Below the pieces are notes generated by a model. That model ran no database searches, was not told where the DNA came from, and saw nothing but the letters and a program-made list of their open reading frames with translations. DNA of 64,000 nucleotides from Bacillus pumilus (GTDB taxonomy: Bacteria; Bacillota; Bacilli; Bacillales; Bacillaceae), in contig NZ_CP047089.1 in NCBI RefSeq assembly GCF_009937765.1, positions 3,036,272 to 3,100,271 of the forward strand. The letters run 5' to 3'. The position numbers were made by a program, and so were the translations under genes. Of the stretch, positions 1 through 64,000 are shown piece after piece (positions within the stretch are counted from its first letter, which is position 1; every line of letters begins with the position of its first letter).

Positions 1-360
1 ATCCTCCCGCTTTTATCTAAGGAAGAACGCACCTCATACATGGCGCAATTTACAGCAGAATGTACGCATGAGGACTTTCAGCAAATGCTAAGCACAATGA
101 AAGAGGAACAAACCCATTATGGAATGATGCCGCTCCTTGTCATTTCATCAGGTAAGAACCGGTTGTTTCATCCAGCGCACGAGGCTTGGCTCAGACTTCA
201 TAAACGGATGCTGTCTTTGTCATCCCAAAGTGGATGGATTCAAGCGCAGAACAGCTCGCACTATATTCATCATGATGAACCGCATATTGTACAGCTTGCA
301 ATCTATGATGTATGGTGCGCAGCCAAACAACCTGTTTCCTATTATCAAACAGCCAATTAA
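1..360 (+). CDS. alpha/beta hydrolase, C-terminal part (gene starts before the window)
   Basis: The reading frame is open from base 1, so the start lies outside the window; about 119 residues are visible. The segment PLLVISSG is the typical strand-6 region of alpha/beta hydrolases. The motif SSHYIHHDEP matches the family pattern GHxIxxDxP, whose first His is the catalytic histidine. The nucleophile elbow and acid are not in view. In B. subtilis the neighbour at this position, beside rnz, is the alpha/beta hydrolase yqjL, so this is probably its counterpart, but the fragment is too short to be sure. The substrate cannot be predicted. The gene ends at a bidirectional terminator shared with the convergent aminotransferase gene. 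Confidence 0.75.
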   Translation: MLPLLSKEERTSYMAQFTAECTHEDFQQMLSTMKEEQTHYGMMPLLVISSGKNRLFHPAHEAWLRLHKRMLSLSSQSGWIQAQNSSHYIHHDEPHIVQLAIYDVWCAAKQPVSYYQTAN

Positions 361-369
361 AAACAAAAA

Positions 370-403
370 CTCCTTGACTAGTGACGCGTCAAGGAGTTTT
401 TTT
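370..403. terminator. bidirectional intrinsic terminator
   Basis: A 9-bp stem, CTCCTTGAC (370-378) with GTCAAGGAG (388-396), is followed by seven T on the plus strand and preceded by an A-rich stretch that gives a T-rich tract on the minus strand. It serves the convergent hydrolase and aminotransferase genes. Confidence 0.9.
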
Positions 404-405
404 CT

Positions 406-1713
406 TTATACCGTTGGAGCTGACTGGCTTTTTTTAGACAGCAGCTTTTCAATGCTGACAAGCTGAACACATAAAGTAAAGATGTCAATCGCTTGCTCTA
501 GTTCTTCAAGTGATGGGAACGTTGGTGCAATGCGAATGTTACGATCAAGCGGGTCTTTTCCATAAGGATAAGTCGCGCCTGCACCTGTCATGGTCACACC
601 TGCTTCTTTTGCCTTTTGCACAACAGCTTTTGCACAATGATCGAGCGTATTTAAACTAATAAAATATCCGCCATTTGGCTTGTGCCATTCTGCAATGTCT
701 TTTCCGCCAAGTGTTTCATCAAGAATGGAAAGAACTAGGTCAAACTTTGGCTTAATGATCGCTGCATGTTTTCTCATATGTTCCTTCAAGCCTTCTGGAG
801 TCTTAAAGAAACGAAGGTGTCTTAATTGATTGATTTTGTCTGGTCCGATCGTTTGAATTGATAATTGTTTTTGAGTGAAGCTTACATTATCCGGGCTAGA
901 TGCCATGAGTGCAATACCCGAGCCTGGGAATGTAATTTTAGAAGTAGACGCAAACATAAACACACGATGAGGGTGCCCTGCTTCCTCTACTGCTTGAAAA
1001 ATATCTTTTAACGTATCAGGCGTATCAGTTAAGTGATGGACTGCGTATGCATCATCCCAAAAAATGCGGAAGTCGTCTGCTTTTGTTTTCATTGAAGCAA
1101 GGCGATCAACCACCTCATCTGAATACGTAATGCCATCTGGGTTGCTATATTTTGGTACACACCAAATACCTTTAATCGCTTCATCCTCTGCAACCAATTT
1201 TTCGACCTGATCCATATCAGGTCCATCAGCTTTCATATCTACCGTGATCATCTCTATGTTAAATAGCTCACAAATGGAAAAGTGACGGTCATATCCTGGG
1301 CTTGGTGCAAGGAATTTTACCTTTGGCAGCTTTCCCCAAGGTGTTTTGCTATCATATACGCCGTGGGTCATGGCACGGGCAATGGTATCGTGCATCATAT
1401 TCAGGCTGGAATTACCGCCGATGATGATTTGTTCTGGCTTTAGATTGAGCACATCTGCAAAAAATGTCTTCGTTTCAGAAAGCCCTGTCAAACCGCCATA
1501 GTTACGCACATCTGTGCCATCTTCAGCCATCATCGCATCCTTTGATGTGACAACATCGAGCATGCCCATAGACAAATCGAGCTGTTTTGGTGAAGGTTTT
1601 CCTCTAGACATGTCTAAGTGTAAGTTTTTACTTTTATACGTTTCGTACTCTTCTTGTAGTGCTGCATATAGGTCATTTAATTCTGCTTCACTTAACGCTG
1701 TAAAACCGCTCAT
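406..1713 (-). CDS. aspartate aminotransferase, subgroup Ic (PLP-dependent)
   Basis: A 435-residue protein resembling the Corynebacterium-type aspartate aminotransferase family (Pfam Asp_aminotransf), a fold-type I PLP enzyme distinct from the classical aspB type. Visible landmarks are the N-terminal MSRGKPSP segment, GGNSSLNMMHD, the substrate/PLP segment KYSNPDG, the Asp/Tyr segment FWDDAYAVHHL, and the PLP-lysine segment FASTSKITFPGSG, in which the Lys should form the Schiff base. The expected reaction is aspartate plus 2-oxoglutarate to oxaloacetate plus glutamate. B. subtilis has, as far as I recall, no such gene at this position between yqjL and rnz, so it is an accessory gene here. It ends at a shared terminator and is apparently transcribed alone. 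Confidence 0.85.
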   Translation of the reverse strand: MSGFTALSEAELNDLYAALQEEYETYKSKNLHLDMSRGKPSPKQLDLSMGMLDVVTSKDAMMAEDGTDVRNYGGLTGLSETKTFFADVLNLKPEQIIIGGNSSLNMMHDTIARAMTHGVYDSKTPWGKLPKVKFLAPSPGYDRHFSICELFNIEMITVDMKADGPDMDQVEKLVAEDEAIKGIWCVPKYSNPDGITYSDEVVDRLASMKTKADDFRIFWDDAYAVHHLTDTPDTLKDIFQAVEEAGHPHRVFMFASTSKITFPGSGIALMASSPDNVSFTQKQLSIQTIGPDKINQLRHLRFFKTPEGLKEHMRKHAAIIKPKFDLVLSILDETLGGKDIAEWHKPNGGYFISLNTLDHCAKAVVQKAKEAGVTMTGAGATYPYGKDPLDRNIRIAPTFPSLEELEQAIDIFTLCVQLVSIEKLLSKKSQSAPTV

Positions 1714-1852
1714 CTTTGATTGTGCCTCCCGTATTCTTCATAGTTTCATTCGTCATTTGTTTTTTCTTCACCATTTTACCACTACCTGAAAAAGAGAGTC
1801 ATTATAAATATCAAAAAAATCGCACAACTTTTTTTGACGATTCATCCAATTT

Positions 1853-2782
1853 TTACAGGGTGCGGTCAATTGAAAAAGAAGAGAAATCCTGCGCAGCTTC
1901 TGTCAGCGGGAATATATCGCGGGCTTCTTTCAATAATTGGTTTAGTGCCTCTTCTCCTTGATAACGTGCACTAATATGGGTCAAAATTAATCTTTTTGCG
2001 CCTGCTTCCTGCGCTGTTTTCGCTGCTTGTTCTGTCGTGCTGTGATAATAATTGTAGGCTAGATCAGCATCTTCTTTACCGAATGTTGCTTCATGGACTA
2101 ACACATCCGCATTCTTGGCAAGCCTTGTTATATTCTCGCATAAACGGGTATCTCCTGAAAATGCAACGATTCTCCCTTTTTTAGGGGGTTCCAAATAATC
2201 GGTTCCATCAATGATTCTTCCATCTTCGAGCGTCACGGTATCCCCATTTTTTAACTTCTGATACAAAGGTCCAGGTTTTACACCGATTTCTTTTAGGTCT
2301 TCGGCTTTTAATGCACCAGGTACATCTTTTTCGACTACCCGATAGCCGTAAGCTGGAATACCGTGAGATACTCGTCTTGCTTCTACTTGAAAGGTATCAT
2401 CTTCAAATACGACCCCTTCATCTATCTCTATGATATGCAGCGGATATGTCAAATGCGTTTGTGTAGCTGAAAGTGTTGCGTTCACAAACGCTTTGATGCC
2501 CTTAGGTCCATAGATTGTTAGTTCATCCTCCCCGCCTTGAAAGGATCTGCTGCCAAGCAGTCCTGGGAGACCGTATACATGATCACCATGCATATGAGTG
2601 ATAAAAATTTTCTCAATCTTTCTCGGTTTAATCGTTGTATGTAATATTTGATGCTGCGTCGCTTCTCCGCAATCAAAAAGCCAGACTGCTTTTCTTTCTT
2701 CTAAAAGCTTTAGCGCAGTGCAAGTGACGTTTCTAGTTTTCGCAGGAATGCCTGCACCAGTTCCTAAAAAGAGCAGTTCCAT
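1853..2782 (-). CDS. rnz: ribonuclease Z
   Basis: A 309-residue metallo-beta-lactamase-fold endonuclease that matures tRNA 3' ends lacking an encoded CCA. The zinc motif HxHxDH is seen as THMHGDH near residue 63-69, after the N-terminal [15 protein letters not shown] segment characteristic of RNase Z. A further metal ligand region is FSGDTR, and the C-terminal ILTHISARY carries the last His. The length matches B. subtilis Rnz (yqjK). It is divergent from zwf, the conserved arrangement in Bacillus. An AGGAGG-like site lies just upstream of the ATG at 2782. Confidence 0.95.
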
Positions 2783-2910
2783 TACTTTTCCTCCTAAAGC
2801 CGGTATACAATATCTTCATTCATATAGAATACATGAAGACAGGGTAAATGTGAATTCAGCGGAATTTTTGAAAAAAGTCAAACGAGAGCAGAAAAAGTCG
2901 AATCAAATGT

Positions 2911-2959
2911 TTGCTTTACGAACAATGAACCTTTAAAATAAAGAAAATGTACATACATT
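2911..2959 (+). promoter_or_regulatory. candidate zwf promoter with palindrome at the start point
   Basis: A possible sigma-A promoter: -35 TTGCTT (2911-2916), 17-bp spacer, -10 TAAAAT (2934-2939). A palindrome, AATGTA-CA-TACATT (2946-2959), sits where transcription should start and could be an operator. Seen in sequence only; the regulator is unknown. Confidence 0.45.
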
Positions 2960-3003
2960 CTCGGTTTTTACAACAATGCTACGAATAAAGTGAGGTACTT
3001 TTC

Positions 3004-4479
3004 GTGAATACAGAAACTAACAATCCAAAAGCAGTCATTGTCATTTTTGGCGCAACAGGAGATCTTGCCAAACGCAAGCTCTACCCTTCTATACATAGAC
3101 TTTATCATAGCGGAAAACTTGGCGATCAATTCGCCGTGGTCGGTGTTGGACGCCGTCCGTGGTCTCATGAGGACCTACGAGCTGTGGTGAAAGAATCTGT
3201 TTCTTCTGATGATGCAGAAGCGAAAATAGAGGAATTCAGTTCACATTTTTATTATCACGATTTTGACGTATCTAACCCTGCTTCCTATCAATCGCTTAAC
3301 ACACTTCTAGCAGGCCTTGAAGATACGTACAGTATCCCAAACAACCGGATGTTCTATTTAGCGATGGCACCGGAATTCTTCGGAACGATTGCAAAGTTCC
3401 TAAAAAGTGAAGGCGTATCAAAAACAACTGGCTGGTCAAGACTTGTCATTGAAAAACCATTTGGCCATGACTTGCCAAGTGCGAAAAAGTTAAATGAAGA
3501 AATTCGGGATGCATTCTCTGAAGATCAAATTTATCGTATTGACCACTACCTTGGTAAACAAATGGTGCAAAACATTGAGGTCATCCGTTTTGCAAATGCC
3601 ATCTTTGAACCACTTTGGACAAACCGATATATCTCAAACATTCAAATTACATCTAGTGAATCATTAGGGGTTGAAGACCGGGCCCGCTATTACGAAAGTT
3701 CAGGTGCACTAAGAGATATGGTTCAAAACCATATGCTTCAAATGGTTGCACTTTTAGCAATGGAGCCGCCAATTAAGCTGAATACCGAGGAAATCCGCAG
3801 TGAAAAACGGAAAGCATTACGCGCTCTTCGTCCTTTCTCAAAAGATGAGGTTGATCAATTCTTTGTCCGCGGACAGTATGATGCTGGTACGGTTGATGGC
3901 GGTATGGTTCCTTCCTATCTTGAAGAGCAAAATGTTGACCCGAACTCAAATACGGAAACATTCGTTGCCGGGAAGCTGCTCATTGATAACTTTAGATGGG
4001 CAGGCGTACCATTTTACATTCGTACTGGAAAACGTTTAGAAAAGAAATCTACTCAGATTGTTGTTCAATTTAAAGACATTCCAATGAACTTGTACTATGG
4101 GAACGGAAATTCCATGCATCCGAACTTACTCGTCATTCATATTCAGCCAGATGAAGGTATTACCCTTCACCTGAACGCGCGTAAGCTTGATGGCGGTACA
4201 TTTGCAAAGCCGATTAAGCTCGACTACCAAACAAACTATAACGACATCATGAATACACCAGAAGCCTATGAAAAGCTGATTCATGACTGTTTGCTAGGCG
4301 ATGCTACGAACTTTGCTCACTGGGATGAAGTGGCGCTTTCTTGGAACTTTGTAGATCCAATTTCTGAGCAATGGGCAGAAAACAAAACATTAAAACCAAA
4401 TTATCCTGCTGGTTCTATGGGACCGAAAGAAGCCGATCAGCTTCTAGAAAAAGATGGGTATCATTGGTGGAATATATAA
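3004..4479 (+). CDS. zwf: glucose-6-phosphate 1-dehydrogenase
   Basis: A 491-residue enzyme catalysing NADP-dependent oxidation of glucose 6-phosphate to 6-phosphogluconolactone, the first step of the oxidative pentose phosphate pathway. The N-terminal nucleotide-binding motif is FGATGDLAKRKL. The signature RIDHYLGK with its catalytic His is around residues 177-184, and EKPFGHDL and NRYISNIQI are family landmarks. It is very close to B. subtilis Zwf (yqjJ) along its length. The start is a GTG at 3004 preceded by an AGTGAGGT ribosome site; no better start is in frame. Its pathway partner gndA is in the same window on the opposite strand, separated here by about 6 kb of accessory sugar genes. 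Confidence 0.96.
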   Translation: MNTETNNPKAVIVIFGATGDLAKRKLYPSIHRLYHSGKLGDQFAVVGVGRRPWSHEDLRAVVKESVSSDDAEAKIEEFSSHFYYHDFDVSNPASYQSLNTLLAGLEDTYSIPNNRMFYLAMAPEFFGTIAKFLKSEGVSKTTGWSRLVIEKPFGHDLPSAKKLNEEIRDAFSEDQIYRIDHYLGKQMVQNIEVIRFANAIFEPLWTNRYISNIQITSSESLGVEDRARYYESSGALRDMVQNHMLQMVALLAMEPPIKLNTEEIRSEKRKALRALRPFSKDEVDQFFVRGQYDAGTVDGGMVPSYLEEQNVDPNSNTETFVAGKLLIDNFRWAGVPFYIRTGKRLEKKSTQIVVQFKDIPMNLYYGNGNSMHPNLLVIHIQPDEGITLHLNARKLDGGTFAKPIKLDYQTNYNDIMNTPEAYEKLIHDCLLGDATNFAHWDEVALSWNFVDPISEQWAENKTLKPNYPAGSMGPKEADQLLEKDGYHWWNI

Positions 4480-4490
4480 AATGATATAAA

Positions 4491-4527
4491 AAAGAGCAGT
4501 CTCCCTTGGGGGTTCTGCTCTTTTTTT
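4491..4527. terminator. bidirectional terminator between zwf and gmuR
   Basis: A 9-bp stem, AAAGAGCAG (4491-4499) with CTGCTCTTT (4515-4523), with A and T tracts on both sides. It serves the convergent zwf and gmuR genes. Confidence 0.9.
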
Positions 4528-5248
4528 AACGTCCTGTTTTCGTAATTTCGACCGTTGAAAAGTCGAACTTATCATAGCGATGATGGCTAAAGGAGTACTC
4601 AAACGGCCGCCCTGTGTTTAAATAAGCAACCTGCTCGACTTCTAGCACAGGGTCCGTTGGGTCACAGCCTAAATATTGCTGATCCAGCTCATCTGATTTA
4701 GCCGCTCTAATTTTTTTATGTGCTCCTGCCACTTTTAAATTCAAATCATTTGATATGTAACCATAGATTGATCCCAATAGAACCTCTTCATCTATCCCCT
4801 TAATGAGATTGACGGGCATAAACGTTTTTTCTAACACATATGGCTCCTCGTCCACAAGACGGAGACGGATGATGTCATAAATGGGTGTGGTGGGGTCTAT
4901 GGATAGGTGGGCTGCCACCTCTTTGCTTGGAAAATGGACATCAAAGTGAATGATTTGAGTCGTGACGTTTTTATCCGCCATGACTTTTGTAAATCCTTTA
5001 TTTTCATGTCCTGACACATTAATAGCCACTTGATTGAGCGCTGCCTTCACAATAAATGTACCGTGTCCTCTTTTTCTAAAGAGCAGACCTTCTGCTACGA
5101 GAAGATCGAGCGCACGCTTCATCGTCATTCGGCTGCATTGAAATTCAGCGGCAAGCGAGTTTTCATCTGGAATGGGTTGATCTTCTGGATAATATGCTGT
5201 TCCTATTCGTTTTCTGATTTCTTCTGAAATGAGTTCATACTTTTTCAT
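4526..5248 (-). CDS. gmuR: GntR/HutC-family transcriptional regulator of the gmu locus
   Basis: A GntR-type regulator with an N-terminal winged helix (EEIRKRIGTAYY, then SRMTMKRALDLLVAEGLLFRK and GHGTFI) and a C-terminal UTRA effector domain of the HutC subfamily (LRLVDEEPYVLEKTFMP, YSFSHHRYDKF). It lies directly downstream of gmuB-gmuA-gmuC-gmuD, the order of the B. subtilis glucomannan operon, where GmuR represses the operon until a phosphorylated sugar is present. I chose the ATG at 5248, which gives 240 residues, near the known GmuR length, and has a GGTGGTG site. An upstream in-frame ATG at 5278 with a good AGAGG site would add ten residues. A terminator separates it from gmuD, so it probably has its own promoter. 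Confidence 0.82.
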   Translation of the reverse strand: MKKYELISEEIRKRIGTAYYPEDQPIPDENSLAAEFQCSRMTMKRALDLLVAEGLLFRKRGHGTFIVKAALNQVAINVSGHENKGFTKVMADKNVTTQIIHFDVHFPSKEVAAHLSIDPTTPIYDIIRLRLVDEEPYVLEKTFMPVNLIKGIDEEVLLGSIYGYISNDLNLKVAGAHKKIRAAKSDELDQQYLGCDPTDPVLEVEQVAYLNTGRPFEYSFSHHRYDKFDFSTVEITKTGR

Positions 5249-5360
5249 CTCACACCACCAACTGACTTGTTTTTTCATAGCTTCCTCTCATTCTACACTA
5301 AGCCTAGTGAGCTTAAAAGGTACCAGCCACTTTTGTTTCATCCACTTACCGTCACATAAG

Positions 5361-5396
5361 AAAAATACTTGCCCTTTTCAAGGAAAGAGCAAGTAT
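5361..5396 (-). terminator. terminator after gmuD
   Basis: On the minus strand, the stem ATACTTGC/GCAAGTAT (5389-5396 with 5365-5372) is followed by a T-rich tract. It separates the gmuBACD unit from gmuR. Confidence 0.85.
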
Positions 5397-5401
5397 CTTA
5401 A

Positions 5402-6808
5402 TTAAAAACCGTTATTTTCTGATACCGATTGAAACCAGTATCCGCTTTTCTTAATGGTACGTTTTCCGTCTTCTTGAAGGTCAACTGAGACAAATCCATA
5501 GCGATTTTTATAAGCATTCGACCATGACCAGTTATCCATAAACGTCCACAGATGATAACCTTTTACATTGCTTCCTTCTTTGATGGCTTGATGAACCCAT
5601 TTAAGATGCTCAGCAATAAAATCAATGCGGTAATCGTCATGAATCATTCCTTCTTCATCCTTAAACCGCTCTTCTCCTTCGACACCCATTCCATTTTCAG
5701 AAATAAAGCATTCAATATTATCATAGTCTGTTTGGACTTTTTTCAATATATCATAAATGCCTTTTTCATAGATTTCCCAGCCGCGATACACATTCATTTT
5801 TCTTCCCGGCATGTCAAATGCATCAAAATAATGATTTGGCATAAATGGTGCATTTGGATGCGGCATATGCTCTTTCGCTTTCACTCTTCTTGGCTGATAA
5901 TAGTTGATTCCAAGGAGGTCGACGGTATTCTCTTGAATGAGCTCAAGATCCCCTTCTTGCATACTTGGCATAAAGCCTTCCTTCTTTAAGACCTCTACTA
6001 GTTTTTCTGGGAAATGTCCCTTCACCGCAGGATCTAGGAAGGACCGGTTAAAGAAAGCATCCGCCATCTCAGCTGCTTCTACGTCGCGCGGATTCTGGCT
6101 CCTCGGATAAGATGGGGTAAGATTGAGGATGATGCCAATCTTACCGTCTTGCTTCAGCTTTTTATAAGCCGCTATCGCCTTCGCATTTGATAAAAGTTCA
6201 TGATAACCGACCTGTACAGCCTTTTGGAAATCGACTTCGTTCGGATAATGAAAGCTATACATATATCCGCCCTCTACAGGAACGATCGGTTCATTATGAG
6301 TAAACCATTTTTTCACCCGGTCGCCAAATAATTGAAAGCACAATTCCGCATAGCTCACATAATCATCTACCACCTGTCTATTGACCCAGCCGCCTTTTTC
6401 CTGCAGCGCCATCGGCATATCGAAATGGTACAGGTTCACAAACGGTTCAATATCATGTGCAATCAGTTCATTGATCACATCATTGTAAAAAGATACTGCT
6501 TCTTCATTTACCGCACCTGTCCCTTCAGGTAAGAGACGTGACCATGAAATGGACAATCGGAATGAATTGTGCCCAATTTCTTTCATCAAACGAATATCCT
6601 CTTTATATTTTCTGTAAAATTGGGATGTCACGTTCGGTCCTACGCCATCAAAAAAACGAGTCGGCTCTTGCTCAAACCAATGATCCCAAATATTCGGCCC
6701 TTTTCCGTCACCAGGGACGCTACCTTCTGTTTGCGTAGCAGAGGCAGAAGATCCCCACCAGAAACCTTCTGGAAATGTATATGATTGTTTGTTATTTTCC
6801 ATCGACAT
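5402..6808 (-). CDS. gmuD: 6-phospho-beta-glucosidase, glycoside hydrolase family 1
   Basis: A GH1 enzyme that hydrolyses phosphorylated beta-glucosides or related disaccharides delivered by the PTS. The acid/base motif HNEP is at about residue 173 and the nucleophile motif SENG lies in CFISENGMG. The N-terminal signature FWWGSSASATQTEG is family-typical. The last gene of the gmuBACD unit, it overlaps the end of gmuC by 17 bases, indicating translational coupling. The start chosen is the ATG at 6808, nine bases after a GGAG site; ATG 6802 or an upstream GTG are alternatives. By position it matches B. subtilis GmuD. Substrate preference (cello-, gluco- or manno-oligosaccharides) cannot be read from the sequence. 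Confidence 0.88.
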   Translation of the reverse strand: MSMENNKQSYTFPEGFWWGSSASATQTEGSVPGDGKGPNIWDHWFEQEPTRFFDGVGPNVTSQFYRKYKEDIRLMKEIGHNSFRLSISWSRLLPEGTGAVNEEAVSFYNDVINELIAHDIEPFVNLYHFDMPMALQEKGGWVNRQVVDDYVSYAELCFQLFGDRVKKWFTHNEPIVPVEGGYMYSFHYPNEVDFQKAVQVGYHELLSNAKAIAAYKKLKQDGKIGIILNLTPSYPRSQNPRDVEAAEMADAFFNRSFLDPAVKGHFPEKLVEVLKKEGFMPSMQEGDLELIQENTVDLLGINYYQPRRVKAKEHMPHPNAPFMPNHYFDAFDMPGRKMNVYRGWEIYEKGIYDILKKVQTDYDNIECFISENGMGVEGEERFKDEEGMIHDDYRIDFIAEHLKWVHQAIKEGSNVKGYHLWTFMDNWSWSNAYKNRYGFVSVDLQEDGKRTIKKSGYWFQSVSENNGF

Positions 6809-8138
6809 GTATTGAGTCTCCTTCACCTTTGATGTTGGTTGTCTTTGTTTTTTCCGTTGTGGTTATTTTTTCATTTTTCACATTCATACGGTCAATAAAC
6901 TTCAGGAATGGGAACCAAATAACAAACACGATCATCAGGTTAAACAGCTGAAGCAGACCACCCGCTAGTGAATTGGTTGCCATTATTCCACTTATAAAGA
7001 TCGGCACTGTCCAAGGAATATTTACGCCCGTCGGCGGCGGTACAATGCCTGATGCCATCGCAAAATAAGAAATACATGTAATAACCATGGGTGCCAAAAT
7101 CCATGGAATGAGAATAAGCGGGTTCATGACAATCGGTAAACCGAAAATAATCGGTTCATTGACGTTAAATAATCCTGGTCCTAAGCCAAGCTTTGCTACT
7201 TGTTTTAATTGCTTACTTTTCAGGAAAATTAAAATCGTAAACACAACGGCTAGCGTCATACCGGTTCCGCCCATACCAACCGTATAAATTTCGATAAACT
7301 GCTTACTGATGATATTCGGAACCTCACCCGTTTTTGTATAGCTTTCAAGGTTTTGAATGGACAACGTATTCCAAATGGGGTCCATGACAGAGTTGATAAT
7401 AATTTGTCCGTGAAGCCCAAAGAACCAAAGAATTTGTATAAAGAAAACAGCGATTAAGGTCGGAATGATACCGCTTCCAAGACCGACAAGCGGTGCCTGA
7501 ATCGCATGATAAATCAGGTCATGCATATTTGTTTTGAAGCCTTGTGTAATGATGATATTGATCAGTAAAAAGGTTGTGAGTGTCAAAGTAGCCGGGATGA
7601 GTGCAGCAAAAGACTTTGAAACAGCTGGCGGAACTCCTTGCGGCATATTGATGACAAATTTCTTTTGGACAAAATAACGATAAATTTCAGCAGACAAAAA
7701 GCCTGTGATCATTCCAAGGAACATCCCCTTTGCTCCTAAACGATCGACTGGAATTACGCCTGCAATAGATGCACCACCTTCTTGTTCTAGCAAAAATGGT
7801 GTCAGAAGTAGGAAAGAGGCTAATGCAATCACGCCGCCAAATACAGCTTCCACATCATAGCTTTTCGATAAATAGTAGCCAATCCCAAATACAACAAACA
7901 CACTCATAATGCTGATGGTCGCACTTGGCGCGATATTCAGTGCAGACTGGACGCCTTCCAGTGCGGTTTGACTCATGATTTTATCTAAAAATGGCAAATT
8001 CATTAGCACAACCATAATGGAACCAAAAATAGTAAGCGGGAATGCAAGCATAAAGGCATCCCGTAATACACCTAAATAGCGGTTGTTGTTCAGTCTTCCA
8101 GCAATCGGAACCAAAATAGCACTTATTTTATCAAACAT
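6792..8138 (-). CDS. gmuC: PTS permease EIIC, lactose/cellobiose family
   Basis: The membrane transporter subunit of a lactose/cellobiose-family phosphotransferase system, about 448 residues with some ten hydrophobic segments. Recognisable segments are FNVNEPIIFGLPIVMNP (the conserved NEPIIFG region) and GLHGQIIIN. It imports beta-linked di- or oligosaccharides while they are phosphorylated by the EIIB partner. The start at 8138 (protein beginning MFDKISAILV) follows an AGGGGGG site; an in-frame start further upstream would run into gmuA and has no ribosome site. It lies between gmuA and gmuD, as in the B. subtilis gmu operon. Confidence 0.88.
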   Translation of the reverse strand: MFDKISAILVPIAGRLNNNRYLGVLRDAFMLAFPLTIFGSIMVVLMNLPFLDKIMSQTALEGVQSALNIAPSATISIMSVFVVFGIGYYLSKSYDVEAVFGGVIALASFLLLTPFLLEQEGGASIAGVIPVDRLGAKGMFLGMITGFLSAEIYRYFVQKKFVINMPQGVPPAVSKSFAALIPATLTLTTFLLINIIITQGFKTNMHDLIYHAIQAPLVGLGSGIIPTLIAVFFIQILWFFGLHGQIIINSVMDPIWNTLSIQNLESYTKTGEVPNIISKQFIEIYTVGMGGTGMTLAVVFTILIFLKSKQLKQVAKLGLGPGLFNVNEPIIFGLPIVMNPLILIPWILAPMVITCISYFAMASGIVPPPTGVNIPWTVPIFISGIMATNSLAGGLLQLFNLMIVFVIWFPFLKFIDRMNVKNEKITTTEKTKTTNIKGEGDSIHVDGK

Positions 8139-8163
8139 TGGTTTCCCCCCTTGTTTACACCCT

Positions 8164-8496
8164 TTATTGTTTAAGCGATTGGAAAATCGGTAGAAGCTCT
8201 CCCACAAGCTCCTTGATCGTCATAGTCGACATTAAGTGGTCTTCTGCGTGCATGAGCAATAAGGAGAAAGGTGTTTTCTCCCCGCCTGCCTCTTGCTGTA
8301 CGAGTTGAAAATGGATGCCATGTGCATGACGTAAATCTTCTTCTGCTTCTTTCATTAGACCAAATGCCTCATCTTCTTGACCTTCTCGAAATTGTTTAAG
8401 AGATTGAAGCAATTTGCTGCGGGCATTTCCGCTGTGTAAAATCAATTGAAAACTGACTTGTTCCTCCGTGAGTCCTTCGAGTGTTTTCTTTTCCAT
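8164..8496 (-). CDS. gmuA: PTS EIIA component, lactose/cellobiose family
   Basis: A 110-residue helical phosphocarrier. The phosphorylation site is His83 in LLMHAEDHLM, matching the family motif HxxDH in which the first His is phosphorylated by HPr. The length equals B. subtilis GmuA. It starts three bases after the end of gmuB and is followed by gmuC, in one transcription unit. Confidence 0.9.
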   Translation of the reverse strand: MEKKTLEGLTEEQVSFQLILHSGNARSKLLQSLKQFREGQEDEAFGLMKEAEEDLRHAHGIHFQLVQQEAGGEKTPFSLLLMHAEDHLMSTMTIKELVGELLPIFQSLKQ

Positions 8497-8499
8497 TCT

Positions 8500-8811
8500 T
8501 TACGATTCCTCCATCAATGAAACAGCTTGTTCATACGCTTTTTGTCCATCGGCAAGCCCGTACGCCTGCATATCGATGACCTCCACTGCAATCCCGTATT
8601 TTGTTGCTTCTTTTTGAAGATCCCCTTTTAAAAAGCTCATTTGCGGTCCAATTAACACAACATCCGCATTCGCCATTTCTTTTCTCGCTTGATCTTGCCC
8701 AACTGCCCAAATGTCTGCCTCGTCCCCTATAGAGTCGGCATGAGCCTTCATCTTTGTAACTAGTAAACTTGTAGACATTCCTGAACTGCATGCTAATAAA
8801 ATACGTTTCAT
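8500..8811 (-). CDS. gmuB: PTS EIIB component, lactose/cellobiose family
   Basis: The EIIB subunit, with its phosphorylated Cys in LLACSSGMSTS close to the N-terminus. With the ATG at 8811 (GGGGTGAG site upstream) it has 103 residues, the length I recall for B. subtilis GmuB. It is the first gene of gmuBACD, downstream of a promoter carrying both a palindromic operator candidate and a catabolite-repression site. B. subtilis gmuE, gmuF and gmuG (fructokinase, isomerase, mannanase) are not present after gmuR here, so this is a shortened locus. Confidence 0.88.
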   Translation of the reverse strand: MKRILLACSSGMSTSLLVTKMKAHADSIGDEADIWAVGQDQARKEMANADVVLIGPQMSFLKGDLQKEATKYGIAVEVIDMQAYGLADGQKAYEQAVSLMEES

Positions 8812-8833
8812 TTCTCTCACCCCATTGTTGTAA

Positions 8834-8847
8834 TAAAAGCGCTTCCA
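8834..8847. promoter_or_regulatory. cre site (CcpA) at the gmu start point
   Basis: TAAAAGCGCTTCCA matches the catabolite responsive element consensus TGWAAGCGYTWNCW with one mismatch. It lies just downstream of the predicted -10 of the gmu promoter, a position where CcpA would repress transcription when glucose is available. Confidence 0.7.
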
Positions 8848-8853
8848 GTTAAT

Positions 8854-8881
8854 ATTATATATTTTTATTTCTAAATGTCTA
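8854..8881 (-). promoter_or_regulatory. gmuB promoter
   Basis: On the minus strand: -35 TAGACA (8876-8881), 16-bp spacer, -10 TATAAT (8854-8859). The -35 box lies inside the palindrome at 8871-8890, so a repressor bound there would block polymerase. Confidence 0.7.
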
Positions 8882-8890
8882 GACATTTAG
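8871..8890. promoter_or_regulatory. 20-bp perfect palindrome, candidate GmuR operator
   Basis: A perfect palindrome with arms CTAAATGTCT and AGACATTTAG. The core GTCTAGAC resembles operators of HutC-type GntR regulators. It overlaps the gmuB -35 box. The GmuR assignment is an inference from position. Confidence 0.7.
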
Positions 8891-8916
8891 AATCATTTGT
8901 CTGTATTTTATATAAA

Positions 8917-8945
8917 AAAAGAGCGTATGTGTGTACGCTCTTTTT
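8917..8945 (-). terminator. terminator after gdh
   Basis: The stem GAGCGTA/TACGCTC (8921-8927 with 8934-8940) is flanked by an A tract on the plus strand that gives a run of T after the hairpin on the minus strand. Confidence 0.85.
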
Positions 8946-8953
8946 GTTTCTTC

Positions 8954-9751
<798 letters not shown>

Positions 9752-10600
9752 CTATTTTGTAAAGCCTAGCAGCACGCCGCCTGCAATGATCATCAAGCAG
9801 CCTGCAATGACAAAGCTTGTTCTGGATGCTTTCTCTTTTAATAAATAAATGCCGCCTAATGTTGAGATAACGATCCCTGTCTGTGACATCGAAAAACTGA
9901 CCGCGACACCAATGAGCGGGATAGCCAAAAGAAGTCCGAGATTTCCTGTCGACCAAACAAGGCCGGCAATGATATTTTTAAACGTATATTTACTAAACGG
10001 ATTCTGCTTGAGACTAATCGCCAAGGAAGAAAGCAGCATGCCGACTGATTGCGGAACAAGGGCAGACCAGCCATCAATATGAAACCACCTTAAAATGACG
10101 ACATATCCAACGTAGCCAACCGTTGAAATAAGCAGAATGACGATCCCTTTCTTGAAATTGCCTCCATCGTTCCCACCGCCATTCTTTTTTTGACCGAGCG
10201 ATGTCAGCACAACACCTGCAATAATCAGTAAAATGGCACAAGAACCAATGAGTATGACCGTCATCGTTTGCCATTCTTTGAAGACCATGACGCCAAATAA
10301 AGTCGTGCTCACAAGCTGCATGCCCGTTGACAAAGGAACCGCCTTCGAGACTCCGAGAAACGCAACGCTTGAAAGCTGATTCATTTGTCCAATGCTCCAA
10401 AAGATGCCTGAAATGACAGAGACCGCAAAAATAAACGGTGTCAGCTCTGGCATTTTGATAAAGAAGGCTGCAATTGAAAAGATAAATGCGCCAAGCGTTA
10501 TACCGAGGGTTTGTTGGTATGCATTCCCGCCAAGTTTGACACTGATGAGAACAATACTCCCCCAAAATATCGCTGGGAGAAGTGCATATAAGATGCCCAC
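9752..10600 (-). CDS. glcU: glucose uptake protein, GRP/DMT transporter family
   Basis: An integral membrane protein of about 282 residues with some ten hydrophobic segments, close to B. subtilis GlcU (ALLPAIFWGS, KLGGNAYQQTLG near the N-terminus). It is thought to take up glucose by proton symport without phosphorylation, supplying Gdh encoded just downstream. The start is uncertain: a GTG at 10600 gives a protein beginning like GlcU but has only a weak GTAGGG site, while upstream in-frame starts would add a basic stretch unlike the family. I searched for a sigma-G promoter like the one known for B. subtilis glcU-gdh and did not find a convincing one. Confidence 0.85.
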   Translation of the reverse strand: MGILYALLPAIFWGSIVLISVKLGGNAYQQTLGITLGAFIFSIAAFFIKMPELTPFIFAVSVISGIFWSIGQMNQLSSVAFLGVSKAVPLSTGMQLVSTTLFGVMVFKEWQTMTVILIGSCAILLIIAGVVLTSLGQKKNGGGNDGGNFKKGIVILLISTVGYVGYVVILRWFHIDGWSALVPQSVGMLLSSLAISLKQNPFSKYTFKNIIAGLVWSTGNLGLLLAIPLIGVAVSFSMSQTGIVISTLGGIYLLKEKASRTSFVIAGCLMIIAGGVLLGFTK

Positions 10601-10671
10601 TTCGATCCCTACTTTCTTTTCTTTTTTACATAGCATCCCTCTTTTTCGCATTTTTAGCCGAAAAGATGCAA

Positions 10672-10700
10672 ACAAAAAAACCTTACGGAAGGGTAAGGTT
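10672..10700 (-). terminator. terminator after gndA
   Basis: The stem AACCTTAC/GTAAGGTT (10679-10686 with 10693-10700) is followed on the minus strand by a long T tract. Confidence 0.88.
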
Positions 10701-10717
10701 TTTCAGTCGTTCTATGT

Positions 10718-12127
10718 TTATTTCATCCATTCTGTATGGAAGATGCCTTCTTTATCTGTGCGTTCATACGTATGTGCACCGAAATAGTCACGCTGTGCTT
10801 GAATTAAGTTCGCTGGCAGGACAGCTGTGCGATAGCTATCAAAGTAAGCAAGTGCACTTGAGAATGAAGGAACAGGAACTCCTTGCTCCACTGCAAGTGA
10901 AATGACTTTACGAAGAGATGATTGATAGCTTTGAGCAATATCCTTAAAGTAAGGATCAAGCAATAAGTTTTTCAGTTCTGGGTTACGGTCATATGCTTCT
11001 TTAATTTGTTGCAAGAAGGCTGCACGAATGATACATCCACCACGGAAGATCATTGCAATTTCACCGTATTTTAAATCCCAGTTATACTCATCAGATGCTG
11101 CTTTCATTTGCGCAAAACCTTGTGCATATGAACAGATTTTACTCATGAATAGGGCTTTTCTAACCGCTTCGATCAGCTCTTGTTTATTCTCTGCTGATTG
11201 CGCTGGCTTAGGACCTTCGATTAATTGACTTGCTTCAACACGCTCATCTTTCATTGCTGAAATGTAGCGCGCGAAAACAGACTCAGTAATGATTGGAAGC
11301 GGAACACCTAGATCAAGAGAACTTTGGCTCGTCCATTTTCCAGTTCCTTTTTGTCCAGCTTTATCTAAGATCACATCCACAAGCGGCTGATTTGTTTCTT
11401 CATCCACTTTTGTGAAAATATCAGCTGTAATTTCAATTAAATAGCTGTCAAGCTCGCCTTTATTCCATTCTGAGAATACTTCATGAAGCTCCTCTGCTGA
11501 CAATCCTGCCACATGCTTCAAGATAAAGTATGATTCAGAAATCAATTGCATGTCTCCGTACTCGATGCCGTTATGGACCATTTTGACATAATGTCCTGCT
11601 CCATCTGGGCCGATATACGTTGTACATGGCTCGCCATCTACTTTCGCAGAAATCGCTTCTAGAATTGGTTTCACTAGCTCATGCGCTTCTTTTTGACCGC
11701 CTGGCATGATCGATGGACCTTTTAGTGCACCTTCTTCACCGCCGGAAACACCTGTACCAATGAAGTGAATACCACTTTCCGCAAGCTCTTGATTACGTCT
11801 TTGCGTATCCTTGTAATATGTATTTCCACCATCAATTAAGATGTCACCTTTCTCTAGGTGAGGAAGTAATGATTGAATGGTTGCATCCGTTGCTGCACCA
11901 GCTTTTACCATTAAAAGAATTTTACGCGGTGTTTCAAGCGACTGAACAAATTCTTCGATGCTATATGTGCCTACAACATTTTTCCCATTTGATTCTTCGA
12001 GAAACTCTTCTGTTTTGCTGCTAGATCTGTTATAAACGGACACGGAGAACCCGCGGCTTTCAATATTAAGGGCAAGGTTTTTACCCATAACGGCTAGTCC
12101 AACCACACCGATTTGTTGTTTTGACAT
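10718..12127 (-). CDS. gndA: 6-phosphogluconate dehydrogenase, decarboxylating, NADP-dependent
   Basis: A 469-residue enzyme converting 6-phosphogluconate to ribulose 5-phosphate, CO2 and NADPH. The N-terminal cofactor motif is [12 protein letters not shown], the substrate region includes [19 protein letters not shown], and catalytic Lys and neighbours are in [16 protein letters not shown]. The length equals B. subtilis GndA (yqjI). It is the pathway partner of zwf. In B. subtilis the two genes lie close together; here gmu and glcU-gdh lie between them. Confidence 0.96.
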
Positions 12128-12225
12128 AATTCTGACGTCCCTTCTAACACACTATATTGATTACTGCTGAAATGATGTACCCTTTGAAATTACCACAACA
12201 TCACCTCTTTTATCAAGTTTTCAGG

Positions 12226-13464
12226 CTAGTCATTTCCTCTTTCGTCCTGAAAAAAATCTTTATTAAAACTTGTTCCACTTGTTTTGCTCTCTTTTTCCTT
12301 GATGGTCATCCCTCTTTGGACGAGTGATTTCCCATACTTTTCTTTCAATCCTTCTAAAATGGTTTGGAGAGGCTCTTCTTTTGCATCTTCTGTATAGGAG
12401 AATAAATCAAGCTGTTTAACGGCTGCTTTTCGTTCTACAAGATCTGTGCCCGTCACACCTAAGAGCCTCACAGGCTGGTCATTCCAATGTTTAAGGAATA
12501 ACTGCCTTGCTGCCTCATATAAGTCTTCCTTCCGATCCGTCGGATTCGTGAGGGTGACACTTCGCGTGATATTTTTCCAGCTTGCGTACCGAATCATAAT
12601 AAGGAGCCGATTTGCCATGACTTCTTTTCTCCTTAACCTTGCACTCACAGATTGTGACAGCTTATCAATTAACGCGACAAGTTCATCTGGATCGTCAGAA
12701 TCATGAGGGAGAGTTGACGAATTCCCGACAGATTTAAATTCGTATATTCTTTCTGGGTCCACAATGCCGTCATGTTCACCATTGGCCTTTTGCTTTAATC
12801 TCGGTCCATTGATGCCCAGTAATTCCTTTAGTGTATACTCATTTGCTTTCGCTAAGTCTTCAATGGTATGAATGCCAATCGTTTTCAATTTATCTGCCGT
12901 TTTTTGTCCCACTCCGTGCATGTCACCCGCTGGCAGCGGCCATAGCATTTGGGGGACATCTCGTTTACGCAAAATCGTGATGCCCATTGGTTTTTTCCAA
13001 TTAGACGCCATTTTCGCTAAAAATTTATTCGGTGCAATGCCAATACTTGAAGGAAGCATAAGCTCCTCTACAAGCCTCGTTTGAATATCATGAGCCGTTT
13101 TCACCGCGTGCTCGGCATATGGCGTATGCGTTAAGTCAATATAGCCCTCGTCTATAGATACGGGTTCGACTAAATCGCTGTATTCTCTTAGTATCGTAAA
13201 CATCTCTTGTGAGGAGCTTCGGTACCGGTCAAAATTTGGTGTACGGACAATCAGCCCCGGACAAAGCCGCTTCGCTTCCCATAAAGGCATCGGAGGCTTT
13301 ACACCTAGCGCTCTTGCCTCATAGCTGCACGTCACCACAATCCCTTTACGCTCTTTCGCATTTCCGCTAATGGCTAAAGGTTTCCCTCTCAAAGAAGGAT
13401 CATACGCCATTTCTACATTGGCATAAAACGCATTCATGTCTATATGAAAAATAATATTTGACAT
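12226..13464 (-). CDS. polY1: DNA polymerase IV (Y-family)
   Basis: A Y-family translesion polymerase of about 412 residues, the yqjH/PolY1 counterpart. The first catalytic Asp is in HIDMNAFYA, and the second acidic motif is SIDEGYIDL. The C-terminal region has QLDLF in KQLDLFSYTED, a canonical sliding-clamp binding motif. Little-finger domain residues (KSVGNSSTLP) are present. I chose the ATG at 13464, eight bases after GGGG; the ATG at 13470 is equally in frame but very close to that site. No LexA box was identified upstream. Confidence 0.93.
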   Translation of the reverse strand: MSNIIFHIDMNAFYANVEMAYDPSLRGKPLAISGNAKERKGIVVTCSYEARALGVKPPMPLWEAKRLCPGLIVRTPNFDRYRSSSQEMFTILREYSDLVEPVSIDEGYIDLTHTPYAEHAVKTAHDIQTRLVEELMLPSSIGIAPNKFLAKMASNWKKPMGITILRKRDVPQMLWPLPAGDMHGVGQKTADKLKTIGIHTIEDLAKANEYTLKELLGINGPRLKQKANGEHDGIVDPERIYEFKSVGNSSTLPHDSDDPDELVALIDKLSQSVSARLRRKEVMANRLLIMIRYASWKNITRSVTLTNPTDRKEDLYEAARQLFLKHWNDQPVRLLGVTGTDLVERKAAVKQLDLFSYTEDAKEEPLQTILEGLKEKYGKSLVQRGMTIKEKESKTSGTSFNKDFFQDERGND

Positions 13465-13582
13465 TGGCATAACCCCATTTTCTTCAATCCCTATATGTTG
13501 ATCAAAAGTTTCGAATCAAACAAACATGATGAATCTCTTTTATGGTCAATTATACATTGATTTATATCATCTTTCCTCAAAA

Positions 13583-13609
13583 AAACCTTCTCTAAAAAAG
13601 AGAAGGTTT
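13583..13609 (-). terminator. terminator after cynD
   Basis: A 10-bp stem, AAACCTTCTC (13583-13592) with GAGAAGGTTT (13600-13609), followed on the minus strand by a T tract. Confidence 0.88.
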
Positions 13610-13615
13610 CACAAA

Positions 13616-14608
13616 TTACACTTTTTCTTCAAGCAACCCATTTTGATATTGTATTGCCTCGTATGTTAACACTTCATTTTTATTGTCATTCAAATGTTTT
13701 ACAACCGGAGTAGGCTGCTGATTAAAATTCATACTCAAGCTTTGATTGGAGTAGTGGCCAGCTGGATCAATATAATACTTGTAATCAATGACTCTTTCCA
13801 CATCAATGTCTGCATAAGCAATTCCCTCTGTTTCAGCGGGAACCATATCACTGATCGGTTCTCCATCTGGACCGTAAATGCACGTATGCCCACTCTTAAA
13901 TGTGTCAAAGTAATCTCTTTGCTCCTGCGTTAAACAAATCATCTCTTTCATTTCTTCTGTATAGATAGAAGAAGTCATCAGCACAAAAGTTTGAGTCGCG
14001 ATGGCATAATATCTGCTTGAAATTTCATCATCAAAATAACCAGGCCAAGATGCTACATGCACCTGTTCATTTTGAGCATTCATCGCCATCAAATCTAGTG
14101 GCACTTGATGCTCCCAGCACATCAATCCGCCAAGGTTGCCAATTTCAGTTTGAAAAACTGGCATCATGCTGCCACTTCCATCTCCCCAAATCAGTCTTTC
14201 TGCTACAGAAGCTCTCATTTTCCGATGCTTTCCTATTAAATCCCCCTTTGGATTAAACCAAAGTTGAGCTAAATAGAGAGAGCCGCCATCTTTTTCACTG
14301 CATGATATACAAACGTACGTTTCATTCCTTTTTGCTGCCTCGCTTATTTTTTGGATAGCTAAGCTAGGGATTTCGACTGCATTTTTATATAATTCGTGAT
14401 AGAACTTTCTTGTATATTCTGGATGACCAATAAAAGCAAACCAAGGATAACCAGGTAAAAATGCTTCTGGGAATGCCACAAGTTTTGCACCATTTGAAGC
14501 CGCCTCGTCGATCAGTTCACATGATTTCTGAACCGTTGCCTCCAAATTTAAGTAGATAGGTGCTGCTTGTACCGCAGCTGCTCGAAACTTCGGGTAAATA
14601 CTTGTCAT
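13616..14608 (-). CDS. cynD: cyanide dihydratase (nitrilase superfamily)
   Basis: A 330-residue nitrilase very close in remembered sequence to the cyanide dihydratase of B. pumilus C1, which converts cyanide plus two waters to formate and ammonia and assembles into short spirals. The triad is visible: Glu48 in FPEAFLPG, Lys about 130 in GKHRKMR, and Cys about 164 in GLMCWEH. The start is the ATG at 14608 (MTSIYPKF), seven bases after GGAGG; an upstream ATG at 14623 is weaker. The C-terminal tail (about 30 residues after QSLSMNF) is the variable region that tunes activity in this family. It lies alone between polY1 and mifM, which are adjacent in B. subtilis. Confidence 0.92.
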   Translation of the reverse strand: MTSIYPKFRAAAVQAAPIYLNLEATVQKSCELIDEAASNGAKLVAFPEAFLPGYPWFAFIGHPEYTRKFYHELYKNAVEIPSLAIQKISEAAKRNETYVCISCSEKDGGSLYLAQLWFNPKGDLIGKHRKMRASVAERLIWGDGSGSMMPVFQTEIGNLGGLMCWEHQVPLDLMAMNAQNEQVHVASWPGYFDDEISSRYYAIATQTFVLMTSSIYTEEMKEMICLTQEQRDYFDTFKSGHTCIYGPDGEPISDMVPAETEGIAYADIDVERVIDYKYYIDPAGHYSNQSLSMNFNQQPTPVVKHLNDNKNEVLTYEAIQYQNGLLEEKV

Positions 14609-14740
14609 ATTCAAAACCTCCATTTCTTCTATTCCCCCTCATTATAAAATAGGAATGGTGAAGTTTGGATGAAAAATACCATTTTATACAAAATAAGGTT
14701 CTTCACTCAGTAGAGAAAACACGTGGTCCTGTTAGACATT

Positions 14741-14765
14741 TCACAATGTGTATAGTACACTGTGA
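14741..14765. promoter_or_regulatory. nested inverted repeat between cynD and mifM
   Basis: Outer arms TCACA (14741-14745) and TGTGA (14761-14765) enclose inner arms GTGTA (14748-14752) and TACAC (14756-14760). This could be an operator or a 5' UTR hairpin. No known regulator was recognised. Confidence 0.35.
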
Positions 14766-14788
14766 GTAATGAAATGGATGTGATAATC

Positions 14789-15070
14789 ATGATTATTGAT
14801 ACATTCAATGAAGTCTTTTTCCTTGTTGAATTCTTTACGATTATTCTTCCAGCGCTGACGGCCATCGGCATTGCTTTTTTATTAAAAGACTGTCGTATGA
14901 ACGAACACCTCGGTGGACATCGTTTGGAAGAGTTGGACGCATCTTTATTGAATCGAACAGACTTTCTGTTTATCATATATGATCGCATTACAACTTGGAT
15001 TAGTAAAGTCATTCGAATGAAACGATCATCAAACGATGATGAAGACCATTTGCTTCCTCTCTCTAATTAA
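14789..15070 (+). CDS. mifM: MifM-type translation arrest peptide, regulator of misCB
   Basis: A protein of about 93 residues with one N-terminal membrane segment (FFTIILPALTAIGIAFLL) and a charged C-terminal half. It resembles B. subtilis MifM (YqzJ), which stalls its own ribosome when membrane insertion is poor and so opens the downstream misCB ribosome site. The arrest region is recognisable: RITTWISKVIRM followed by the acidic stretch NDDED and LL, corresponding to RITTWIRKVFRM...NDEED in B. subtilis. It lies immediately upstream of misCB with 27 bases between. The start chosen is the ATG at 14789, giving nearly the B. subtilis length; ATG 14774 and GTG 14762 are in frame but would lengthen it. 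Confidence 0.85.
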   Translation: MIIDTFNEVFFLVEFFTIILPALTAIGIAFLLKDCRMNEHLGGHRLEELDASLLNRTDFLFIIYDRITTWISKVIRMKRSSNDDEDHLLPLSN

Positions 15071-15095
15071 TTTTTTTAAAAATGAGGAGGAAACG
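15050..15095 (+). promoter_or_regulatory. pairing between mifM 3' end and misCB ribosome-binding site
   Basis: CTTCCTC near the end of mifM (TTCCTC at 15054-15059) can pair with GAGGAA (15087-15092), part of the AGGAGG site of misCB. This would hide the misCB ribosome site unless a ribosome stalled on mifM disrupts it, as established for B. subtilis. Confidence 0.6.
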
Positions 15096-15097
15096 AA

Positions 15098-15916
15098 TTG
15101 AAACGTTTATTAACGATTTGTACGACTTTATGTTTAATGATGATTGCCTCACCTGCTTTTGCAGCAAGTGGGCAAACGAATGCGAGCTCTGATGGGTTTT
15201 TCCATCATTATTTTGTCCAGCCTTTTTCGGAGCTGATTATTTGGCTTGCGAACTTCTTCCATGATGATTATGGTTTATCGATTATGTTCGTGACTTTGAT
15301 CGTCCGTCTGCTGATTTTCCCTCTTTTTGCGAACCAATTTAAAAAGCAAAGAGTGATGCAGGAGAAGATGGCACTGGTGAAACCTCAAATTGACGACATT
15401 CAAAGCAAATTGAAGAAAACGAAAGAACCTGAAAAACAAAAAGAACTACAAATGGAAATGATGAAAGTATACAAAGAGAACAATGTGAACCCACTAGCAA
15501 TGGGCTGTCTGCCTATGCTAATTCAAATTCCAATTGTTCTTGGCTTTTACTCAGCGATCCGCTCTACACCTGAGATTGCAACACATTCGTTCCTATGGTT
15601 TAACTTAGGACAAACCGATCTATTGGTCGCGATCTTCGCAGGCGCTATGTATTTCTTGCAATTTTATGTTACGCAAAGATTTGCGAAGCAATCAGGCACC
15701 CAGACAGAGGCTGCGCTAAAACAAGCAAAAGTAATGGGTATGATTTTCCCAATCATGATGCTGTTTATTTCAATCAATGCACCCGCTGCCCTTCCTTTAT
15801 ACTGGATGACAAGTGGATTATTACTCACAGTCCAAACGATTATTTTGAATGTCATGTACCAAAAATCAAAATCAAAAGCTGAGACAAACGACCAAGCGAG
15901 CCCAGCTGCTGAATAA
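15098..15916 (+). CDS. misCB: membrane protein insertase YidC2 (Oxa1/YidC family)
   Basis: A 272-residue YidC/Oxa1/SpoIIIJ-family insertase, the YqjG/YidC2 counterpart. It has an N-terminal signal sequence, a core beginning FHDDYGLSIMFVTLIVRLLIF, the hydrophilic-groove Arg in that segment, a charged cytoplasmic hairpin (KLKKTKEPEKQKELQMEMMK split by K-rich repeats), and conserved NPLAMGCLPMLIQ. The start is a TTG at 15098 after AGGAGG. The signal ends in SPAFAAS with no Cys in a lipobox position, so it looks cleaved by signal peptidase I rather than lipid-modified as SpoIIIJ is. Translation should be controlled by MifM upstream. The terminator that follows carries the inserted 174-nt repeat. 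Confidence 0.93.
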   Translation: MKRLLTICTTLCLMMIASPAFAASGQTNASSDGFFHHYFVQPFSELIIWLANFFHDDYGLSIMFVTLIVRLLIFPLFANQFKKQRVMQEKMALVKPQIDDIQSKLKKTKEPEKQKELQMEMMKVYKENNVNPLAMGCLPMLIQIPIVLGFYSAIRSTPEIATHSFLWFNLGQTDLLVAIFAGAMYFLQFYVTQRFAKQSGTQTEAALKQAKVMGMIFPIMMLFISINAPAALPLYWMTSGLLLTVQTIILNVMYQKSKSKAETNDQASPAAE

Positions 15917-15920
15917 AAAT

Positions 15921-15948
15921 AACCCCCTTATCATTTGATAAGGGGGTT
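15921..15948 (+). terminator. proximal terminator hairpin after misCB (no T tract)
   Basis: A 12-bp stem, AACCCCCTTATC (15921-15932) with GATAAGGGGGTT (15937-15948). It is followed by ATAGATTG rather than a T run, so it probably terminates poorly on its own. A near copy at 16125-16152 carries the T tract. Confidence 0.7.
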
Positions 15949-15950
15949 AT

Positions 15951-16124
15951 AGATTGTGGACAAAGTGCTAAAATGATCTTTATTTTAGCACTTTGTCTTC
16001 TTTTCAGTGTGATAGAAAACCTTTGAAGTCTAGGAAGGACGAGCATCGGAGCGGAGCGAATTTAACATTCGTGAGCACCGAAGCGCAGACCTGACACCGA
16101 ATGCAAGGGTTTGTCTACACGCTG
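15951..16124 (+). repeat. 174-nt structured repeat element, copy A
   Basis: This element is present again at 58947-59120 in the opposite orientation, with the same 174-nt length and about ten differences. It contains a 15-bp hairpin (15960-15974 with 15982-15996), then a long closing stem (CAGTGTG 16005-16011 with CACGCTG 16118-16124, extended by TAGA/TCTA and AAACC/GGTTT) that encloses smaller hairpins such as CGAAT/ATTCG. Base changes between copies preserve pairing. It is flanked by duplicated terminator hairpins. It has no protein-coding potential. It may relate to the approximately 190-bp repeats described in B. subtilis and B. licheniformis, but I cannot confirm that. Confidence 0.9.
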
Positions 16125-16158
16125 AATCCCCTTATCATTTGATAAGGGGATTTTCTTT
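16125..16158. terminator. distal terminator copy, with T tract
   Basis: AATCCCCTTATC (16125-16136) pairs with GATAAGGGGATT (16141-16152), followed by TTTTCTTT. It is almost identical to the hairpin at 15921-15948 except for one compensatory pair (C-G to T-A). It serves misCB and, in reverse, may serve the CheW-like gene. Confidence 0.85.
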
Positions 16159-16621
16159 ATGCCAATTCTTCTTTTAATCTCGCTGGCAATTGATCGAGAT
16201 CCTCAATTCTCCCAAGGAACTTATTCGGGTCCACTTGTAAAATCATCTTGTTTTCTCTCTCTACAACGCCGAAGAAATATTCAGAGGCTTTTGTGTTCAT
16301 ATGAAATGGCTTGATCTCACTTAGCTCGATATCAATAATATCTTTTGCACCTGAGACAAGACAGCCTACCATTTGTTCATTTAATTCAAATAGCAACACT
16401 TTGGACTGTTCGTTCACATCAAGAGGCTTTCCGTGAAGCATCACGCCTGTGTCACTGACAGGTATGACCTCTCCTCTTAAAGACATGAGTCCTTTTATTT
16501 CTTTTGGAAGGTTCGATACTTCTTGTAAATAAGGGACCTTCTCAATCGAACGAATATGTTCTACACTGATGCCAAAATCCTCTTGCCCCACTTGGAAAAT
16601 AATGATCTTTTGCGTACTCAC
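16157..16621 (-). CDS. CheW-like chemotaxis coupling protein
   Basis: A 154-residue protein made of a single CheW domain: IIIFQVGQEDFGISVEHIRSIEK at the start, KGLMSLRGEVIPVSD in the middle (the conserved LRGxVIPVxDL region), and FFGVVERENKMILQVDPNKFL near the end. CheW proteins link chemoreceptors to the kinase CheA. This is not the cheW of the main flagellar/chemotaxis operon and stands alone beside yqjE, so it is a paralogue of unknown partner. The start is a GTG at 16621, seven bases after GGAGA. B. subtilis has yqjF, not a CheW gene, near this place. Confidence 0.85.
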   Translation of the reverse strand: MSTQKIIIFQVGQEDFGISVEHIRSIEKVPYLQEVSNLPKEIKGLMSLRGEVIPVSDTGVMLHGKPLDVNEQSKVLLFELNEQMVGCLVSGAKDIIDIELSEIKPFHMNTKASEYFFGVVERENKMILQVDPNKFLGRIEDLDQLPARLKEELA

Positions 16622-16635
16622 AGAGTCTCCTGCCT

Positions 16636-17757
16636 TTACGATGGATTTGTCGTTTCTTCGATAATGGCGAGAACCATTTCAGCTGTTTTGACTAATTCTT
16701 CAATCGGCATTTTCTCATTTTTCGTATGAATATCTTCATATCCAACAGCTAGGTTGACAGTTGGGACGCCGTTTCCTGCAATGACGTTTGCATCACTGCC
16801 TCCGCCACTCGTCTGTAGTTCTGATGGACGGCCAATTTTCGCAGCCGCTTTTTTTGCCACTTCTACGACTTGATCGCCGTGAGAGAATTTGAAGCCTGGA
16901 TACATGATGTCAATGTGTACATCGGCACTTCCGCCCATTTCTTTAGCGGTTTTTTCAAAGGATTCTTTCATCTTCGCTACTTGCGCTTCCATTTTTGCAG
17001 GTTCTAAAGAGCGTGCTTCAGCAAGGATATCGACTTGATCACACACAATATTCGTTTGCGTTCCGCCTTCAAAACGACCGATATTCGCCGTTGTTTCTTC
17101 ATCAATTCGGCCAAGCGGCATACTAGCAATGGCTTTTGATGCAATGGTAATTGCAGACACACCTTTTTCAGGCGCGACACCTGCGTGAGCTGTTTTCCCG
17201 TAAATCGTTGCGCGTACTTTCGCCTGTGTTGGCGCTGCAACGATAATGGTTCCCACCTTGCCATCTGAATCAAGAGCATAGCCATATGCGGCTGTCATCA
17301 ACTTCGGATCTAACGCTTTTGCTCCGACAAGTCCTGATTCCTCACCAGCTGTGATGACAAATTCAATCGTTCCATGTGGTACATTCTTCTCTTTCAGTAC
17401 ACGGATTGCTTCAAACATTGCGGCAAGTCCTGTTTTATCGTCAGCACCAAGAATGGTTGTTCCATCTGTTTTCACATAGCCGTCTTCAATGACTGGCTTT
17501 ACGCCATTACCTGGAACCACTGTGTCCATATGAGAAGTGAAATAGATGGTATCAGCCTCTTGAGTGCCTTCCAGTGTACAGATCAGGTTGCCTGCACCGT
17601 GGCCTGTTTTTGCTTTTGAGTCGTCTTCCACCACTTTTAGTCCAAGCTGCGAGAATTTTTCTTTTAAGACTTCCACAATTTTCTCTTCGTGTTTTGTTTC
17701 CGAATCAATCTGAACTAGTTCTAAAAATTCGTCTAGTAAACGTTTTTCATTGATCAT
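16636..17757 (-). CDS. yqjE: M20-family tripeptidase, PepT-like
   Basis: A 373-residue dizinc aminopeptidase of the M20/M42-like peptidase T group, the YqjE counterpart. Metal-binding segments are TSHMDTVVPG, ILGADDKTGLA, TAGEESGLVGA and, at the C-terminus, a region with DIHTKNE; the dimerisation domain contains YGKTAHAGVAPEKG. It probably cleaves N-terminal residues from small peptides in the cytoplasm. The start at 17757 (MINEKRLLDEF) follows GAGGAGG by nine bases; an upstream in-frame ATG at 17793 lies inside yqjD and has no site. It is downstream of yqjD on the same strand, 16 bases apart. Confidence 0.9.
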   Translation of the reverse strand: MINEKRLLDEFLELVQIDSETKHEEKIVEVLKEKFSQLGLKVVEDDSKAKTGHGAGNLICTLEGTQEADTIYFTSHMDTVVPGNGVKPVIEDGYVKTDGTTILGADDKTGLAAMFEAIRVLKEKNVPHGTIEFVITAGEESGLVGAKALDPKLMTAAYGYALDSDGKVGTIIVAAPTQAKVRATIYGKTAHAGVAPEKGVSAITIASKAIASMPLGRIDEETTANIGRFEGGTQTNIVCDQVDILAEARSLEPAKMEAQVAKMKESFEKTAKEMGGSADVHIDIMYPGFKFSHGDQVVEVAKKAAAKIGRPSELQTSGGGSDANVIAGNGVPTVNLAVGYEDIHTKNEKMPIEELVKTAEMVLAIIEETTNPS

Positions 17758-17773
17758 GATGATGCTCCTCCTC

Positions 17774-19243
17774 TTATAGCGGCATGTTGCCATGCTTTTT
17801 TAACGGTCTATCTTCTTCCTTCCTGCGAAGCAAATCAAATGAGCGAATTAATCGCTCTCTCGTTTCAGACGGCATGAAAATATCGTCTATCAGCCCTGCC
17901 TGAGCCGCTTTTAATACACTTGGCTCCGTCTCAACCTCACGCGAAGCAGGATGAACGATTTCGTCTGCAAAAGTTTTCCCCATGACATCAATTTCTGCCG
18001 CTGGCCATGCATAGACAAAATCAGCGCCTAAACCTTTACTATTCATTGCGACATACGCACCGCCAAACGCCTTTCTTAAAATCACGGTGATTTTTGGAAC
18101 GGTCGCTTCAGCGTACGCATATAAAAGCTTTGCACCGTGACGGATAATTCCCGCATGTTCGGCTTTCTCACCTGGTAAAAAACCAGGGACGTCTACAAGC
18201 GTTAAGATCGGAATGTGAAACGCATCGCAAAATCGAATAAACCTAGCCGCTTTATCAGCAGCATCAAGGTCAAGGCTACCTGCCAGCACCTTAGGCTGAT
18301 TGGCTACTACACCAATTGAAGCCCCTTGTAATCTGGCAAATCCTGTAACGATATTTTTTGAGAAACAAGGCTGCGTTTCAAAGAATGAGTCTGAATCGAT
18401 GATGGCTGTCACCACTTGTTTGACATCATAGGTGCGTGATGGATTCTTCGGCAGGATGTTGCCTGGATCATCTGCGTCTCGCTTACTCGTTTCGGCATCC
18501 GTGACAGTCTGTTGTTTCGTTGGTATGTACGTTAAAAGTGTTCGAACTGCTTTTAACACGTCTTTCTCATCTTTCCCCGTATAGTGCACATTCCCGCTTG
18601 TCTGGTGCTGAACACTTGCACCGCCAAGACGGTCAGGACAGACTGTTTCTCCTGTTGCCTTTTCTATGACTTTCGGACCTGTTAAAAACATGTGAGCTGT
18701 CTGCTCTGTCATGAACACAAAATCAGTCAAGGCAGGAGAATAGACTGCTCCTCCAGCACAAGATCCTAAAATAACGGATATTTGCGGGATTTGACCAGAA
18801 TACAGCACATTTCGTTTAAAAATCTGTCCGTATCCTTCTAATGATACCACACCCTCTTGAATTCTCGCACCACCTGAGTCTTTCAGACCGATGATCGGTA
18901 TCTGATTTTTAGCTGCTAGATCCATTAAAGAAACAATTTTTTTGGCATGTATTTCGCCTAAAGAACCCCCATGCACGGTTGCATCTTGTGCATAAACACA
19001 TACCGGCCTTCCATGAATGAGTCCAGTTCCAGTGACGACACCATCACCGACATGTTCTGACATGCAGCCTGTTGCAAATGCTTGAATTTCCATGAAACTG
19101 CCTCCGTCAAGAAGTTCATGCAGCCGCTCACGAACCGATAGTTTACCTTTGTTCCGGTGCGCAGCTGCACGTTTCTCGCCACCGCCCATGAATGCTTTTT
19201 CACGCCATTTCGCCAAGTCATTGAACGATTCATTCATTGCCAT
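17774..19243 (-). CDS. yqjD: acyl-CoA carboxyltransferase (propionyl-CoA carboxylase beta-like)
   Basis: A 489-residue carboxyltransferase of the crotonase-like acyl-CoA carboxylase beta family (YqjD). Features include RERLHELLDGGSF at the N-terminus, the oxyanion loops GSCAGGAVYSPAL and AFGGAYVAMNSK, and QDATVHGGSLGEIH. It could act on propionyl- or methylmalonyl-CoA. No biotin carboxylase or biotin carrier gene is adjacent, so it either borrows subunits (AccC/AccB are encoded later in the window) or works in a decarboxylase. The start at 19243 follows AAAGGAGAGG. It overlaps yqjC by 14 bases, implying coupled translation. Confidence 0.88.
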   Translation of the reverse strand: MAMNESFNDLAKWREKAFMGGGEKRAAAHRNKGKLSVRERLHELLDGGSFMEIQAFATGCMSEHVGDGVVTGTGLIHGRPVCVYAQDATVHGGSLGEIHAKKIVSLMDLAAKNQIPIIGLKDSGGARIQEGVVSLEGYGQIFKRNVLYSGQIPQISVILGSCAGGAVYSPALTDFVFMTEQTAHMFLTGPKVIEKATGETVCPDRLGGASVQHQTSGNVHYTGKDEKDVLKAVRTLLTYIPTKQQTVTDAETSKRDADDPGNILPKNPSRTYDVKQVVTAIIDSDSFFETQPCFSKNIVTGFARLQGASIGVVANQPKVLAGSLDLDAADKAARFIRFCDAFHIPILTLVDVPGFLPGEKAEHAGIIRHGAKLLYAYAEATVPKITVILRKAFGGAYVAMNSKGLGADFVYAWPAAEIDVMGKTFADEIVHPASREVETEPSVLKAAQAGLIDDIFMPSETRERLIRSFDLLRRKEEDRPLKKHGNMPL

Positions 19244-19652
19244 GTTCCTCTCCTTTTAAGTGCTCGCACAATTCGAATAACACACCGGACGTTTCTTTTG
19301 GTGAAATAAATGCAATTTGCTTCCCGCATGCGCCTATCTGTGCTGATTGTTGAAGAAGCTCCACGCCAAGATGATCAAGATGATTTAGGTCCGCCTGTAT
19401 GTCACCTGACTTTAACGCAATATGATGGAGGCCCTCTCCTCTTTTTGTTAAAAAAGTATGTAGTTTGCTGCTAACGGACATCGGTTCAATTAATTCAATG
19501 TGCACATGATCAAGTGACGCGAAGGACGCTTTAATCTCCTGCTCGGGAATCTCTTGTACGTCTGAAAAATGCCAGTTAAACAGCTGTTGGAGAATGCAAG
19601 ATGTGTTTTTTATAGAAAAGACCGCAATGGCAATATGGTCGATTTGATTCAT
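19230..19652 (-). CDS. yqjC: methylmalonyl-CoA epimerase-like VOC protein
   Basis: A VOC-superfamily protein of about 140 residues. Putative metal ligands are the His of DHIAIAV near the N-terminus, the His of GLHHIAL, and the Glu of GVLFELCEH. It is expected to interconvert the R and S forms of methylmalonyl-CoA. It is the first gene of yqjC-yqjD-yqjE. The start at 19652 follows AAGGAAG; an in-frame GTG/ATG upstream has no site. Valine and isoleucine breakdown by the bkd operon in this window yields propionyl-CoA, a plausible source of its substrate. Confidence 0.87.
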   Translation of the reverse strand: MNQIDHIAIAVFSIKNTSCILQQLFNWHFSDVQEIPEQEIKASFASLDHVHIELIEPMSVSSKLHTFLTKRGEGLHHIALKSGDIQADLNHLDHLGVELLQQSAQIGACGKQIAFISPKETSGVLFELCEHLKGEEHGNE

Positions 19653-19676
19653 CCGTTCACTTCCTTTGTTGATCAC

Positions 19677-19705
19677 TTGTGGCATTTGAAAAAACGAGCT
19701 AAAAT
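19677..19705 (+). promoter_or_regulatory. candidate promoter of the Prli42-like gene
   Basis: TTGTGG (19677-19682), 17-bp spacer, TAAAAT (19700-19705), placed 49 bases before the small gene at 19755. Confidence 0.45.
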
Positions 19706-19754
19706 AAAGAAAGGTGCGTTCGTCGCAAAAAATCTTCGATTACAGGGGTGCGAT

Positions 19755-19847
19755 ATGTCTCAGAAATTCATGAAGTTCATGGTATTGCTCATGATTAGCC
19801 TGCTGCTCATTTCTTCACTTTTAGCAGGAGCAGCAGCCTTTTTATAA
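19755..19847 (+). CDS. prli42: Prli42-like stressosome-associated membrane peptide (30 residues)
   Basis: A 30-codon gene starting with ATG at 19755 after an AGGGGTG site. The product is a basic N-terminus (MSQKFMKFM) followed by one hydrophobic helix ending in LLAGAAAFL. This size and pattern match Prli42, the short single-pass protein that anchors the stressosome in Listeria and is conserved in Firmicutes. The identification is by pattern only; such short proteins give weak evidence. It is divergent from yqjC and convergent with yqjB. Confidence 0.7.
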   Translation: MSQKFMKFMVLLMISLLLISSLLAGAAAFL

Positions 19848-19862
19848 GGTTTTAATAAAAGC

Positions 19863-19907
19863 AGACAAGCAGGTGATTCGTTCAATCAACGAATGGCCTG
19901 TTTGTCT
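19863..19907 (-). terminator. terminator after yqjB
   Basis: A long imperfect hairpin: AGACAAGCAGG (19863-19873) pairs with CCTGTTTGTCT (19897-19907), with inner arms ATTCGTT/AACGAAT. On the minus strand it is followed by a T-rich stretch. The 3' arm covers the end of yqjB. Confidence 0.7.
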
Positions 19908-20395
19908 TTGGCAAGCTTTTCAAATGAATCGGTCGATGTTGTAATCCATACTTTTGTTCCAACCGGAAGCTGGTCAAATAGAAGCTCTACATCTTGATTA
20001 TGAAGTCTCACACAGCCTGCCGTAATAAATTTCCCTATCGATGTTTCATCACTCGTCCCATGAATTCCGTATGTTCTGCCATCTGTTCCTCGTGCATCAA
20101 ATCCAATCCATCTTCTGCCAAGAGGGTTATTCTTCGCACCGCCTTCGATATTCTTTTTTCTGTAATACGGATCTTTCGCTTTGATCATAATGGTAAATTC
20201 CCCTTCTGGCGTTAAATCTGTCGTTTTCCCTGTTGAAGCTGGATATATTTTTTGGATTTGACCTTGATCAATATAGGCAAGTTCATTTGTTTGTTTATTA
20301 ATAATGACATATGGGTCTCCTGGAAGCGGGTTTTGTCCGAGCGGCCAGATAGGTGAAAGGGACATAGTCAATACGGTATAAAATAAAAGACGCAT
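19886..20395 (-). CDS. yqjB: L,D-transpeptidase, YkuD domain
   Basis: A secreted protein of about 169 residues with an N-terminal signal segment (MRLLFYTVLTMSLSP) and a YkuD catalytic domain. The catalytic motif is IHGTSDETSIG followed by ITAGCVRLHN, with active-site His and Cys as in the family pattern HGT...S.GC(V/I)R. It probably cross-links peptidoglycan stems or attaches ligands in the cell wall. There is no LysM domain, unlike YkuD itself. The start at 20395 follows AAGGAGGA. It corresponds by position to B. subtilis yqjB. Confidence 0.87.
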   Translation of the reverse strand: MRLLFYTVLTMSLSPIWPLGQNPLPGDPYVIINKQTNELAYIDQGQIQKIYPASTGKTTDLTPEGEFTIMIKAKDPYYRKKNIEGGAKNNPLGRRWIGFDARGTDGRTYGIHGTSDETSIGKFITAGCVRLHNQDVELLFDQLPVGTKVWITTSTDSFEKLAKDKQAIR

Positions 20396-20447
20396 AGGCT
20401 CCTCCTTTTTCATTAGATTGACCAATGAAGGAGAAACTCATGCGTCT

Positions 20448-21401
20448 CTATTCTTTCATCCCTTTAAAATAGCTTTTCAGCACTAAATATTGTTCCATTT
20501 CTCCGAGGAAATGAAACAGTGCAGCTCTTGCCTCAAACTCTTCTCTTGTTTGCGGCAGCGGTAGCTTATCAAACTCTTCTTTCATATCAATGAGGCGTCT
20601 TAAGAACTTATGAGCCGTGTTCCCTGGGTGAATATGTTCGCGTAAGTCTCTAATGTATTCTGCAATGATTTGTCCATGTTCTGTTGTAATGGAAATGGAC
20701 GTAATCTTCGGAAGTACACGCTCGATGATTTCGAATTGCTTTTGCCTCATATTGAAATAATGATAATACAGGTTTTCATGTCTTAAGACATGGTTCTCAA
20801 CATCACGATATGCAAGAGCTTTCGCTTCTTTGATCAATTGATGTGTCTCTGGTATTTCTTTGCCTGTCCAGTCTTGTTTCCCGGTGATTAAATATTGTTC
20901 GATTTCCTCAAAGATTTTTGCGAAATTGGCTTCAATCTGTTCGCTGTAGCGTTTGAGCTTTTTATCGACACTTGGCATATACAGGTTCATGATTAGCGCC
21001 ACACCAACACCAATCGTAATGAGTAGTAGCTCATTCCAGATAAGGTGAAGGGTAATCCCGCCGGACATGTATAAATGGAGGATGATGACTGAACTTGTGA
21101 CAATCCCTTCTTTAATGCGGAGCAATACGGTTGTCGGAATAAAGATAAGCAGCATCAGACCAATCACAAAAGGATGATACCCAATCAGATCGAAAAATAA
21201 ATAAGAAAATAAAATGGCAAGACTGCATGCGGCAAAACGGGCGCCTGATGCGAGAAGAGACCGTTTCTTTGTCACCTGAATACACAGGATCGTAATAATC
21301 CCGGCAGCGGAATAATTTTGAAGACCAAGTAGTTGCGCAATATAAATGGCGATCGCTGTTCCTAATGCTGTTTTCAGCGTTCGGTAGCCGATTTTAAACA
21401 T
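20448..21401 (-). CDS. yqjA: aromatic acid exporter family membrane protein
   Basis: A protein of about 317 residues of the ArAE_1 (DUF939) family. Four to six hydrophobic segments fill the first 140 residues, followed by a hydrophilic cytoplasmic domain rich in charged helices. It is the counterpart of B. subtilis YqjA. Family members are proposed efflux proteins for aromatic acids, but substrates are not established for this one. I chose the ATG at 21401 (MFKIGYRTLK); a GTG four codons upstream is also in frame. Confidence 0.85.
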   Translation of the reverse strand: MFKIGYRTLKTALGTAIAIYIAQLLGLQNYSAAGIITILCIQVTKKRSLLASGARFAACSLAILFSYLFFDLIGYHPFVIGLMLLIFIPTTVLLRIKEGIVTSSVIILHLYMSGGITLHLIWNELLLITIGVGVALIMNLYMPSVDKKLKRYSEQIEANFAKIFEEIEQYLITGKQDWTGKEIPETHQLIKEAKALAYRDVENHVLRHENLYYHYFNMRQKQFEIIERVLPKITSISITTEHGQIIAEYIRDLREHIHPGNTAHKFLRRLIDMKEEFDKLPLPQTREEFEARAALFHFLGEMEQYLVLKSYFKGMKE

Positions 21402-21489
21402 GATGTGAGTCACTCTTTTCTGTCTTGTTTCTATTCACTTATTGTGAAATGATGAACTTTTTTTACTTTCCCCATTATAATCAAAAAAA

Positions 21490-21512
21490 GAAGGAGATGT
21501 TAAGTCTCCTTC
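21490..21512 (-). terminator. terminator after artR
   Basis: An 8-bp stem, GAAGGAGA (21490-21497) with TCTCCTTC (21505-21512), followed by a T7 tract on the minus strand. Confidence 0.88.
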
Positions 21513-21522
21513 TCTTATTTCT

Positions 21523-22245
21523 TTATAATATTTTTTGTAAGAAGTCTTTTGCGCGCTGTGACGACGGTGATTCAAAGAATTGCACAGGGTTTGCATCCTC
21601 TACAATTTTCCCATCATCCATAAAGATCACGCGGTCAGCCACTTCTTTTGCAAAGCCCATTTCATGAGTGACGATCACAAGTGTCATTCCAGATTGAGCC
21701 AGCTCTTTCATGACCTCTAGTACTTCCTTGACCATTTCTGGATCTAAGGCAGAAGTTGGTTCGTCAAACAGCATGATGTCTGGTGTCATTGCAAGCGCAC
21801 GTGCAATTGCAACACGCTGCTTTTGACCACCTGACAAGCGGTTCGGAAAATCATCTTTTTTCTCTAAAAGGCCTACTTTTTTCAGTAGATCTTCAGCTTG
21901 TTTGATGCTGTCTTCCTTCGATTGATTCTTCACATTCATTGGCGCATATGTGATATTCTCCAGCACTGTTTTATGCGGGAATAGGTGAAAATGTTGAAAT
22001 ACCATTCCGATGTTCTCACGCACTTTGAGTGCATTGGTTTTTGGGTTTGTGATTTCAGTATCCTGAATCGTAATAACACCAGAAGTCGGCTTTTCAAGCA
22101 AGTTGATGCAGCGAAGAAACGTCGATTTCCCTGAACCAGATGGTCCAATGACTGCGACAACTTCCCCTTCTTTAATAGTGGTGTCGATCCCTTTTAATAC
22201 TTCATTTTTACCAAAAGATTTTGTTAGTTTCTCTATGTTAATCAT
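21523..22245 (-). CDS. artR: arginine ABC transporter ATP-binding protein
   Basis: A 240-residue polar amino acid ABC ATPase. Walker A is GPSGSGKST, the Q-loop is MVFQHFHLF, the signature is LSGGQKQR, Walker B is [13 protein letters not shown], and the switch His is in VTHEM. It powers uptake with ArtQ and ArtP and matches B. subtilis YqiZ/ArtR. It overlaps artQ by eight bases, so translation is coupled. Confidence 0.95.
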
Positions 22246-22894
22246 TTGATTTTAACTTCCTTTCCACCGATTTGCCGACAAAGGTGAGAACAAGCACGAT
22301 GACATAATAAATGAGACCGGCAAAAATAAGCGGTTCAAGATAATTATACGTGACGGCACCTGCTTGATAGGCTCGTCTCATGACATCGCCTAATCCAATG
22401 ACTGTCACAATAGCTGATTCTTTTGTCAGTGTAATCGTTTCGTTCACAAGTGCAGGTGAAATATTTTTAAATGCTTGCGGAAGCAATAAGTCCTTCATCA
22501 TTTTAGCATAAGGAATACCTAAAGCAACGGCTGCTTCTTTTTGACCTTTATCAATGGCATTAATACCAGCACGAATAATTTCAGATACGTATGCCGCAGA
22601 GTTTAGTGTAAATGCGGCTACAGCAGCCCAGTATTGATCGATTTGAAACCCGAGAAGCTGAGGCAGGCCAAAATAAATAATGAGCAATTGAAGCACAAGC
22701 GGTGTGCCTCGGAAGATGGACGTATAAAAATCTGCAAGCCAAATGAGCGGCTTAAATACGCTAATTTTGCAAAGCGTTAATAAAATTCCTAAGATAAATC
22801 CAAGAAAAAGTGATACCACTACAATAGAAAGTGTGACCTTAAGCCCTTCTAAAATAAAGGGCATCTGAGGTATTACATCTTTAAAATCTAACAT
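22238..22894 (-). CDS. artQ: arginine ABC transporter permease
   Basis: A polar amino acid ABC permease of about 218 residues with around five membrane segments and the EAA loop ([25 protein letters not shown]) that contacts the ATPase. The start at 22894 ([10 protein letters not shown]) follows AAGGAG. It is the YqiY counterpart. A hairpin with a T tract upstream (22947-22970) separates it from artP and probably lowers its expression relative to the binding protein. Confidence 0.94.
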
Positions 22895-22946
22895 GACAGT
22901 CTCCTTTTTTATGCCTTCATACAAAATCAAAAAATAAAACAGGAAA

Positions 22947-22970
22947 AAAGTTCAACATGAGTTGAACTTT
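22947..22970 (-). terminator. intra-operon terminator between artP and artQ
   Basis: AAAGTTCAA (22947-22955) pairs with TTGAACTTT (22962-22970), followed on the minus strand by a T tract. It is likely partial, allowing some read-through from artP to artQR. Confidence 0.75.
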
Positions 22971-23020
22971 TCAGCGCTTTCTACTGAATTTTCGCAAATG
23001 ACGCTGATCCTTTTCCTGAC

Positions 23021-23785
23021 TTATTTTTCATCAGCAAACCATTTTTTAATTAATTTATCAAGTTCGCCATTGTCTTGCATTTCTTTTAATGATTTATTAA
23101 ATTTAGCTGTTAAGTCGCTATTTTTCTTGAATGCAATAGCTGAACCTTCGTTTGAACTATTCAATCCAAAGGCTTGGAAATCTTTTTCTTTTTTCAAATA
23201 ACCAGCAGCTACTTTATCTTCAATAATGGCTGCATCAAAACGACCTGCTTTGATTTCTTGAATGATATCAGAGATTTTATTGCGGTCTTCCACTTTTAAG
23301 TTATATTTCTTTTGCAAACCGTTTGCTTCATCCTGCTGGATCGAACCTAATTGAACGCCGACTGTTTTATCTTTTAAGTCTTTCTCTGTTTTCATTCCGC
23401 TAGATTTCTTTGAGACAACTAAGTTTTTAGCATTGTAATAAACATCAGAGAAATCTAATTGTTTTTTACGTTTTTCTGTAGGAGTCATGCCTGCAAGGAC
23501 AATATCAGCTTTATTTGTTTTAAGCGCTGATACAAGACTTGCAAAATCCATATCTTGAATTTCTAGCTTGTAGCCGTTCTTTTTCGCTAGTGCTGTTGCA
23601 AGATCAACATCAAAACCGACAATTTTATCTCCGTCTTTTGATTCAAATGGCGGATAATCTGCTGATGTCGCCATAACGAGTGTTTTGTCATCTCCTGATG
23701 CGTTTGAATTATTAGAAGAAGTTCCACAAGCTGCGAGTGCAGCTGCAAGACCAGCTGTCATAAGTAATAATAACCACTTTTTCAT
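23021..23785 (-). CDS. artP: arginine-binding lipoprotein of ABC transporter
   Basis: An extracytoplasmic solute-binding protein of about 254 residues. A lipoprotein signal with lipobox LAAC places the modified Cys at residue 20. The mature domain begins with LVMATSADYPPFE, and the family 3 signature GFDVDLATALAKK follows. It is the counterpart of B. subtilis YqiX/ArtP, the high-affinity arginine receptor. The start at 23785 (MKKWLLLLM) follows AGGAGG; upstream in-frame ATGs are inside the regulatory region. A perfect ARG box lies 40 bases upstream, so AhrC (encoded at 43.2-43.6 kb) probably represses it. Confidence 0.94.
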   Translation of the reverse strand: MKKWLLLLMTAGLAAALAACGTSSNNSNASGDDKTLVMATSADYPPFESKDGDKIVGFDVDLATALAKKNGYKLEIQDMDFASLVSALKTNKADIVLAGMTPTEKRKKQLDFSDVYYNAKNLVVSKKSSGMKTEKDLKDKTVGVQLGSIQQDEANGLQKKYNLKVEDRNKISDIIQEIKAGRFDAAIIEDKVAAGYLKKEKDFQAFGLNSSNEGSAIAFKKNSDLTAKFNKSLKEMQDNGELDKLIKKWFADEK

Positions 23786-23824
23786 AAGATAATGCCTCCT
23801 AGTATTTAAAATCATGTATTGTTT

Positions 23825-23838
23825 TGAATATTTATTCA
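23825..23838. promoter_or_regulatory. ARG box, AhrC/ArgR operator of artP
   Basis: TGAATATTTATTCA is a perfect palindrome apart from its A/T centre and matches the core of the ArgR/AhrC box (TGAATWWWWATTCA). It lies between the artP start and its probable promoter. Confidence 0.8.
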
Positions 23839-23932
23839 CTATAATGTATTTTAAACACTTTCTTTTTAAGATGCAATAGTATTTTGCTAAAATTATTTTG
23901 ATTCAATGGTCTTATAAAACAAAAAGCAGACC

Positions 23933-23954
23933 GATCTAAAGACCGGACTGCTTT
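23933..23954 (-). terminator. terminator after brxB
   Basis: AAAGCAG (23933-23939) pairs with CTGCTTT (23948-23954), with further inner pairing, followed by a T-rich tract on the minus strand. Confidence 0.8.
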
Positions 23955-23980
23955 ATATGTCATCATTCAAACGTCACACG

Positions 23981-24418
23981 TTACATTTCTTCGCAATGCT
24001 CATCGAACGCAGCTTGGAGCTTTGACACGACTTCCATTGGCTCGTGTCCTTCAATTTCATGGCGTTCGACCATTTTAATGATCTTTCCATCTTTTAACAA
24101 TGCAAAGGATGGTGAAGATGGCGGGAAGCCTTCAAAGTATTCACGGGCTCTTGCTGTTGCCTCTTTGTCTTGTCCAGCAAACACAGTCAGCAATTGATCT
24201 GGTCGCTTATCGTAATGAACAGAATAGCCTGCAGCTGGTCTTGCAATACCGCCAGCACATCCGCATACCGAATTCACCATCACAAGTGCCGTGCCTTTTT
24301 TAGACAGTGCTTCATCTACTTCTTCAGATGATGTAAGCTCAGTATAGCCAGCCTGTTTGATCTCTTCTCTCGCTTGTTTCACAATATCATTCATAAATAA
24401 ATTAAAATCAATATTCAT
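23981..24418 (-). CDS. brxB: bacilliredoxin BrxB
   Basis: A 145-residue bacilliredoxin (DUF1094/YphP family) that removes bacillithiol from S-bacillithiolated proteins. The active-site motif is CGC within [10 protein letters not shown]. It is the counterpart of B. subtilis YqiW. Other family segments are [18 protein letters not shown] and [14 protein letters not shown]. It is monocistronic with its own terminator. Confidence 0.93.
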
Positions 24419-24588
24419 TGTCCGTCCACTCCTTTAGCATGCCAAAACCATTTTAACAACATCATATCAAGGAAAACGCCTACGAGCAAATGTGTTGTCT
24501 TTTCATTCCCCACTTTTTCTGAACATCGTTTATACGCCGCGAAATTGGGGAAAAGTGATGATAAAGAGATGTAAGGGAGAACTGCGTG

Positions 24589-25482
24589 ATGGCACAATTC
24601 AAAAAAGCGATGCTCATTTATAATGGAAATGCTGGACAAAAAAACATGGAAAAAGTTCTCGGTCAAACAGTACCTCTTCTTTCTCTACATATTGATGAAC
24701 TCATTCTTAAACCAACAAAGCAGCCAAATGATGCTTATCAATTCTGTCGTACAATTGATGAGACAATAGAATTGCTGATCATATTAGGCGGAGATGGAAC
24801 CGTGCATGAATGTATGAATGGCATCGGCGGGTTAGAAGAAAGGCCGGCTGTAGCGATTTTACCAGGCGGGACATGCAATGACTTTTCTAGAACCCTTGGT
24901 ATCCCGCAACAAATACAAAAAGCCGCTCAAATGATAATAGATGGCGTAGAAAAAAAGGTCGACTTAATCAAGGCAGAAGATCGATACTTGTTAAACTTTT
25001 GGGGAATCGGGCTCATTGCAGACACGTCCAACAATATTAATGACAAGGAAAAAGCGGTACTCGGCAAAATCAGCTACTTCACAAGTGCCCTGCGCACCTT
25101 GCAGCAAACAGAGCCCTTTCACGTACGAGTCGAAACAGAGGAGGAAAGCTGGGAAGAAGAAGCTGTCATCGTTCTTGTCATGAATGGACATTTTATCGGG
25201 ACAAATAAAATTGATTTGCCTAGTGCAGCAATTGATGATGGGAAAGCAGAAATCTTAATTTGCAGAAATACGAGCTTCTCTGCTCTAAAAGAGATCTTTT
25301 CTATGAACCGGGAAGAGCTGGAAGATTTCACCGGCGACCTTTCTCTCATTCAAGCATCCAGTATTCAGATCCACACAAAAGAGGAAATGGATGCTGATAC
25401 AGATGGCGAAGTGTACATGACAGCTCCTGCTTCTTTAGAAGTGTTAAAACAGCATTTGACCTTTATTGTTCCAACAGAATAA
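24589..25482 (+). CDS. bmrU: diacylglycerol kinase-family lipid kinase
   Basis: A protein of about 297 residues of the diacylglycerol/sphingosine kinase family. The catalytic motif is LGGDGTVHECMNG, the second motif is LPGGTCNDFSR, and the N-terminal YNGNAGQKN is typical. It matches B. subtilis BmrU, which there precedes the multidrug transporter gene bmr and its regulator bmrR. Neither follows here. The ATG at 24589 is nine bases after AAGGGAG; a GTG one codon upstream is also possible. It ends at a terminator that overlaps the end of the convergent small membrane gene. Confidence 0.9.
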   Translation: MAQFKKAMLIYNGNAGQKNMEKVLGQTVPLLSLHIDELILKPTKQPNDAYQFCRTIDETIELLIILGGDGTVHECMNGIGGLEERPAVAILPGGTCNDFSRTLGIPQQIQKAAQMIIDGVEKKVDLIKAEDRYLLNFWGIGLIADTSNNINDKEKAVLGKISYFTSALRTLQQTEPFHVRVETEEESWEEEAVIVLVMNGHFIGTNKIDLPSAAIDDGKAEILICRNTSFSALKEIFSMNREELEDFTGDLSLIQASSIQIHTKEEMDADTDGEVYMTAPASLEVLKQHLTFIVPTE

Positions 25483-25489
25483 AGAAAAC

Positions 25490-25521
25490 GCCCGAGATCA
25501 TTCTTTTTCGGGCTTTTTTTT
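25490..25521 (+). terminator. terminator after bmrU
   Basis: The stem GCCCGA/TCGGGC (25490-25495 with 25508-25513) is followed by eight T. It overlaps the end of the convergent gene. Confidence 0.85.
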
Positions 25522-25791
25522 GATATAGCGTCTGTATAAATATTCAAGTGCATATCCGAGCAGCGTTCCGATAAGAAGAGAAATTCCTAAAAGGCTATTC
25601 GCTGCTCCTTTAAATCCACCGACAAGCAGCAAGCAATACAAAACTTGAATAATCGAAACGATTGATATGATCAGTAGTAATCTTTCAGGATGATTGCGTG
25701 ATTTAGAAATATATCGAAGAAATGCGAACGCAATTGCTGTGATAAACATGAGTCCAATCGTTAAAAATGCAAAAAAGTCTAGTCCAGACAT
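25498..25791 (-). CDS. small membrane protein downstream of bkdB, unknown function
   Basis: A 97-residue hydrophobic protein with three predicted membrane segments (LDFFAFLTIGLMFITAIAF, RLLLIISIVSIIQVLYCLLL, SLLGISLLIGTLLGYALEY) and a basic tail YRRYIKKKPEKE. The ATG at 25791 has AGGAG seven bases upstream. I do not recognise the family. It follows bkdB on the same strand after a strong hairpin, so it may be a weakly co-transcribed distal gene. Its place corresponds to the bmr/bmrR region of B. subtilis. Confidence 0.65.
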   Translation of the reverse strand: MSGLDFFAFLTIGLMFITAIAFAFLRYISKSRNHPERLLLIISIVSIIQVLYCLLLVGGFKGAANSLLGISLLIGTLLGYALEYLYRRYIKKKPEKE

Positions 25792-25819
25792 ATCATCGCT
25801 CCTTCTCATCATGGGGAAA

Positions 25820-25846
25820 TCCCCCTCTCCATAGCGGGAGGGGGAC
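25820..25846 (-). terminator. GC-rich hairpin after bkdB
   Basis: TCCCCCTC and GAGGGGGA form a strong stem just downstream of the bkdB stop. The tract that follows on the minus strand has only three T, so it may be a partial terminator or an mRNA-stabilising hairpin. Confidence 0.6.
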
Positions 25847-25855
25847 ATTCTTGTT

Positions 25856-27112
25856 TTAGTAAACAGATGTCTGCTCGTCAATGCCTTCAAGAATTTGTTT
25901 AATCCGTTGAAGGAATCTGCCGCATACAAGACCATCGAGAACTCTGTGGTCTAATGAGAGACAAAGGTTAACCATGTCTCTCGCTGCAATCATACCATTT
26001 ACAATCACCGGACGCTTCACGATCGATTCTACTTGTAAAATCGCCGCTTGCGGATAATTAATGATTCCCATAGATTGTACAGAACCAAATGATCCCGTGT
26101 TGTTTACAGTAAAGGTGCCGCCTTCCATGTCACTTTGCTTCAGCGTACCTTGTCTCACCTTGGAAGCAAGCTCATGAATTTCCTTGGCGATGCCTTTAAT
26201 CGTTTTTTCATCTGCATCCTTAATGACTGGAACAAAAAGAGCGTCATCAGTTGCAACAGCAATCGAGACATTGATCGCTTTCTTTTGCACAATTTTATCT
26301 CCAGCCCACATGCTGTTCATTTCTGGGAATTCCTTTAAGCTCTGTGCCACTGCTTTGACAAAGAACGCAAAGAACGTCAAATTAAAGCCTTCTTTTGCTT
26401 TAAATTGGTCCTTGAGCTGATTTCTTCTAGTCACAAGGTTTGTCACATCAACTTCCATCATTGTCCATGCATGCGGAATTTCATGTTTGCTTCTCAGCAT
26501 ATTTGCCGCAATCGCCTGCCTGATTGGCGTGACTGGCAGTTCATTATCACCAGGCATTGTAGAGATGGAAGGCGCCGCTTTTGGCTTTGATGACTGCACA
26601 GGCTCTGGCTTGATTGCCTGTTCATTCACAGGTGCTGCCTTCTCTTGCATGCCGCCGCTTTCAATCAGCTGAAGTAAATCTTTTCTTGTGATTCTCCCAC
26701 CTGCTCCCGTTCCTTGCACTGCCGCTAAATCAATGCTGTGCTCATCTGCTAAACGAAGGACCGCTGGAGAGTAGCGTTTCTTTTGACTTTGATCCTCTTT
26801 TGTTTGATCTGCTTCAGGTGCTTCACTTTGCTCAGGTGCCGCTTCTTCTTCTGCACTTTGCTGTGAGCTGCCTTCCACTTCAATTTCACAGAACACTTCT
26901 CCTACTTGAAGTGTATCGCCTTCTTCAGCTGATAGCTTTGTAATGGTTCCTGTAAAAGATGACGGGACTTCTGCGTTCACTTTATCCGTCATGACTTCTG
27001 CAATTGGATCGTATTTATTCACATGATCGCCAGGTGAAACGAGCCATTTGCTGATGGTTCCTTCTGTTACACTTTCACCTAACTGAGGCATTTTCATTTG
27101 TTCAGTTGCCAC
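25856..27112 (-). CDS. bkdB: branched-chain alpha-keto acid dehydrogenase E2 (acyltransferase)
   Basis: A 418-residue E2 core subunit. An N-terminal lipoyl domain has Lys44 in VMTDKVNAE as the lipoylation site. An acidic/Ala-rich linker follows, then a peripheral subunit-binding domain (SPAVLRLADEH... GAGGRITRKDL), a second linker, and the catalytic domain ending with the active-site motif SLDHRVLDG. It transfers branched acyl groups to CoA, producing isobutyryl-, isovaleryl- and 2-methylbutyryl-CoA, the primers of branched fatty acids. It is the last catalytic gene of the ptb-bkdB operon. Confidence 0.95.
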   Translation of the reverse strand: MATEQMKMPQLGESVTEGTISKWLVSPGDHVNKYDPIAEVMTDKVNAEVPSSFTGTITKLSAEEGDTLQVGEVFCEIEVEGSSQQSAEEEAAPEQSEAPEADQTKEDQSQKKRYSPAVLRLADEHSIDLAAVQGTGAGGRITRKDLLQLIESGGMQEKAAPVNEQAIKPEPVQSSKPKAAPSISTMPGDNELPVTPIRQAIAANMLRSKHEIPHAWTMMEVDVTNLVTRRNQLKDQFKAKEGFNLTFFAFFVKAVAQSLKEFPEMNSMWAGDKIVQKKAINVSIAVATDDALFVPVIKDADEKTIKGIAKEIHELASKVRQGTLKQSDMEGGTFTVNNTGSFGSVQSMGIINYPQAAILQVESIVKRPVIVNGMIAARDMVNLCLSLDHRVLDGLVCGRFLQRIKQILEGIDEQTSVY

Positions 27113-27130
27113 TTGAAACCCTCCTCTTTC

Positions 27131-28114
27131 TTAAAACGCCGCTAGCTCTCTCATTTCAGCTTCTACCTTATCTGGGTTGACCATAAAGAATTTTTCCATT
27201 GTCGGTGCATAAGGCATTGCTGGGATTTCTGGTCCGGCTAGACGTTTGATTGGTGCGTCTAAATCAAATAAGCAATGCTCTGATATGATCGCCGCTACCT
27301 CACTCATGATGCTGCCCTCTTTTGTATCTTCCGTTAGAAGAAGCACTTTGCCTGTTTTTGATGCCGCTTCAATAATGGCTTCCTGATCAAGCGGGTACAC
27401 TGTTCTCAAATCGAGAATATGCGCAGAAATGCCATCTTTCGCAAGGCGGTCTGCTGCTTGCAGCGCAAAATGGACGCAGAGGCCATATGTAATGACCGTG
27501 ATATCATCGCCTTCACGTTTCACATCTGCTTTTCCAATAGGAAGTGTGTAATCCTCTTCAGGTACTTCTCCTTTAATGAGACGGTAGGCACGTTTGTGTT
27601 CAAAGAACAATACAGGATCTGGATCTCGTACCGCAGCTTTTAAAAGACCTTTTACATCATAAGGCGTAGAAGGCATGACAATCTTCAAACCAGGCTGGTT
27701 GGCAAAAATCGCTTCAACTGATTGTGAATGATAAAGCGCCCCGTGAACTCCGCCCCCATAAGGTGCGCGGATGACCATCGGACAGCTCCAATCGTTATTT
27801 GAGCGGTATCTAATTTTCGCCGCCTCTGAAATGATTTGGTTAATGGCAGGCATGATAAAATCCGCAAATTGCATCTCAGCAATTGGGCGCATTCCATACA
27901 TCGCTGCCCCAATCCCAACTCCAGCAATGGCTGATTCTGCAAGAGGTGTATCCATGACGCGCGCTTCTCCGAATTGCTCATAGAGACCCGCTGTCGCTTT
28001 AAATACACCGCCCTTTTTCCCGACATCCTCTCCGAGCACAAACACTTTCGGATCTCGCTCCATTTCTTCTTTCATTGCCAGTGTAATGGCGTCTATATAT
28101 GACATAACAGGCAT
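27131..28114 (-). CDS. bkdAB: branched-chain alpha-keto acid dehydrogenase E1 beta subunit
   Basis: A 327-residue E1 beta subunit with the transketolase pyrimidine-binding domain first (MSYIDAITLAMKEEM, FVLGEDVG with its conserved Glu) and the C-terminal transketolase domain (DLRTVYPLD). It pairs with BkdAA in an alpha2-beta2 decarboxylase. It lies 12 bases after bkdAA and 18 bases before bkdB in the operon. Confidence 0.95.
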   Translation of the reverse strand: MPVMSYIDAITLAMKEEMERDPKVFVLGEDVGKKGGVFKATAGLYEQFGEARVMDTPLAESAIAGVGIGAAMYGMRPIAEMQFADFIMPAINQIISEAAKIRYRSNNDWSCPMVIRAPYGGGVHGALYHSQSVEAIFANQPGLKIVMPSTPYDVKGLLKAAVRDPDPVLFFEHKRAYRLIKGEVPEEDYTLPIGKADVKREGDDITVITYGLCVHFALQAADRLAKDGISAHILDLRTVYPLDQEAIIEAASKTGKVLLLTEDTKEGSIMSEVAAIISEHCLFDLDAPIKRLAGPEIPAMPYAPTMEKFFMVNPDKVEAEMRELAAF

Positions 28115-28126
28115 TTTTCTTCCCCC

Positions 28127-29119
28127 TTACTCCGCATACACGTAACGAAGTGCGCTTTCAGCATCAGCATAAGCAGCGTTTTCCGCTTCATCAGTGGCTT
28201 CGTTTACGATTTGCATGATTTCTTTTGTCATCTCTTCTTTCATTTCTGAAGTCATGACGTTTCCTTCGGTTAAATACGTTTCATATTTGATGAGCGGATC
28301 TTTCTTTCTCGCTTCGAGCACTTCTTCTTTTTCTCGATAGCTTGAATCATCGTCATCACTTGAATGCGCAGTTAAACGGTAAGAGATCGTTTCAATCAAC
28401 GTTGGTCCTTCGCCTCTTGCCGCACGGTCTCTCGCTTCTTTGACAGCGGCATATACTTCAAGCGGATCATTGCCATCAACGGTTACGCCAGGCATTCCGT
28501 ACCCAATCGCACGATCTGAAATGCGTTCACAAGCTACTTGTTTGTCGTACGGCACGGAAATTGCATACTTATTGTTTTCACACATGAAAATAACAGGCAG
28601 CTTATGCACAGCAGCGAAGTTAGCCCCTTCGTGGAAATCACCTTGGTTTGAAGAGCCTTCACCGAACGTGACAAAGCTGACAAAGTTTTTCTGATCTAGC
28701 CGTCCAGCAAGTGCGATTCCCACTGCATGAGGAACCTGCGTTGTAACAGGTGAAGATCCTGTCACAATTCGATTGGATTTCTGTCCAAAATGTCCTGGCA
28801 TCTGTCTGCCACCTGAGTTTGGATCGTCTTGTTTTGCAAAACCTGACATCATTAAATCTTTTGCTGTCATTCCAAATGCAAGGACAACCCCCATATCACG
28901 GTAGTAAGGTAAGACGTAATCCTCTTCTCTATTGAGAGCGAAAGCAGCACCAACTTGCTGCGCTTCCTGCCCTTGACAAGATATAACGAATGGAATTTTA
29001 CCTGAACGGTTTAAAAGCCACATCCGTTCATCAATTTTTCTTGCTAGAAGCATTGTTCTGTATATATCAATTGCTTGTTCATCAGATAATCCTAATTCAT
29101 GATGACGCATGTTACTCAT
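28127..29119 (-). CDS. bkdAA: branched-chain alpha-keto acid dehydrogenase E1 alpha subunit
   Basis: A 330-residue ThDP-dependent E1 alpha. The thiamine diphosphate motif starts at GEGSSNQGDFHEG and ends at CENN, the usual GDG-to-NN spacing. A phosphorylation-loop-like segment (YRLTAHSSDDD) is present. It decarboxylates the keto acids of leucine, isoleucine and valine and passes the acyl group to E2. It lies between lpdV and bkdAB. Confidence 0.95.
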   Translation of the reverse strand: MSNMRHHELGLSDEQAIDIYRTMLLARKIDERMWLLNRSGKIPFVISCQGQEAQQVGAAFALNREEDYVLPYYRDMGVVLAFGMTAKDLMMSGFAKQDDPNSGGRQMPGHFGQKSNRIVTGSSPVTTQVPHAVGIALAGRLDQKNFVSFVTFGEGSSNQGDFHEGANFAAVHKLPVIFMCENNKYAISVPYDKQVACERISDRAIGYGMPGVTVDGNDPLEVYAAVKEARDRAARGEGPTLIETISYRLTAHSSDDDDSSYREKEEVLEARKKDPLIKYETYLTEGNVMTSEMKEEMTKEIMQIVNEATDEAENAAYADAESALRYVYAE

Positions 29120-29136
29120 CTTATTTCCCTCCTTGA

Positions 29137-30561
29137 TTAAAAATGGATCGCTTTCCCGTCAACAGCAAGGGCTGCCTCGCCAATCGCCTCTGATAAGGTT
29201 GGGTGCGGGTGAATTGTTTGCCCGACTTCCCACGGCGTTGCATCAAGTACTTTGGCTAATCCAGCTTCTGATATCATATCTGTGACATGAGGACCAATCA
29301 TATGAATCCCTAAAATATCATCTGTCTTTTGATCAGCAATGATTTTGACAAATCCATCTGACTCCCCGTATACAAGTGCTTTTCCGATCGCCATGAATGG
29401 GAATTTCCCCATTTTGACTTCGAAGCCTTGCTCTTTTGCCGCCTGTTCAGTGAGTCCAACACTAGCGGTTTCCGGGTGAGAGTAAACACATTTAGAAACG
29501 AGCGTTTCATCGAGCGGCTTTGGATTTTGACCAGCCATATGCTCCACAGCAATCATGCCTTCGTGTGAAGCCACATGTGCCAACTGAAGTCCGCCAATGA
29601 CATCTCCTATTGCATAAATATGTGATTCTTTCGTTTGATAATGTTCATTCACGACAATGCCTTGTTTTTCTGTTTGGATGTCTGTGTTTTCAAGACCAAT
29701 GCCTTCAATATTTGGTACTCTGCCGACTGATAGAAGAAGTTTTTCTGCTTCAAACGTCAGAATGTCTCCATCCTTTTCTGCTTGAATCGTCACGAGGTCC
29801 TCCTGCTTTTTGACGGTATCTGGCAGTACTTTCGCATTTGTCACAAAGGTGATGCCTTTTTTAGATAAAAGCTTTTCCATTTCTTTAGAAATGTCATGAT
29901 CCTCTGTCGGCAATATGCGATCTGCAAATTCAATCACCGTCACCTTCACACCAAAATCATTGAGCATAGAAGCCCACTCGATTCCGATCACCCCGCCGCC
30001 GACAATGAGCATCGACTGCGGAAGCTCTGGCAGTTCTAGTGCATCATCTGATGTAAGTATGTGCGTCCCATCTGCTTCAAGCCCAGGCAGCACACGTGGT
30101 CTTGAACCTGTCGCAATGATGACCTGCTTTGGAATGAGCATTTCATTTTCATCTCCATTTGCCATTTCTACGGAGATGGTTCCTGGCATTGGTGAAAAGA
30201 TAGATGGACCAAGAATGCGGCCGATCCCTTCATAAACATCAATTTTCCCTTGTTTCATTAAATGTTTAACGCCGCCTGCTAGTTTCTCTACAATCTCTGC
30301 TTTTCTTTTCTGCACATTGGCAAACTGCAAGGCAATGCCATTTGCCTCAACGCCAAAATCAGCAGCACGTTTGACGGTTTGATAAACTTCAGCACTTCTA
30401 AGCAGCGCCTTAGACGGAATGCATCCTTTATGGAGACACGTTCCGCCAAGCTTTTCTTTTTCTACAATTGCTGTTTTCAATCCAAGCTGTGAGGCACGAA
30501 TGGCCGCTACATAGCCGCCTGTGCCTCCACCAAGAATGACGAGGTCGTATTCAGTTGCCAT
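29137..30561 (-). CDS. lpdV: dihydrolipoyl dehydrogenase (E3) of the bkd complex
   Basis: A 474-residue FAD disulfide oxidoreductase. The FAD motif GGGTGGY is near the N-terminus, the redox-active pair is in [13 protein letters not shown], the NAD motif is VGGGVIGIE, and the second FAD segment is AIGDV. The C-terminal His-Glu pair is in HPHPTLSEA. It reoxidises the lipoyl group of BkdB. It overlaps the end of buk by 11 bases. Confidence 0.95.
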
Positions 30562-31672
30562 GACTTGTCACTCCTTTCTTCATCTGTTGATCATTTGGGT
30601 ATTCTTTCGGAGATTCTTCTTCTTTTAAAATACGAAGTGCACCTTCTGCTAAGGATTGCAGTTCATTTTCACCTGGATACACGACTACATCTGAAATCCA
30701 GTCAATGTGACCTCTAATACTTGATGTAATTTGTTTGCTATACGCAAGTCCGCCTGTTAGAACAATGACGTCAACTGCGCCTTTTAAGACAGCACTAGCC
30801 GCACCGATTTCCTTGGCAATTTGATAGCACATCGCCTCATAAATCAGCGCTGCTCGTTCATCGCCTGCTTCAATCATCCGCTCTACTTTCACAGCATCTG
30901 TCGTACCAAGGTAGCCCGCAAGACCACCTTCACCAATAATGCGCTTCAGCATTTCCTCTTGACTATACTCACCAGAAAAGCAAAGGTTGACAAGGTCACC
31001 AGTTGGCAAGGTCCCCGCTCGCTCCGGGCTGAAAGGGCCTTCGCCATGCAGTCCGTTATTGACGTCAATGACTTTCCCTTTTTCATGGACACCAATCGTG
31101 ATGCCGCCGCCCATATGTGTAATAATCATGTTCAAATCTTCGTAGCGCTTCCCAAAAGATGCAGCTGTTTTTCTTGCGACTGCTTTTTGATTTAATGCAT
31201 GGAAGATGCTTTTTCTTTCAATCGTTGGCAGACCTGAAATACGAGCAATTGGTTTTAGCTCATCCACTACAACTGGATCGACAATAAAAGCTGGGATGTT
31301 CAAGCCAAGTGCAATTTCTCGTGCGATGATACCGCCCAGATTAGATGCATGCTGGCCAGCATATCCTTCTTTTAGGTCTTGCACCATTTGCTCATTGACT
31401 TCATATGTCCCACCTTCAATCGGACGAAGAAGACCGCCGCGCGCACAAACTGCATCAAACTTTGAGATGTTCATCCCTTGTTCATGCAGCGTCTTCAGGA
31501 TGGTTTCTTTACGAAATGAAAACTGATCAATAATATGAGGGAATTGCTTTAATTCCTCATCTGTATGTCTCAGTGTCGTTTCAAAAATAGATCGTTCATT
31601 GTGAAACACACCGATTTTTGTTGAAGTAGAGCCAGGATTAATTGTGAGAATACGCCATTCTTTTGTCAGCAA
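30551..31672 (-). CDS. buk: butyrate kinase (branched-chain)
   Basis: A 373-residue acetokinase-family enzyme. The N-terminal phosphate motif is [14 protein letters not shown]; further motifs are [12 protein letters not shown] and VLTGGLAYS. With Ptb it converts acyl-CoA to free acid with ATP formation. The start appears to be a TTG at 31672, eight bases after GGAGG; no ATG is nearby in frame. It is the third gene of the operon. Confidence 0.93.
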
Positions 31673-31705
31673 AAAGAAAACCTCCGTTTCAACTCATTCT
31701 TCAAA

Positions 31706-32800
31706 TTAGCGACGACTTAAAATATGTTGGCCATTTTGCAGGAATTGACTTCTTGATTTGCGCATTCTTTCAATTCGCTCCTCCGCCAATCGGTCTGCCG
31801 CTTTATAAGTTGGAATGGCATCACGGTTTGAAATTTCAATGACGCGTTCAATGTTTTGATAAATACCTTCTACCTTTTTCATCGCACGATCTGCATTATA
31901 GCCATACAGTTCATCAGCAACGTTAATGACGCCGCCTGCATTGATTACATAATCAGGTGCATACACAATGCCCATTTCATGAATCAGATCGCCGTGATGC
32001 GTTTCTCTCAGCTGGTTATTCGCTGCACCTGCGATAACCTTTGCTTTCAGCTTAGGAATCGTTACATCATTAATCGTTGCACCAAGTGCACAAGGTGCAT
32101 AGATATCACATGCTTGATCATAAATATCGTCAGGGTCTACTGCTTTTGCGCCAAAGTCTTCTACAGCTCGTTTTACAGAGTCTTTGTTGATATCTGTGAC
32201 AATTAGCTGCGCACCTTCTTCGTGCAGATGTTTACACAAATTGTACGCGACATTCCCAACACCTTGGACTGCAATCGTTTTTCCTTCTAATGAATCGGTA
32301 CCGAATGCAGCTTTGGCAGCAGCTTTCATCCCTTTATATACACCGTAAGCCGTAACAGGAGACGGATTTCCAGATGAACCAAATGCAGGAGATATACCTG
32401 TCACAAAGTTTGTTTCTTCATGAATCAGATCCATGTCTTCAACCGTTGTACCGACATCCTCTGCTGTGATATAGCGGCCATTTAATCCTTGTATGTAGCG
32501 TCCAAACGCACGGAACATTTCTTCATTTTTATCTTTTCTTGGGTCACCGATGATAACTGTTTTCCCGCCGCCAAGATTCAGGCCTGCTGCTGCGTTTTTA
32601 TAAGTCATCCCTCTTGCTAGACGAAGCGCATCTTCGATCGCTGCTTCTTCGTTTTCATACGTCCACATTCTTGTCCCGCCTAGTGCTGGCCCAAGTGTTG
32701 TATCATGAATGGCAATAATCGCTTTTAAGCCAGATTGTTCATCCTGACAAAATACAAGCTGCTCATAATCGTATCGTTCCATATATTTAAAAAGTTCCAT
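31706..32800 (-). CDS. bcd: leucine dehydrogenase
   Basis: A 364-residue Glu/Leu/Phe/Val dehydrogenase. The catalytic Lys is in the glycine-rich segment [13 protein letters not shown] and the NAD-binding motif is [12 protein letters not shown]. It deaminates leucine, isoleucine and valine to keto acids for the Bkd complex. AGGAGG precedes the ATG at 32800. It is the second gene of the operon after ptb. Confidence 0.95.
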
Positions 32801-32825
32801 TGTTTATTCCTCCTATGACTTTCGC

Positions 32826-33719
32826 TTAATTTGATGTACAGATGGCAAGCGCAATTGAATAAAGCTTACTTTCGGCTGTATCCGACCGGCTTGTTAAAGC
32901 AATCGGCGCCTTCGCTCCTGCCACCACAGCCCCAACCTTTGCATGTGCAAAGTAGATGAGAGATTTATAAAGAATGTTCCCTGCTTCAATCGTTGGCACA
33001 AGCAAAATATCTGCATGACCGGCGACATCACTCGTAATATTTTTATGAGAAGCGGCTGTTTGAGAAATGGCATTGTCTAAAGCAAGTGGTCCGTCAATGA
33101 GGCAGCCAGAAATTTGCCCTCGCTTATTCATTTGCGCCAGGCTTGCCGCTGTCAATGTGGAATCCATTGCTGGGTTCACAACCTCTACCGCAGATAAAAC
33201 AGCAACCTTTGGCATGTCGTTTCCGACAGCTTGCGCTACTTGAACAGCATTGATCGTAATCTCTTTGAACATGTTTAGATCAGGCGCGATGTTCATCGCA
33301 GAATCTGTGACATAAATAAACCGATCAAAGCCCGGCACTTCAAATGCCGCGACATGTGATAGAACACTCGCTGTCCGCAGCCCGTACTCTTTATTCAGTA
33401 CCGCTTTTAAAAGAACGGCTGTCGTGACATGCCCCTTCATCAATATATCTGCATGCTTCTCACTCACTGCCTGCACGGCAATTTTGGCTGATTCTTCAGG
33501 AGAATCCGAATGAATAATATCTATCCAGTCTTCATTGATCTCATGCTGTTTCACCAGCTCCTTCAGGTTGCGTTTGTTCCCAACCAGCAGGAAGCGAGCG
33601 ACTTTGCGTTCAATTGCCATCTTGATGGCATGAAGCACTTCTTCGTCTTCTGCATGAGCCACAGCAGCAGTTTTATTCTGCAGCTGGGCAGCTTTCATAA
33701 TCAGATCGTCAAGCTTCAT
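32826..33719 (-). CDS. ptb: phosphate butyryltransferase
   Basis: A phosphate acetyl/butyryltransferase of about 297 residues exchanging the CoA of branched acyl-CoA for phosphate. Family segments include KGHVTTAVLLKAVL, TDSAMNIAPDL and the glycine/alanine-rich C-terminal VGAVVAGAKAPIALTSRSD. The start at 33719 (MKLDDLIMKA) follows AAAGGTGGG; upstream in-frame ATGs overlap the sigma-54 promoter. It is the first gene of ptb-bcd-buk-lpdV-bkdAA-bkdAB-bkdB. Confidence 0.93.
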   Translation of the reverse strand: MKLDDLIMKAAQLQNKTAAVAHAEDEEVLHAIKMAIERKVARFLLVGNKRNLKELVKQHEINEDWIDIIHSDSPEESAKIAVQAVSEKHADILMKGHVTTAVLLKAVLNKEYGLRTASVLSHVAAFEVPGFDRFIYVTDSAMNIAPDLNMFKEITINAVQVAQAVGNDMPKVAVLSAVEVVNPAMDSTLTAASLAQMNKRGQISGCLIDGPLALDNAISQTAASHKNITSDVAGHADILLVPTIEAGNILYKSLIYFAHAKVGAVVAGAKAPIALTSRSDTAESKLYSIALAICTSN

Positions 33720-33760
33720 ATATGCCCACCTTTCCTTATGCTCGGGTTCATGGTTTTTAT

Positions 33761-33777
33761 ATGCAAGTTCTATGCCA
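33761..33777 (-). promoter_or_regulatory. sigma-54 (SigL) promoter of the ptb-bkd operon
   Basis: On the minus strand TGGCAT (33772-33777), five bases, then TTGCAT (33761-33766): a full match to the sigma-54 -24/-12 consensus TGGCAY-N5-TTGCW. It lies about 45 bases before the ptb start, with the sigma-54 activator gene bkdR immediately upstream. Confidence 0.92.
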
Positions 33778-33827
33778 GCTTGAAACGCAGCGAAATTAGT
33801 CATTTCGCATGAAATACGCGCAACTTT

Positions 33828-33853
33828 TTGCAGAATATATGCATTTTATTGCA
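33828..33853. promoter_or_regulatory. phased TGCA motifs, candidate BkdR upstream activating site
   Basis: TTGCA at 33828, ATGCA at 33839 and TTGCA at 33849, spaced 11 and 10 bases. They sit roughly 80-100 bases upstream of the predicted ptb start point, the usual distance for activators of sigma-54 polymerase. Confidence 0.45.
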
Positions 33854-35918
33854 TGCTATCTTTTGCAAGTTGATATTTATCCATTTTATAGTAAAGATTT
33901 CGAATGCTAATCCCTAACGTTTTCGCTGTTTTCGTGCGGTTGAATTGATGCTTTTCAAGGGTTTGTTTAATCAACTGCGCTTCAAACGCTTCAACAGCAT
34001 CCGAAAGAGTCTCTCCCTCGAATTGACTGACAGCCAGTTCCTGTTGCTCTTTTTCTTCCTGCTCTTCTGACTCCATGAAGGAAATATGATCTTCATCGAT
34101 CCATTCTTCTTGCGGATTCAAAAAGATCATGGCTCGTCCAAGAACATTTTCCAGTTCTCTTACGTTCCCTGGCCAGCTGTAGGATCGAAGTCTATCGAGC
34201 GCACCTTCTGTTAAGCCGCTCACATTTCGACCATAGTCTAAATTGATTTTCTGAATGAGACGTTTACTTAAGGAGTCAATGTCTTCAAGGCGCTGCCTTA
34301 GAGGCGGAATAGAGATCGGATATCTGTTCATCCGGTAATATAAGTCCTCTCTGAACTTCCCTTCCGCCATCGCTTTTTCAATATTGACATTTGTTGCAGT
34401 AATCACACGCACATCAACTGGTATCGCTTTTGTTCCGCCTACTCTCACAATTTCTTTCTCCTGCATGACGCGTAATAATTTCGCTTGTGTACTTGGCGTC
34501 ATTTCACCAATCTCATCTAAAAAGATACTGCCATGATTCGCTTCTTCAAACAGCCCTTTCTTCCCGCCTCGCCTCGCACCAGAAAATGCACCTTCCTCGT
34601 AGCCAAAAAGCTCTGACTCTAAAAGTGTTTCTGATAAGGCAGCACAGTTGACTCTCACAAAACGATTATATTTTCGGTCACTTTCATTGTGTATAGCGTG
34701 CGCAAATAATTCTTTCCCAGTACCTGACTCTCCTCTGAGTAAAATGGTGGCTGGTGTTTTTGCCCCTAGTTTTGCCTGCTCAAGCGCAACAAGCATTTGC
34801 TCACTTTCTCCAATAATGTCTTCAAAAGTGTACTTTGCCTCAAGTGTTCGGATGAGCTGCCTTGCTTTATTTAATTCATTGGTGAGTGATTGAATTTCTG
34901 ATACGTCATGAATGACGCCGACACTGCCTTTTAAAATGCCATCAACGATCACTGGTGCTACGTTGACGATCACATCCTTCTTATTAGGTCCGACTTTCAT
35001 TCTGACGCCTCGAACTGGTCTTCTTGTTTCAAGCACCTTCAAATGCATACTTTCCCCTTCAGAAATATCCGCACCCGCAGGTTTGCCCACAACCTCTTTG
35101 TCTGTTAATCCCGTCATTTTCGTATAAGCTCGGTTGATTAAAATCCCTTTCCCCTGCTCATCTACGACGGATATCGCTTCATCTGATGATTGAATGATAG
35201 CCTCGAGCATCGTGCGCACTTCTTTGAGGTTTGTGACTTCTTCTGCAAGTTCCACTGCATCTGTAATATCTTTAAAAATGGATAGAGCGCCTAGCATTCT
35301 TCCTGCATCATCAATTATCGGCAAACGCGTTGTAACAATTTGTATTTGCTGATTCAGAAATTGTTTTTGATGAAATTCTGGCTCCCTCGACCTTAAAATA
35401 TCGGGGAGTTTTGTATTAGGGATCACTTCACGTATGTGCCGGCCAATCGCATCTTTTTGCGAACGTCCAACCATTTTGGCAGCCGATCGATTAAACAGAA
35501 CGACTTCTTCATCCATATTGATAAAAATCATGCCATCGTTCGTTGCATTAAAAATGCGGTCATGTTTATAGGTTTGTTCTTTTAATATTTGAATGAGCTG
35601 ATGCTTTTCTGACATTAATTCTGATATGACGTAAGCCATCGAACTTGGAACAATGACAGACTGCTCTGTTTTTTCTTCCATCAGTTCTTTAAGAACAGCT
35701 GAACTGCCCGTTGTTTCGATGATGATATCAATGTCATCTTTTATGTATTCTTTCCAATCCGTTGTCGTATCAATTCCATTCTTTTTCGCTTCTACCATCC
35801 CCGGTGCCCCAAGATCAAGGTCGGCGATTGCAACGATTTGAATCATATTTGTTTTCAGCAATGTTTCAAGTAATGCTGATCCACCCTGTCCTGCACCGAC
35901 AATCAAGACTCTCTGCAT
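33846..35918 (-). CDS. bkdR: sigma-54-dependent activator of branched-chain amino acid catabolism
   Basis: A 690-residue enhancer-binding protein. The N-terminus looks like a nucleotide-binding domain ([15 protein letters not shown]). Two PAS domains follow (about residues 120-220 and 235-340), then an AAA+ domain with Walker A GESGTGKE, the sigma-54 contact loop GAFSGA instead of the common GAFTGA, Walker [10 protein letters not shown], and a C-terminal Fis-type helix-turn-helix ([19 protein letters not shown]). It matches B. subtilis BkdR (YqiR). It should activate the sigma-54 promoter just downstream in response to a branched-chain signal. Confidence 0.95.
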
Positions 35919-35944
35919 CCCGTTACCCCTTTATATGAAAAAAT

Positions 35945-35980
35945 TTGCACACCATATTTTTCCGTTGCAAAAAATTGCAC
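35945..35980 (+). promoter_or_regulatory. three phased TTGCA repeats upstream of bkdR
   Basis: TTGCAC at 35945, TTGCAA at 35965 and TTGCAC at 35975, spaced 20 and 10 bases, so on one face of the helix. This is a candidate site for BkdR autoregulation, given the similar array upstream of ptb. Confidence 0.4.
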
Positions 35981-36067
35981 AACTCTTATATTACCACGTT
36001 TTCCTTTCTTGACAAAATATTTTTTGAATTAGACAATGGAAGTAAATGACGTTTAAGGGGACATTTG

Positions 36068-36304
36068 ATGGGGAGAATACTTGCATTAGTGATTATTTTA
36101 ATACCTGGCGCGTTTGCTGCACTTGGGATTAAGCTGTTACGCGACACTGTTTTCGGTATCATCATTGCACCGTTTCCATTTTTATGGCTGCAAGGAATTG
36201 CAGGATTGGTTTTTTTAGGAGGAGGTCTTTACGTAGTTGCTGGCTTTATTTTATATAGAGACCGCAAACGAAATAAAGTAACCACCCGCTTTAAACAGAG
36301 ATAA
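36068..36304 (+). CDS. yqzF: DUF2627 small membrane protein
   Basis: A 78-residue protein with two membrane segments (ALVIILIPGAFAALGIKLL and GIAGLVFLGGGLYVVAGFIL) and a basic tail (YRDRKRNK). It matches the DUF2627/YqzF family, with the same neighbours (bkdR and yqiK) as in B. subtilis. Function unknown. The ATG at 36068 follows AAGGGG; a TTG one codon earlier is possible. Confidence 0.85.
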   Translation: MGRILALVIILIPGAFAALGIKLLRDTVFGIIIAPFPFLWLQGIAGLVFLGGGLYVVAGFILYRDRKRNKVTTRFKQR

Positions 36305-36313
36305 ACATGAAAA

Positions 36314-36341
36314 AAAGACCCGCTATTGATCGCAGGTCTTT
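36314..36341. terminator. bidirectional terminator between yqzF and yqiK
   Basis: AAAGACC (36314-36320) pairs with GGTCTTT (36335-36341), with an A tract before it and a T-rich stretch after. Confidence 0.8.
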
Positions 36342-37077
36342 ATTTCATTTCTTCTCTTATTTTGACGGCTCTATCAGGAAAATCTGTGAAGATTCCGTCG
36401 ACACCTAAGGAAAACATGCTTTTCATTTGCTTTTCACTGTTGACTGTAAATGGCCTAATGACTTGCTGGTCAGCATGGAGAGCCGATACGACTTCTTTTG
36501 TTACCCCTGCACCCTTTATATTCGGGTGATACCCTCTTGCAGGTACTGTTTTTATATACATCTCTGGCTGATGAATCACATCCATTGTGAGAACAGCAAG
36601 CTCAACATGCGGCATTAGCTTGTGAAAAAGAGCTAAACTGCCGTGATGAAACGATGAGACAAGTACACGATCTTCTATTTGAAAGTGTTCAATTTGCTCC
36701 TTTACCTTCTCTTCAATACCTGGATATCGATAAATGGAGTTTTTCAGTTCAATATTCATAATGAGTGATGATTGCTGGGTCACGAGCTCCAATACTTCCT
36801 CCAAAAGAGGAATGGATACAGCACCGGTTTCTTCATAAAAAGAATGACTCGCATCTCCTGCTTTTAACTCTTCATATGTATGGTCTTTCACTAAGCCTGT
36901 CATATTCGTTGTTCTGTTCAGCTTCTCATCGTGAATGACAGCAAGCCTGCCATCTTTCGTCAGCTGGACATCCAGCTCAATCCCGTCAGCTCCTGAATGA
37001 AGCGCGTGCTCAAAGGCTATCATCGTATTTTCAGGATAGATTCCTTTAAAACCTCTATGTGCAAAAATTTTCGTCAT
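36340..37077 (-). CDS. yqiK: glycerophosphodiester phosphodiesterase
   Basis: A 245-residue cytoplasmic GDPD without a signal peptide. The first catalytic motif is AHRGFKGIYPENT (His and Arg), and the metal ligands are in GIELDVQLTKDG and VIHDEKLNRTT. The end has TVNSEKQMKSMFSLGVDGIFTDFPD. It hydrolyses glycerophosphodiesters to glycerol 3-phosphate and an alcohol. It corresponds to B. subtilis YqiK; the nearby yqiG, yqiH and yqiI are replaced by the rap-phr pair here. Confidence 0.93.
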   Translation of the reverse strand: MTKIFAHRGFKGIYPENTMIAFEHALHSGADGIELDVQLTKDGRLAVIHDEKLNRTTNMTGLVKDHTYEELKAGDASHSFYEETGAVSIPLLEEVLELVTQQSSLIMNIELKNSIYRYPGIEEKVKEQIEHFQIEDRVLVSSFHHGSLALFHKLMPHVELAVLTMDVIHQPEMYIKTVPARGYHPNIKGAGVTKEVVSALHADQQVIRPFTVNSEKQMKSMFSLGVDGIFTDFPDRAVKIREEMK

Positions 37078-37158
37078 ATGCCACCTCTAGTTATGATGCT
37101 TTCTTTCATTTCATTATGACGTCTCTCTTTTCGTTTTTCCAGTTTGAGCACATAAAAA

Positions 37159-37185
37159 AACCTCTTCTGATGAGTACGAAGAGGT
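37159..37185 (-). terminator. terminator after phr
   Basis: AACCTCTTC pairs with GAAGAGGTT across a ten-base loop, followed by a T7 tract on the minus strand. Confidence 0.88.
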
Positions 37186-37200
37186 TCTGTATAAATTCGA

Positions 37201-37311
37201 TCACGTAATCGCTCTGATGGCTTGCTCTGTCGTCTCGGCGTCAAGAGCAAAAAGGGAAGAAACAACTGCGACTGCTGTAACGATGGTTAAACCTAACAAC
37301 AACTTTTTCAT
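37201..37311 (-). CDS. Phr signalling peptide precursor
   Basis: A 36-codon gene whose ATG overlaps the stop codon of the rap gene (ATGA), the usual rap-phr arrangement. The product has a basic start (MKKLLLG), a hydrophobic export signal (TIVTAVAVVSSLFA) and a polar tail (DAETTEQAIRAIT). The last five residues, IRAIT, fit the pattern of known Phr pentapeptides, with a basic residue at position two and Thr at the end (compare ARNQT, ERGMT, SRNVT). It is probably exported, cut, and re-imported by Opp to inhibit the neighbouring Rap. The mature peptide is an inference. A terminator follows. Confidence 0.85.
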   Translation of the reverse strand: MKKLLLGLTIVTAVAVVSSLFALDAETTEQAIRAIT

Positions 37312-38408
37312 AAGATAACCTCCACTTTCTTTTGAAGTATTTGTGCATCGAATTTCTTTTCAAGAAAACGAATGGCATTTTGATAATCATTTCGTTCCTT
37401 GAAGTATTTCGATATTTGTTCAGACAAATCCTCAAGCTCCACATATAATCTATTTTTTTCTATGTAGTCTAATTTTTCAGAGAATACGTCTGCTGCTCCA
37501 CTATTTTCGCACATCAAATCTAAAATTTCAAATTTTACTATATATTCATTATTTTGGATATCATAACTATAATGTATGCCCTCTTTAATATATTCCTTCG
37601 CCTTTTGATCTCCTAGATGTACCAAGGCATTAGCCAGAACATATAAAGATTGGATGTAATAATGGCTATTGTCACGGTGCATTTGAATGCCCATCCCTTT
37701 TTTGGCATATTGTGCGCTTTTTTCGTAATCATGCTTCGCATAAAAAAGAACGGCTAAATTGTGATAGCATTTCCCAATCAGCACTTCATTGTTAATGCGT
37801 TTACTTTTCTCAAGTGCTTCTTGGTATTTTTCTTCCGCTTCCTCAAATTGGATCAAATCGATACAATTACTCGCATGTAAAATCAAGCTATCAATCGCCT
37901 GCGCTGTATACTCTTCATGCGCTTTGAACGTATCGATGGCTTTTTTGATATGATTAATGGATATGAAATTTTGTTTCAGTTCGTAATAGATTGATGCAAC
38001 CTTATGATGAAAAGTTCCTACTTCAAGGTCCTCATTTACACGTTTTAGGCGTTGTTCTGCAATTTTGTAAAAGCTGATGGCTTCATCATACTTTTTCACA
38101 TATGCTGCATATTGGCCTTTGTAAAAGTAAAAATAAAAATTAATAATGTCATCTGCTTTCTCATCAAGCGTTCCGACATTCTTCATAATATGATTGGCTT
38201 TTTCAATATTGCCAAGTAACATTTCATGTCTGCCGTTAACAAGCTGATAATACAGAAGAACTTCACGGTCTTCATCTGTATTTTTTAGCAAATTCTGAAT
38301 TTTCTCTTTATAGATAGCAGATTTTTCTAGGTCATTTTGAGAAATGACCCTCGTCCACTTGCTAATTTCGTTCGCTACCTCAGCAGAGTGGATTTTCAGC
38401 TTTCCCAT
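37308..38408 (-). CDS. Rap response-regulator aspartate phosphatase/regulator
   Basis: A 366-residue Rap protein with an N-terminal three-helix bundle (about residues 1-70, including LLYYQLVNGRHEMLLGN) and tetratricopeptide repeats through the rest (for example YDEAISFYKIAEQRL, FEEAEEKYQEALEKS, YEKSAQYAKKGM). Rap proteins either dephosphorylate Spo0F or block DNA-binding regulators such as ComA, and are inhibited by a Phr pentapeptide, here encoded directly downstream. Which target applies cannot be told from the sequence. It lies next to spo0A. Upstream are a promoter and a perfect 0A box. Confidence 0.93.
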   Translation of the reverse strand: MGKLKIHSAEVANEISKWTRVISQNDLEKSAIYKEKIQNLLKNTDEDREVLLYYQLVNGRHEMLLGNIEKANHIMKNVGTLDEKADDIINFYFYFYKGQYAAYVKKYDEAISFYKIAEQRLKRVNEDLEVGTFHHKVASIYYELKQNFISINHIKKAIDTFKAHEEYTAQAIDSLILHASNCIDLIQFEEAEEKYQEALEKSKRINNEVLIGKCYHNLAVLFYAKHDYEKSAQYAKKGMGIQMHRDNSHYYIQSLYVLANALVHLGDQKAKEYIKEGIHYSYDIQNNEYIVKFEILDLMCENSGAADVFSEKLDYIEKNRLYVELEDLSEQISKYFKERNDYQNAIRFLEKKFDAQILQKKVEVIL

Positions 38409-38431
38409 AACCTCACCCTCTTCTTTTCATT

Positions 38432-38459
38432 ATTATAGCATAGTAAAAGAATGTGAAAA
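38432..38459 (-). promoter_or_regulatory. rap promoter
   Basis: On the minus strand, an extended -10 TGCTATAAT (TATAAT at 38432-38437), 16-bp spacer, and a weak -35 TTTTCA at 38454-38459. It lies about 25 bases before the rap start codon. Confidence 0.65.
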
Positions 38460-38467
38460 TTATTAAA

Positions 38468-38475
38468 TTCGACAA
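38468..38475 (-). promoter_or_regulatory. 0A box upstream of rap
   Basis: TTGTCGAA on the minus strand, a perfect match to the Spo0A box core TGTCGAA, eight bases upstream of the -35 of the rap promoter. Confidence 0.7.
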
Positions 38476-38826
38476 TGGGAATATTCAGTTCAAATGGCAC
38501 AATCTCTAAGAAGCCAGTGACTTTAAAACGCCAACCAATCAGGTCAATAGCAATAGAACTTTCGATCTCATTTGCTTTATTTACCAAATCCATCAGACCT
38601 TTTCCTCTCATCCTTTTCCTTACGAATGAGCGTTTCCTTCTTCTATTTTGAAGACCAAACAATTGATTGGCGTAGCTGATTACCACTAATTTATGTCATA
38701 CCCATTTCTTTCATGCTCTATTTTTCATTTTATTCTGAAAATAAATCAAGCTGTATTGTCCAAATGAGACAATAAGATGATTGTATCAACACAAACAATT
38801 TTTAACAATACTTTCCAAAATAAAAA

Positions 38827-38848
38827 AACGCCTCTTTGAAGAAACGTT
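38827..38848 (-). terminator. terminator after spo0A
   Basis: A ten-base stem, AACGTTTCTT with AAGAGGCGTT on the minus strand (two G-U pairs), followed by a T tract. Confidence 0.85.
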
Positions 38849-38864
38849 TTTTTATGAAAATGAA

Positions 38865-39668
38865 TTAGCTAGCTCTATGCTCCAAGCGTAGACGATCAGC
38901 CACCATAGCGATAAATTCAGAATTGGTTGGTTTCGCTTTAGACATACTGACTGTATAACCAAAGAGTGAGGAAATGGAATCGATGTTTCCTCTGCTCCAA
39001 GCCACTTCAATCGCATGACGAATCGCCCGTTCTACTCTGCTCGCGGTCGTGTTAAATTTCTTCGCAATGTCTGGATACAACACTTTTGTGATGCTTCCGA
39101 GAAGCTCGATGTCATTGTACACCATTGAAATGGCTTCTCTTAAGTATAAGTAACCTTTAATATGAGCGGGTACGCCAATCTCATGAATAATCGTCGTAAT
39201 GCTCGCATCTAAGTTTTTACGTTTCGGTTCAGGTTTATTTCGAAGAACACTGTTTTGGATAGATGAAGATCGATGGGTGACTTGTGTGCCGTTTCCACTG
39301 ACTTGACGAATATGACCGACTAGGTTTTCCATATCAAATGGCTTTAAGATGAAATAAGATGCGCCCAAATCAACTGCTTTTTTCGTCACATCTTCTTGTC
39401 CAAACGCTGTTAGCATAATGACACTTGGCTGTTTGGTCATGTCATTGCTTTCACGGAGGCGTTCCAGTACAGCAAGGCCATCTAAATGAGGCATGATAAT
39501 ATCTAAGAGGAGAACGTCGGGCTCTTTATCTTTAAATAATGTCAGACATTCCTGACCATTATACGCCACGCCAAGTACTTCCATATCTTCCTGTCCCTCA
39601 ATATACTCTGTCAAAAGGCCAACAAGCTCTCGATTGTCATCAGCTACACACACTTTAATTTTCTCCAC
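38865..39668 (-). CDS. spo0A: master sporulation response regulator Spo0A
   Basis: A 267-residue response regulator. The receiver domain has the acidic pair Asp10-Asp11, phosphoacceptor Asp56 in [12 protein letters not shown], and Lys in FILKPFD. The C-terminal DNA-binding domain begins around residue 150 and includes [18 protein letters not shown] and the sigma-A contact region. It controls entry to sporulation, biofilm formation and many stationary-phase genes. The start is GTG at 39668 after GGGGAGG. It is downstream of spoIVB, as in all Bacillus, with 0A boxes and a sigma-H-like promoter in the 285-bp gap. Confidence 0.98.
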
Positions 39669-39725
39669 GTTCTTTCCTCCCCAATGTCGATTCCTTTAGT
39701 CTTTTGCATTTCTCTTCTGAGTGTT

Positions 39726-39754
39726 CAATTCGACAAAACCATGCTATCCCCTTT
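39726..39754 (-). promoter_or_regulatory. sigma-H-like promoter of spo0A overlapping a 0A box
   Basis: On the minus strand AAAGGGGAT (39746-39754), 11 bases, then GTCGAATTG (39726-39734), approximating the SigH consensus RnAGGAwWW-N11-12-RnnGAATww. The -10 region overlaps TTGTCGAA (39729-39736), a perfect 0A box. Confidence 0.65.
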
Positions 39755-39858
39755 AAAAAACTTTAATTTTCCGAATAATAGAGCATTATCTAGCTTTTTC
39801 TACGTTTTTCTTAACGAATCGACGATTATTGCAATTTGACAACATACCTTTTTCCATT

Positions 39859-39866
39859 TTGTCGAA
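39859..39866 (+). promoter_or_regulatory. 0A box upstream of spo0A
   Basis: TTGTCGAA on the plus strand, a perfect Spo0A box. A one-mismatch relative (TTGTCAAA on the minus strand) lies at 39835-39842. Together with the box at 39729-39736 they suggest the autoregulatory array known for spo0A. Confidence 0.7.
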
Positions 39867-39921
39867 AAATCTCTTTTTCCTTATTTTATAACATGATGGC
39901 AGAGAAAGAAAGAGAAGAAAA

Positions 39922-39948
39922 AAACTGCCGGAAAATGCGCGGCAGTTT
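39922..39948 (-). terminator. terminator after spoIVB
   Basis: AAACTGCCG (39922-39930) pairs with CGGCAGTTT (39940-39948), followed by a T7 tract on the minus strand. Confidence 0.9.
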
Positions 39949-39953
39949 GATAA

Positions 39954-41231
39954 TCAGCTTGCTTTTTTGTTTTTTTGATAAAGATTGATGCCTGCTTCTG
40001 ACAGCATCCATTCAATGTGTACGCCGTAGCCGCTGGTCGGGTCATTGACAAATACGTGGGTGACCGCCCCGATGACTTTTCCGTTTTGGATGATCGGGCT
40101 TCCGCTCATGCCTTGGACGATACCGCCCGTTTTACTTAGAAGACGCTCATCTGTTACCTTTAATACCATCCCTTTTGTTGCCGGAAATTTTTGCGGAGTT
40201 GTGCTGACGATCTTAATATCAAACTTCTCCACTTTATCATGATCGACAACAGTTAAAATTTCTGCTGGCCCTTCTTTCACTTCATTTGATAAAGCAACTG
40301 GAAGCGGTTTGTCTGATACATGATTTTCAAGCTTTTCGGTTAACGTACCAAAGATACCAAATGGACTGTTGCGGGAGATATCCCCTATCGTTTTTCGTTC
40401 GGAAGAGAATCTTGCCAATTTTTCTCCAGGATTGCCTCCTGTGCCTTTTTCAATCGATGTTACGGTTGATCTGACAATTTCACCATTGTCGACAACAATT
40501 GGTTTTTTTGTATCCATGTCGGAAATCACATGCCCAAGGGCACCATATTTTTTAGAAGATGGTTCATAGAAGGTCATCGTGCCGATTCCTGCTGCGGAAT
40601 CTCGAATGTAAAGACCAATTCGATACGTGCCTTCACTTGCATCTTTTGCGGGTGTTAATGTTGTTTGAAAGGTTTTATGGTCTCTTTTTATGAGTAAACG
40701 AAGCGTTTCACCTGTTTTTCCTGCTTTCTGGATAAATGGGGTGAGGTCGTTCATTTTCTCCATCTTTTGACCATTAATTTCAATGATCATATCCCCTGAT
40801 TGAATGCCTGCGGCTTCGCCTGGTGATTTTTTGCCGTCTGCTGTTGTGATTTGATGAAAACCTACAACGAGAACTCCCACAGAATGGAGCTTGACGCCAA
40901 TGGATTGTCCTCCAGGAACGACTTTTAATTCAGGGAGAACGTCGACTTTTGTTTTCTTAATAGGAAATCCTTTAAAATCATAAACAATTTCGGCTTTTCC
41001 TGCCTTTTGTCCTGTTACTTCAAGCTGATTCTTTTTCTCTGAAAGACTAAAGGCTTGTGAAGAAGCATTGGCTGACGCTTCTATTGATGTGTCAATTGCG
41101 TGCTTCTGTTTTTCAAATACAGCAACATTTGTTGGAATGCTGATGTATTCCTTCACTATGCTCATAAACCCTGTACTTATTAAAGAAACAAGGAGAATCA
41201 CACCAATGGCTTTTCTCATCTTTTCGGGCAT
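39954..41231 (-). CDS. spoIVB: SpoIVB peptidase, sigma-K checkpoint signal
   Basis: A 425-residue serine peptidase made in the forespore and secreted across the inner forespore membrane, where it triggers SpoIVFB processing of pro-sigma-K. It has an N-terminal membrane anchor, a PDZ domain (about residues 115-195, [18 protein letters not shown]) and a chymotrypsin-like domain with the catalytic His in [10 protein letters not shown] and Ser in [12 protein letters not shown]. It lies between recN and spo0A as in B. subtilis. The ATG at 41231 has GGAGAG ten bases upstream. Confidence 0.96.
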
Positions 41232-41412
41232 TCATTTTTCACTCTCCTCGCTCCTTACCCACACCAGAACACTCATGTTTTGGCTACATCTTTACTTTTG
41301 CCTTCTTCGCTTTGATTTATAACCGGCAGCTTTAGAAAATGATTGGATAAATTGATAAAAGAAAAAGGAGATTTCGTGGGTATATACAGCGATTTTGACA
41401 CAATATAAAAAA

Positions 41413-41434
41413 GGCAGCTGGTTTTTCAGCTACC
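41413..41434 (-). terminator. terminator after recN
   Basis: On the minus strand GGTAGCTG pairs with CAGCTGCC (one G-U pair), followed by a T6 tract. The stem includes the recN stop codon. Confidence 0.82.
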
Positions 41435-43166
41435 CTGTTGTTTTGACATCATTTGCTTGGTGGAGCAATTCTTTTGCGTGCTGTTTTGTCAGCTCAGTGA
41501 CTTCCACACCCGCAATCATCCTGCCAATTTCACTCACTTTTTCTTCATGACTTAATGGTTTGACACTTGTCAGTGTTCTACCAGCTTTAGAGCGTTTTGA
41601 AATGAAGAGGTGCGTGTCAGCCATTGCTGCTACTTGCGGGAGGTGCGTAATGCAGAGCACTTGTGAGCCAGCCGCCACTTTGTAAATTTTTTCGGCAATC
41701 GCCTGTGCAACTCTGCCACTTACACCCGTATCGACCTCATCGAAAATAATGGAAGTGACTTCTTGTTTGGCTGAGAAGATACTTTTCACAGCGAGCATCA
41801 CACGTGAAATTTCTCCACCGGACGCAACTTTTGATAAAGATTTCATCGGTTCGCCAGGATTAGTAGAAATCACAAATTGAGCTTGGTCAATTCCGTTTTT
41901 TCCGAGCTGGACGGGCTTTCCATCTAGGAGCGGATTATCTGTGCTGCTAAAAGGCGCATACCGAATAGAAAAGGATGTATCAAACGTTGACTTCTCCATA
42001 TACAAATCCTTTAGTTCTGTTTGAATTTGCTTCGCTAGTTTTTTGGCCCATTTTTTACGAAGCTCTGAAACGTTAAGTGCTTCAAGCAGTGCGTCACGGC
42101 TCATTGCATCCAGTTTGTTTTTAAGCGTCTGCAGATGAGTGTCTCGATTTTGAATTTGATCGATTTCTTCTTCAATCTTCGCCGCATACTCCAAAATTTC
42201 CTCAACCGTCGTCCCGTACTTTCGTTTTAACTGCTTCATTTCATTCAGCCTAGACTCAATAAAATCAAGACGTGCAGGGTCGAACTCTAATTGATCCAGC
42301 ATGCTTCGCATTTGGAACGTCGAATCCTCTAATAAATAGTAAGAGTTCGACACTTGTTCGGATAGTTTTTTCAGATCATCGTTGATTTCAGAAACCTGAT
42401 CGAGCTCGCTTGATGACATGCCAACCCAATCAAGTCCCCCCTGTTCATTGCGCAAGGCATTATAGGCGTTTTGGAGTGAGGAAAAGATCTTTTCGTAGTT
42501 GCTGATCTGATGACGCTCTTCTTGAAGCTTCTCGTCTTCTCCCGGCTCTAATTGTGCCGCTTCAATCTCTTCTAGCTGAAATTGCAATAAATCTAACCGG
42601 TGCACCATTTCTTGCTCATTTTCAGAGAGCTGTTTTAGCTTTTGGGCTGTCTTTTTATATTGCTCATATGCTTCTTGATACTGCGACAAAGCAGGTGCAA
42701 TTTCTTCTGCACCAAATTGATCGAGCAAATGCAGATGATTTTCATCCTCCATCAATAATTGGTTATCATGTTGTCCATGTATATCGAGCAAAAGGCGTCC
42801 TACTTCGCGTAAAAGTGAGATTGTGACGAGCTTGCCATTGATGCGGCAGATGCTTTTCCCGTTATTGTTCATATCACGGCGAAGAATCATCATTTCATCC
42901 GATGCGTCAATTCCTTGCTCCTCGCATAAAGCAAATACAGGGTGATCGGCTGCTGGTACAAGAAAAAGCCCCTCCAGCTCAGCCTTTTTCTCACCATAAC
43001 GAACAAATTCAGACGACCCTCTACCTCCCACAAGAAGTGAGACAGCATCGATCATGATGGATTTCCCTGCACCTGTTTCCCCCGTTAGGACCGTGAGTCC
43101 TTTTTCAAATGAAACCGTTAACTCTTCAATGATTGCAAAGTTTTTAATGGTTAGTTCTGCTAACAC
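41430..43166 (-). CDS. recN: DNA repair protein RecN
   Basis: A 578-residue SMC-like ATPase acting early at double-strand breaks. Walker A is TGETGAGKSIMIDA near residue 30; the centre is coiled-coil (about 150-390). The ABC signature region ASGGEISRVMLA and Walker B IIFDEVDTGVSG lie in the C-terminal half. The N-terminal MLAELTIKNFAIIEEL is the family hallmark. It is 33 bases after ahrC on the same strand. Confidence 0.96.
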   Translation of the reverse strand: MLAELTIKNFAIIEELTVSFEKGLTVLTGETGAGKSIMIDAVSLLVGGRGSSEFVRYGEKKAELEGLFLVPAADHPVFALCEEQGIDASDEMMILRRDMNNNGKSICRINGKLVTISLLREVGRLLLDIHGQHDNQLLMEDENHLHLLDQFGAEEIAPALSQYQEAYEQYKKTAQKLKQLSENEQEMVHRLDLLQFQLEEIEAAQLEPGEDEKLQEERHQISNYEKIFSSLQNAYNALRNEQGGLDWVGMSSSELDQVSEINDDLKKLSEQVSNSYYLLEDSTFQMRSMLDQLEFDPARLDFIESRLNEMKQLKRKYGTTVEEILEYAAKIEEEIDQIQNRDTHLQTLKNKLDAMSRDALLEALNVSELRKKWAKKLAKQIQTELKDLYMEKSTFDTSFSIRYAPFSSTDNPLLDGKPVQLGKNGIDQAQFVISTNPGEPMKSLSKVASGGEISRVMLAVKSIFSAKQEVTSIIFDEVDTGVSGRVAQAIAEKIYKVAAGSQVLCITHLPQVAAMADTHLFISKRSKAGRTLTSVKPLSHEEKVSEIGRMIAGVEVTELTKQHAKELLHQANDVKTTG

Positions 43167-43199
43167 TCATTTGACACCTCTTTTTGTAAACCTGATTCT

Positions 43200-43649
43200 T
43201 TATAGAAGCTCTAAAATTTTGCTTGAAACTGTTTCCGTATCATCTGGTGTGCGGCAAATGATCAAAATGGTATCGTCTCCGCAAATGGTTCCCATGATTT
43301 CTTCCCAATCTAAATTATCCATTAAAGCCCCAATTGCTTGAGCATTACCCGGCATGGTTTTGAGGACGATTAAATGACTGGCAGCATCCATTTTAATAAA
43401 TGCATCCATTAAGGATCGCTTCAGTTTAGACAGCGGATTAAACCGTTGATCCGCAGGAAGGCTGTATTTATACGTTCCATTGTTCGTTGGCACTTTCACT
43501 AAATGCAATTCTTTAATATCTCTTGATACGGTCGCTTGTGTAATGTTATATCCATCGGCTTTTAAAATATCAACTAGTTCATCTTGTGTTTCAATTTCTT
43601 GGCTCGCGATGATTTCTCTAATCTTAATATGCCTTTGACCTTTAGTCAT
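43200..43649 (-). CDS. ahrC: arginine repressor/activator AhrC
   Basis: A 149-residue ArgR-family hexameric regulator. The N-terminal winged helix carries the recognition helix [16 protein letters not shown]; the C-terminal arginine-binding core contains the [14 protein letters not shown] region with the conserved acidic pair. It represses arginine biosynthesis and activates catabolism in Bacillus. A perfect ARG box near artP in this window is a likely target. It lies between yqxC and recN, the conserved order. Confidence 0.96.
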
Positions 43650-43767
43650 TTTTGACCCCCCTAGGCGTTTGATCTCAGTTTGTCTTTACGTTCTATGTTA
43701 TATGAACCACAGTTCAAAAAACAAGCGTTACGTGAGAAACAGACAATTCTCATCTTTTGACCATGTA

Positions 43768-43799
43768 AAAAGGAATAATAGCGAGCTATTATTCCTTTT
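43768..43799 (-). terminator. terminator after yqxC
   Basis: A 15-bp stem, AAAAGGAATAATAGC (43768-43782) with GCTATTATTCCTTTT (43785-43799). The T-rich arm on the minus strand completes it. Confidence 0.82.
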
Positions 43800-43808
43800 G
43801 TTTCAACC

Positions 43809-44663
43809 TCATGTGTCAGCCGGCTCAGGACTGTTTTTCTTTTCTTTCAATATAGAATGGGCTTCCTTGACGATCTTTTCAAGTTCTGAAACCGGAAGTG
43901 CCGCATTCTCTTCTTGATCGGGATGAAGCTTTAAATGGAGCAGGAACTCAATATTCCCGTCACCGCCAGTAATAGGCGAAAATGAGACATCCTTCACATC
44001 ATAGCCTTCTTTTGCAGCAAATTCATTCATCTCTTCGAGTACACCAAGGTGGACAGACGGTTCTCGTACGATGCCTTTTTTACCAACAAGCTCTCTGCCT
44101 GCTTCAAATTGAGGCTTGACGAGTGCAATACAGTCTCCGCCTGGGACAAGAATGTGCTTTAAAGCCGGCAGAATGAGTTTAAGTGAAATAAAAGAGACAT
44201 CAATTGACGCCACTTCTGGCAGTCCTTCAGTAAAATCTGCTGGGACAGAATGACGGAAGTTGGTGCGCTCCATGACAATGACCCTGTCATCCTGCCTTAA
44301 TTTCCACGCAAGCTGATTGTAGCCAACATCAACAGCATATGATTTGACTGCTCCGTTTTGAAGAGCACAATCTGTAAATCCACCTGTTGATGAACCAATA
44401 TCAATTAGTAATTTCCCTTCAACGGTTAAGTCGAATTCTTTTAGCGCTTTTTCTAGCTTTAATCCGCCGCGGCTCACATATTTCAGAGGGTTCCCTTTCA
44501 CAGTGAGCGGTGTATCACGAGCAATTTTCTCTCCTGGTTTATCCAAACGGTTTTCATTTGAGTAAACGATCCCTGCCATAATGGCACGCTTTGCTTTCTC
44601 TCTCGTTTCCATTAGTCCTTGTTCGACTAATAAAACGTCAAGTCGTTCTTTCTTTGATGTCAT
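43809..44663 (-). CDS. yqxC: TlyA-family rRNA 2'-O-methyltransferase-like protein
   Basis: A 284-residue protein with an N-terminal S4 RNA-binding domain ([20 protein letters not shown]) and a Rossmann methyltransferase fold with SAM motif [14 protein letters not shown] and the catalytic-tetrad region KPQFEAGRE. TlyA members methylate cytidines of 16S/23S rRNA; older annotations call it a hemolysin. It corresponds to B. subtilis YqxC. It overlaps the end of dxs by four bases. Confidence 0.92.
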
Positions 44664-46561
44664 GATCCAATTCCTTTTCTTGGTGCTACGGGAAGCATAT
44701 CACGTAAAGTGTCAGCAACCTGTACCTTCGTCAAACCAATTTCTTCAAGCAGGGCATCAACACTCCCATGCTCAATAAATTCATCTGGAATGCCCATACG
44801 TTCTACTTTAATATGAGATGCTTTTTTATCGTGTATATATTCTAAGACGCTGCTGCCAAATCCGCCTTGGAGCACAGCTTCTTCAATCGTTAAAATTGGA
44901 ATACCTTCAGAAAGAATATCATTTAACATCGCTTCATCAAGAGGCTTAATAAAACGAGCGTTGACCACACGAACCGATTTCCCTTCTTTTTGAAGTTCTT
45001 CTGCTGCTTGAAGCGCCATTTTAATCGTCGTACCAAATGTTAAAATTACAGCATCCTTCCCTGGGCGAAGAACTTCCCAGGACCCAATTGGAATGGTTTT
45101 CAGCTGTTCATCCATTTTGACACCTAGCCCGTTACCGCGCGGGAAGCGCATAGCAATAGGACCGTCATCATACTGAATAGCTGTATTGACCATGTGCTGT
45201 CCTTCATTTTCATCTTTTGGCATCATCAGTACCATATTCGGCATATGACGCATAAAGGCAATATCAAATACACCTTGATGGGTTTCTCCATCGGCACCGA
45301 CAAGTCCAGCACGATCAATACCAATAAATACGTTCAGGTTTTGGCGGCAAATATCGTGTAGCACTTGATCATAGGCTCTTTGCAAGAACGTTGAATAAAT
45401 CGCTAAAAATGGCTTCATGTTCTGCGTCGCAAGCCCAGCTGCCATTGTGGCTGCATGCTGCTCGGCAATTCCTACATCAAACATCCGCTCTGGAAATTCC
45501 TTTGCAAAGCCTTCAAGCTTTGAACCAACAGGCATCGCAGGCGTGATCGCAACAATTCGCTCATCTTCCCGTGCCAGCTTTCTGACTGTTTCACTGACGA
45601 GACCACTCCAAGACGGAGCTGCTGCTGCCGGTTTTACAAAATCACCTGTATCAATTTTGTATGGGCCCGTACCGTGCCAAGTCCCGATTTTATCGGATTC
45701 TGCCGGCTGATAGCCTTTTCCTTTTTTCGTGATGACATGCAGAAGAACAGGACCTTTTGTTTTCTTTGCATATTCAAGATTCTCAAATAGATCTTCATAT
45801 GAATGTCCGTCAACAGGACCTAAGTAGGTAAACCCCATTTCCTCAAAGAACATGCCAGATACAAGTAAATATTTAAGGCTGTCTTTAATACGCTCTGCTG
45901 TGGCAGCAAGCTTACCACCTACAGCTGGAATGCGCTTGAATAAATATTCGAGCTCATCCTTTACCCATTGGTATTTGCCAGCTGTACGCAATCTGCCAAG
46001 CATTGTGTGAATCGCACCGACGTTTGGCGCAATGCTCATTTCATTGTCGTTTAAGATCACAATCATATCTTTCTTTTCATCACCGATATGATTCAACGCT
46101 TCCAGCGCCATACCTCCGGTGAGTGCGCCGTCTCCGATAATCGGCAGGATATATTCATCTGTCCCTTTGATATCACGCGCTGCTGCCATACCCATCGCAC
46201 CAGATAACGAGGTTGAACTGTGACCTGTCTCCCAAACGTCATGTTCGCTTTCATTTCGTTTAGGGAAACCGCAAAGCCCTTTATATTGGCGAAGTGTATC
46301 AAACTCCGATCCTCTTCCCGTTAACAGCTTATGAACGTAAGACTGATGTCCAACATCCCAGAGGAATTTGTCTTTTGGGCTGTCAAATACTTTATGAAGC
46401 GCAACAGTCAGCTCAACGACTCCGAGGTTCGGACCGATATGCCCACCAGAGTTAGCTAAGGATTCAATTAAAAACATGCGAATGTCAGCGCTAAGCTCTT
46501 CTAATTCTGCATTTGACATTCCTTTTAGAAACGTTGGATTTTTTATTGATAAAAGATCCAA
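44660..46561 (-). CDS. dxs: 1-deoxy-D-xylulose-5-phosphate synthase
   Basis: A 633-residue ThDP enzyme condensing pyruvate and glyceraldehyde 3-phosphate, the first step of the MEP isoprenoid pathway. The ThDP motif runs from GDGALTGG to LNDNEMSI; the catalytic His is in [14 protein letters not shown] and the C-terminal transketolase half has [12 protein letters not shown]. The start is a TTG at 46561 (MDLLSIKNP, as in B. subtilis) with a weak ribosome site. It follows ispA with a 150-base gap. Confidence 0.96.
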
Positions 46562-46711
46562 TTAGGATCAACTCGCTTTCAACAAAATTTCTATATACAT
46601 CTATAATGCCTTATTCCTTTGAAAAACAGTAGGGAATAAGAGTTGTCTCATCATAATAAACTGTTTACAGTTTACCACAATTGCTCGAGGACCCTCAAAT
46701 CTAGGCTGTTT

Positions 46712-47602
46712 TTAATGATCTCTTGAGGCAATTAGATCACATAAACCATGCAGCAATTGCTGCTCTAATTGGAGATTTGAGACGATTTCTTTTGCACGCG
46801 TGATGTGCTCATCCAGTTTTTCTTTTGCTCCTGAAAGCGTTAATAAAGAAGGATATGTCGACTTTTCATTTGCTGTATCAGAGCCGACCCGTTTTCCGAT
46901 TTTCTCTTCGCTTCCTTCGAGATCTAAAATATCATCACGGATTTGAAACGCAATGCCAATATGATAGCTGAATTCCCTTAGCTTTTCGATATCGTCATCT
47001 GATGCTCCTGCCAGCATTGCACCAGCTGCGACGCTGAATGTGAGAAGCTTTCCTGTTTTACGGGCGTGAATGTATTCTAGTTCAGCAAGCGATACTTGTT
47101 TTTGCTCTGCTTCCATGTCATCAAATTGACCGCCAACCATTCCTAGCGCACCCGCTGACTTTACAAGCTCATCTACAATTCTGAGCTTTTTGTCAGCAGA
47201 AACGCTGCTAGACAGCTGTGATGTAATCAGACGGAAGCTCTCTGTTAAAAGGGCATCACCCGCGAGAACCGCTGTTGCTTCCCCGTACACTTTATGATTC
47301 GTCGGTTTTCCTCTACGAAGGTCATCATCGTCCATACAAGGAAGGTCGTCATGTATCAATGAATACGTATGAATCATCTCCACCGCACAGCCGACAGGTA
47401 TACCGTCTTCTTCATTTTTACCGTAGGCATTTAGAAGAGCAAGAACGAGAACAGGTCGAAGCCTTTTCCCGCCCGCTTTAAGTGAATAGAGCATAGAAGA
47501 TTTCAGGTCTTTAGGAATCGTCAATTCCTGAACATATGTAAATAAATAATCTTCGATGGTCTGTTTTCGTGTTGTTAAAAATTCATTTAAATTACTTGTC
47601 AC
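46712..47602 (-). CDS. ispA: farnesyl diphosphate synthase
   Basis: A 296-residue trans-prenyltransferase. The first Asp-rich motif is [14 protein letters not shown] and the second is [20 protein letters not shown] binds IPP. It makes farnesyl diphosphate for cell-wall lipid carriers and quinones. The start is GTG at 47602, overlapping the end of xseB by 11 bases. It lies upstream of dxs, giving a small isoprenoid cluster. Confidence 0.95.
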
Positions 47603-47852
47603 CAGAATCTGCCTCCTTCACCGAGAATGGAGCCAGCTCACCGTCCTCTTTTAAAATGAAATCCATTTGTTTTTCAACATGTTGTAATTTTTCATGACAA
47701 AGCTTCGAAAGGGTCATGCCTTCTTGAAAATAATGAATGGCCTGCTCAAGTGGTACATCTCCTTCTTCGAGCTTTCCCACAATCTCCTCAAGACCTTTCA
47801 TCGCCTCTTCAAATGTCATTTGTTCTTCTTTTTGTTTATTGGATTCTGTCAT
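47592..47852 (-). CDS. xseB: exodeoxyribonuclease VII small subunit
   Basis: An 86-residue helical protein with the family core [27 protein letters not shown] and LEEAL-like spacing. It pairs with XseA to form the single-strand nuclease Exo VII. It starts five bases after xseA ends and overlaps ispA. Confidence 0.94.
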
Positions 47853-47857
47853 GATGA

Positions 47858-49195
47858 TTACCCCTCCTTCTCAATAACCTCACAAATGAGACGTCCATCC
47901 TTCATCGTGATAGTCAGCTGATCCTTCGTCTCTACTTGGTTCACACTTTTTATTAATTCATCTTCTTTATAGGCTAAGCTGTAGCCTCTTTCCATCACTT
48001 GAAGTGGATTTAATGCATTTAGTTTACCAAGAACCGATTGGAACTGCGAATGAATTGTTTTCATTTGCACATTCATACTACGAATGAGCTGTTCTGTTTC
48101 ATTGGCGTGACGTTTTTTCGCTTGAAGCAGCTGCTCTTTAGGATGAAGTGGCTTCAGCCTGTATGTCTGGCGGTCTAGCTGACTGCGTTTTTGCTCTATT
48201 TGTCTTGTCAGCTGTTTTTGAAAACGGTCAAATACCAAATCGAATTGCTGCTCTTTTTGCTCCTGTAATCGCTTTGGGAAACGGAAGGCATAAGAGGACT
48301 GCAGCGCCAAAAGGCGGTCTTTTGCTTGTGAGGTTTGATTCTTCACAGCTCTTGTTAGCCGTATATCAATTGATTTGATTCGCTCTATTAAATCCGTCGT
48401 GCTAGGAACAGCAAGTTCGGCTGCTCCTGTTGGTGTGGGTGCTCTCATATCTGCAGTGAAATCACTGATCGTAAAGTCTGTTTCGTGCCCAACTGCAGAT
48501 ATGATTGGAATGTCTGATGCGAAGATCGCCCTTGCCACAGCTTCTTCATTAAAAGCCCAAAGCTCTTCAATCGAACCGCCTCCTCTTCCGACAATCAAGA
48601 CATCACAGAGTTGTTTTTCATTCGCTTCCTTGATCCGCTCTACGATGGAACGGGTCGCATGCTCACCTTGGACGAGCGCCGGAAGCACAATGATTTTCGC
48701 CTGCTGATAGCGCCTATTGATGGTCGTAATGACATCTCGAACAGCCGCTCCTGTTGGAGACGTAATGACACCAACAACCTCTGGATATTCAGGGATTGGC
48801 TTTTTATAGCGCGCATCAAATAAGCCTTCACTTGCTAGCTTTTTCTTTAGCTCTTCATAAGCAAGATGAAGAGCACCAACACCATCAGGCTGCATTTCTT
48901 TCGCATATAACTGATAATTGCCGCTTGGTTCATAGACTTGAATTCCGCCGCGTACAAATACTTTCATTCCACTCTTAGGTGAAAAAGGCAGCTTCGCCGC
49001 AGAGCGCTGGAACATGACAGCTTGCATGCGTGCGTTTTCGTCTTTTAAGGTAAAGTACACATGCCCTCTTGAATGAATCTTGACATTGGATAACTCACCT
49101 TTGATCCAAATATCTTCCAAATGCGGATCAACATCAAATTTTCTTTTTATGTATTTTGTAAGGGCTGTGACCGTCACAAAGGCTTTTTCACTCAT
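47858..49195 (-). CDS. xseA: exodeoxyribonuclease VII large subunit
   Basis: A protein of about 445 residues with an N-terminal OB-fold ([26 protein letters not shown]) and the catalytic core containing the [13 protein letters not shown] and [11 protein letters not shown] motifs; the C-terminal half is coiled-coil. The start at 49195 ([10 protein letters not shown]) follows GAGGAGG; an upstream in-frame start would overlap the leader hairpin at 49223-49257. Part of the nusB-folD-xseA-xseB-ispA cluster. Confidence 0.95.
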
Positions 49196-49222
49196 GACGT
49201 ATTCCTCCTCTTCAAAAACGCA

Positions 49223-49257
49223 CATTCATCCACCAGCAGCATGCAGGTGGATGAATG
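49223..49257 (-). terminator. strong hairpin between folD and xseA
   Basis: A perfect 12-bp stem, CATTCATCCACC (49223-49234) with GGTGGATGAATG (49246-49257), 11-base loop. On the minus strand it is followed by TGCG and then five T, just before the xseA ribosome site. It could be an attenuator or processing site. Confidence 0.6.
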
Positions 49258-49265
49258 GATAAAGC

Positions 49266-50117
49266 TTATGCTAATGTACGTTTTGCTGATTTAACCGTAT
49301 TATGTGCAAGCATCGTAATCGTCATTGGACCGACTCCGCCAGGGACTGGTGTGATATAAGAAGCTTTTTCTTTTGCCTCTTCAAAATCAACATCTCCAAC
49401 AAGCTTCCCGGTATCTAGACGATTGACTCCTACATCAATCACAATAGCGCCTTCTTTAATTTGGTCAGCTTTAATAAAGTTTGCTCGACCGACGGCAACA
49501 ACTAAAATATCCGCTTTCAACGTATGTTCTGAAATATTCGCTGTTCTTGAATGACAATAAGTAACCGTTGCGTTTTCGTTTAACAGCAATTGTCCTACCG
49601 GTTTACCGACAATATTGCTGCGTCCAACAACAACGACTTCTTTTCCAGAAAGGTTGACACCCGTTTTGTTGAGTAATTCAACAATCCCTGCTGGTGTGCA
49701 TGGAAGGAATGTGTCTTCCCCAAGAAGCATTTTCCCGATATTCAGAGGATGGAAACCATCAACATCTTTTTCAGGTGAAATACGTTCAATCACAGCTTTT
49801 TCAGAAATATGTTTTGGCAGTGGAAGCTGAACAAGAATCCCGTGGAATTGATCGTTCGCATTGTACTGATCAATGAGCTGAAGCAATTCTTCTTCTGTTA
49901 AAGAAGCATCTAAATGATCTAGCTGGAAATGCATCCCCATTGCTTCTGCTGCTTTTTTCTTTCCGCGTACGTAAGAAAGTGAAGCCGGATCATCACCGAT
50001 TAGAATAACGGCAAGACCAGGTGTGACACCTTTTTGTTTTAGCTCTTCTACTTCTTTTGCTAATTGCTCACGCTTTTCTTTTGCTGTTTCTTTCCCATCG
50101 ATGATTGTTGCTGTCAT
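49266..50117 (-). CDS. folD: bifunctional methylene-THF dehydrogenase/cyclohydrolase
   Basis: A 283-residue one-carbon enzyme interconverting methylene-, methenyl- and formyl-tetrahydrofolate. The catalytic Lys/Tyr region is [13 protein letters not shown], followed by QLPLPKHI; the NADP motif is [13 protein letters not shown] and the C-terminal signature is [11 protein letters not shown]. It lies 11 bases after nusB. Confidence 0.97.
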
Positions 50118-50128
50118 GTCGAATCCTC

Positions 50129-50524
50129 CTATTGCTGCTTTAGGTCGTTTTTAATGTTTGAAAGTACTCCATTTACAAATTTCGGCGCTTTATCATCACC
50201 GAATAATTTGGCCAGTTCAATCGCTTCATTCATTGAGACACTAACCGGGATATCTTCTTGATACACCATCTCGTACACAGACAGCCTTAAAATGGCTCTG
50301 TCTACGTTTGCAATACGATCGAGTTTCCAATTCACTAAATGCTGTGAAATCATGTCATCGAGCTTGTCCTTTTGTTCAAGCACACCGAAAACCAGCTCCT
50401 CGAAAAAAGGATCTGATTCTTGTTCATCCAGTGCATGTGTAATGGCCTCTTTCGGATCAATATTACTCACATCAATTTGAAATAATGTTTGTAGCGCCTT
50501 TTCTCTTGCAGTTCTTCTTTTCAT
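50129..50524 (-). CDS. nusB: transcription antitermination factor NusB
   Basis: A 131-residue helical protein beginning [17 protein letters not shown] with the conserved LVNGVLxxI-like segment [10 protein letters not shown] at the end. It binds boxA RNA with NusE for rRNA antitermination. It is the first gene of the cluster running to ispA/dxs; the 210-base upstream gap holds the yqhY terminator and presumably its promoter. Confidence 0.96.
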
Positions 50525-50690
50525 TATTTACTCCTTTAACCACTTTATCCGCTTGTCGTTAAGCCATACAGAGATCATAACATATTTTGACCGTGGTCGC
50601 ACCAAGATCCATGCGAGCTGTCACGAAAAACGAATCATTCCAAGTATGAGGTCATTATGATTCGGAAATGGCCCAAAAATGGGCTTTAAA

Positions 50691-50719
50691 AAACCAAAGA
50701 GGCGATGCCTCCTTGGTTT
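50691..50719 (-). terminator. terminator after yqhY
   Basis: AAACCAAAGAGGC (50691-50703) pairs with GCCTCCTTGGTTT (50707-50719), with a T6 tract on the minus strand. It ends the accB-accC-yqhY unit. Confidence 0.88.
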
Positions 50720-50734
50720 CACTTGAACTCTTTT

Positions 50735-51142
50735 TTACATTTCTTGATCTACTTCAGCCTCAGCTGACTTTGTATCAAATTGAATACCAACGACATGAAT
50801 ATTGATTTCATTAATCGTTAAGGCAGTCATGTTCAAAAGAGTTTGACGAATATTTTCTTGTACAGCAGTGGATACCTTTGGAATGGATAGGCCAAATTCA
50901 ATCACACAATATACATCGATTGTGATGCCTTCATCAGAGACATCTACTTTCACACCTTTACGGTGATTTTTTTTACCAAAACGTTCTGCTACATCAGCAG
51001 CGAAATTGCCGCGCATTTCGGCAATGCCTTCGACTTCTGAAGCGGCGATCCCAGCAATGACTTCAATCACTTCTGGTGCAATTTGCACTTTTCCTAATTG
51101 ATCTTCATCAAGGTTCATTTCAAGCAAATTGTTTTCTGACAC
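50735..51142 (-). CDS. yqhY: Asp23-family protein linked to acetyl-CoA carboxylase
   Basis: A protein of about 135 residues of the Asp23/Gls24 (DUF322) family, close to B. subtilis YqhY (KVQIAPEVIEVIAGIAASEVEG). B. subtilis YqhY is co-expressed with accBC and tunes acetyl-CoA carboxylase activity. I chose the GTG at 51142 (protein MSENN...), nine bases after GGAGG; the ATG two codons upstream is too close to that site. It lies 25 bases after accC. Confidence 0.9.
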   Translation of the reverse strand: MSENNLLEMNLDEDQLGKVQIAPEVIEVIAGIAASEVEGIAEMRGNFAADVAERFGKKNHRKGVKVDVSDEGITIDVYCVIEFGLSIPKVSTAVQENIRQTLLNMTALTINEINIHVVGIQFDTKSAEAEVDQEM

Positions 51143-51167
51143 GATCATTCACCTCCGAAAGCTGTGA

Positions 51168-52517
51168 TTATTTCATGATTTGGTATGTTTCTAAAAACTT
51201 CGTATTAAAATTACCGCTCACAAATGTTTCATGCTCAAGCAATCTTAGATGGAATGGGATCGTTGTGTAGACTCCTTCAATGACGAATTCTTGAAGCGCG
51301 CGTTTCATTCTCGCAATCGCTTCTTCTCTCGTCTTACCATATGTGATCACCTTTGCAATCATACTATCGTAATATGGCGGAATCACATAACCCGGATAAG
51401 CGGCAGAATCAACACGAACTCCTAGGCCGCCTGGCGGAAGATACATTTTAATTTCACCAGCTGATGGCATGAAGTTTTTCTCTGGGTTCTCTGCATTAAT
51501 ACGGCATTCGATTGCCCATCCTTCATATACAACATCCTCTTGTGTAAGAGAAAGCTTCTCACCTGATGCCACTTTAATTTGTTCTTTGATCAAATCAACA
51601 CCTGTGACCATTTCTGTTACAGGATGCTCTACTTGAATACGGGTATTCATTTCCATGAAGTAGAACTTCTCTTCATTATAATCATAAATGAATTCGACTG
51701 TTCCAGCACCAGTATATTCAACAGCTTCTGCAGCTTTTACAGCCGCTTCACCCATTTGTTCACGGATGTCTGCATTTAGAGCTGGTGATGGCGTTTCTTC
51801 AAGAAGCTTTTGCATTCTTCTTTGGATTGAGCAATCACGCTCTCCTAAATGAATGGTATGACCATGCTGATCTGCAAGCACTTGGATTTCCACGTGTCTA
51901 AAGTCTTCAATGAATTTTTCTAAATAGACGCCAGGGTTACCAAAGTTTTGCGCTGCTTCCTGCTGCGTGATGGTGACACCGTTAATGAGCTCTTCTTCGT
52001 TACGAGCGACACGGATTCCTTTACCACCGCCGCCGGCAGTTGCTTTTATAATCACAGGATACCCAATACTTGCTGCTGTTGAAACAGCATCATCAAGATC
52101 TTTTACAATTCCTTGAGAACCAGGAACAATCGGAACGCCAGCGTCCTTCATTGTTTCCCTTGCGACATCTTTTGTTCCCATTTTGGAAATCGCTGACGGA
52201 GTTGGTCCAACAAAGATAACGTTGCATTCCTCGCAAAGCTCTGCAAAGTCTGCATTTTCAGCAAGGAAGCCGTATCCTGGATGAATGGCATCTGTTCCTG
52301 TTAATTTTGCTACACTGACAATATTCGTGACATTTAAATAACTATCTTTTGAAGCAGTCGGTCCGATGCAATATGCTTCATCAGCCATTTGAACATGAAG
52401 CGCATCGCGATCCGCTTCAGAAAATACCGCAACTGTTTCAATTCCAAGCTCTTTACAAGCGCGGATAATTCTAACTGCGATTTCTCCTCTGTTTGCAATT
52501 AATAGCTTTTTAATCAT
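51168..52517 (-). CDS. accC: acetyl-CoA carboxylase, biotin carboxylase subunit
   Basis: A 449-residue ATP-grasp enzyme that carboxylates biotin on AccB. It starts [15 protein letters not shown]; the ATP glycine loop is [13 protein letters not shown], and the catalytic segment [14 protein letters not shown] is complete. It lies 11 bases after accB. Confidence 0.97.
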
Positions 52518-52528
52518 GATCGTACTCC

Positions 52529-53011
52529 TTACTCTGCTTTCACTAGAAAGAGGGGTTGTCCGAATTCTACAAGCTGACCGTTCTCAGCTAATACTTCGAC
52601 GATTTCACCTTTTACTTCTGCTTCGATTTCATTAAACAGTTTCATCGCTTCTACGATGCACACAACTGTGTTTTCGTTCACCTTAGAACCTGTTGTCACG
52701 TAAGGACCTGCTTCTGGTGAAGATGAAGCATAAAATGTGCCAACCATTGGGGATGTAATTTTATGCAGATTGTCAGACGCAGCTGCCTCTTGTGCAGGGG
52801 CTTCGGTCTGAGCTGGAGCTTGTGCTTTAGGAGCTTGTTGAGCTGGAGCTGCTTGGACAGGAGCCACAGATGCTTGTGCCGCAACTTGCTGAACGACTTC
52901 TTTATTTTTCTTCAGTTTGATTTTTGCACCTTCGTTTTCGTACGTAAATTCATCAATTGTTGATTCATCAATTAATTTAATCAGTTCATGAATTTCTTCG
53001 ATTTTTAACAT
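52529..53011 (-). CDS. accB: biotin carboxyl carrier protein of acetyl-CoA carboxylase
   Basis: A 160-residue carrier: N-terminal helix region, a central Ala/Pro/Gln-rich linker (about residues 40-80) and the biotinyl domain with EAMKLFNE, in which Lys124 is the biotin site. It is the first gene of accB-accC-yqhY. The upstream gap contains an inverted repeat GTACT-TTT-AGTAC near the probable promoter. Confidence 0.96.
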
Positions 53012-53057
53012 GGATTTGCACCCCTATGTATGGATTTATCTTTTTCTTTATAGGCTA

Positions 53058-53070
53058 GTACTAAAAGTAC
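53058..53070. promoter_or_regulatory. inverted repeat upstream of accB
   Basis: GTACT and AGTAC arms three bases apart, close to a TATAAA-like -10 upstream of accB. It resembles half of a FapR box but does not match the full consensus. Confidence 0.3.
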
Positions 53071-53174
53071 ATACTATAACCATCTTACAGGAGGATTTCA
53101 TTGAATTCAACTACTATTGTGGCGAAGCACTTTGCGAGAGCACCTTGGAGAGGGCGTCAAACCGCTTGAAAAAA

Positions 53175-53195
53175 CGCCCTTTTCGGCAAAGGGCG
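53175..53195 (-). terminator. terminator of the spoIIIA operon
   Basis: CGCCCTTT (53175-53182) pairs with AAAGGGCG (53188-53195), followed on the minus strand by a T6 tract. Confidence 0.9.
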
Positions 53196-53207
53196 CCTGT
53201 TCATTTT

Positions 53208-53843
53208 TTATTCGTTAGAGGGCTCAAAAGTGACTGCTACATTATCAAGACCTCTCATTTCTTTTGTGACCATATCAATAATGTCGGCCGCTTGGGACTT
53301 TGATTTTTTGTCAGAACGAACTGTGATGCTCACTTTATCCCCCTCTGCACTCACTAGCGCATCTTTATAACCTTTTGTTTTAATTAAGGTTTCAAGTTGA
53401 CGCTCCGTTCCTTCTGCTTCACTAAGCGCTGTCATTTGGTCATACGCTTCGCTTTTTTCTTGTGCTGTTGCATCATCACTAGATACAATTTCGTTGAACT
53501 CTTCACGCTGCTTGCTTCGTTTATCTTCAAGCTCTAATCTGTAAGTTGTAAAAAGCTCATCGTCTGTTTGCTCTGATACAGCCTTTCCTTCTTCACCGCT
53601 TGTTTCGATATCCTCTTGTTTACCATTTGTTTCTTTGTCAGTGGACTTCTCATCAGCGCCTTTTTCAGTGCCTTTGTCCATTCCTTTTTCTGGTTCAGTC
53701 TTTTTCTCTTCCGTTCCTTTTGATTTCATCTCTTCTACTGTCACTGCATTTTCACCTTGTGGAGACATGATATAGTACACACTTAAGACGACAACTAAAC
53801 TTAGCATCGTTAATAGCCAAACCGTTTGTTTTTTTAACATCAT
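53208..53843 (-). CDS. spoIIIAH: stage III sporulation protein AH
   Basis: A 211-residue single-pass membrane protein (LKKQTVWLLTMLSLVVVLSVYY) with a charged linker and a C-terminal ring-forming domain of the YscJ/FliF type. In the mother cell membrane it binds forespore SpoIIQ and forms part of the channel that keeps the forespore active. The linker is unusually rich in Lys/Glu/Thr repeats (about residues 40-85). It overlaps spoIIIAG by four bases. A second Met one codon in is an alternative start. Confidence 0.95.
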   Translation of the reverse strand: MMLKKQTVWLLTMLSLVVVLSVYYIMSPQGENAVTVEEMKSKGTEEKKTEPEKGMDKGTEKGADEKSTDKETNGKQEDIETSGEEGKAVSEQTDDELFTTYRLELEDKRSKQREEFNEIVSSDDATAQEKSEAYDQMTALSEAEGTERQLETLIKTKGYKDALVSAEGDKVSITVRSDKKSKSQAADIIDMVTKEMRGLDNVAVTFEPSNE

Positions 53844-54511
53844 TCCGAATCCTCCTTGATTTTTTTAGGGGCAACAGCCACTCTATGGCTCGGTACATCA
53901 AGCACTCGTGTAACCGCTTCAATGATGGTTTTCTTTATTTGAACGTTGTCTACTCCTTGAGCAACAACGAGAACACCTCGAATATCTGGTTTTTTCGTTT
54001 GCACGACGACTGGCGTTTCTTCATTGCCATTTTTGATGATGACGATTTCTTCTTCTTTTGTTTGATCGGTGACACTTCGCACGCCGCCTTCTTTATCTGT
54101 TTCTTCGGTCGTTGTGCTTTTATTGGATTTGTTTTTTTCAAACACTTTTAAAGAAGTTGCGTCTACATTGACCACAATCGATACATCCTCAACGCCAATA
54201 ATGGTTTCTAAAATTTCTTTCAGCTGATTTTCGTATTCTTGCTCCACATCTTCAATCGAATTCTTTGATTTACTTGACGATGCCGGCTTGAATACCTCCT
54301 GCTCTTGTGAGGTTGTTTTTTTAGAAGCAGGAACAGCAGCTTGTTCTTTGCTTGATGGCGGTGACAAGATCTGACTGACTAACATGAAAGATACGCCGAT
54401 GATGAATACAAGCAGCAAGTAATGGTGCTTCGTTAATTTTGGTTTCCCTTCACCTTTTTCAGGCGGTTGCAAGAATGATTTCAGCTTTTGTTTCCAGTCC
54501 TTGTTATTCAT
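53840..54511 (-). CDS. spoIIIAG: stage III sporulation protein AG
   Basis: A ring-forming channel protein of about 223 residues with an N-terminal membrane segment (HHYLLLVFIIGVSFMLVSQ) and an extracytoplasmic ring-building domain (NQLKEILETIIGVEDVSIVVNVDA). It assembles the large ring of the SpoIIIA-SpoIIQ channel. The ATG at 54511 overlaps the spoIIIAF end; its ribosome site is unclear because the GGGAGG upstream is 14 bases away. Confidence 0.94.
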   Translation of the reverse strand: MNNKDWKQKLKSFLQPPEKGEGKPKLTKHHYLLLVFIIGVSFMLVSQILSPPSSKEQAAVPASKKTTSQEQEVFKPASSSKSKNSIEDVEQEYENQLKEILETIIGVEDVSIVVNVDATSLKVFEKNKSNKSTTTEETDKEGGVRSVTDQTKEEEIVIIKNGNEETPVVVQTKKPDIRGVLVVAQGVDNVQIKKTIIEAVTRVLDVPSHRVAVAPKKIKEDSE

Positions 54512-55136
54512 GATCTGCTGCGTCACCTCCCTCAATGTTCAGCGCAATGTGCTCAGGACTCGTATTCCAAACATTCGCAAGCGTCTCTTTCACCCTCTTG
54601 ATCTCTTTGCTAGAAGATTCAGCGCTTTCCTCCTTTTGCCTGGAGAGATCAATGTCCACCTTTGCCACCGTTTCTACAGCATCACCTGTGAGCGGGGAAA
54701 GAACTGCTTTGATGCGAAATTGATCCGCCTCCATATTCTGATCCAGGTGCTCTTCATCTGCCAACACTTCTACGTGTTTCATTTCGTAGCTCTCCTTCTC
54801 CAGTGGCTCCTTTGCGCTTTTTTCTAGTTGGACAGCCATTTGCTTTAAAATATATGCACGCTGAGAGGCTTGTATTTCTTTTTTTTCTAAATTCATCTGA
54901 TTTTTTATTTCTTCTGACTGTGCTTCTTCCTTCCCCTTCATCAATTCTGAGAAAATTTGGTCAGGGTCTGCCCGAAATAAAGCAAAAATTGGATTGAGCA
55001 TCACCACAATCAACAGGAGGCTGACGACCATTTTGGCATATTTTTGCATGCTTGAATTAGGAAGCAGAAGATCAATGACAATCGCAAATAAGATAAAGAG
55101 AATAATACTTGTGATCCATTCCGTGAGAAAACTCAA
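54504..55136 (-). CDS. spoIIIAF: stage III sporulation protein AF
   Basis: A 210-residue protein with two N-terminal membrane segments (WITSIILFILFAIVIDLLL and MVVSLLLIVVMLNPIFALF) and a soluble domain ending in the VWNTSPEHIALNIEG segment. It is a component of the SpoIIIA channel complex made in the mother cell. Confidence 0.94.
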   Translation of the reverse strand: MSFLTEWITSIILFILFAIVIDLLLPNSSMQKYAKMVVSLLLIVVMLNPIFALFRADPDQIFSELMKGKEEAQSEEIKNQMNLEKKEIQASQRAYILKQMAVQLEKSAKEPLEKESYEMKHVEVLADEEHLDQNMEADQFRIKAVLSPLTGDAVETVAKVDIDLSRQKEESAESSSKEIKRVKETLANVWNTSPEHIALNIEGGDAADHE

Positions 55137-55150
55137 AAGGTGTCCCCTCC

Positions 55151-56344
55151 TTACTTCATCATCATGGTCAGGTTGCCAGCAGTAATAATGACGGTAATGC
55201 TTAAAAAGAACATGAGCGATACGACAGCAAGTGCAGCAAAGATATAAAGCACACTTTTTGAAATGACATCTAGGCAGCTGATAATTGGACCGCCTCCTAA
55301 TGGCTGAAGAATGGCTGCGGCAAGCTTATAAATAAGGGCTAAAGAGAGCACTTTGATCGCAGGGAAAGCGGCAATTGATATGAAAATAGCGACGCCAACA
55401 AGTCCGACCGTATTTTTAAGTAAGACAGAGGCACTGATGACGGTATCCGTCGCATCTGTAAACATTCTGCCAAGGACGGGGATAAAGTTTCCGGTAATAA
55501 ATTTGGCTGTACGAAGTGCGATACCATCCGTAACCGCAGCAGATGCACCTTGCACAGAAATGACGCCAAGAAAGACAGTTAAAAAAACAGCTAACCCACC
55601 TATCGCCACATTTCTTAACAGCTGGGCAAGCTGGGTGACCTTGTATTGTTCGGTCAGCGTACTGACAATGCTCAATATCGCTGATAAAAAAATAAGCGGA
55701 AGAACGACATATTGAATAAAAACGCCGCTCGTATTCATCAAAAATAAGATAACGGGATGAAAGAATCCGGCTGAGACAAGCCCGCCTGATGAAGCAATCA
55801 GTGCTAATAACAGAGGAATAAGAGCAAGAATAAAACTGGTCATCGTTTGAATGGCTTCCGTTGCATAAGAAATCGCCACATGAAAGCTGTTGAGTGCAAT
55901 AATGATCAGCACCATATAAACAAGTGCGTATGCGACTTTACTGACAGTGCTTTGTTCAAATGCATTCTGCAATAGCTGCAATAGCGAACAGAAGATGGTG
56001 AGTAAAATCAGTGTACCAAGGAGCTTTCCGTTTGCGATCACCTCGTGAAACAGATAATGAACAAAGGCTTTCAGCCATGTCTGGGGAGAAAGCTCTTTAT
56101 CGCCGTCAATCATTTCCTTCACTGTTCCTTTTTGGCTTTCTGGCAGAAAGCCGCCATACTCGTCCAATATGGTTTCCCAAAAGTCACTAATGGAGTGAAG
56201 CTCAAGTGCATCAGCCTGTCCATCCGCCACTTCTTCTGCTGCTGGTGCTTCATTGGATAATGGCTCTTTTTCTTCTGCCCCTGCGTGAGGAGCGATCAGC
56301 CAGAAGAAAAGCATCAGTCCCAAAACAGCTGTCACCCGTTTCAT
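55151..56344 (-). CDS. spoIIIAE: stage III sporulation protein AE
   Basis: A polytopic membrane protein of about 397 residues with a signal sequence (MKRVTAVLGLMLFFWLIAP, cut near AGAEE) and seven to eight further membrane segments. It includes the family segment TGNFIPVLGRMFTDATDTV. It is thought to act as a transporter-like component of the SpoIIIA complex. The ATG at 56344 follows AGAGGTG. Confidence 0.94.
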   Translation of the reverse strand: MKRVTAVLGLMLFFWLIAPHAGAEEKEPLSNEAPAAEEVADGQADALELHSISDFWETILDEYGGFLPESQKGTVKEMIDGDKELSPQTWLKAFVHYLFHEVIANGKLLGTLILLTIFCSLLQLLQNAFEQSTVSKVAYALVYMVLIIIALNSFHVAISYATEAIQTMTSFILALIPLLLALIASSGGLVSAGFFHPVILFLMNTSGVFIQYVVLPLIFLSAILSIVSTLTEQYKVTQLAQLLRNVAIGGLAVFLTVFLGVISVQGASAAVTDGIALRTAKFITGNFIPVLGRMFTDATDTVISASVLLKNTVGLVGVAIFISIAAFPAIKVLSLALIYKLAAAILQPLGGGPIISCLDVISKSVLYIFAALAVVSLMFFLSITVIITAGNLTMMMK

Positions 56345-56363
56345 TGTCATCACCTCTTTTCAA

Positions 56364-56765
56364 TTACGTCATGGACGGGATCATACCTAAGATGGTCTCA
56401 ATGATGACTGTTAAAATGGGGACTGCCATGACCAAGATGAGAATTTTGCCGCCAAGCTCTATTTTTGATGCAATGGCGCCTTGTCCAGCATCTTTTGTCA
56501 GCTGGGCGCCGAATTCCGCAATATAGGCAATACCAATAATTTTTAAAATGGTTTCAACATACTTCATATTGACACCGGCACTTGCCGCAATTTTTTCTAT
56601 CATCGAGATAATGGCATAAATTTGATCTATTAAATAGAAAAAGATCACACACCCTGTAAAAACAACAAGCATAAAGGCGAAGGTCGGCTTTTGTTCTTTG
56701 ACGATTAATGCTAAAAAAGTAGCAATTAAACCAAGTCCAACAATTTGTATGATTTCGATTTGTAA
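56364..56765 (-). CDS. spoIIIAD: stage III sporulation protein AD, with non-canonical start
   Basis: The reading frame encodes a full-length 133-residue SpoIIIAD: QIEIIQIVGLGLIATFLALIV is the first membrane segment, then KEQKPTF, further segments, and the conserved IIGIAYIAEFGAQLTKDAGQG. The codon at the expected start (56763-56765) is TTA, not TTG or ATG, and no ATG, GTG, TTG or CTG lies between the spoIIIAC stop and codon 32 (ATG at 56672). The GGAGG site is only two bases from TTA but eight bases from an ATC at 56759. Starting at ATG 56672 would remove the first membrane helix. The gene is otherwise intact. Confidence 0.85.
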   Translation of the reverse strand, partial: LQIEIIQIVGLGLIATFLALIVKEQKPTFAFMLVVFTGCVIFFYLIDQIYAIISMIEKIAASAGVNMKYVETILKIIGIAYIAEFGAQLTKDAGQGAIASKIELGGKILILVMAVPILTVIIETILGMIPSMT

Positions 56766-56773
56766 GCCCTCCC

Positions 56774-56980
56774 CTATCCTTGAAATAGAAATACGGCTTT
56801 AATCTTTTTAAACAAATCATCTACAATGGTTGCTACCATAAACAAAATGTAGATAAACCCTAGCAGCGTGACCCACTGAGCGTACTCCTTTTTCCCCATT
56901 TGATCTAAAATCGTATGGAGGAATGCCACAACGATGCCTACTCCAGCAATTTGAAAAATGACGTTTACATCAACGCCCAT
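56774..56980 (-). CDS. spoIIIAC: stage III sporulation protein AC
   Basis: A 68-residue membrane protein with two hydrophobic segments (VIFQIAGVGIVVAFLHTIL and WVTLLGFIYILFMVATIV). It matches B. subtilis SpoIIIAC in length and position. A component of the SpoIIIA complex. The gene's end overlaps the ribosome site of spoIIIAD. Confidence 0.94.
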   Translation of the reverse strand: MGVDVNVIFQIAGVGIVVAFLHTILDQMGKKEYAQWVTLLGFIYILFMVATIVDDLFKKIKAVFLFQG

Positions 56981-56999
56981 GCTCTCGACTCCCTTCCTC

Positions 57000-57515
57000 T
57001 CACATCAATAAAAGAATCAGTAGTAATCCGCTTAAAAATCCGAGGCTTCTGACCATTTTTTCATTTTTGGCTTGGGCGATTTCAGCTTCCTTCTCCTCTG
57101 ATTCCAAATGACCTAAAGCAAGCTTGATATATTTTTGCTGAGACGCGACATCATGCTGGCCAAGTGTTTCTCCAAAGTGCTTCAGTGCCTCATATTCGCC
57201 TTTTTTTAAAACGGTTTTTTTCCAAACATCCTCAAGACTTTCATTCCATGCATGCCGTGCAGAAAAAGTTCCGACTTTCAGCTTTTCTGCAAATTGTTCG
57301 AATAACCGATTCACAGGAGGACCTACTTGCGACGCAATTTGCTCTGCAGCACGCGCTAGAGGTGTTTGACCATACATAATTTCAGCTTCAAGAGACTGAA
57401 GCGCAAACCGGAGCTGCCGAATTTGTTTCGGCCGGTCACTATATCGTTTGGCAAACTCGAACCCTCCCCAAGTCGTAGCCGAGACAATCAAGATAGCGCC
57501 AATGAGCTTTAACAT
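57000..57515 (-). CDS. spoIIIAB: stage III sporulation protein AB
   Basis: A protein of about 171 residues resembling type II secretion GspF: N-terminal helix (LKLIGAILIVSATTWGGFEFAK), the conserved RPKQIRQLRFALQSLEAEIMYGQTPL stretch read in parts, and a C-terminal membrane helix (LGFLSGLLLILLLM). The start at 57515 follows GGGGAG and overlaps spoIIIAA by seven bases. Confidence 0.94.
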   Translation of the reverse strand: MLKLIGAILIVSATTWGGFEFAKRYSDRPKQIRQLRFALQSLEAEIMYGQTPLARAAEQIASQVGPPVNRLFEQFAEKLKVGTFSARHAWNESLEDVWKKTVLKKGEYEALKHFGETLGQHDVASQQKYIKLALGHLESEEKEAEIAQAKNEKMVRSLGFLSGLLLILLLM

Positions 57516-58432
57516 ACGTCCACTCCCCGCCTCCATTTCATCTCTTGTCCGTCTTGATCATATATCCGTCCGATCGTGCCGGGACCGTCCTTACGATTTA
57601 ATTCAACATAACGTTCAAACACGCGAAGCTCCCATAACGGCTTCAATGATGGACGTTTATACACATCTTCTAGTGAGTAGCCATGAACGGAAACGATAAT
57701 GCTGACCCCAGCATGAATCGCTTCTAAAAGTGCCTGCACATCCTCGCTTTTTCCGATCTCATCGACAATCATGACCTCTGGACTCATAGACCGAATCATC
57801 ATCATCAAGCCCTCAGCTTTTGGACATGCATCGAGCACATCCACCCGGTGTCCAAACTGGTGCTGCGGCACCCCTCTTATGCACCCAGCGATTTCTGAAC
57901 GCTCATCTATAATGCCTGTTTTTTTAGGAGGAATGGCTTTTGTACCCGTACTAGCAAGTCTTGCTATATCCCGCAATAATGTCGTTTTCCCTGTTTGCGG
58001 TGGACCGATGATCAGTGTATTGCACCAGTGCTCGTCATATAAATAGGGAAGAAAGGGGAGCGCAATCCCGACTTTTTCTTTTGCGATGCGGATATTAAAT
58101 GAAGAGATATCTCTCAATCCTTTAACAATGCCGTGTTCAACGATCACCTTGCCTGCAAGTCCTACCCGATGTCCGCCTGAAATGGTGATGTAACCTTGCT
58201 TTAGCTCCTCTTCAAGTGTGTACATGCTGTAATTGCTCAGCCTGCCTAATAGCTGTGACGCATCTTCTCCTGTTGTGTGATAAGAAAGAAAGCGCGGCTT
58301 TCCTCTTTGCATTAATTCAATAGGACGATCCGTGCGAATGCGAATTTCTTCTATTTGATCCCATTCTGCTTCTTTTAGCAGTCTAAGTTCTTGTCCAATC
58401 GCGTGCGGGAGAATATCCAACAAACTCCGCAA
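57509..58432 (-). CDS. spoIIIAA: stage III sporulation protein AA, secretion ATPase-like
   Basis: A 307-residue ATPase related to type II/IV secretion motors, proposed to power the SpoIIIA channel. Walker A is GPPQTGKTTLL, Walker B region is VMIVDEIGKSED, and the N-terminal domain contains GGHRVGLAGKV. The start is a TTG at 58432, eight bases after GGAGG. It is the first gene of the eight-gene spoIIIA operon, with a sigma-E-like promoter upstream. Confidence 0.95.
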   Translation of the reverse strand: MRSLLDILPHAIGQELRLLKEAEWDQIEEIRIRTDRPIELMQRGKPRFLSYHTTGEDASQLLGRLSNYSMYTLEEELKQGYITISGGHRVGLAGKVIVEHGIVKGLRDISSFNIRIAKEKVGIALPFLPYLYDEHWCNTLIIGPPQTGKTTLLRDIARLASTGTKAIPPKKTGIIDERSEIAGCIRGVPQHQFGHRVDVLDACPKAEGLMMMIRSMSPEVMIVDEIGKSEDVQALLEAIHAGVSIIVSVHGYSLEDVYKRPSLKPLWELRVFERYVELNRKDGPGTIGRIYDQDGQEMKWRRGVDVC

Positions 58433-58461
58433 CGAATTCCCCTCCTTTTTTTCTTCTCTAA

Positions 58462-58489
58462 AATGTATGATGGGAGATGTTAATTATGC
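58462..58489 (-). promoter_or_regulatory. sigma-E-like promoter of the spoIIIA operon
   Basis: On the minus strand GCATAATT (58482-58489), 12 bases, then CATACATT (58462-58469), close to the SigE consensus (KMATATTT then CATACAMT). It lies about 30 bases before the spoIIIAA start. Confidence 0.65.
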
Positions 58490-58498
58490 CAAGCCGTT

Positions 58499-58780
58499 TC
58501 ACTTATAAATCCCAACAAGAATAAAGACGACACCAATGAAAATAAAGAGGAGCTTGGCATAGGATAACTGCCCTGCGATTTGATAGATTCCAATCGTCAT
58601 TGTGATAATAAAAATGAGCGGTCCAATGATCGCCAATATACTATTGATGACAACCGCTTTTCGAACGTCATTTGTGACTAAAATGAGAATGGCGGCCGTC
58701 AGTTCAATCACTGCCGATAAAAACCTCATGCCTGCCATCGCAGCGACTGATGGATGGATGCCCGGGAGAAAATGTTTCAT
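58499..58780 (-). CDS. yqhV: conserved small membrane protein YqhV
   Basis: A 93-residue protein with three hydrophobic segments (MRFLSAVIELTAAILILVT, VVINSILAIIGPLIFIITM and LLFIFIGVVFILVGIY). It is always found beside spoIIIAA in Bacillus. Function unknown; it may be expressed during sporulation. The ATG at 58780 has a GGAGG-like site upstream. Confidence 0.88.
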   Translation of the reverse strand: MKHFLPGIHPSVAAMAGMRFLSAVIELTAAILILVTNDVRKAVVINSILAIIGPLIFIITMTIGIYQIAGQLSYAKLLFIFIGVVFILVGIYK

Positions 58781-58920
58781 ATAGAACCTCCAGCTTTTTT
58801 TACACTATATGCTTGTCTAGCTGGAAGTAGTCTTGTTTTTCGGGAAGGAAAAAAGATGAATGAGAGAATTGAGAGAAGGTTAATCTTTTGGGGAGTCTTA
58901 TATGTTTTACAATAAAAAAA

Positions 58921-58945
58921 GACTGTAAACACAAGGTTTACAGTC
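58921..58945 (-). terminator. distal efp terminator copy, with T tract
   Basis: GACTGTAAAC (58921-58930) pairs with GTTTACAGTC (58936-58945); on the minus strand it is followed by seven T. The stem and loop are identical to those at 59124-59148 on the other side of repeat copy B. Confidence 0.88.
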
Positions 58946-58946
58946 T

Positions 58947-59120
58947 CAGCGCGTAGACAAACCCTCGCATTCGGTGTCAGATCTGCGCTTCGGTGCTCAC
59001 GAATGTCAAATTCGCTCCGCTCCGATGCTCGTCCTTCCTAGACTTCAAAGGTTTTCTATCACGCTGTAAAGAAGACAAAGGGCTAAAATAAAGATCATTT
59101 TAGCCCTTTGTCAACAACCT
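58947..59120 (-). repeat. 174-nt structured repeat element, copy B
   Basis: The same element as at 15951-16124, inverted in the window and with about ten substitutions. In both copies it points the same way as the gene upstream of it (efp here, misCB there). The 15-bp hairpin keeps pairing through a T-A to G-C change, and the closing stem CAGCGTG/CGCGCTG keeps pairing with changes at two positions. It is flanked on both sides by identical efp terminator hairpins. Nothing else was recognised in the 380-bp gap 58781-59160 apart from these hairpins and the yqhV leader. Confidence 0.9.
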
Positions 59121-59123
59121 GAA

Positions 59124-59148
59124 GACTGTAAACACAAGGTTTACAGTC
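59124..59148 (-). terminator. proximal efp terminator copy (no T tract on its own strand)
   Basis: The stem GACTGTAAAC/GTTTACAGTC lies directly after efp. On the minus strand it is followed by TTCAGG, not a T run, so it probably allows read-through into the repeat. Confidence 0.75.
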
Positions 59149-59160
59149 TTTCTTCGTTCA

Positions 59161-59718
59161 TTACGCTCTTGACACGTATGAACCGTCCGATGTATTAATG
59201 ACTAGTTTATCTCCTTGGTTCACAAAGAAAGGAACGTTGACGATTAAACCAGTTTCTGTTTTTGCAGGTTTTGATCCGCCTGATGTCGTGTCACCTTTAA
59301 TACCAGGCTCTGTTTCTACTACTTCTAGTTCTACCGTGTTTGGTAGTTCTACTCCAAGTGTTTCAGCACCGTACATTACAATTTGAACTGACATATTTTC
59401 TAGTAAATATTTCAGCTCATCTTTAATTTGTGTTTCACTTAGTTCAAGCTGCTCATAAGAACTTGTATCCATGAAGACATGCTGGTCGCCATTTGCATAC
59501 AAGTATTGCATTGTTTTTGTTTCGATTTGAGCTTTCGCTACTTTTTCGCCTGCACGGAATGTTTTTTCTTGAATAGCACCAGTACGCAGGTTACGCAGTT
59601 TCGAACGAACAAACGCTGCGCCTTTCCCTGGCTTTACGTGTTGAAAATCCACTACACGCCAAATACCGCCGTCCACTTCAATTGTCAGGCCTGTACGAAA
59701 ATCATTTACTGAAATCAT
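59161..59718 (-). CDS. efp: elongation factor P
   Basis: A 185-residue tRNA-mimicking factor that relieves ribosome stalling at polyproline. Lys32 in the loop KPGKGAAF is the position modified (5-aminopentanol in B. subtilis). Three beta-barrel domains are present; the C-terminal signature is [16 protein letters not shown]. Its transcript should run through the 174-nt repeat into the distal terminator. It lies 25 bases after yqhT. Confidence 0.97.
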
Positions 59719-59743
59719 TTTGTCATCCTCCTACATTTCACCA

Positions 59744-60805
59744 TCATAATATGATAAGTTCTTTCGGTGAGTGGGTCAATCGTTTATTGCCGTCAGCTGT
59801 CAGGACTATATCATCCTCAATTCTCACACCGCCGACATCTGGCAAGTAAATTCCCGGCTCAACTGTCACGACCATTCCCTCTTCTAAGACGACCTCTGAT
59901 CGTGAGGAAAGGCCTGGCGCTTCATGTACTTCCATCCCTAGCCCGTGGCCAGTTGAATGCCCGAAGTATTGACCATAGCCATACTTTTCAATGATGTCAC
60001 GTGTGATGCGATCAGCTTCTTTTCCTGTTAAGCCTGGCTTGATTCTATCCACACCAGCGTTTTCTGCTTCTAATACGATATGATAAATTTCCTTTAGCTT
60101 ATCGCTCGGTGTTCCAACAGCAATCGTTCTTGTCATATCAGAACAATACCCTTTATAGTAAGCACCGAAATCGAGTGTGACTAAATCACCAGATTCAATC
60201 ACCTTTTCACTCGCTCTTCCGTGCGGCAGGCTTGAACGAACACCTGAGGCGACAATCATATCGAATGAAGATCCTTCAGCGCCTTCTTTTCTCATGAAAA
60301 ATTCAAGCTCGTTCATGACAGCAATTTCTGTCAGGCCCGGCTTGATGTAAGTGAGAATATGATCAAAGGCGTGATCTGCAATCTTCGCAGCTTCCTCTAA
60401 TATCTTAATCTCTTCACTAGACTTAATCAAGCGCAACTTTTCAACTGATTCTGAGACCGGAACAAGCTCTATATCGCCTGCTTTACTCGCATACTGCTGG
60501 TACGTGGCAAATGTCATATGGTTTTGTTCAAACCCAAGACGTTTGATCCCAAATTCCTTTGCTGTTTGAGCCGCGGTTTCTGCGATGTTTCCTTTATGTT
60601 CAATAATGTCGAAGCCTTTTACTTGGTCCTTCGCTTGCTCTGTATAACGGAAGTCCGTGATAAAAGCTGCCCGGTCCTTTGAAACAACGGCGAGACCGGC
60701 TGAACCAGTAAAGCTGGTCATGTACTGTAAATTAAAGCTACTCGTAATGACTAGACCATCGATGTCTAAATCAGATAAAAGTGTTCTTAATTTTTCAAGT
60801 TTCAT
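59744..60805 (-). CDS. yqhT: Xaa-Pro aminopeptidase, M24 family
   Basis: A 353-residue proline-specific aminopeptidase. The N-terminal creatinase-like domain precedes the pita-bread domain, with metal ligands in LDFGAYYKGYCSDMTRT, GHSTGHGLGMEVHE, TVEPGIY and VRIEDDIV. It releases N-terminal residues before proline in the cytoplasm. It overlaps aroQ by four bases and precedes efp, the usual order in Bacillus. Confidence 0.95.
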   Translation of the reverse strand: MKLEKLRTLLSDLDIDGLVITSSFNLQYMTSFTGSAGLAVVSKDRAAFITDFRYTEQAKDQVKGFDIIEHKGNIAETAAQTAKEFGIKRLGFEQNHMTFATYQQYASKAGDIELVPVSESVEKLRLIKSSEEIKILEEAAKIADHAFDHILTYIKPGLTEIAVMNELEFFMRKEGAEGSSFDMIVASGVRSSLPHGRASEKVIESGDLVTLDFGAYYKGYCSDMTRTIAVGTPSDKLKEIYHIVLEAENAGVDRIKPGLTGKEADRITRDIIEKYGYGQYFGHSTGHGLGMEVHEAPGLSSRSEVVLEEGMVVTVEPGIYLPDVGGVRIEDDIVLTADGNKRLTHSPKELIIL

Positions 60806-61245
60806 GATACTGCTCCCCCTTCACTCACTAAATAACGAATCGCCAATTTATACCCTTCTAAACCAAGACCAACGATTTGCCCTTGGCATACTGGAGCAAG
60901 TACAGAATGATGGCGGAATTCCTCTCTCTTATGAACGTTTGAGATATGTACTTCAACGACGGATAAAGAAATACTTGCAATGGCATCTCTTAGAGCATAG
61001 CTGTAGTGTGTAAAAGCCCCCGGGTTAAACACGACTCCATCGTACTGTTCTTCTGCCTCGTGGAGTGCATCAATCAAATCTCCTTCATGATTCGATTGAA
61101 AGAACGTTAACTGGATATTGGCTCTTTCTGCAAACTGGAACAAATCTGTTTCTAAATCTGTGAGCGTCTTACTTCCGTAAACAGCCGGCTCTCTTTTGCC
61201 AAGCCTATTTAAATTGGGCCCATTCAGTACAAGAAAATGAGGCAT
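60802..61245 (-). CDS. aroQ: 3-dehydroquinate dehydratase, type II
   Basis: A 147-residue type II dehydroquinase of the shikimate pathway. The signature LNGPNLNRLGKREPAVYG contains the Arg and Tyr of the active site; the second motif is FNPGAFTHYSYALRDA, and the His/Arg region is VEVHISNVHKREEFRH. It corresponds to B. subtilis YqhS. Confidence 0.96.
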   Translation of the reverse strand: MPHFLVLNGPNLNRLGKREPAVYGSKTLTDLETDLFQFAERANIQLTFFQSNHEGDLIDALHEAEEQYDGVVFNPGAFTHYSYALRDAIASISLSVVEVHISNVHKREEFRHHSVLAPVCQGQIVGLGLEGYKLAIRYLVSEGGAVS

Positions 61246-61353
61246 ACAACCACTCCTTCACCCTAATTCAATCTATATCGAGATCTGTTTCTTTTTCCTT
61301 AGAAACCTTTCGTTTCCAAAAATATTTTATCATATGAATAAGTGATTTACACT

Positions 61354-61881
61354 TTATTCTGTCTTTTTCCCGAGTGCCCTCGCAAGCTTTTGGCTCGTTA
61401 ATTCATTATATTCAAACGAAATACTGTACCCGACAAACATACCGTATAAAATGTATAGGCAAAATGTCGTGACAACGGTGCTTTGCTGTAAGTCTTGGAC
61501 TTGCTTTACATCTGGGAAAATCGGATTAAATACGTAAAAAACGAGCAGCCATAAAATCGCGCCATATATTAGCCCCATCCAATAGCCTTTGATTCGTTTC
61601 AAAAGCCCATAATAAATAAAGGCAGCTCCGATCGATAAAACCCCTAAAAGCACAATGCTGATAAAAGTACCAAGTCCGCCCTTTTTCCACTCTCCGAGCA
61701 CAAAAGGCTGAAGAAGCATATTGGGACTCACCTCTGAGAAATGAAACATATGGGTCAGAAACCCGATAAACCCCCAAAAAACACCACCAACAAAGCCTGT
61801 CGCAGCTGCTCTTGCAACTAGCGATGATGTTTGTACAGACTGATTTTTCTCTTCTTGGTTTTTCTTTTCATCACGTTTCAT
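61354..61881 (-). CDS. yqhR: conserved membrane protein YqhR
   Basis: A 175-residue protein with a charged N-terminus (KRDEKKNQEEKNQS) and about four membrane segments, including GFVGGVFWGFIGFLTHMF and FCLYILYGMFVGYSISF. It matches the YqhR family by position and topology. Function unknown. It is divergent from yqhQ. Confidence 0.85.
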   Translation of the reverse strand: MKRDEKKNQEEKNQSVQTSSLVARAAATGFVGGVFWGFIGFLTHMFHFSEVSPNMLLQPFVLGEWKKGGLGTFISIVLLGVLSIGAAFIYYGLLKRIKGYWMGLIYGAILWLLVFYVFNPIFPDVKQVQDLQQSTVVTTFCLYILYGMFVGYSISFEYNELTSQKLARALGKKTE

Positions 61882-62103
61882 TTGTGAACACCTCCAGCAA
61901 GTAGTATGTCCAAAATGTGATAAAAAAAAGGATTTCCATACGTGAGTGTAAAATTTTTATAAGAGGGTATACTGGCTAAAAAGAGGTAGATAGAATTCTA
62001 GTAGATAATCGACCTGTGAGCTAGTGATTTCCCCTCATTTCCTGTACAATAAAGGTATAAGGAAATGCATGTAAATTACAGGAAACAGGCAGGTTGATGA
62101 AAT

Positions 62104-63060
62104 ATGTCCAATCAAACAAAACCTCCAGCATATGGAGGGCAAGCAGTTGTCGAAGGTGTCATGTTCGGAGGTAAAAAGAACTATGTGACAGCGATTCGGC
62201 GTAAGGATCAGTCCATTGAGTTTTTAAAGCTTCCCCGGACTTCCAATAAACGAACCGCCTTTCTCAAGAAAATCCCCTTTGTTAGGGGTGTTGCTGCACT
62301 TGTTGAAGCAAGCGCAAATGGCAGCAAGCACTTGAACTTCTCCAGCGAGCGCTATGACTTAGATCCTTCAGAAGATCATACTCTTGAAAAAGAACAAAAA
62401 AGCTCGAAATTATCCATGATTTTCGGCATTGCTGTGATCGGAGTTCTCTCTCTTCTCTTTAGTAAATTTGTCTTTACCCTAGTACCTGTCTTTTTAGCCG
62501 AACTTGTGCGGCCCGTCTTTTCAGGGAATTTTGCACAAATCGCAGTGGAAACATTCTTTAAACTGGTCTTATTATTAGGCTATATTTACTTTATTTCCAT
62601 GACCCCTTTAATTAAAAGGGTATTTCAATATCATGGCGCAGAACATAAAGTCATAAACTGCTATGAACAGAATCTTGACATCACAGTGGAAAATGTCCAA
62701 AAACAATCACGCCTTCATTATCGATGCGGTAGCAGCTTTATTTTATTCACTGTCATTGTCGGAATGTTCGTCTATTTACTCGTACCGACAGATCCTTTAT
62801 GGGTGAGAGTTCTGAATCGCTTGGCGCTCATTCCAGTTGTTCTAGGCATTTCATTTGAAGTGCTTCAGCTTACGAACAAACTCCGAGAAGTGCCTGTGCT
62901 GAAAGTGCTTGGCTATCCTGGCCTTTGGCTGCAATTGCTTACAACAAAAGAACCTTCTGACGATCAAGTCGAGGTAGCCATTGCAAGTTTTAATGAACTT
63001 CTTCGTTTAGAGGAAGCGTCTCTAAAACAAGCGTCAGATTCTGCTCATCAAGTGATCTAA
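62104..63060 (+). CDS. yqhQ: DUF1385 membrane protein YqhQ
   Basis: A 318-residue DUF1385 protein. The family signature PAYGGQAVVEGVMFGG is at the N-terminus; membrane segments follow around residues 100-175 and 215-260, with the conserved YHGAEHKVINCYE motif between them and the RCGSSFILF segment after. Its function is not established; homologues are widespread in spore formers. The ATG at 62104 is preceded by a CAGG-containing weak site. Confidence 0.9.
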   Translation: MSNQTKPPAYGGQAVVEGVMFGGKKNYVTAIRRKDQSIEFLKLPRTSNKRTAFLKKIPFVRGVAALVEASANGSKHLNFSSERYDLDPSEDHTLEKEQKSSKLSMIFGIAVIGVLSLLFSKFVFTLVPVFLAELVRPVFSGNFAQIAVETFFKLVLLLGYIYFISMTPLIKRVFQYHGAEHKVINCYEQNLDITVENVQKQSRLHYRCGSSFILFTVIVGMFVYLLVPTDPLWVRVLNRLALIPVVLGISFEVLQLTNKLREVPVLKVLGYPGLWLQLLTTKEPSDDQVEVAIASFNELLRLEEASLKQASDSAHQVI

Positions 63061-63098
63061 CTTATAAATCCGGTAAATTCCTTCGGAGGTGGACAGTT

Positions 63099-63494
63099 AT
63101 GAATCGCCGAGTACATCCTGCTTTTACCATTATTTTCGCTTTAGGCGTTTTGGGATTTGTGTATTTACTCACAACGAATCCAGGCAGACTTTTTACAATG
63201 CTGCTATCAGTTGTGATCATTGGAGCGATTGTGTTTTTCCTATTTAGATGGCTGATGAATCGAAGAACTGGAACAGAGGGCAATCTTTATCGTAAAGCAG
63301 TCAAACAATCAAAACGTCGCTACCAGCAGCCTAAACCAAAAACGAAAAGCCAGATGAAAAATCGGGTCACTCATTTGCGAAGCGTGCCGACTGACCACAA
63401 GTCTAAGCCCGTCCTTCTCAAAAAGAAAAGCCAAACACAGTTAACTGTGATTGAAGGCAAGAAAAACAAAAAGAAGAATCGCGCCTTGTTTTAA
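63099..63494 (+). CDS. yqhP: conserved hypothetical membrane protein YqhP
   Basis: A 131-residue protein with two N-terminal membrane segments (PAFTIIFALGVLGFVYLL and MLLSVVIIGAIVFFLFRWL) and a very basic C-terminal tail rich in Lys, Arg and Gln. It follows yqhQ by 38 bases with a GGAGGT site. It corresponds to B. subtilis YqhP; function unknown. Its stop overlaps the end of the convergent yqhO by four bases. Confidence 0.87.
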   Translation: MNRRVHPAFTIIFALGVLGFVYLLTTNPGRLFTMLLSVVIIGAIVFFLFRWLMNRRTGTEGNLYRKAVKQSKRRYQQPKPKTKSQMKNRVTHLRSVPTDHKSKPVLLKKKSQTQLTVIEGKKNKKKNRALF

Positions 63495-64000
63495 AATGTC
63501 CAGCTTTTTAAAAATTGCTCGGCCTTCTGTCTGCCTAGATCGACGAGCGCCTTTTTCTTTTCTGCCATTAGCTGAAAATCAGTGGCAATGACGTGTTCTA
63601 CAGGAATAAAAATAACATGACGTTCGTGTTTTGTGGCAATATGCCTTTCGTCATGAGCACCACGCATCGTTTCAAAAAGAGCGCCAAACAGTTCAAACGC
63701 ATTGCGGATGGAGTGTTGAGGGCGTTCTTTTTCGTTTGGGGTTAATGTGACACCGACGAATGGTCTTTTTTTCTCTTCGGCAAACAACCAAATTGGAAAG
63801 TTGCTCAGCACGCCTCCATCCACAATGGTACAAATGCCTTTTGATGACTTTAGTTTGACAGGCTCGAAAAAATACGGCAGACTGCAACTCATCCGGATTG
63901 CCCTGGCAACAGAGAAACGCTCTGGATTTAAGCCGTATGAAGGAAGGTCGTCTGGCAAAACGAGGATTTTCCCATTTGTTAAATCAGAGGCAACAATTTT
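63491..64000 (-). CDS. yqhO: patatin-like phospholipase, C-terminal part (continues beyond the window)
   Basis: The minus-strand frame stays open to the last base, so the N-terminus is outside the window. About 169 residues are visible. The motif DGGVLSNFPIWL supplies the catalytic Asp of the patatin Ser-Asp dyad; RAIRMSCSLPYFFEPV is also family-typical. The GxSxG serine should lie further upstream. It corresponds to B. subtilis YqhO. Confidence 0.9.
   Translation of the reverse strand, partial: KIVASDLTNGKILVLPDDLPSYGLNPERFSVARAIRMSCSLPYFFEPVKLKSSKGICTIVDGGVLSNFPIWLFAEEKKRPFVGVTLTPNEKERPQHSIRNAFELFGALFETMRGAHDERHIATKHERHVIFIPVEHVIATDFQLMAEKKKALVDLGRQKAEQFLKSWTF

Follow-up and report, generated by a model that had tools for sequence, protein, structure and literature searches.

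The window (the whole 64,000-nucleotide stretch of Bacillus pumilus DNA that was analysed) contains, next to efp, two copies of the hairpin sequence AAGACTGTAAACACAAGGTTTACAGTCT, at 58919-58946 and 59122-59149, both of which adjoin a 175-bp element at 58947-59121. Another copy of this element lies between two hairpins at a second site in the window, here called locus A. The features of the two loci are as follows.

58919-58946, no strand assigned: hairpin copy 1 (efp-distal), 28 nt, with a T tract just beyond it on the efp strand
58947-59121, + strand: MITE copy B, 175 bp, CAG...CTG, delimited by a profile match and the alignment of copies
58947-58961, + strand: left terminal inverted repeat, CAGCGCGTAGACAAA, from comparison with IS1182 element ends
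59107-59121, - strand: right terminal inverted repeat, reading TTTGTCAACAACCTG on the + strand, from the same comparison
58947-59066, no strand assigned: long hairpin domain based on the left terminal repeat, with many two-sided changes between copies in its inner stem (predicted fold and alignment of copies)
59074-59112, no strand assigned: internal hairpin of 16-18 bp that overlaps the right terminal repeat and resembles a terminator when read on the efp strand (fold and terminator scan)
59122-59149, no strand assigned: hairpin copy 2 (efp-proximal), without a T tract on the efp strand (terminator scan)
59161-59718, - strand: efp, elongation factor P, the upstream gene (TIGR00038)
15921-15948, no strand assigned: hairpin copy 1 of locus A (AACCCCC...GGGGGTT), from flank comparison
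15950-16124, - strand: MITE copy A, in the opposite orientation to copy B (profile match; 15951-16125 in the direct comparison of the two copies)
16125-16152, no strand assigned: hairpin copy 2 of locus A (AATCCCC...GGGGATT), present only once in relatives, L267 among them

The initial annotation had placed the same element at two loci of the window, each with a duplicated hairpin. This was confirmed, its limits of 58921-59150 at efp being correct to within 2 bases, as was its naming of efp, by the TIGR00038 match. Copies A and B are 94% alike over 175 nt and lie in opposite orientations. The two 28-nt hairpins of locus A are near-identical, with a paired change that affects both arms; a YidC-family gene precedes the element there, and a converging gene, CheW-like at a score below the model's cut-off, lies beyond it. 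On the efp strand, the terminator scan called two hairpins: the distal one at 58947-58919, together with its T tract, and the one internal to the element at 59112-59074. In the same region and strand it did not call the efp-proximal hairpin copy. This bears out the earlier observation that the T tract at efp is limited to the distal copy.

A search of the host DNA gave 74 matches, 40 of them element-long and the remainder short matches of the internal palindrome. Forty of 80 first-look candidates were scored, and further host sites were located with two end patterns. We then built a profile from 28 copies and, applying it to the host loci read, obtained at least 50 full-span copies, plus partial ones. 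A locus-specific duplicated hairpin flanks 45 of the 50 full-span copies. These score above the 99th percentile of a control in which left and right flanks were mismatched (2,450 pairs), and 44 of the 50 outscore every control pair. Under a stricter test, which demanded that the repeats abut the element within 3 nt with at most two mismatches, 36/50 copies pass, with a median repeat length of 24 nt. The exceptions to duplication are L062, L065, L069, L073 and L096, four of which by eye keep a hairpin on one side. Folding of the flanks gave abutting hairpins on both sides of 45 copies, on one side of four and on neither side of one, while shuffled flanks gave hairpins in 8/50 cases on the left and 9/50 on the right. 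The earlier proposal of a small mobile element that targets terminators is supported. Within each of the loci L016 and L021, the two hairpin copies are distinguished by paired changes that affect both arms, which might mean that the hairpin is maintained or that its arms are copied from each other.

The element is widespread in the genus, with matches in 38 of 44 genomes. Among its copies in near relatives, 37/38 have a duplicated hairpin at a score of at least 14, and likewise 37/38 by the 99th percentile of mismatched pairs. For distant relatives the figures are 32/35 at a score of at least 14 (31/33 distinct, one locus having been fetched twice) and 30/35 by the 99th percentile. Copies without hairpin duplication thus number 5/50 in the host, 1/38 in near relatives and 3/35 in distant ones. 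Part of the relatives' duplicated sites are probably common by descent. On a Bacillus subtilis plasmid the MITE is matched in part, over 134 of 177 nt at 83.6%, and the phages searched for it gave no match. No weight was given to the plasmid matches under the names Stutzerimonas (two records, which both derive from a mixed culture) and Klebsiella (one record).

Sites without the element identify the target. The efp locus was read in 30 of the 44 matching genomes, 29 of them relatives. In the closest relative (L098, 97.6% identical over the query), one hairpin stands alone with its A and T tracts, and of the 16 relatives with at least 89% identity (L098-L113), 12 are empty, with one hairpin in the stretch read. 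These single-hairpin empty sites support the view that the duplicated hairpin belongs to the target, as the initial annotation had argued. In L099 and L103 the element lies inside a duplicated hairpin at efp; in L107 an element end is found at a contig edge in the efp terminator, and in L109 a shortened element sits beside, not in, the hairpin. The element of L103 is reversed relative to the host copy, and therefore at least two insertions have hit the efp terminator. Locus A was retrieved from 24 relatives, with no local match in three of them. By eye the site is empty, with a single hairpin, in nine of the 24, including the closest relative (96%), and it is occupied or ends in the element in five (L269, L272, L274, L279 and L280). 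In L272 the element has the opposite orientation and the left hairpin is cut short. Taken together, host flanks, empty efp sites and relatives' copies show a target site duplication, as expected of a MITE.

Gene context was assigned by a crude longest-open-frame method, which gave clear neighbours for 46 of the 50 host copies. Thirty lie between convergent genes, 16 between codirectional genes and none between divergent ones, a distribution that fits terminators. The annotation had also proposed that the element constantly points along the upstream gene. This was not supported: among codirectional copies, 11 point along the upstream gene and five against it, the 30 convergent contexts offer no single upstream gene, and the terminators of efp (in L103) and of locus A (in L272) carry reversed elements.

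The orientation of the MITE tends to follow the direction of replication, which is inseparable here from gene direction. In five relatives, 111/150 of the matches listed lie in one direction relative to replication, these copies being partly common to the five genomes; the p values per relative range from 0.00004 to 0.039 when the origin is assumed at coordinate 1 and the terminus at dif. The bias is weaker in the host (32/50, p 0.065; convergent contexts alone 19/30, p 0.20). A bias of this kind would point to hairpins being attacked where the replication fork exposes them on one strand. In genome G000 the dif-like site is at 2694165, 71% along the contig, and its strand relative to efp differs from that in five near relatives, which a rearrangement or a shifted start could explain.

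The host genome also harbours two intact insertion sequences (ISs), of 1503 and 1504 bp, whose terminal repeats match those of the MITE and which both sit inside exact 22-nt duplicated hairpins. Their transposases belong to the IS1182 family according to NF033551 (bit scores of 477.8 and 480.2, the cut-off being 270; E values 4e-143 and 7.9e-144). The 175-bp element and the 1503-1504 bp ISs have the ends CAGnnYGTnGACAAA in common; a short element with the terminal inverted repeats of an autonomous one is what defines a MITE. Palindromic targets, which some IS1182 members are stated to have in a review cited in excerpts of PMC5678879 and PMC4923244, are found for this partner IS as well. Searching the intact IS loci with the MITE profile gave nothing at an E value of 10; thus, only the ends are common to the two elements.

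Mobilisation in trans had been raised as a possibility in the initial annotation, and a plausible mobiliser would be the IS1182-family element that the host genome carries intact, given its matching ends and its like insertion sites. Across the genus, 24/44 genomes match the transposase of this subfamily (subfamily a) at E 1e-30, with two uninterrupted copies of at least 96% identity in the host and five in genome G021. No transposase match at that threshold was found in 17 of the 38 MITE-bearing genomes, so many copies are immobile there now, unless the transposase is supplied from elsewhere. ISBpu1, an IS1182-like element that an excerpt of PMC7820076 names as B. pumilus-specific, may be the autonomous partner in this system.

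A second IS1182 subfamily, with a transposase about 46% identical, is present in the genus and also lies in hairpin repeats. Of 15 long IS loci of both subfamilies, 13 had hairpin direct repeats that were accepted (one as a 16-nt part), one had none and one an imperfect repeat, these counts being made without a mismatched control. Some loci are composite. At L247, adjacent insertions have one hairpin in common, in the order hairpin-MITE-hairpin-IS-hairpin, and at L017 the second hairpin is followed by an IS end of the other subfamily. Genome G000 contains split IS1182 ends, four left (968866, 2250255, 2437338 and 3691203) and four right (1974641, 2877387, 3589468 and 3630759), which pair by target hairpin across about 0.5 to 1.5 Mb. 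By eye, six of these eight ends adjoin the edges of rRNA operons, with 5S, 16S or Bacillaceae-1 matches nearby. They reflect either a large rearrangement or an assembly artefact.

We determined the lengths of the direct repeats around relatives of the transposase, using 80 named loci that are the best of 547, several of them from one genome; 73 entered the test, of which 70 had flanks long enough for it. In 63/70 IS loci there is a palindromic direct repeat of 14 nt or more, with lengths of 19-36 nt (median 25), and none is found in the mismatched-locus control (0/73); the remaining 7/70 have no duplication. The first and last bases of the repeat can pair in 57 of the 63 cases. The outer six positions pair at a frequency of 0.91 when read symmetrically and at 0.32-0.56 at shifts of 1-4. 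Because the repeats were chosen for their palindromic content, the register of their edges, rather than the pairing itself, is the independent evidence. The length of the duplication thus tracks that of the hairpin, with edges in register with the outermost pair, which implies shape-guided cutting at the feet of the hairpin.

The MITE has a mean column identity of 91% over 43 aligned copies, and its consensus fold comprises 50 pairs. Two-sided changes affect eight of these 50 pairs (43 of the 50 copies being aligned), chiefly in the inner stem (three pairs) and the terminal hairpin (one pair). The transcript of the efp strand has a predicted fold of -101.8 kcal/mol (z -8.58), in which both hairpin copies pair with each other instead of folding apart; if formed, this mutual pairing would weaken the claim that the distal terminator is active. 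The MITE has no open frame of at least 80 residues, which its 175-bp length forbids in any case, and Rfam gave no match in the window at the gathering score.

We consider it probable (roughly 85%), on the strength of sequence comparisons, that the MITE is moved in trans by an IS1182 transposase that recognises terminator hairpins by their shape and duplicates the whole hairpin. From the geometry of the insertions, the transposase would recognise the terminator hairpin as an extruded cruciform or as a single-strand hairpin, and would join the element to the two 5' feet of that hairpin. Gap repair would then leave one full hairpin on each side of the element, the outcome that is seen in the sequences. 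The A and T tracts are not part of the hairpin and hence remain external to the duplicated pair, so that transcripts reading across the insertion still include a far-side hairpin followed by its T tract. If it functions, the terminator would be kept for those transcripts, which would make terminators low-cost landing sites.

The hairpins might instead be part of the element and travel with it, the target not being duplicated, and they do adjoin the element at nearly all loci. We regard this as almost certainly wrong, since their sequence is locus-specific, that at efp is identical to the single hairpin of the closest relative's empty site, and empty sites with the same hairpin once are seen at both efp and locus A. 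It is also very improbable that insertion is random and survives only in terminators, recombination or slippage having produced the duplication afterwards: terminators are permissive and intergenic survivors are expected on general grounds, but survival does not by itself account for duplications that adjoin the element, vary in length and coincide at their edges with the hairpin.

The second IS1182 subfamily, rather than the one intact in the host, is an unlikely source of the transposase. Its insertions do have duplicated hairpins and its open copies occur in more relatives, but its ends read GAGAAA, and it is because the MITE and subfamily a both have GACAAA that we tie the MITE to the latter; moreover, the host genome contains only partial matches to the second subfamily, at about 43-45% identity. 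That the mobile element is in addition kept as a functional RNA or 3' UTR element is also unlikely, though somewhat less so. The compensatory changes and the strong predicted fold speak for it, but arm-to-arm copying, or a few ancestral lineages spread by transposition, would also explain such changes.

For most transposases, the distance between the two cuts determines a duplication of constant length. For the IS1182 transposase, we lean slightly towards a DDE transposase without a fixed duplication length, which would read the shape of the hairpin, cut both feet whatever its size or sequence, and preserve the terminator that it invades. As the duplication follows the size of the target hairpin over 19-36 nt, shape-guided cutting is directly testable. 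This mode of insertion may be the reason why the genome bears dozens of copies of the element without damage to genes or terminators. Locus-specific hairpin pairs may also serve as barcodes that tell which element ends were partners before a rearrangement.

Group IIC introns, like the present element, insert beside terminator hairpins. They differ from it in that they are RNA-mediated and are not known to have terminal inverted repeats or a target duplication. ISfinder reportedly lists long direct repeats for the IS1182 family. In 1997, Kunst and colleagues reportedly described an intergenic repeat of 190 bp, a size near that of the MITE, in the genome of the related species Bacillus subtilis. 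In the part of the open-access literature that was consulted, we found no description of this element or of a MITE in terminators, and excerpts of PMC3281130, PMC9208149, PMC3196728 and PMC3098183 contained no decisive evidence. The BOX, RUP and SPRITE repeats of Streptococcus pneumoniae are likewise small and intergenic, and SPRITE is terminator-like, but whole-hairpin target duplication is absent from their description in the excerpt of PMC10969869.

The closest likeness is with IS1272 and the composite TnSha1 of staphylococci, as described in excerpts of PMC5678879 and PMC4923244. These also have an IS1182-family transposase and target hairpins without a common sequence, many of them terminators, in both orientations per target. 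They are described there as deleting the hairpin wholly or partly and leaving no target duplication, whereas here the whole hairpin is retained on both sides, in 63/70 IS relatives and 45/50 MITE copies. In the model presented in PMC5678879, duplication of the whole hairpin is drawn as an alternative pathway b, and the present insertions look like its products. Thus, as far as these excerpts go, hairpin targeting is known for the IS1182 family from IS1272, and duplication of the whole hairpin had earlier only been drawn as a possible branch.
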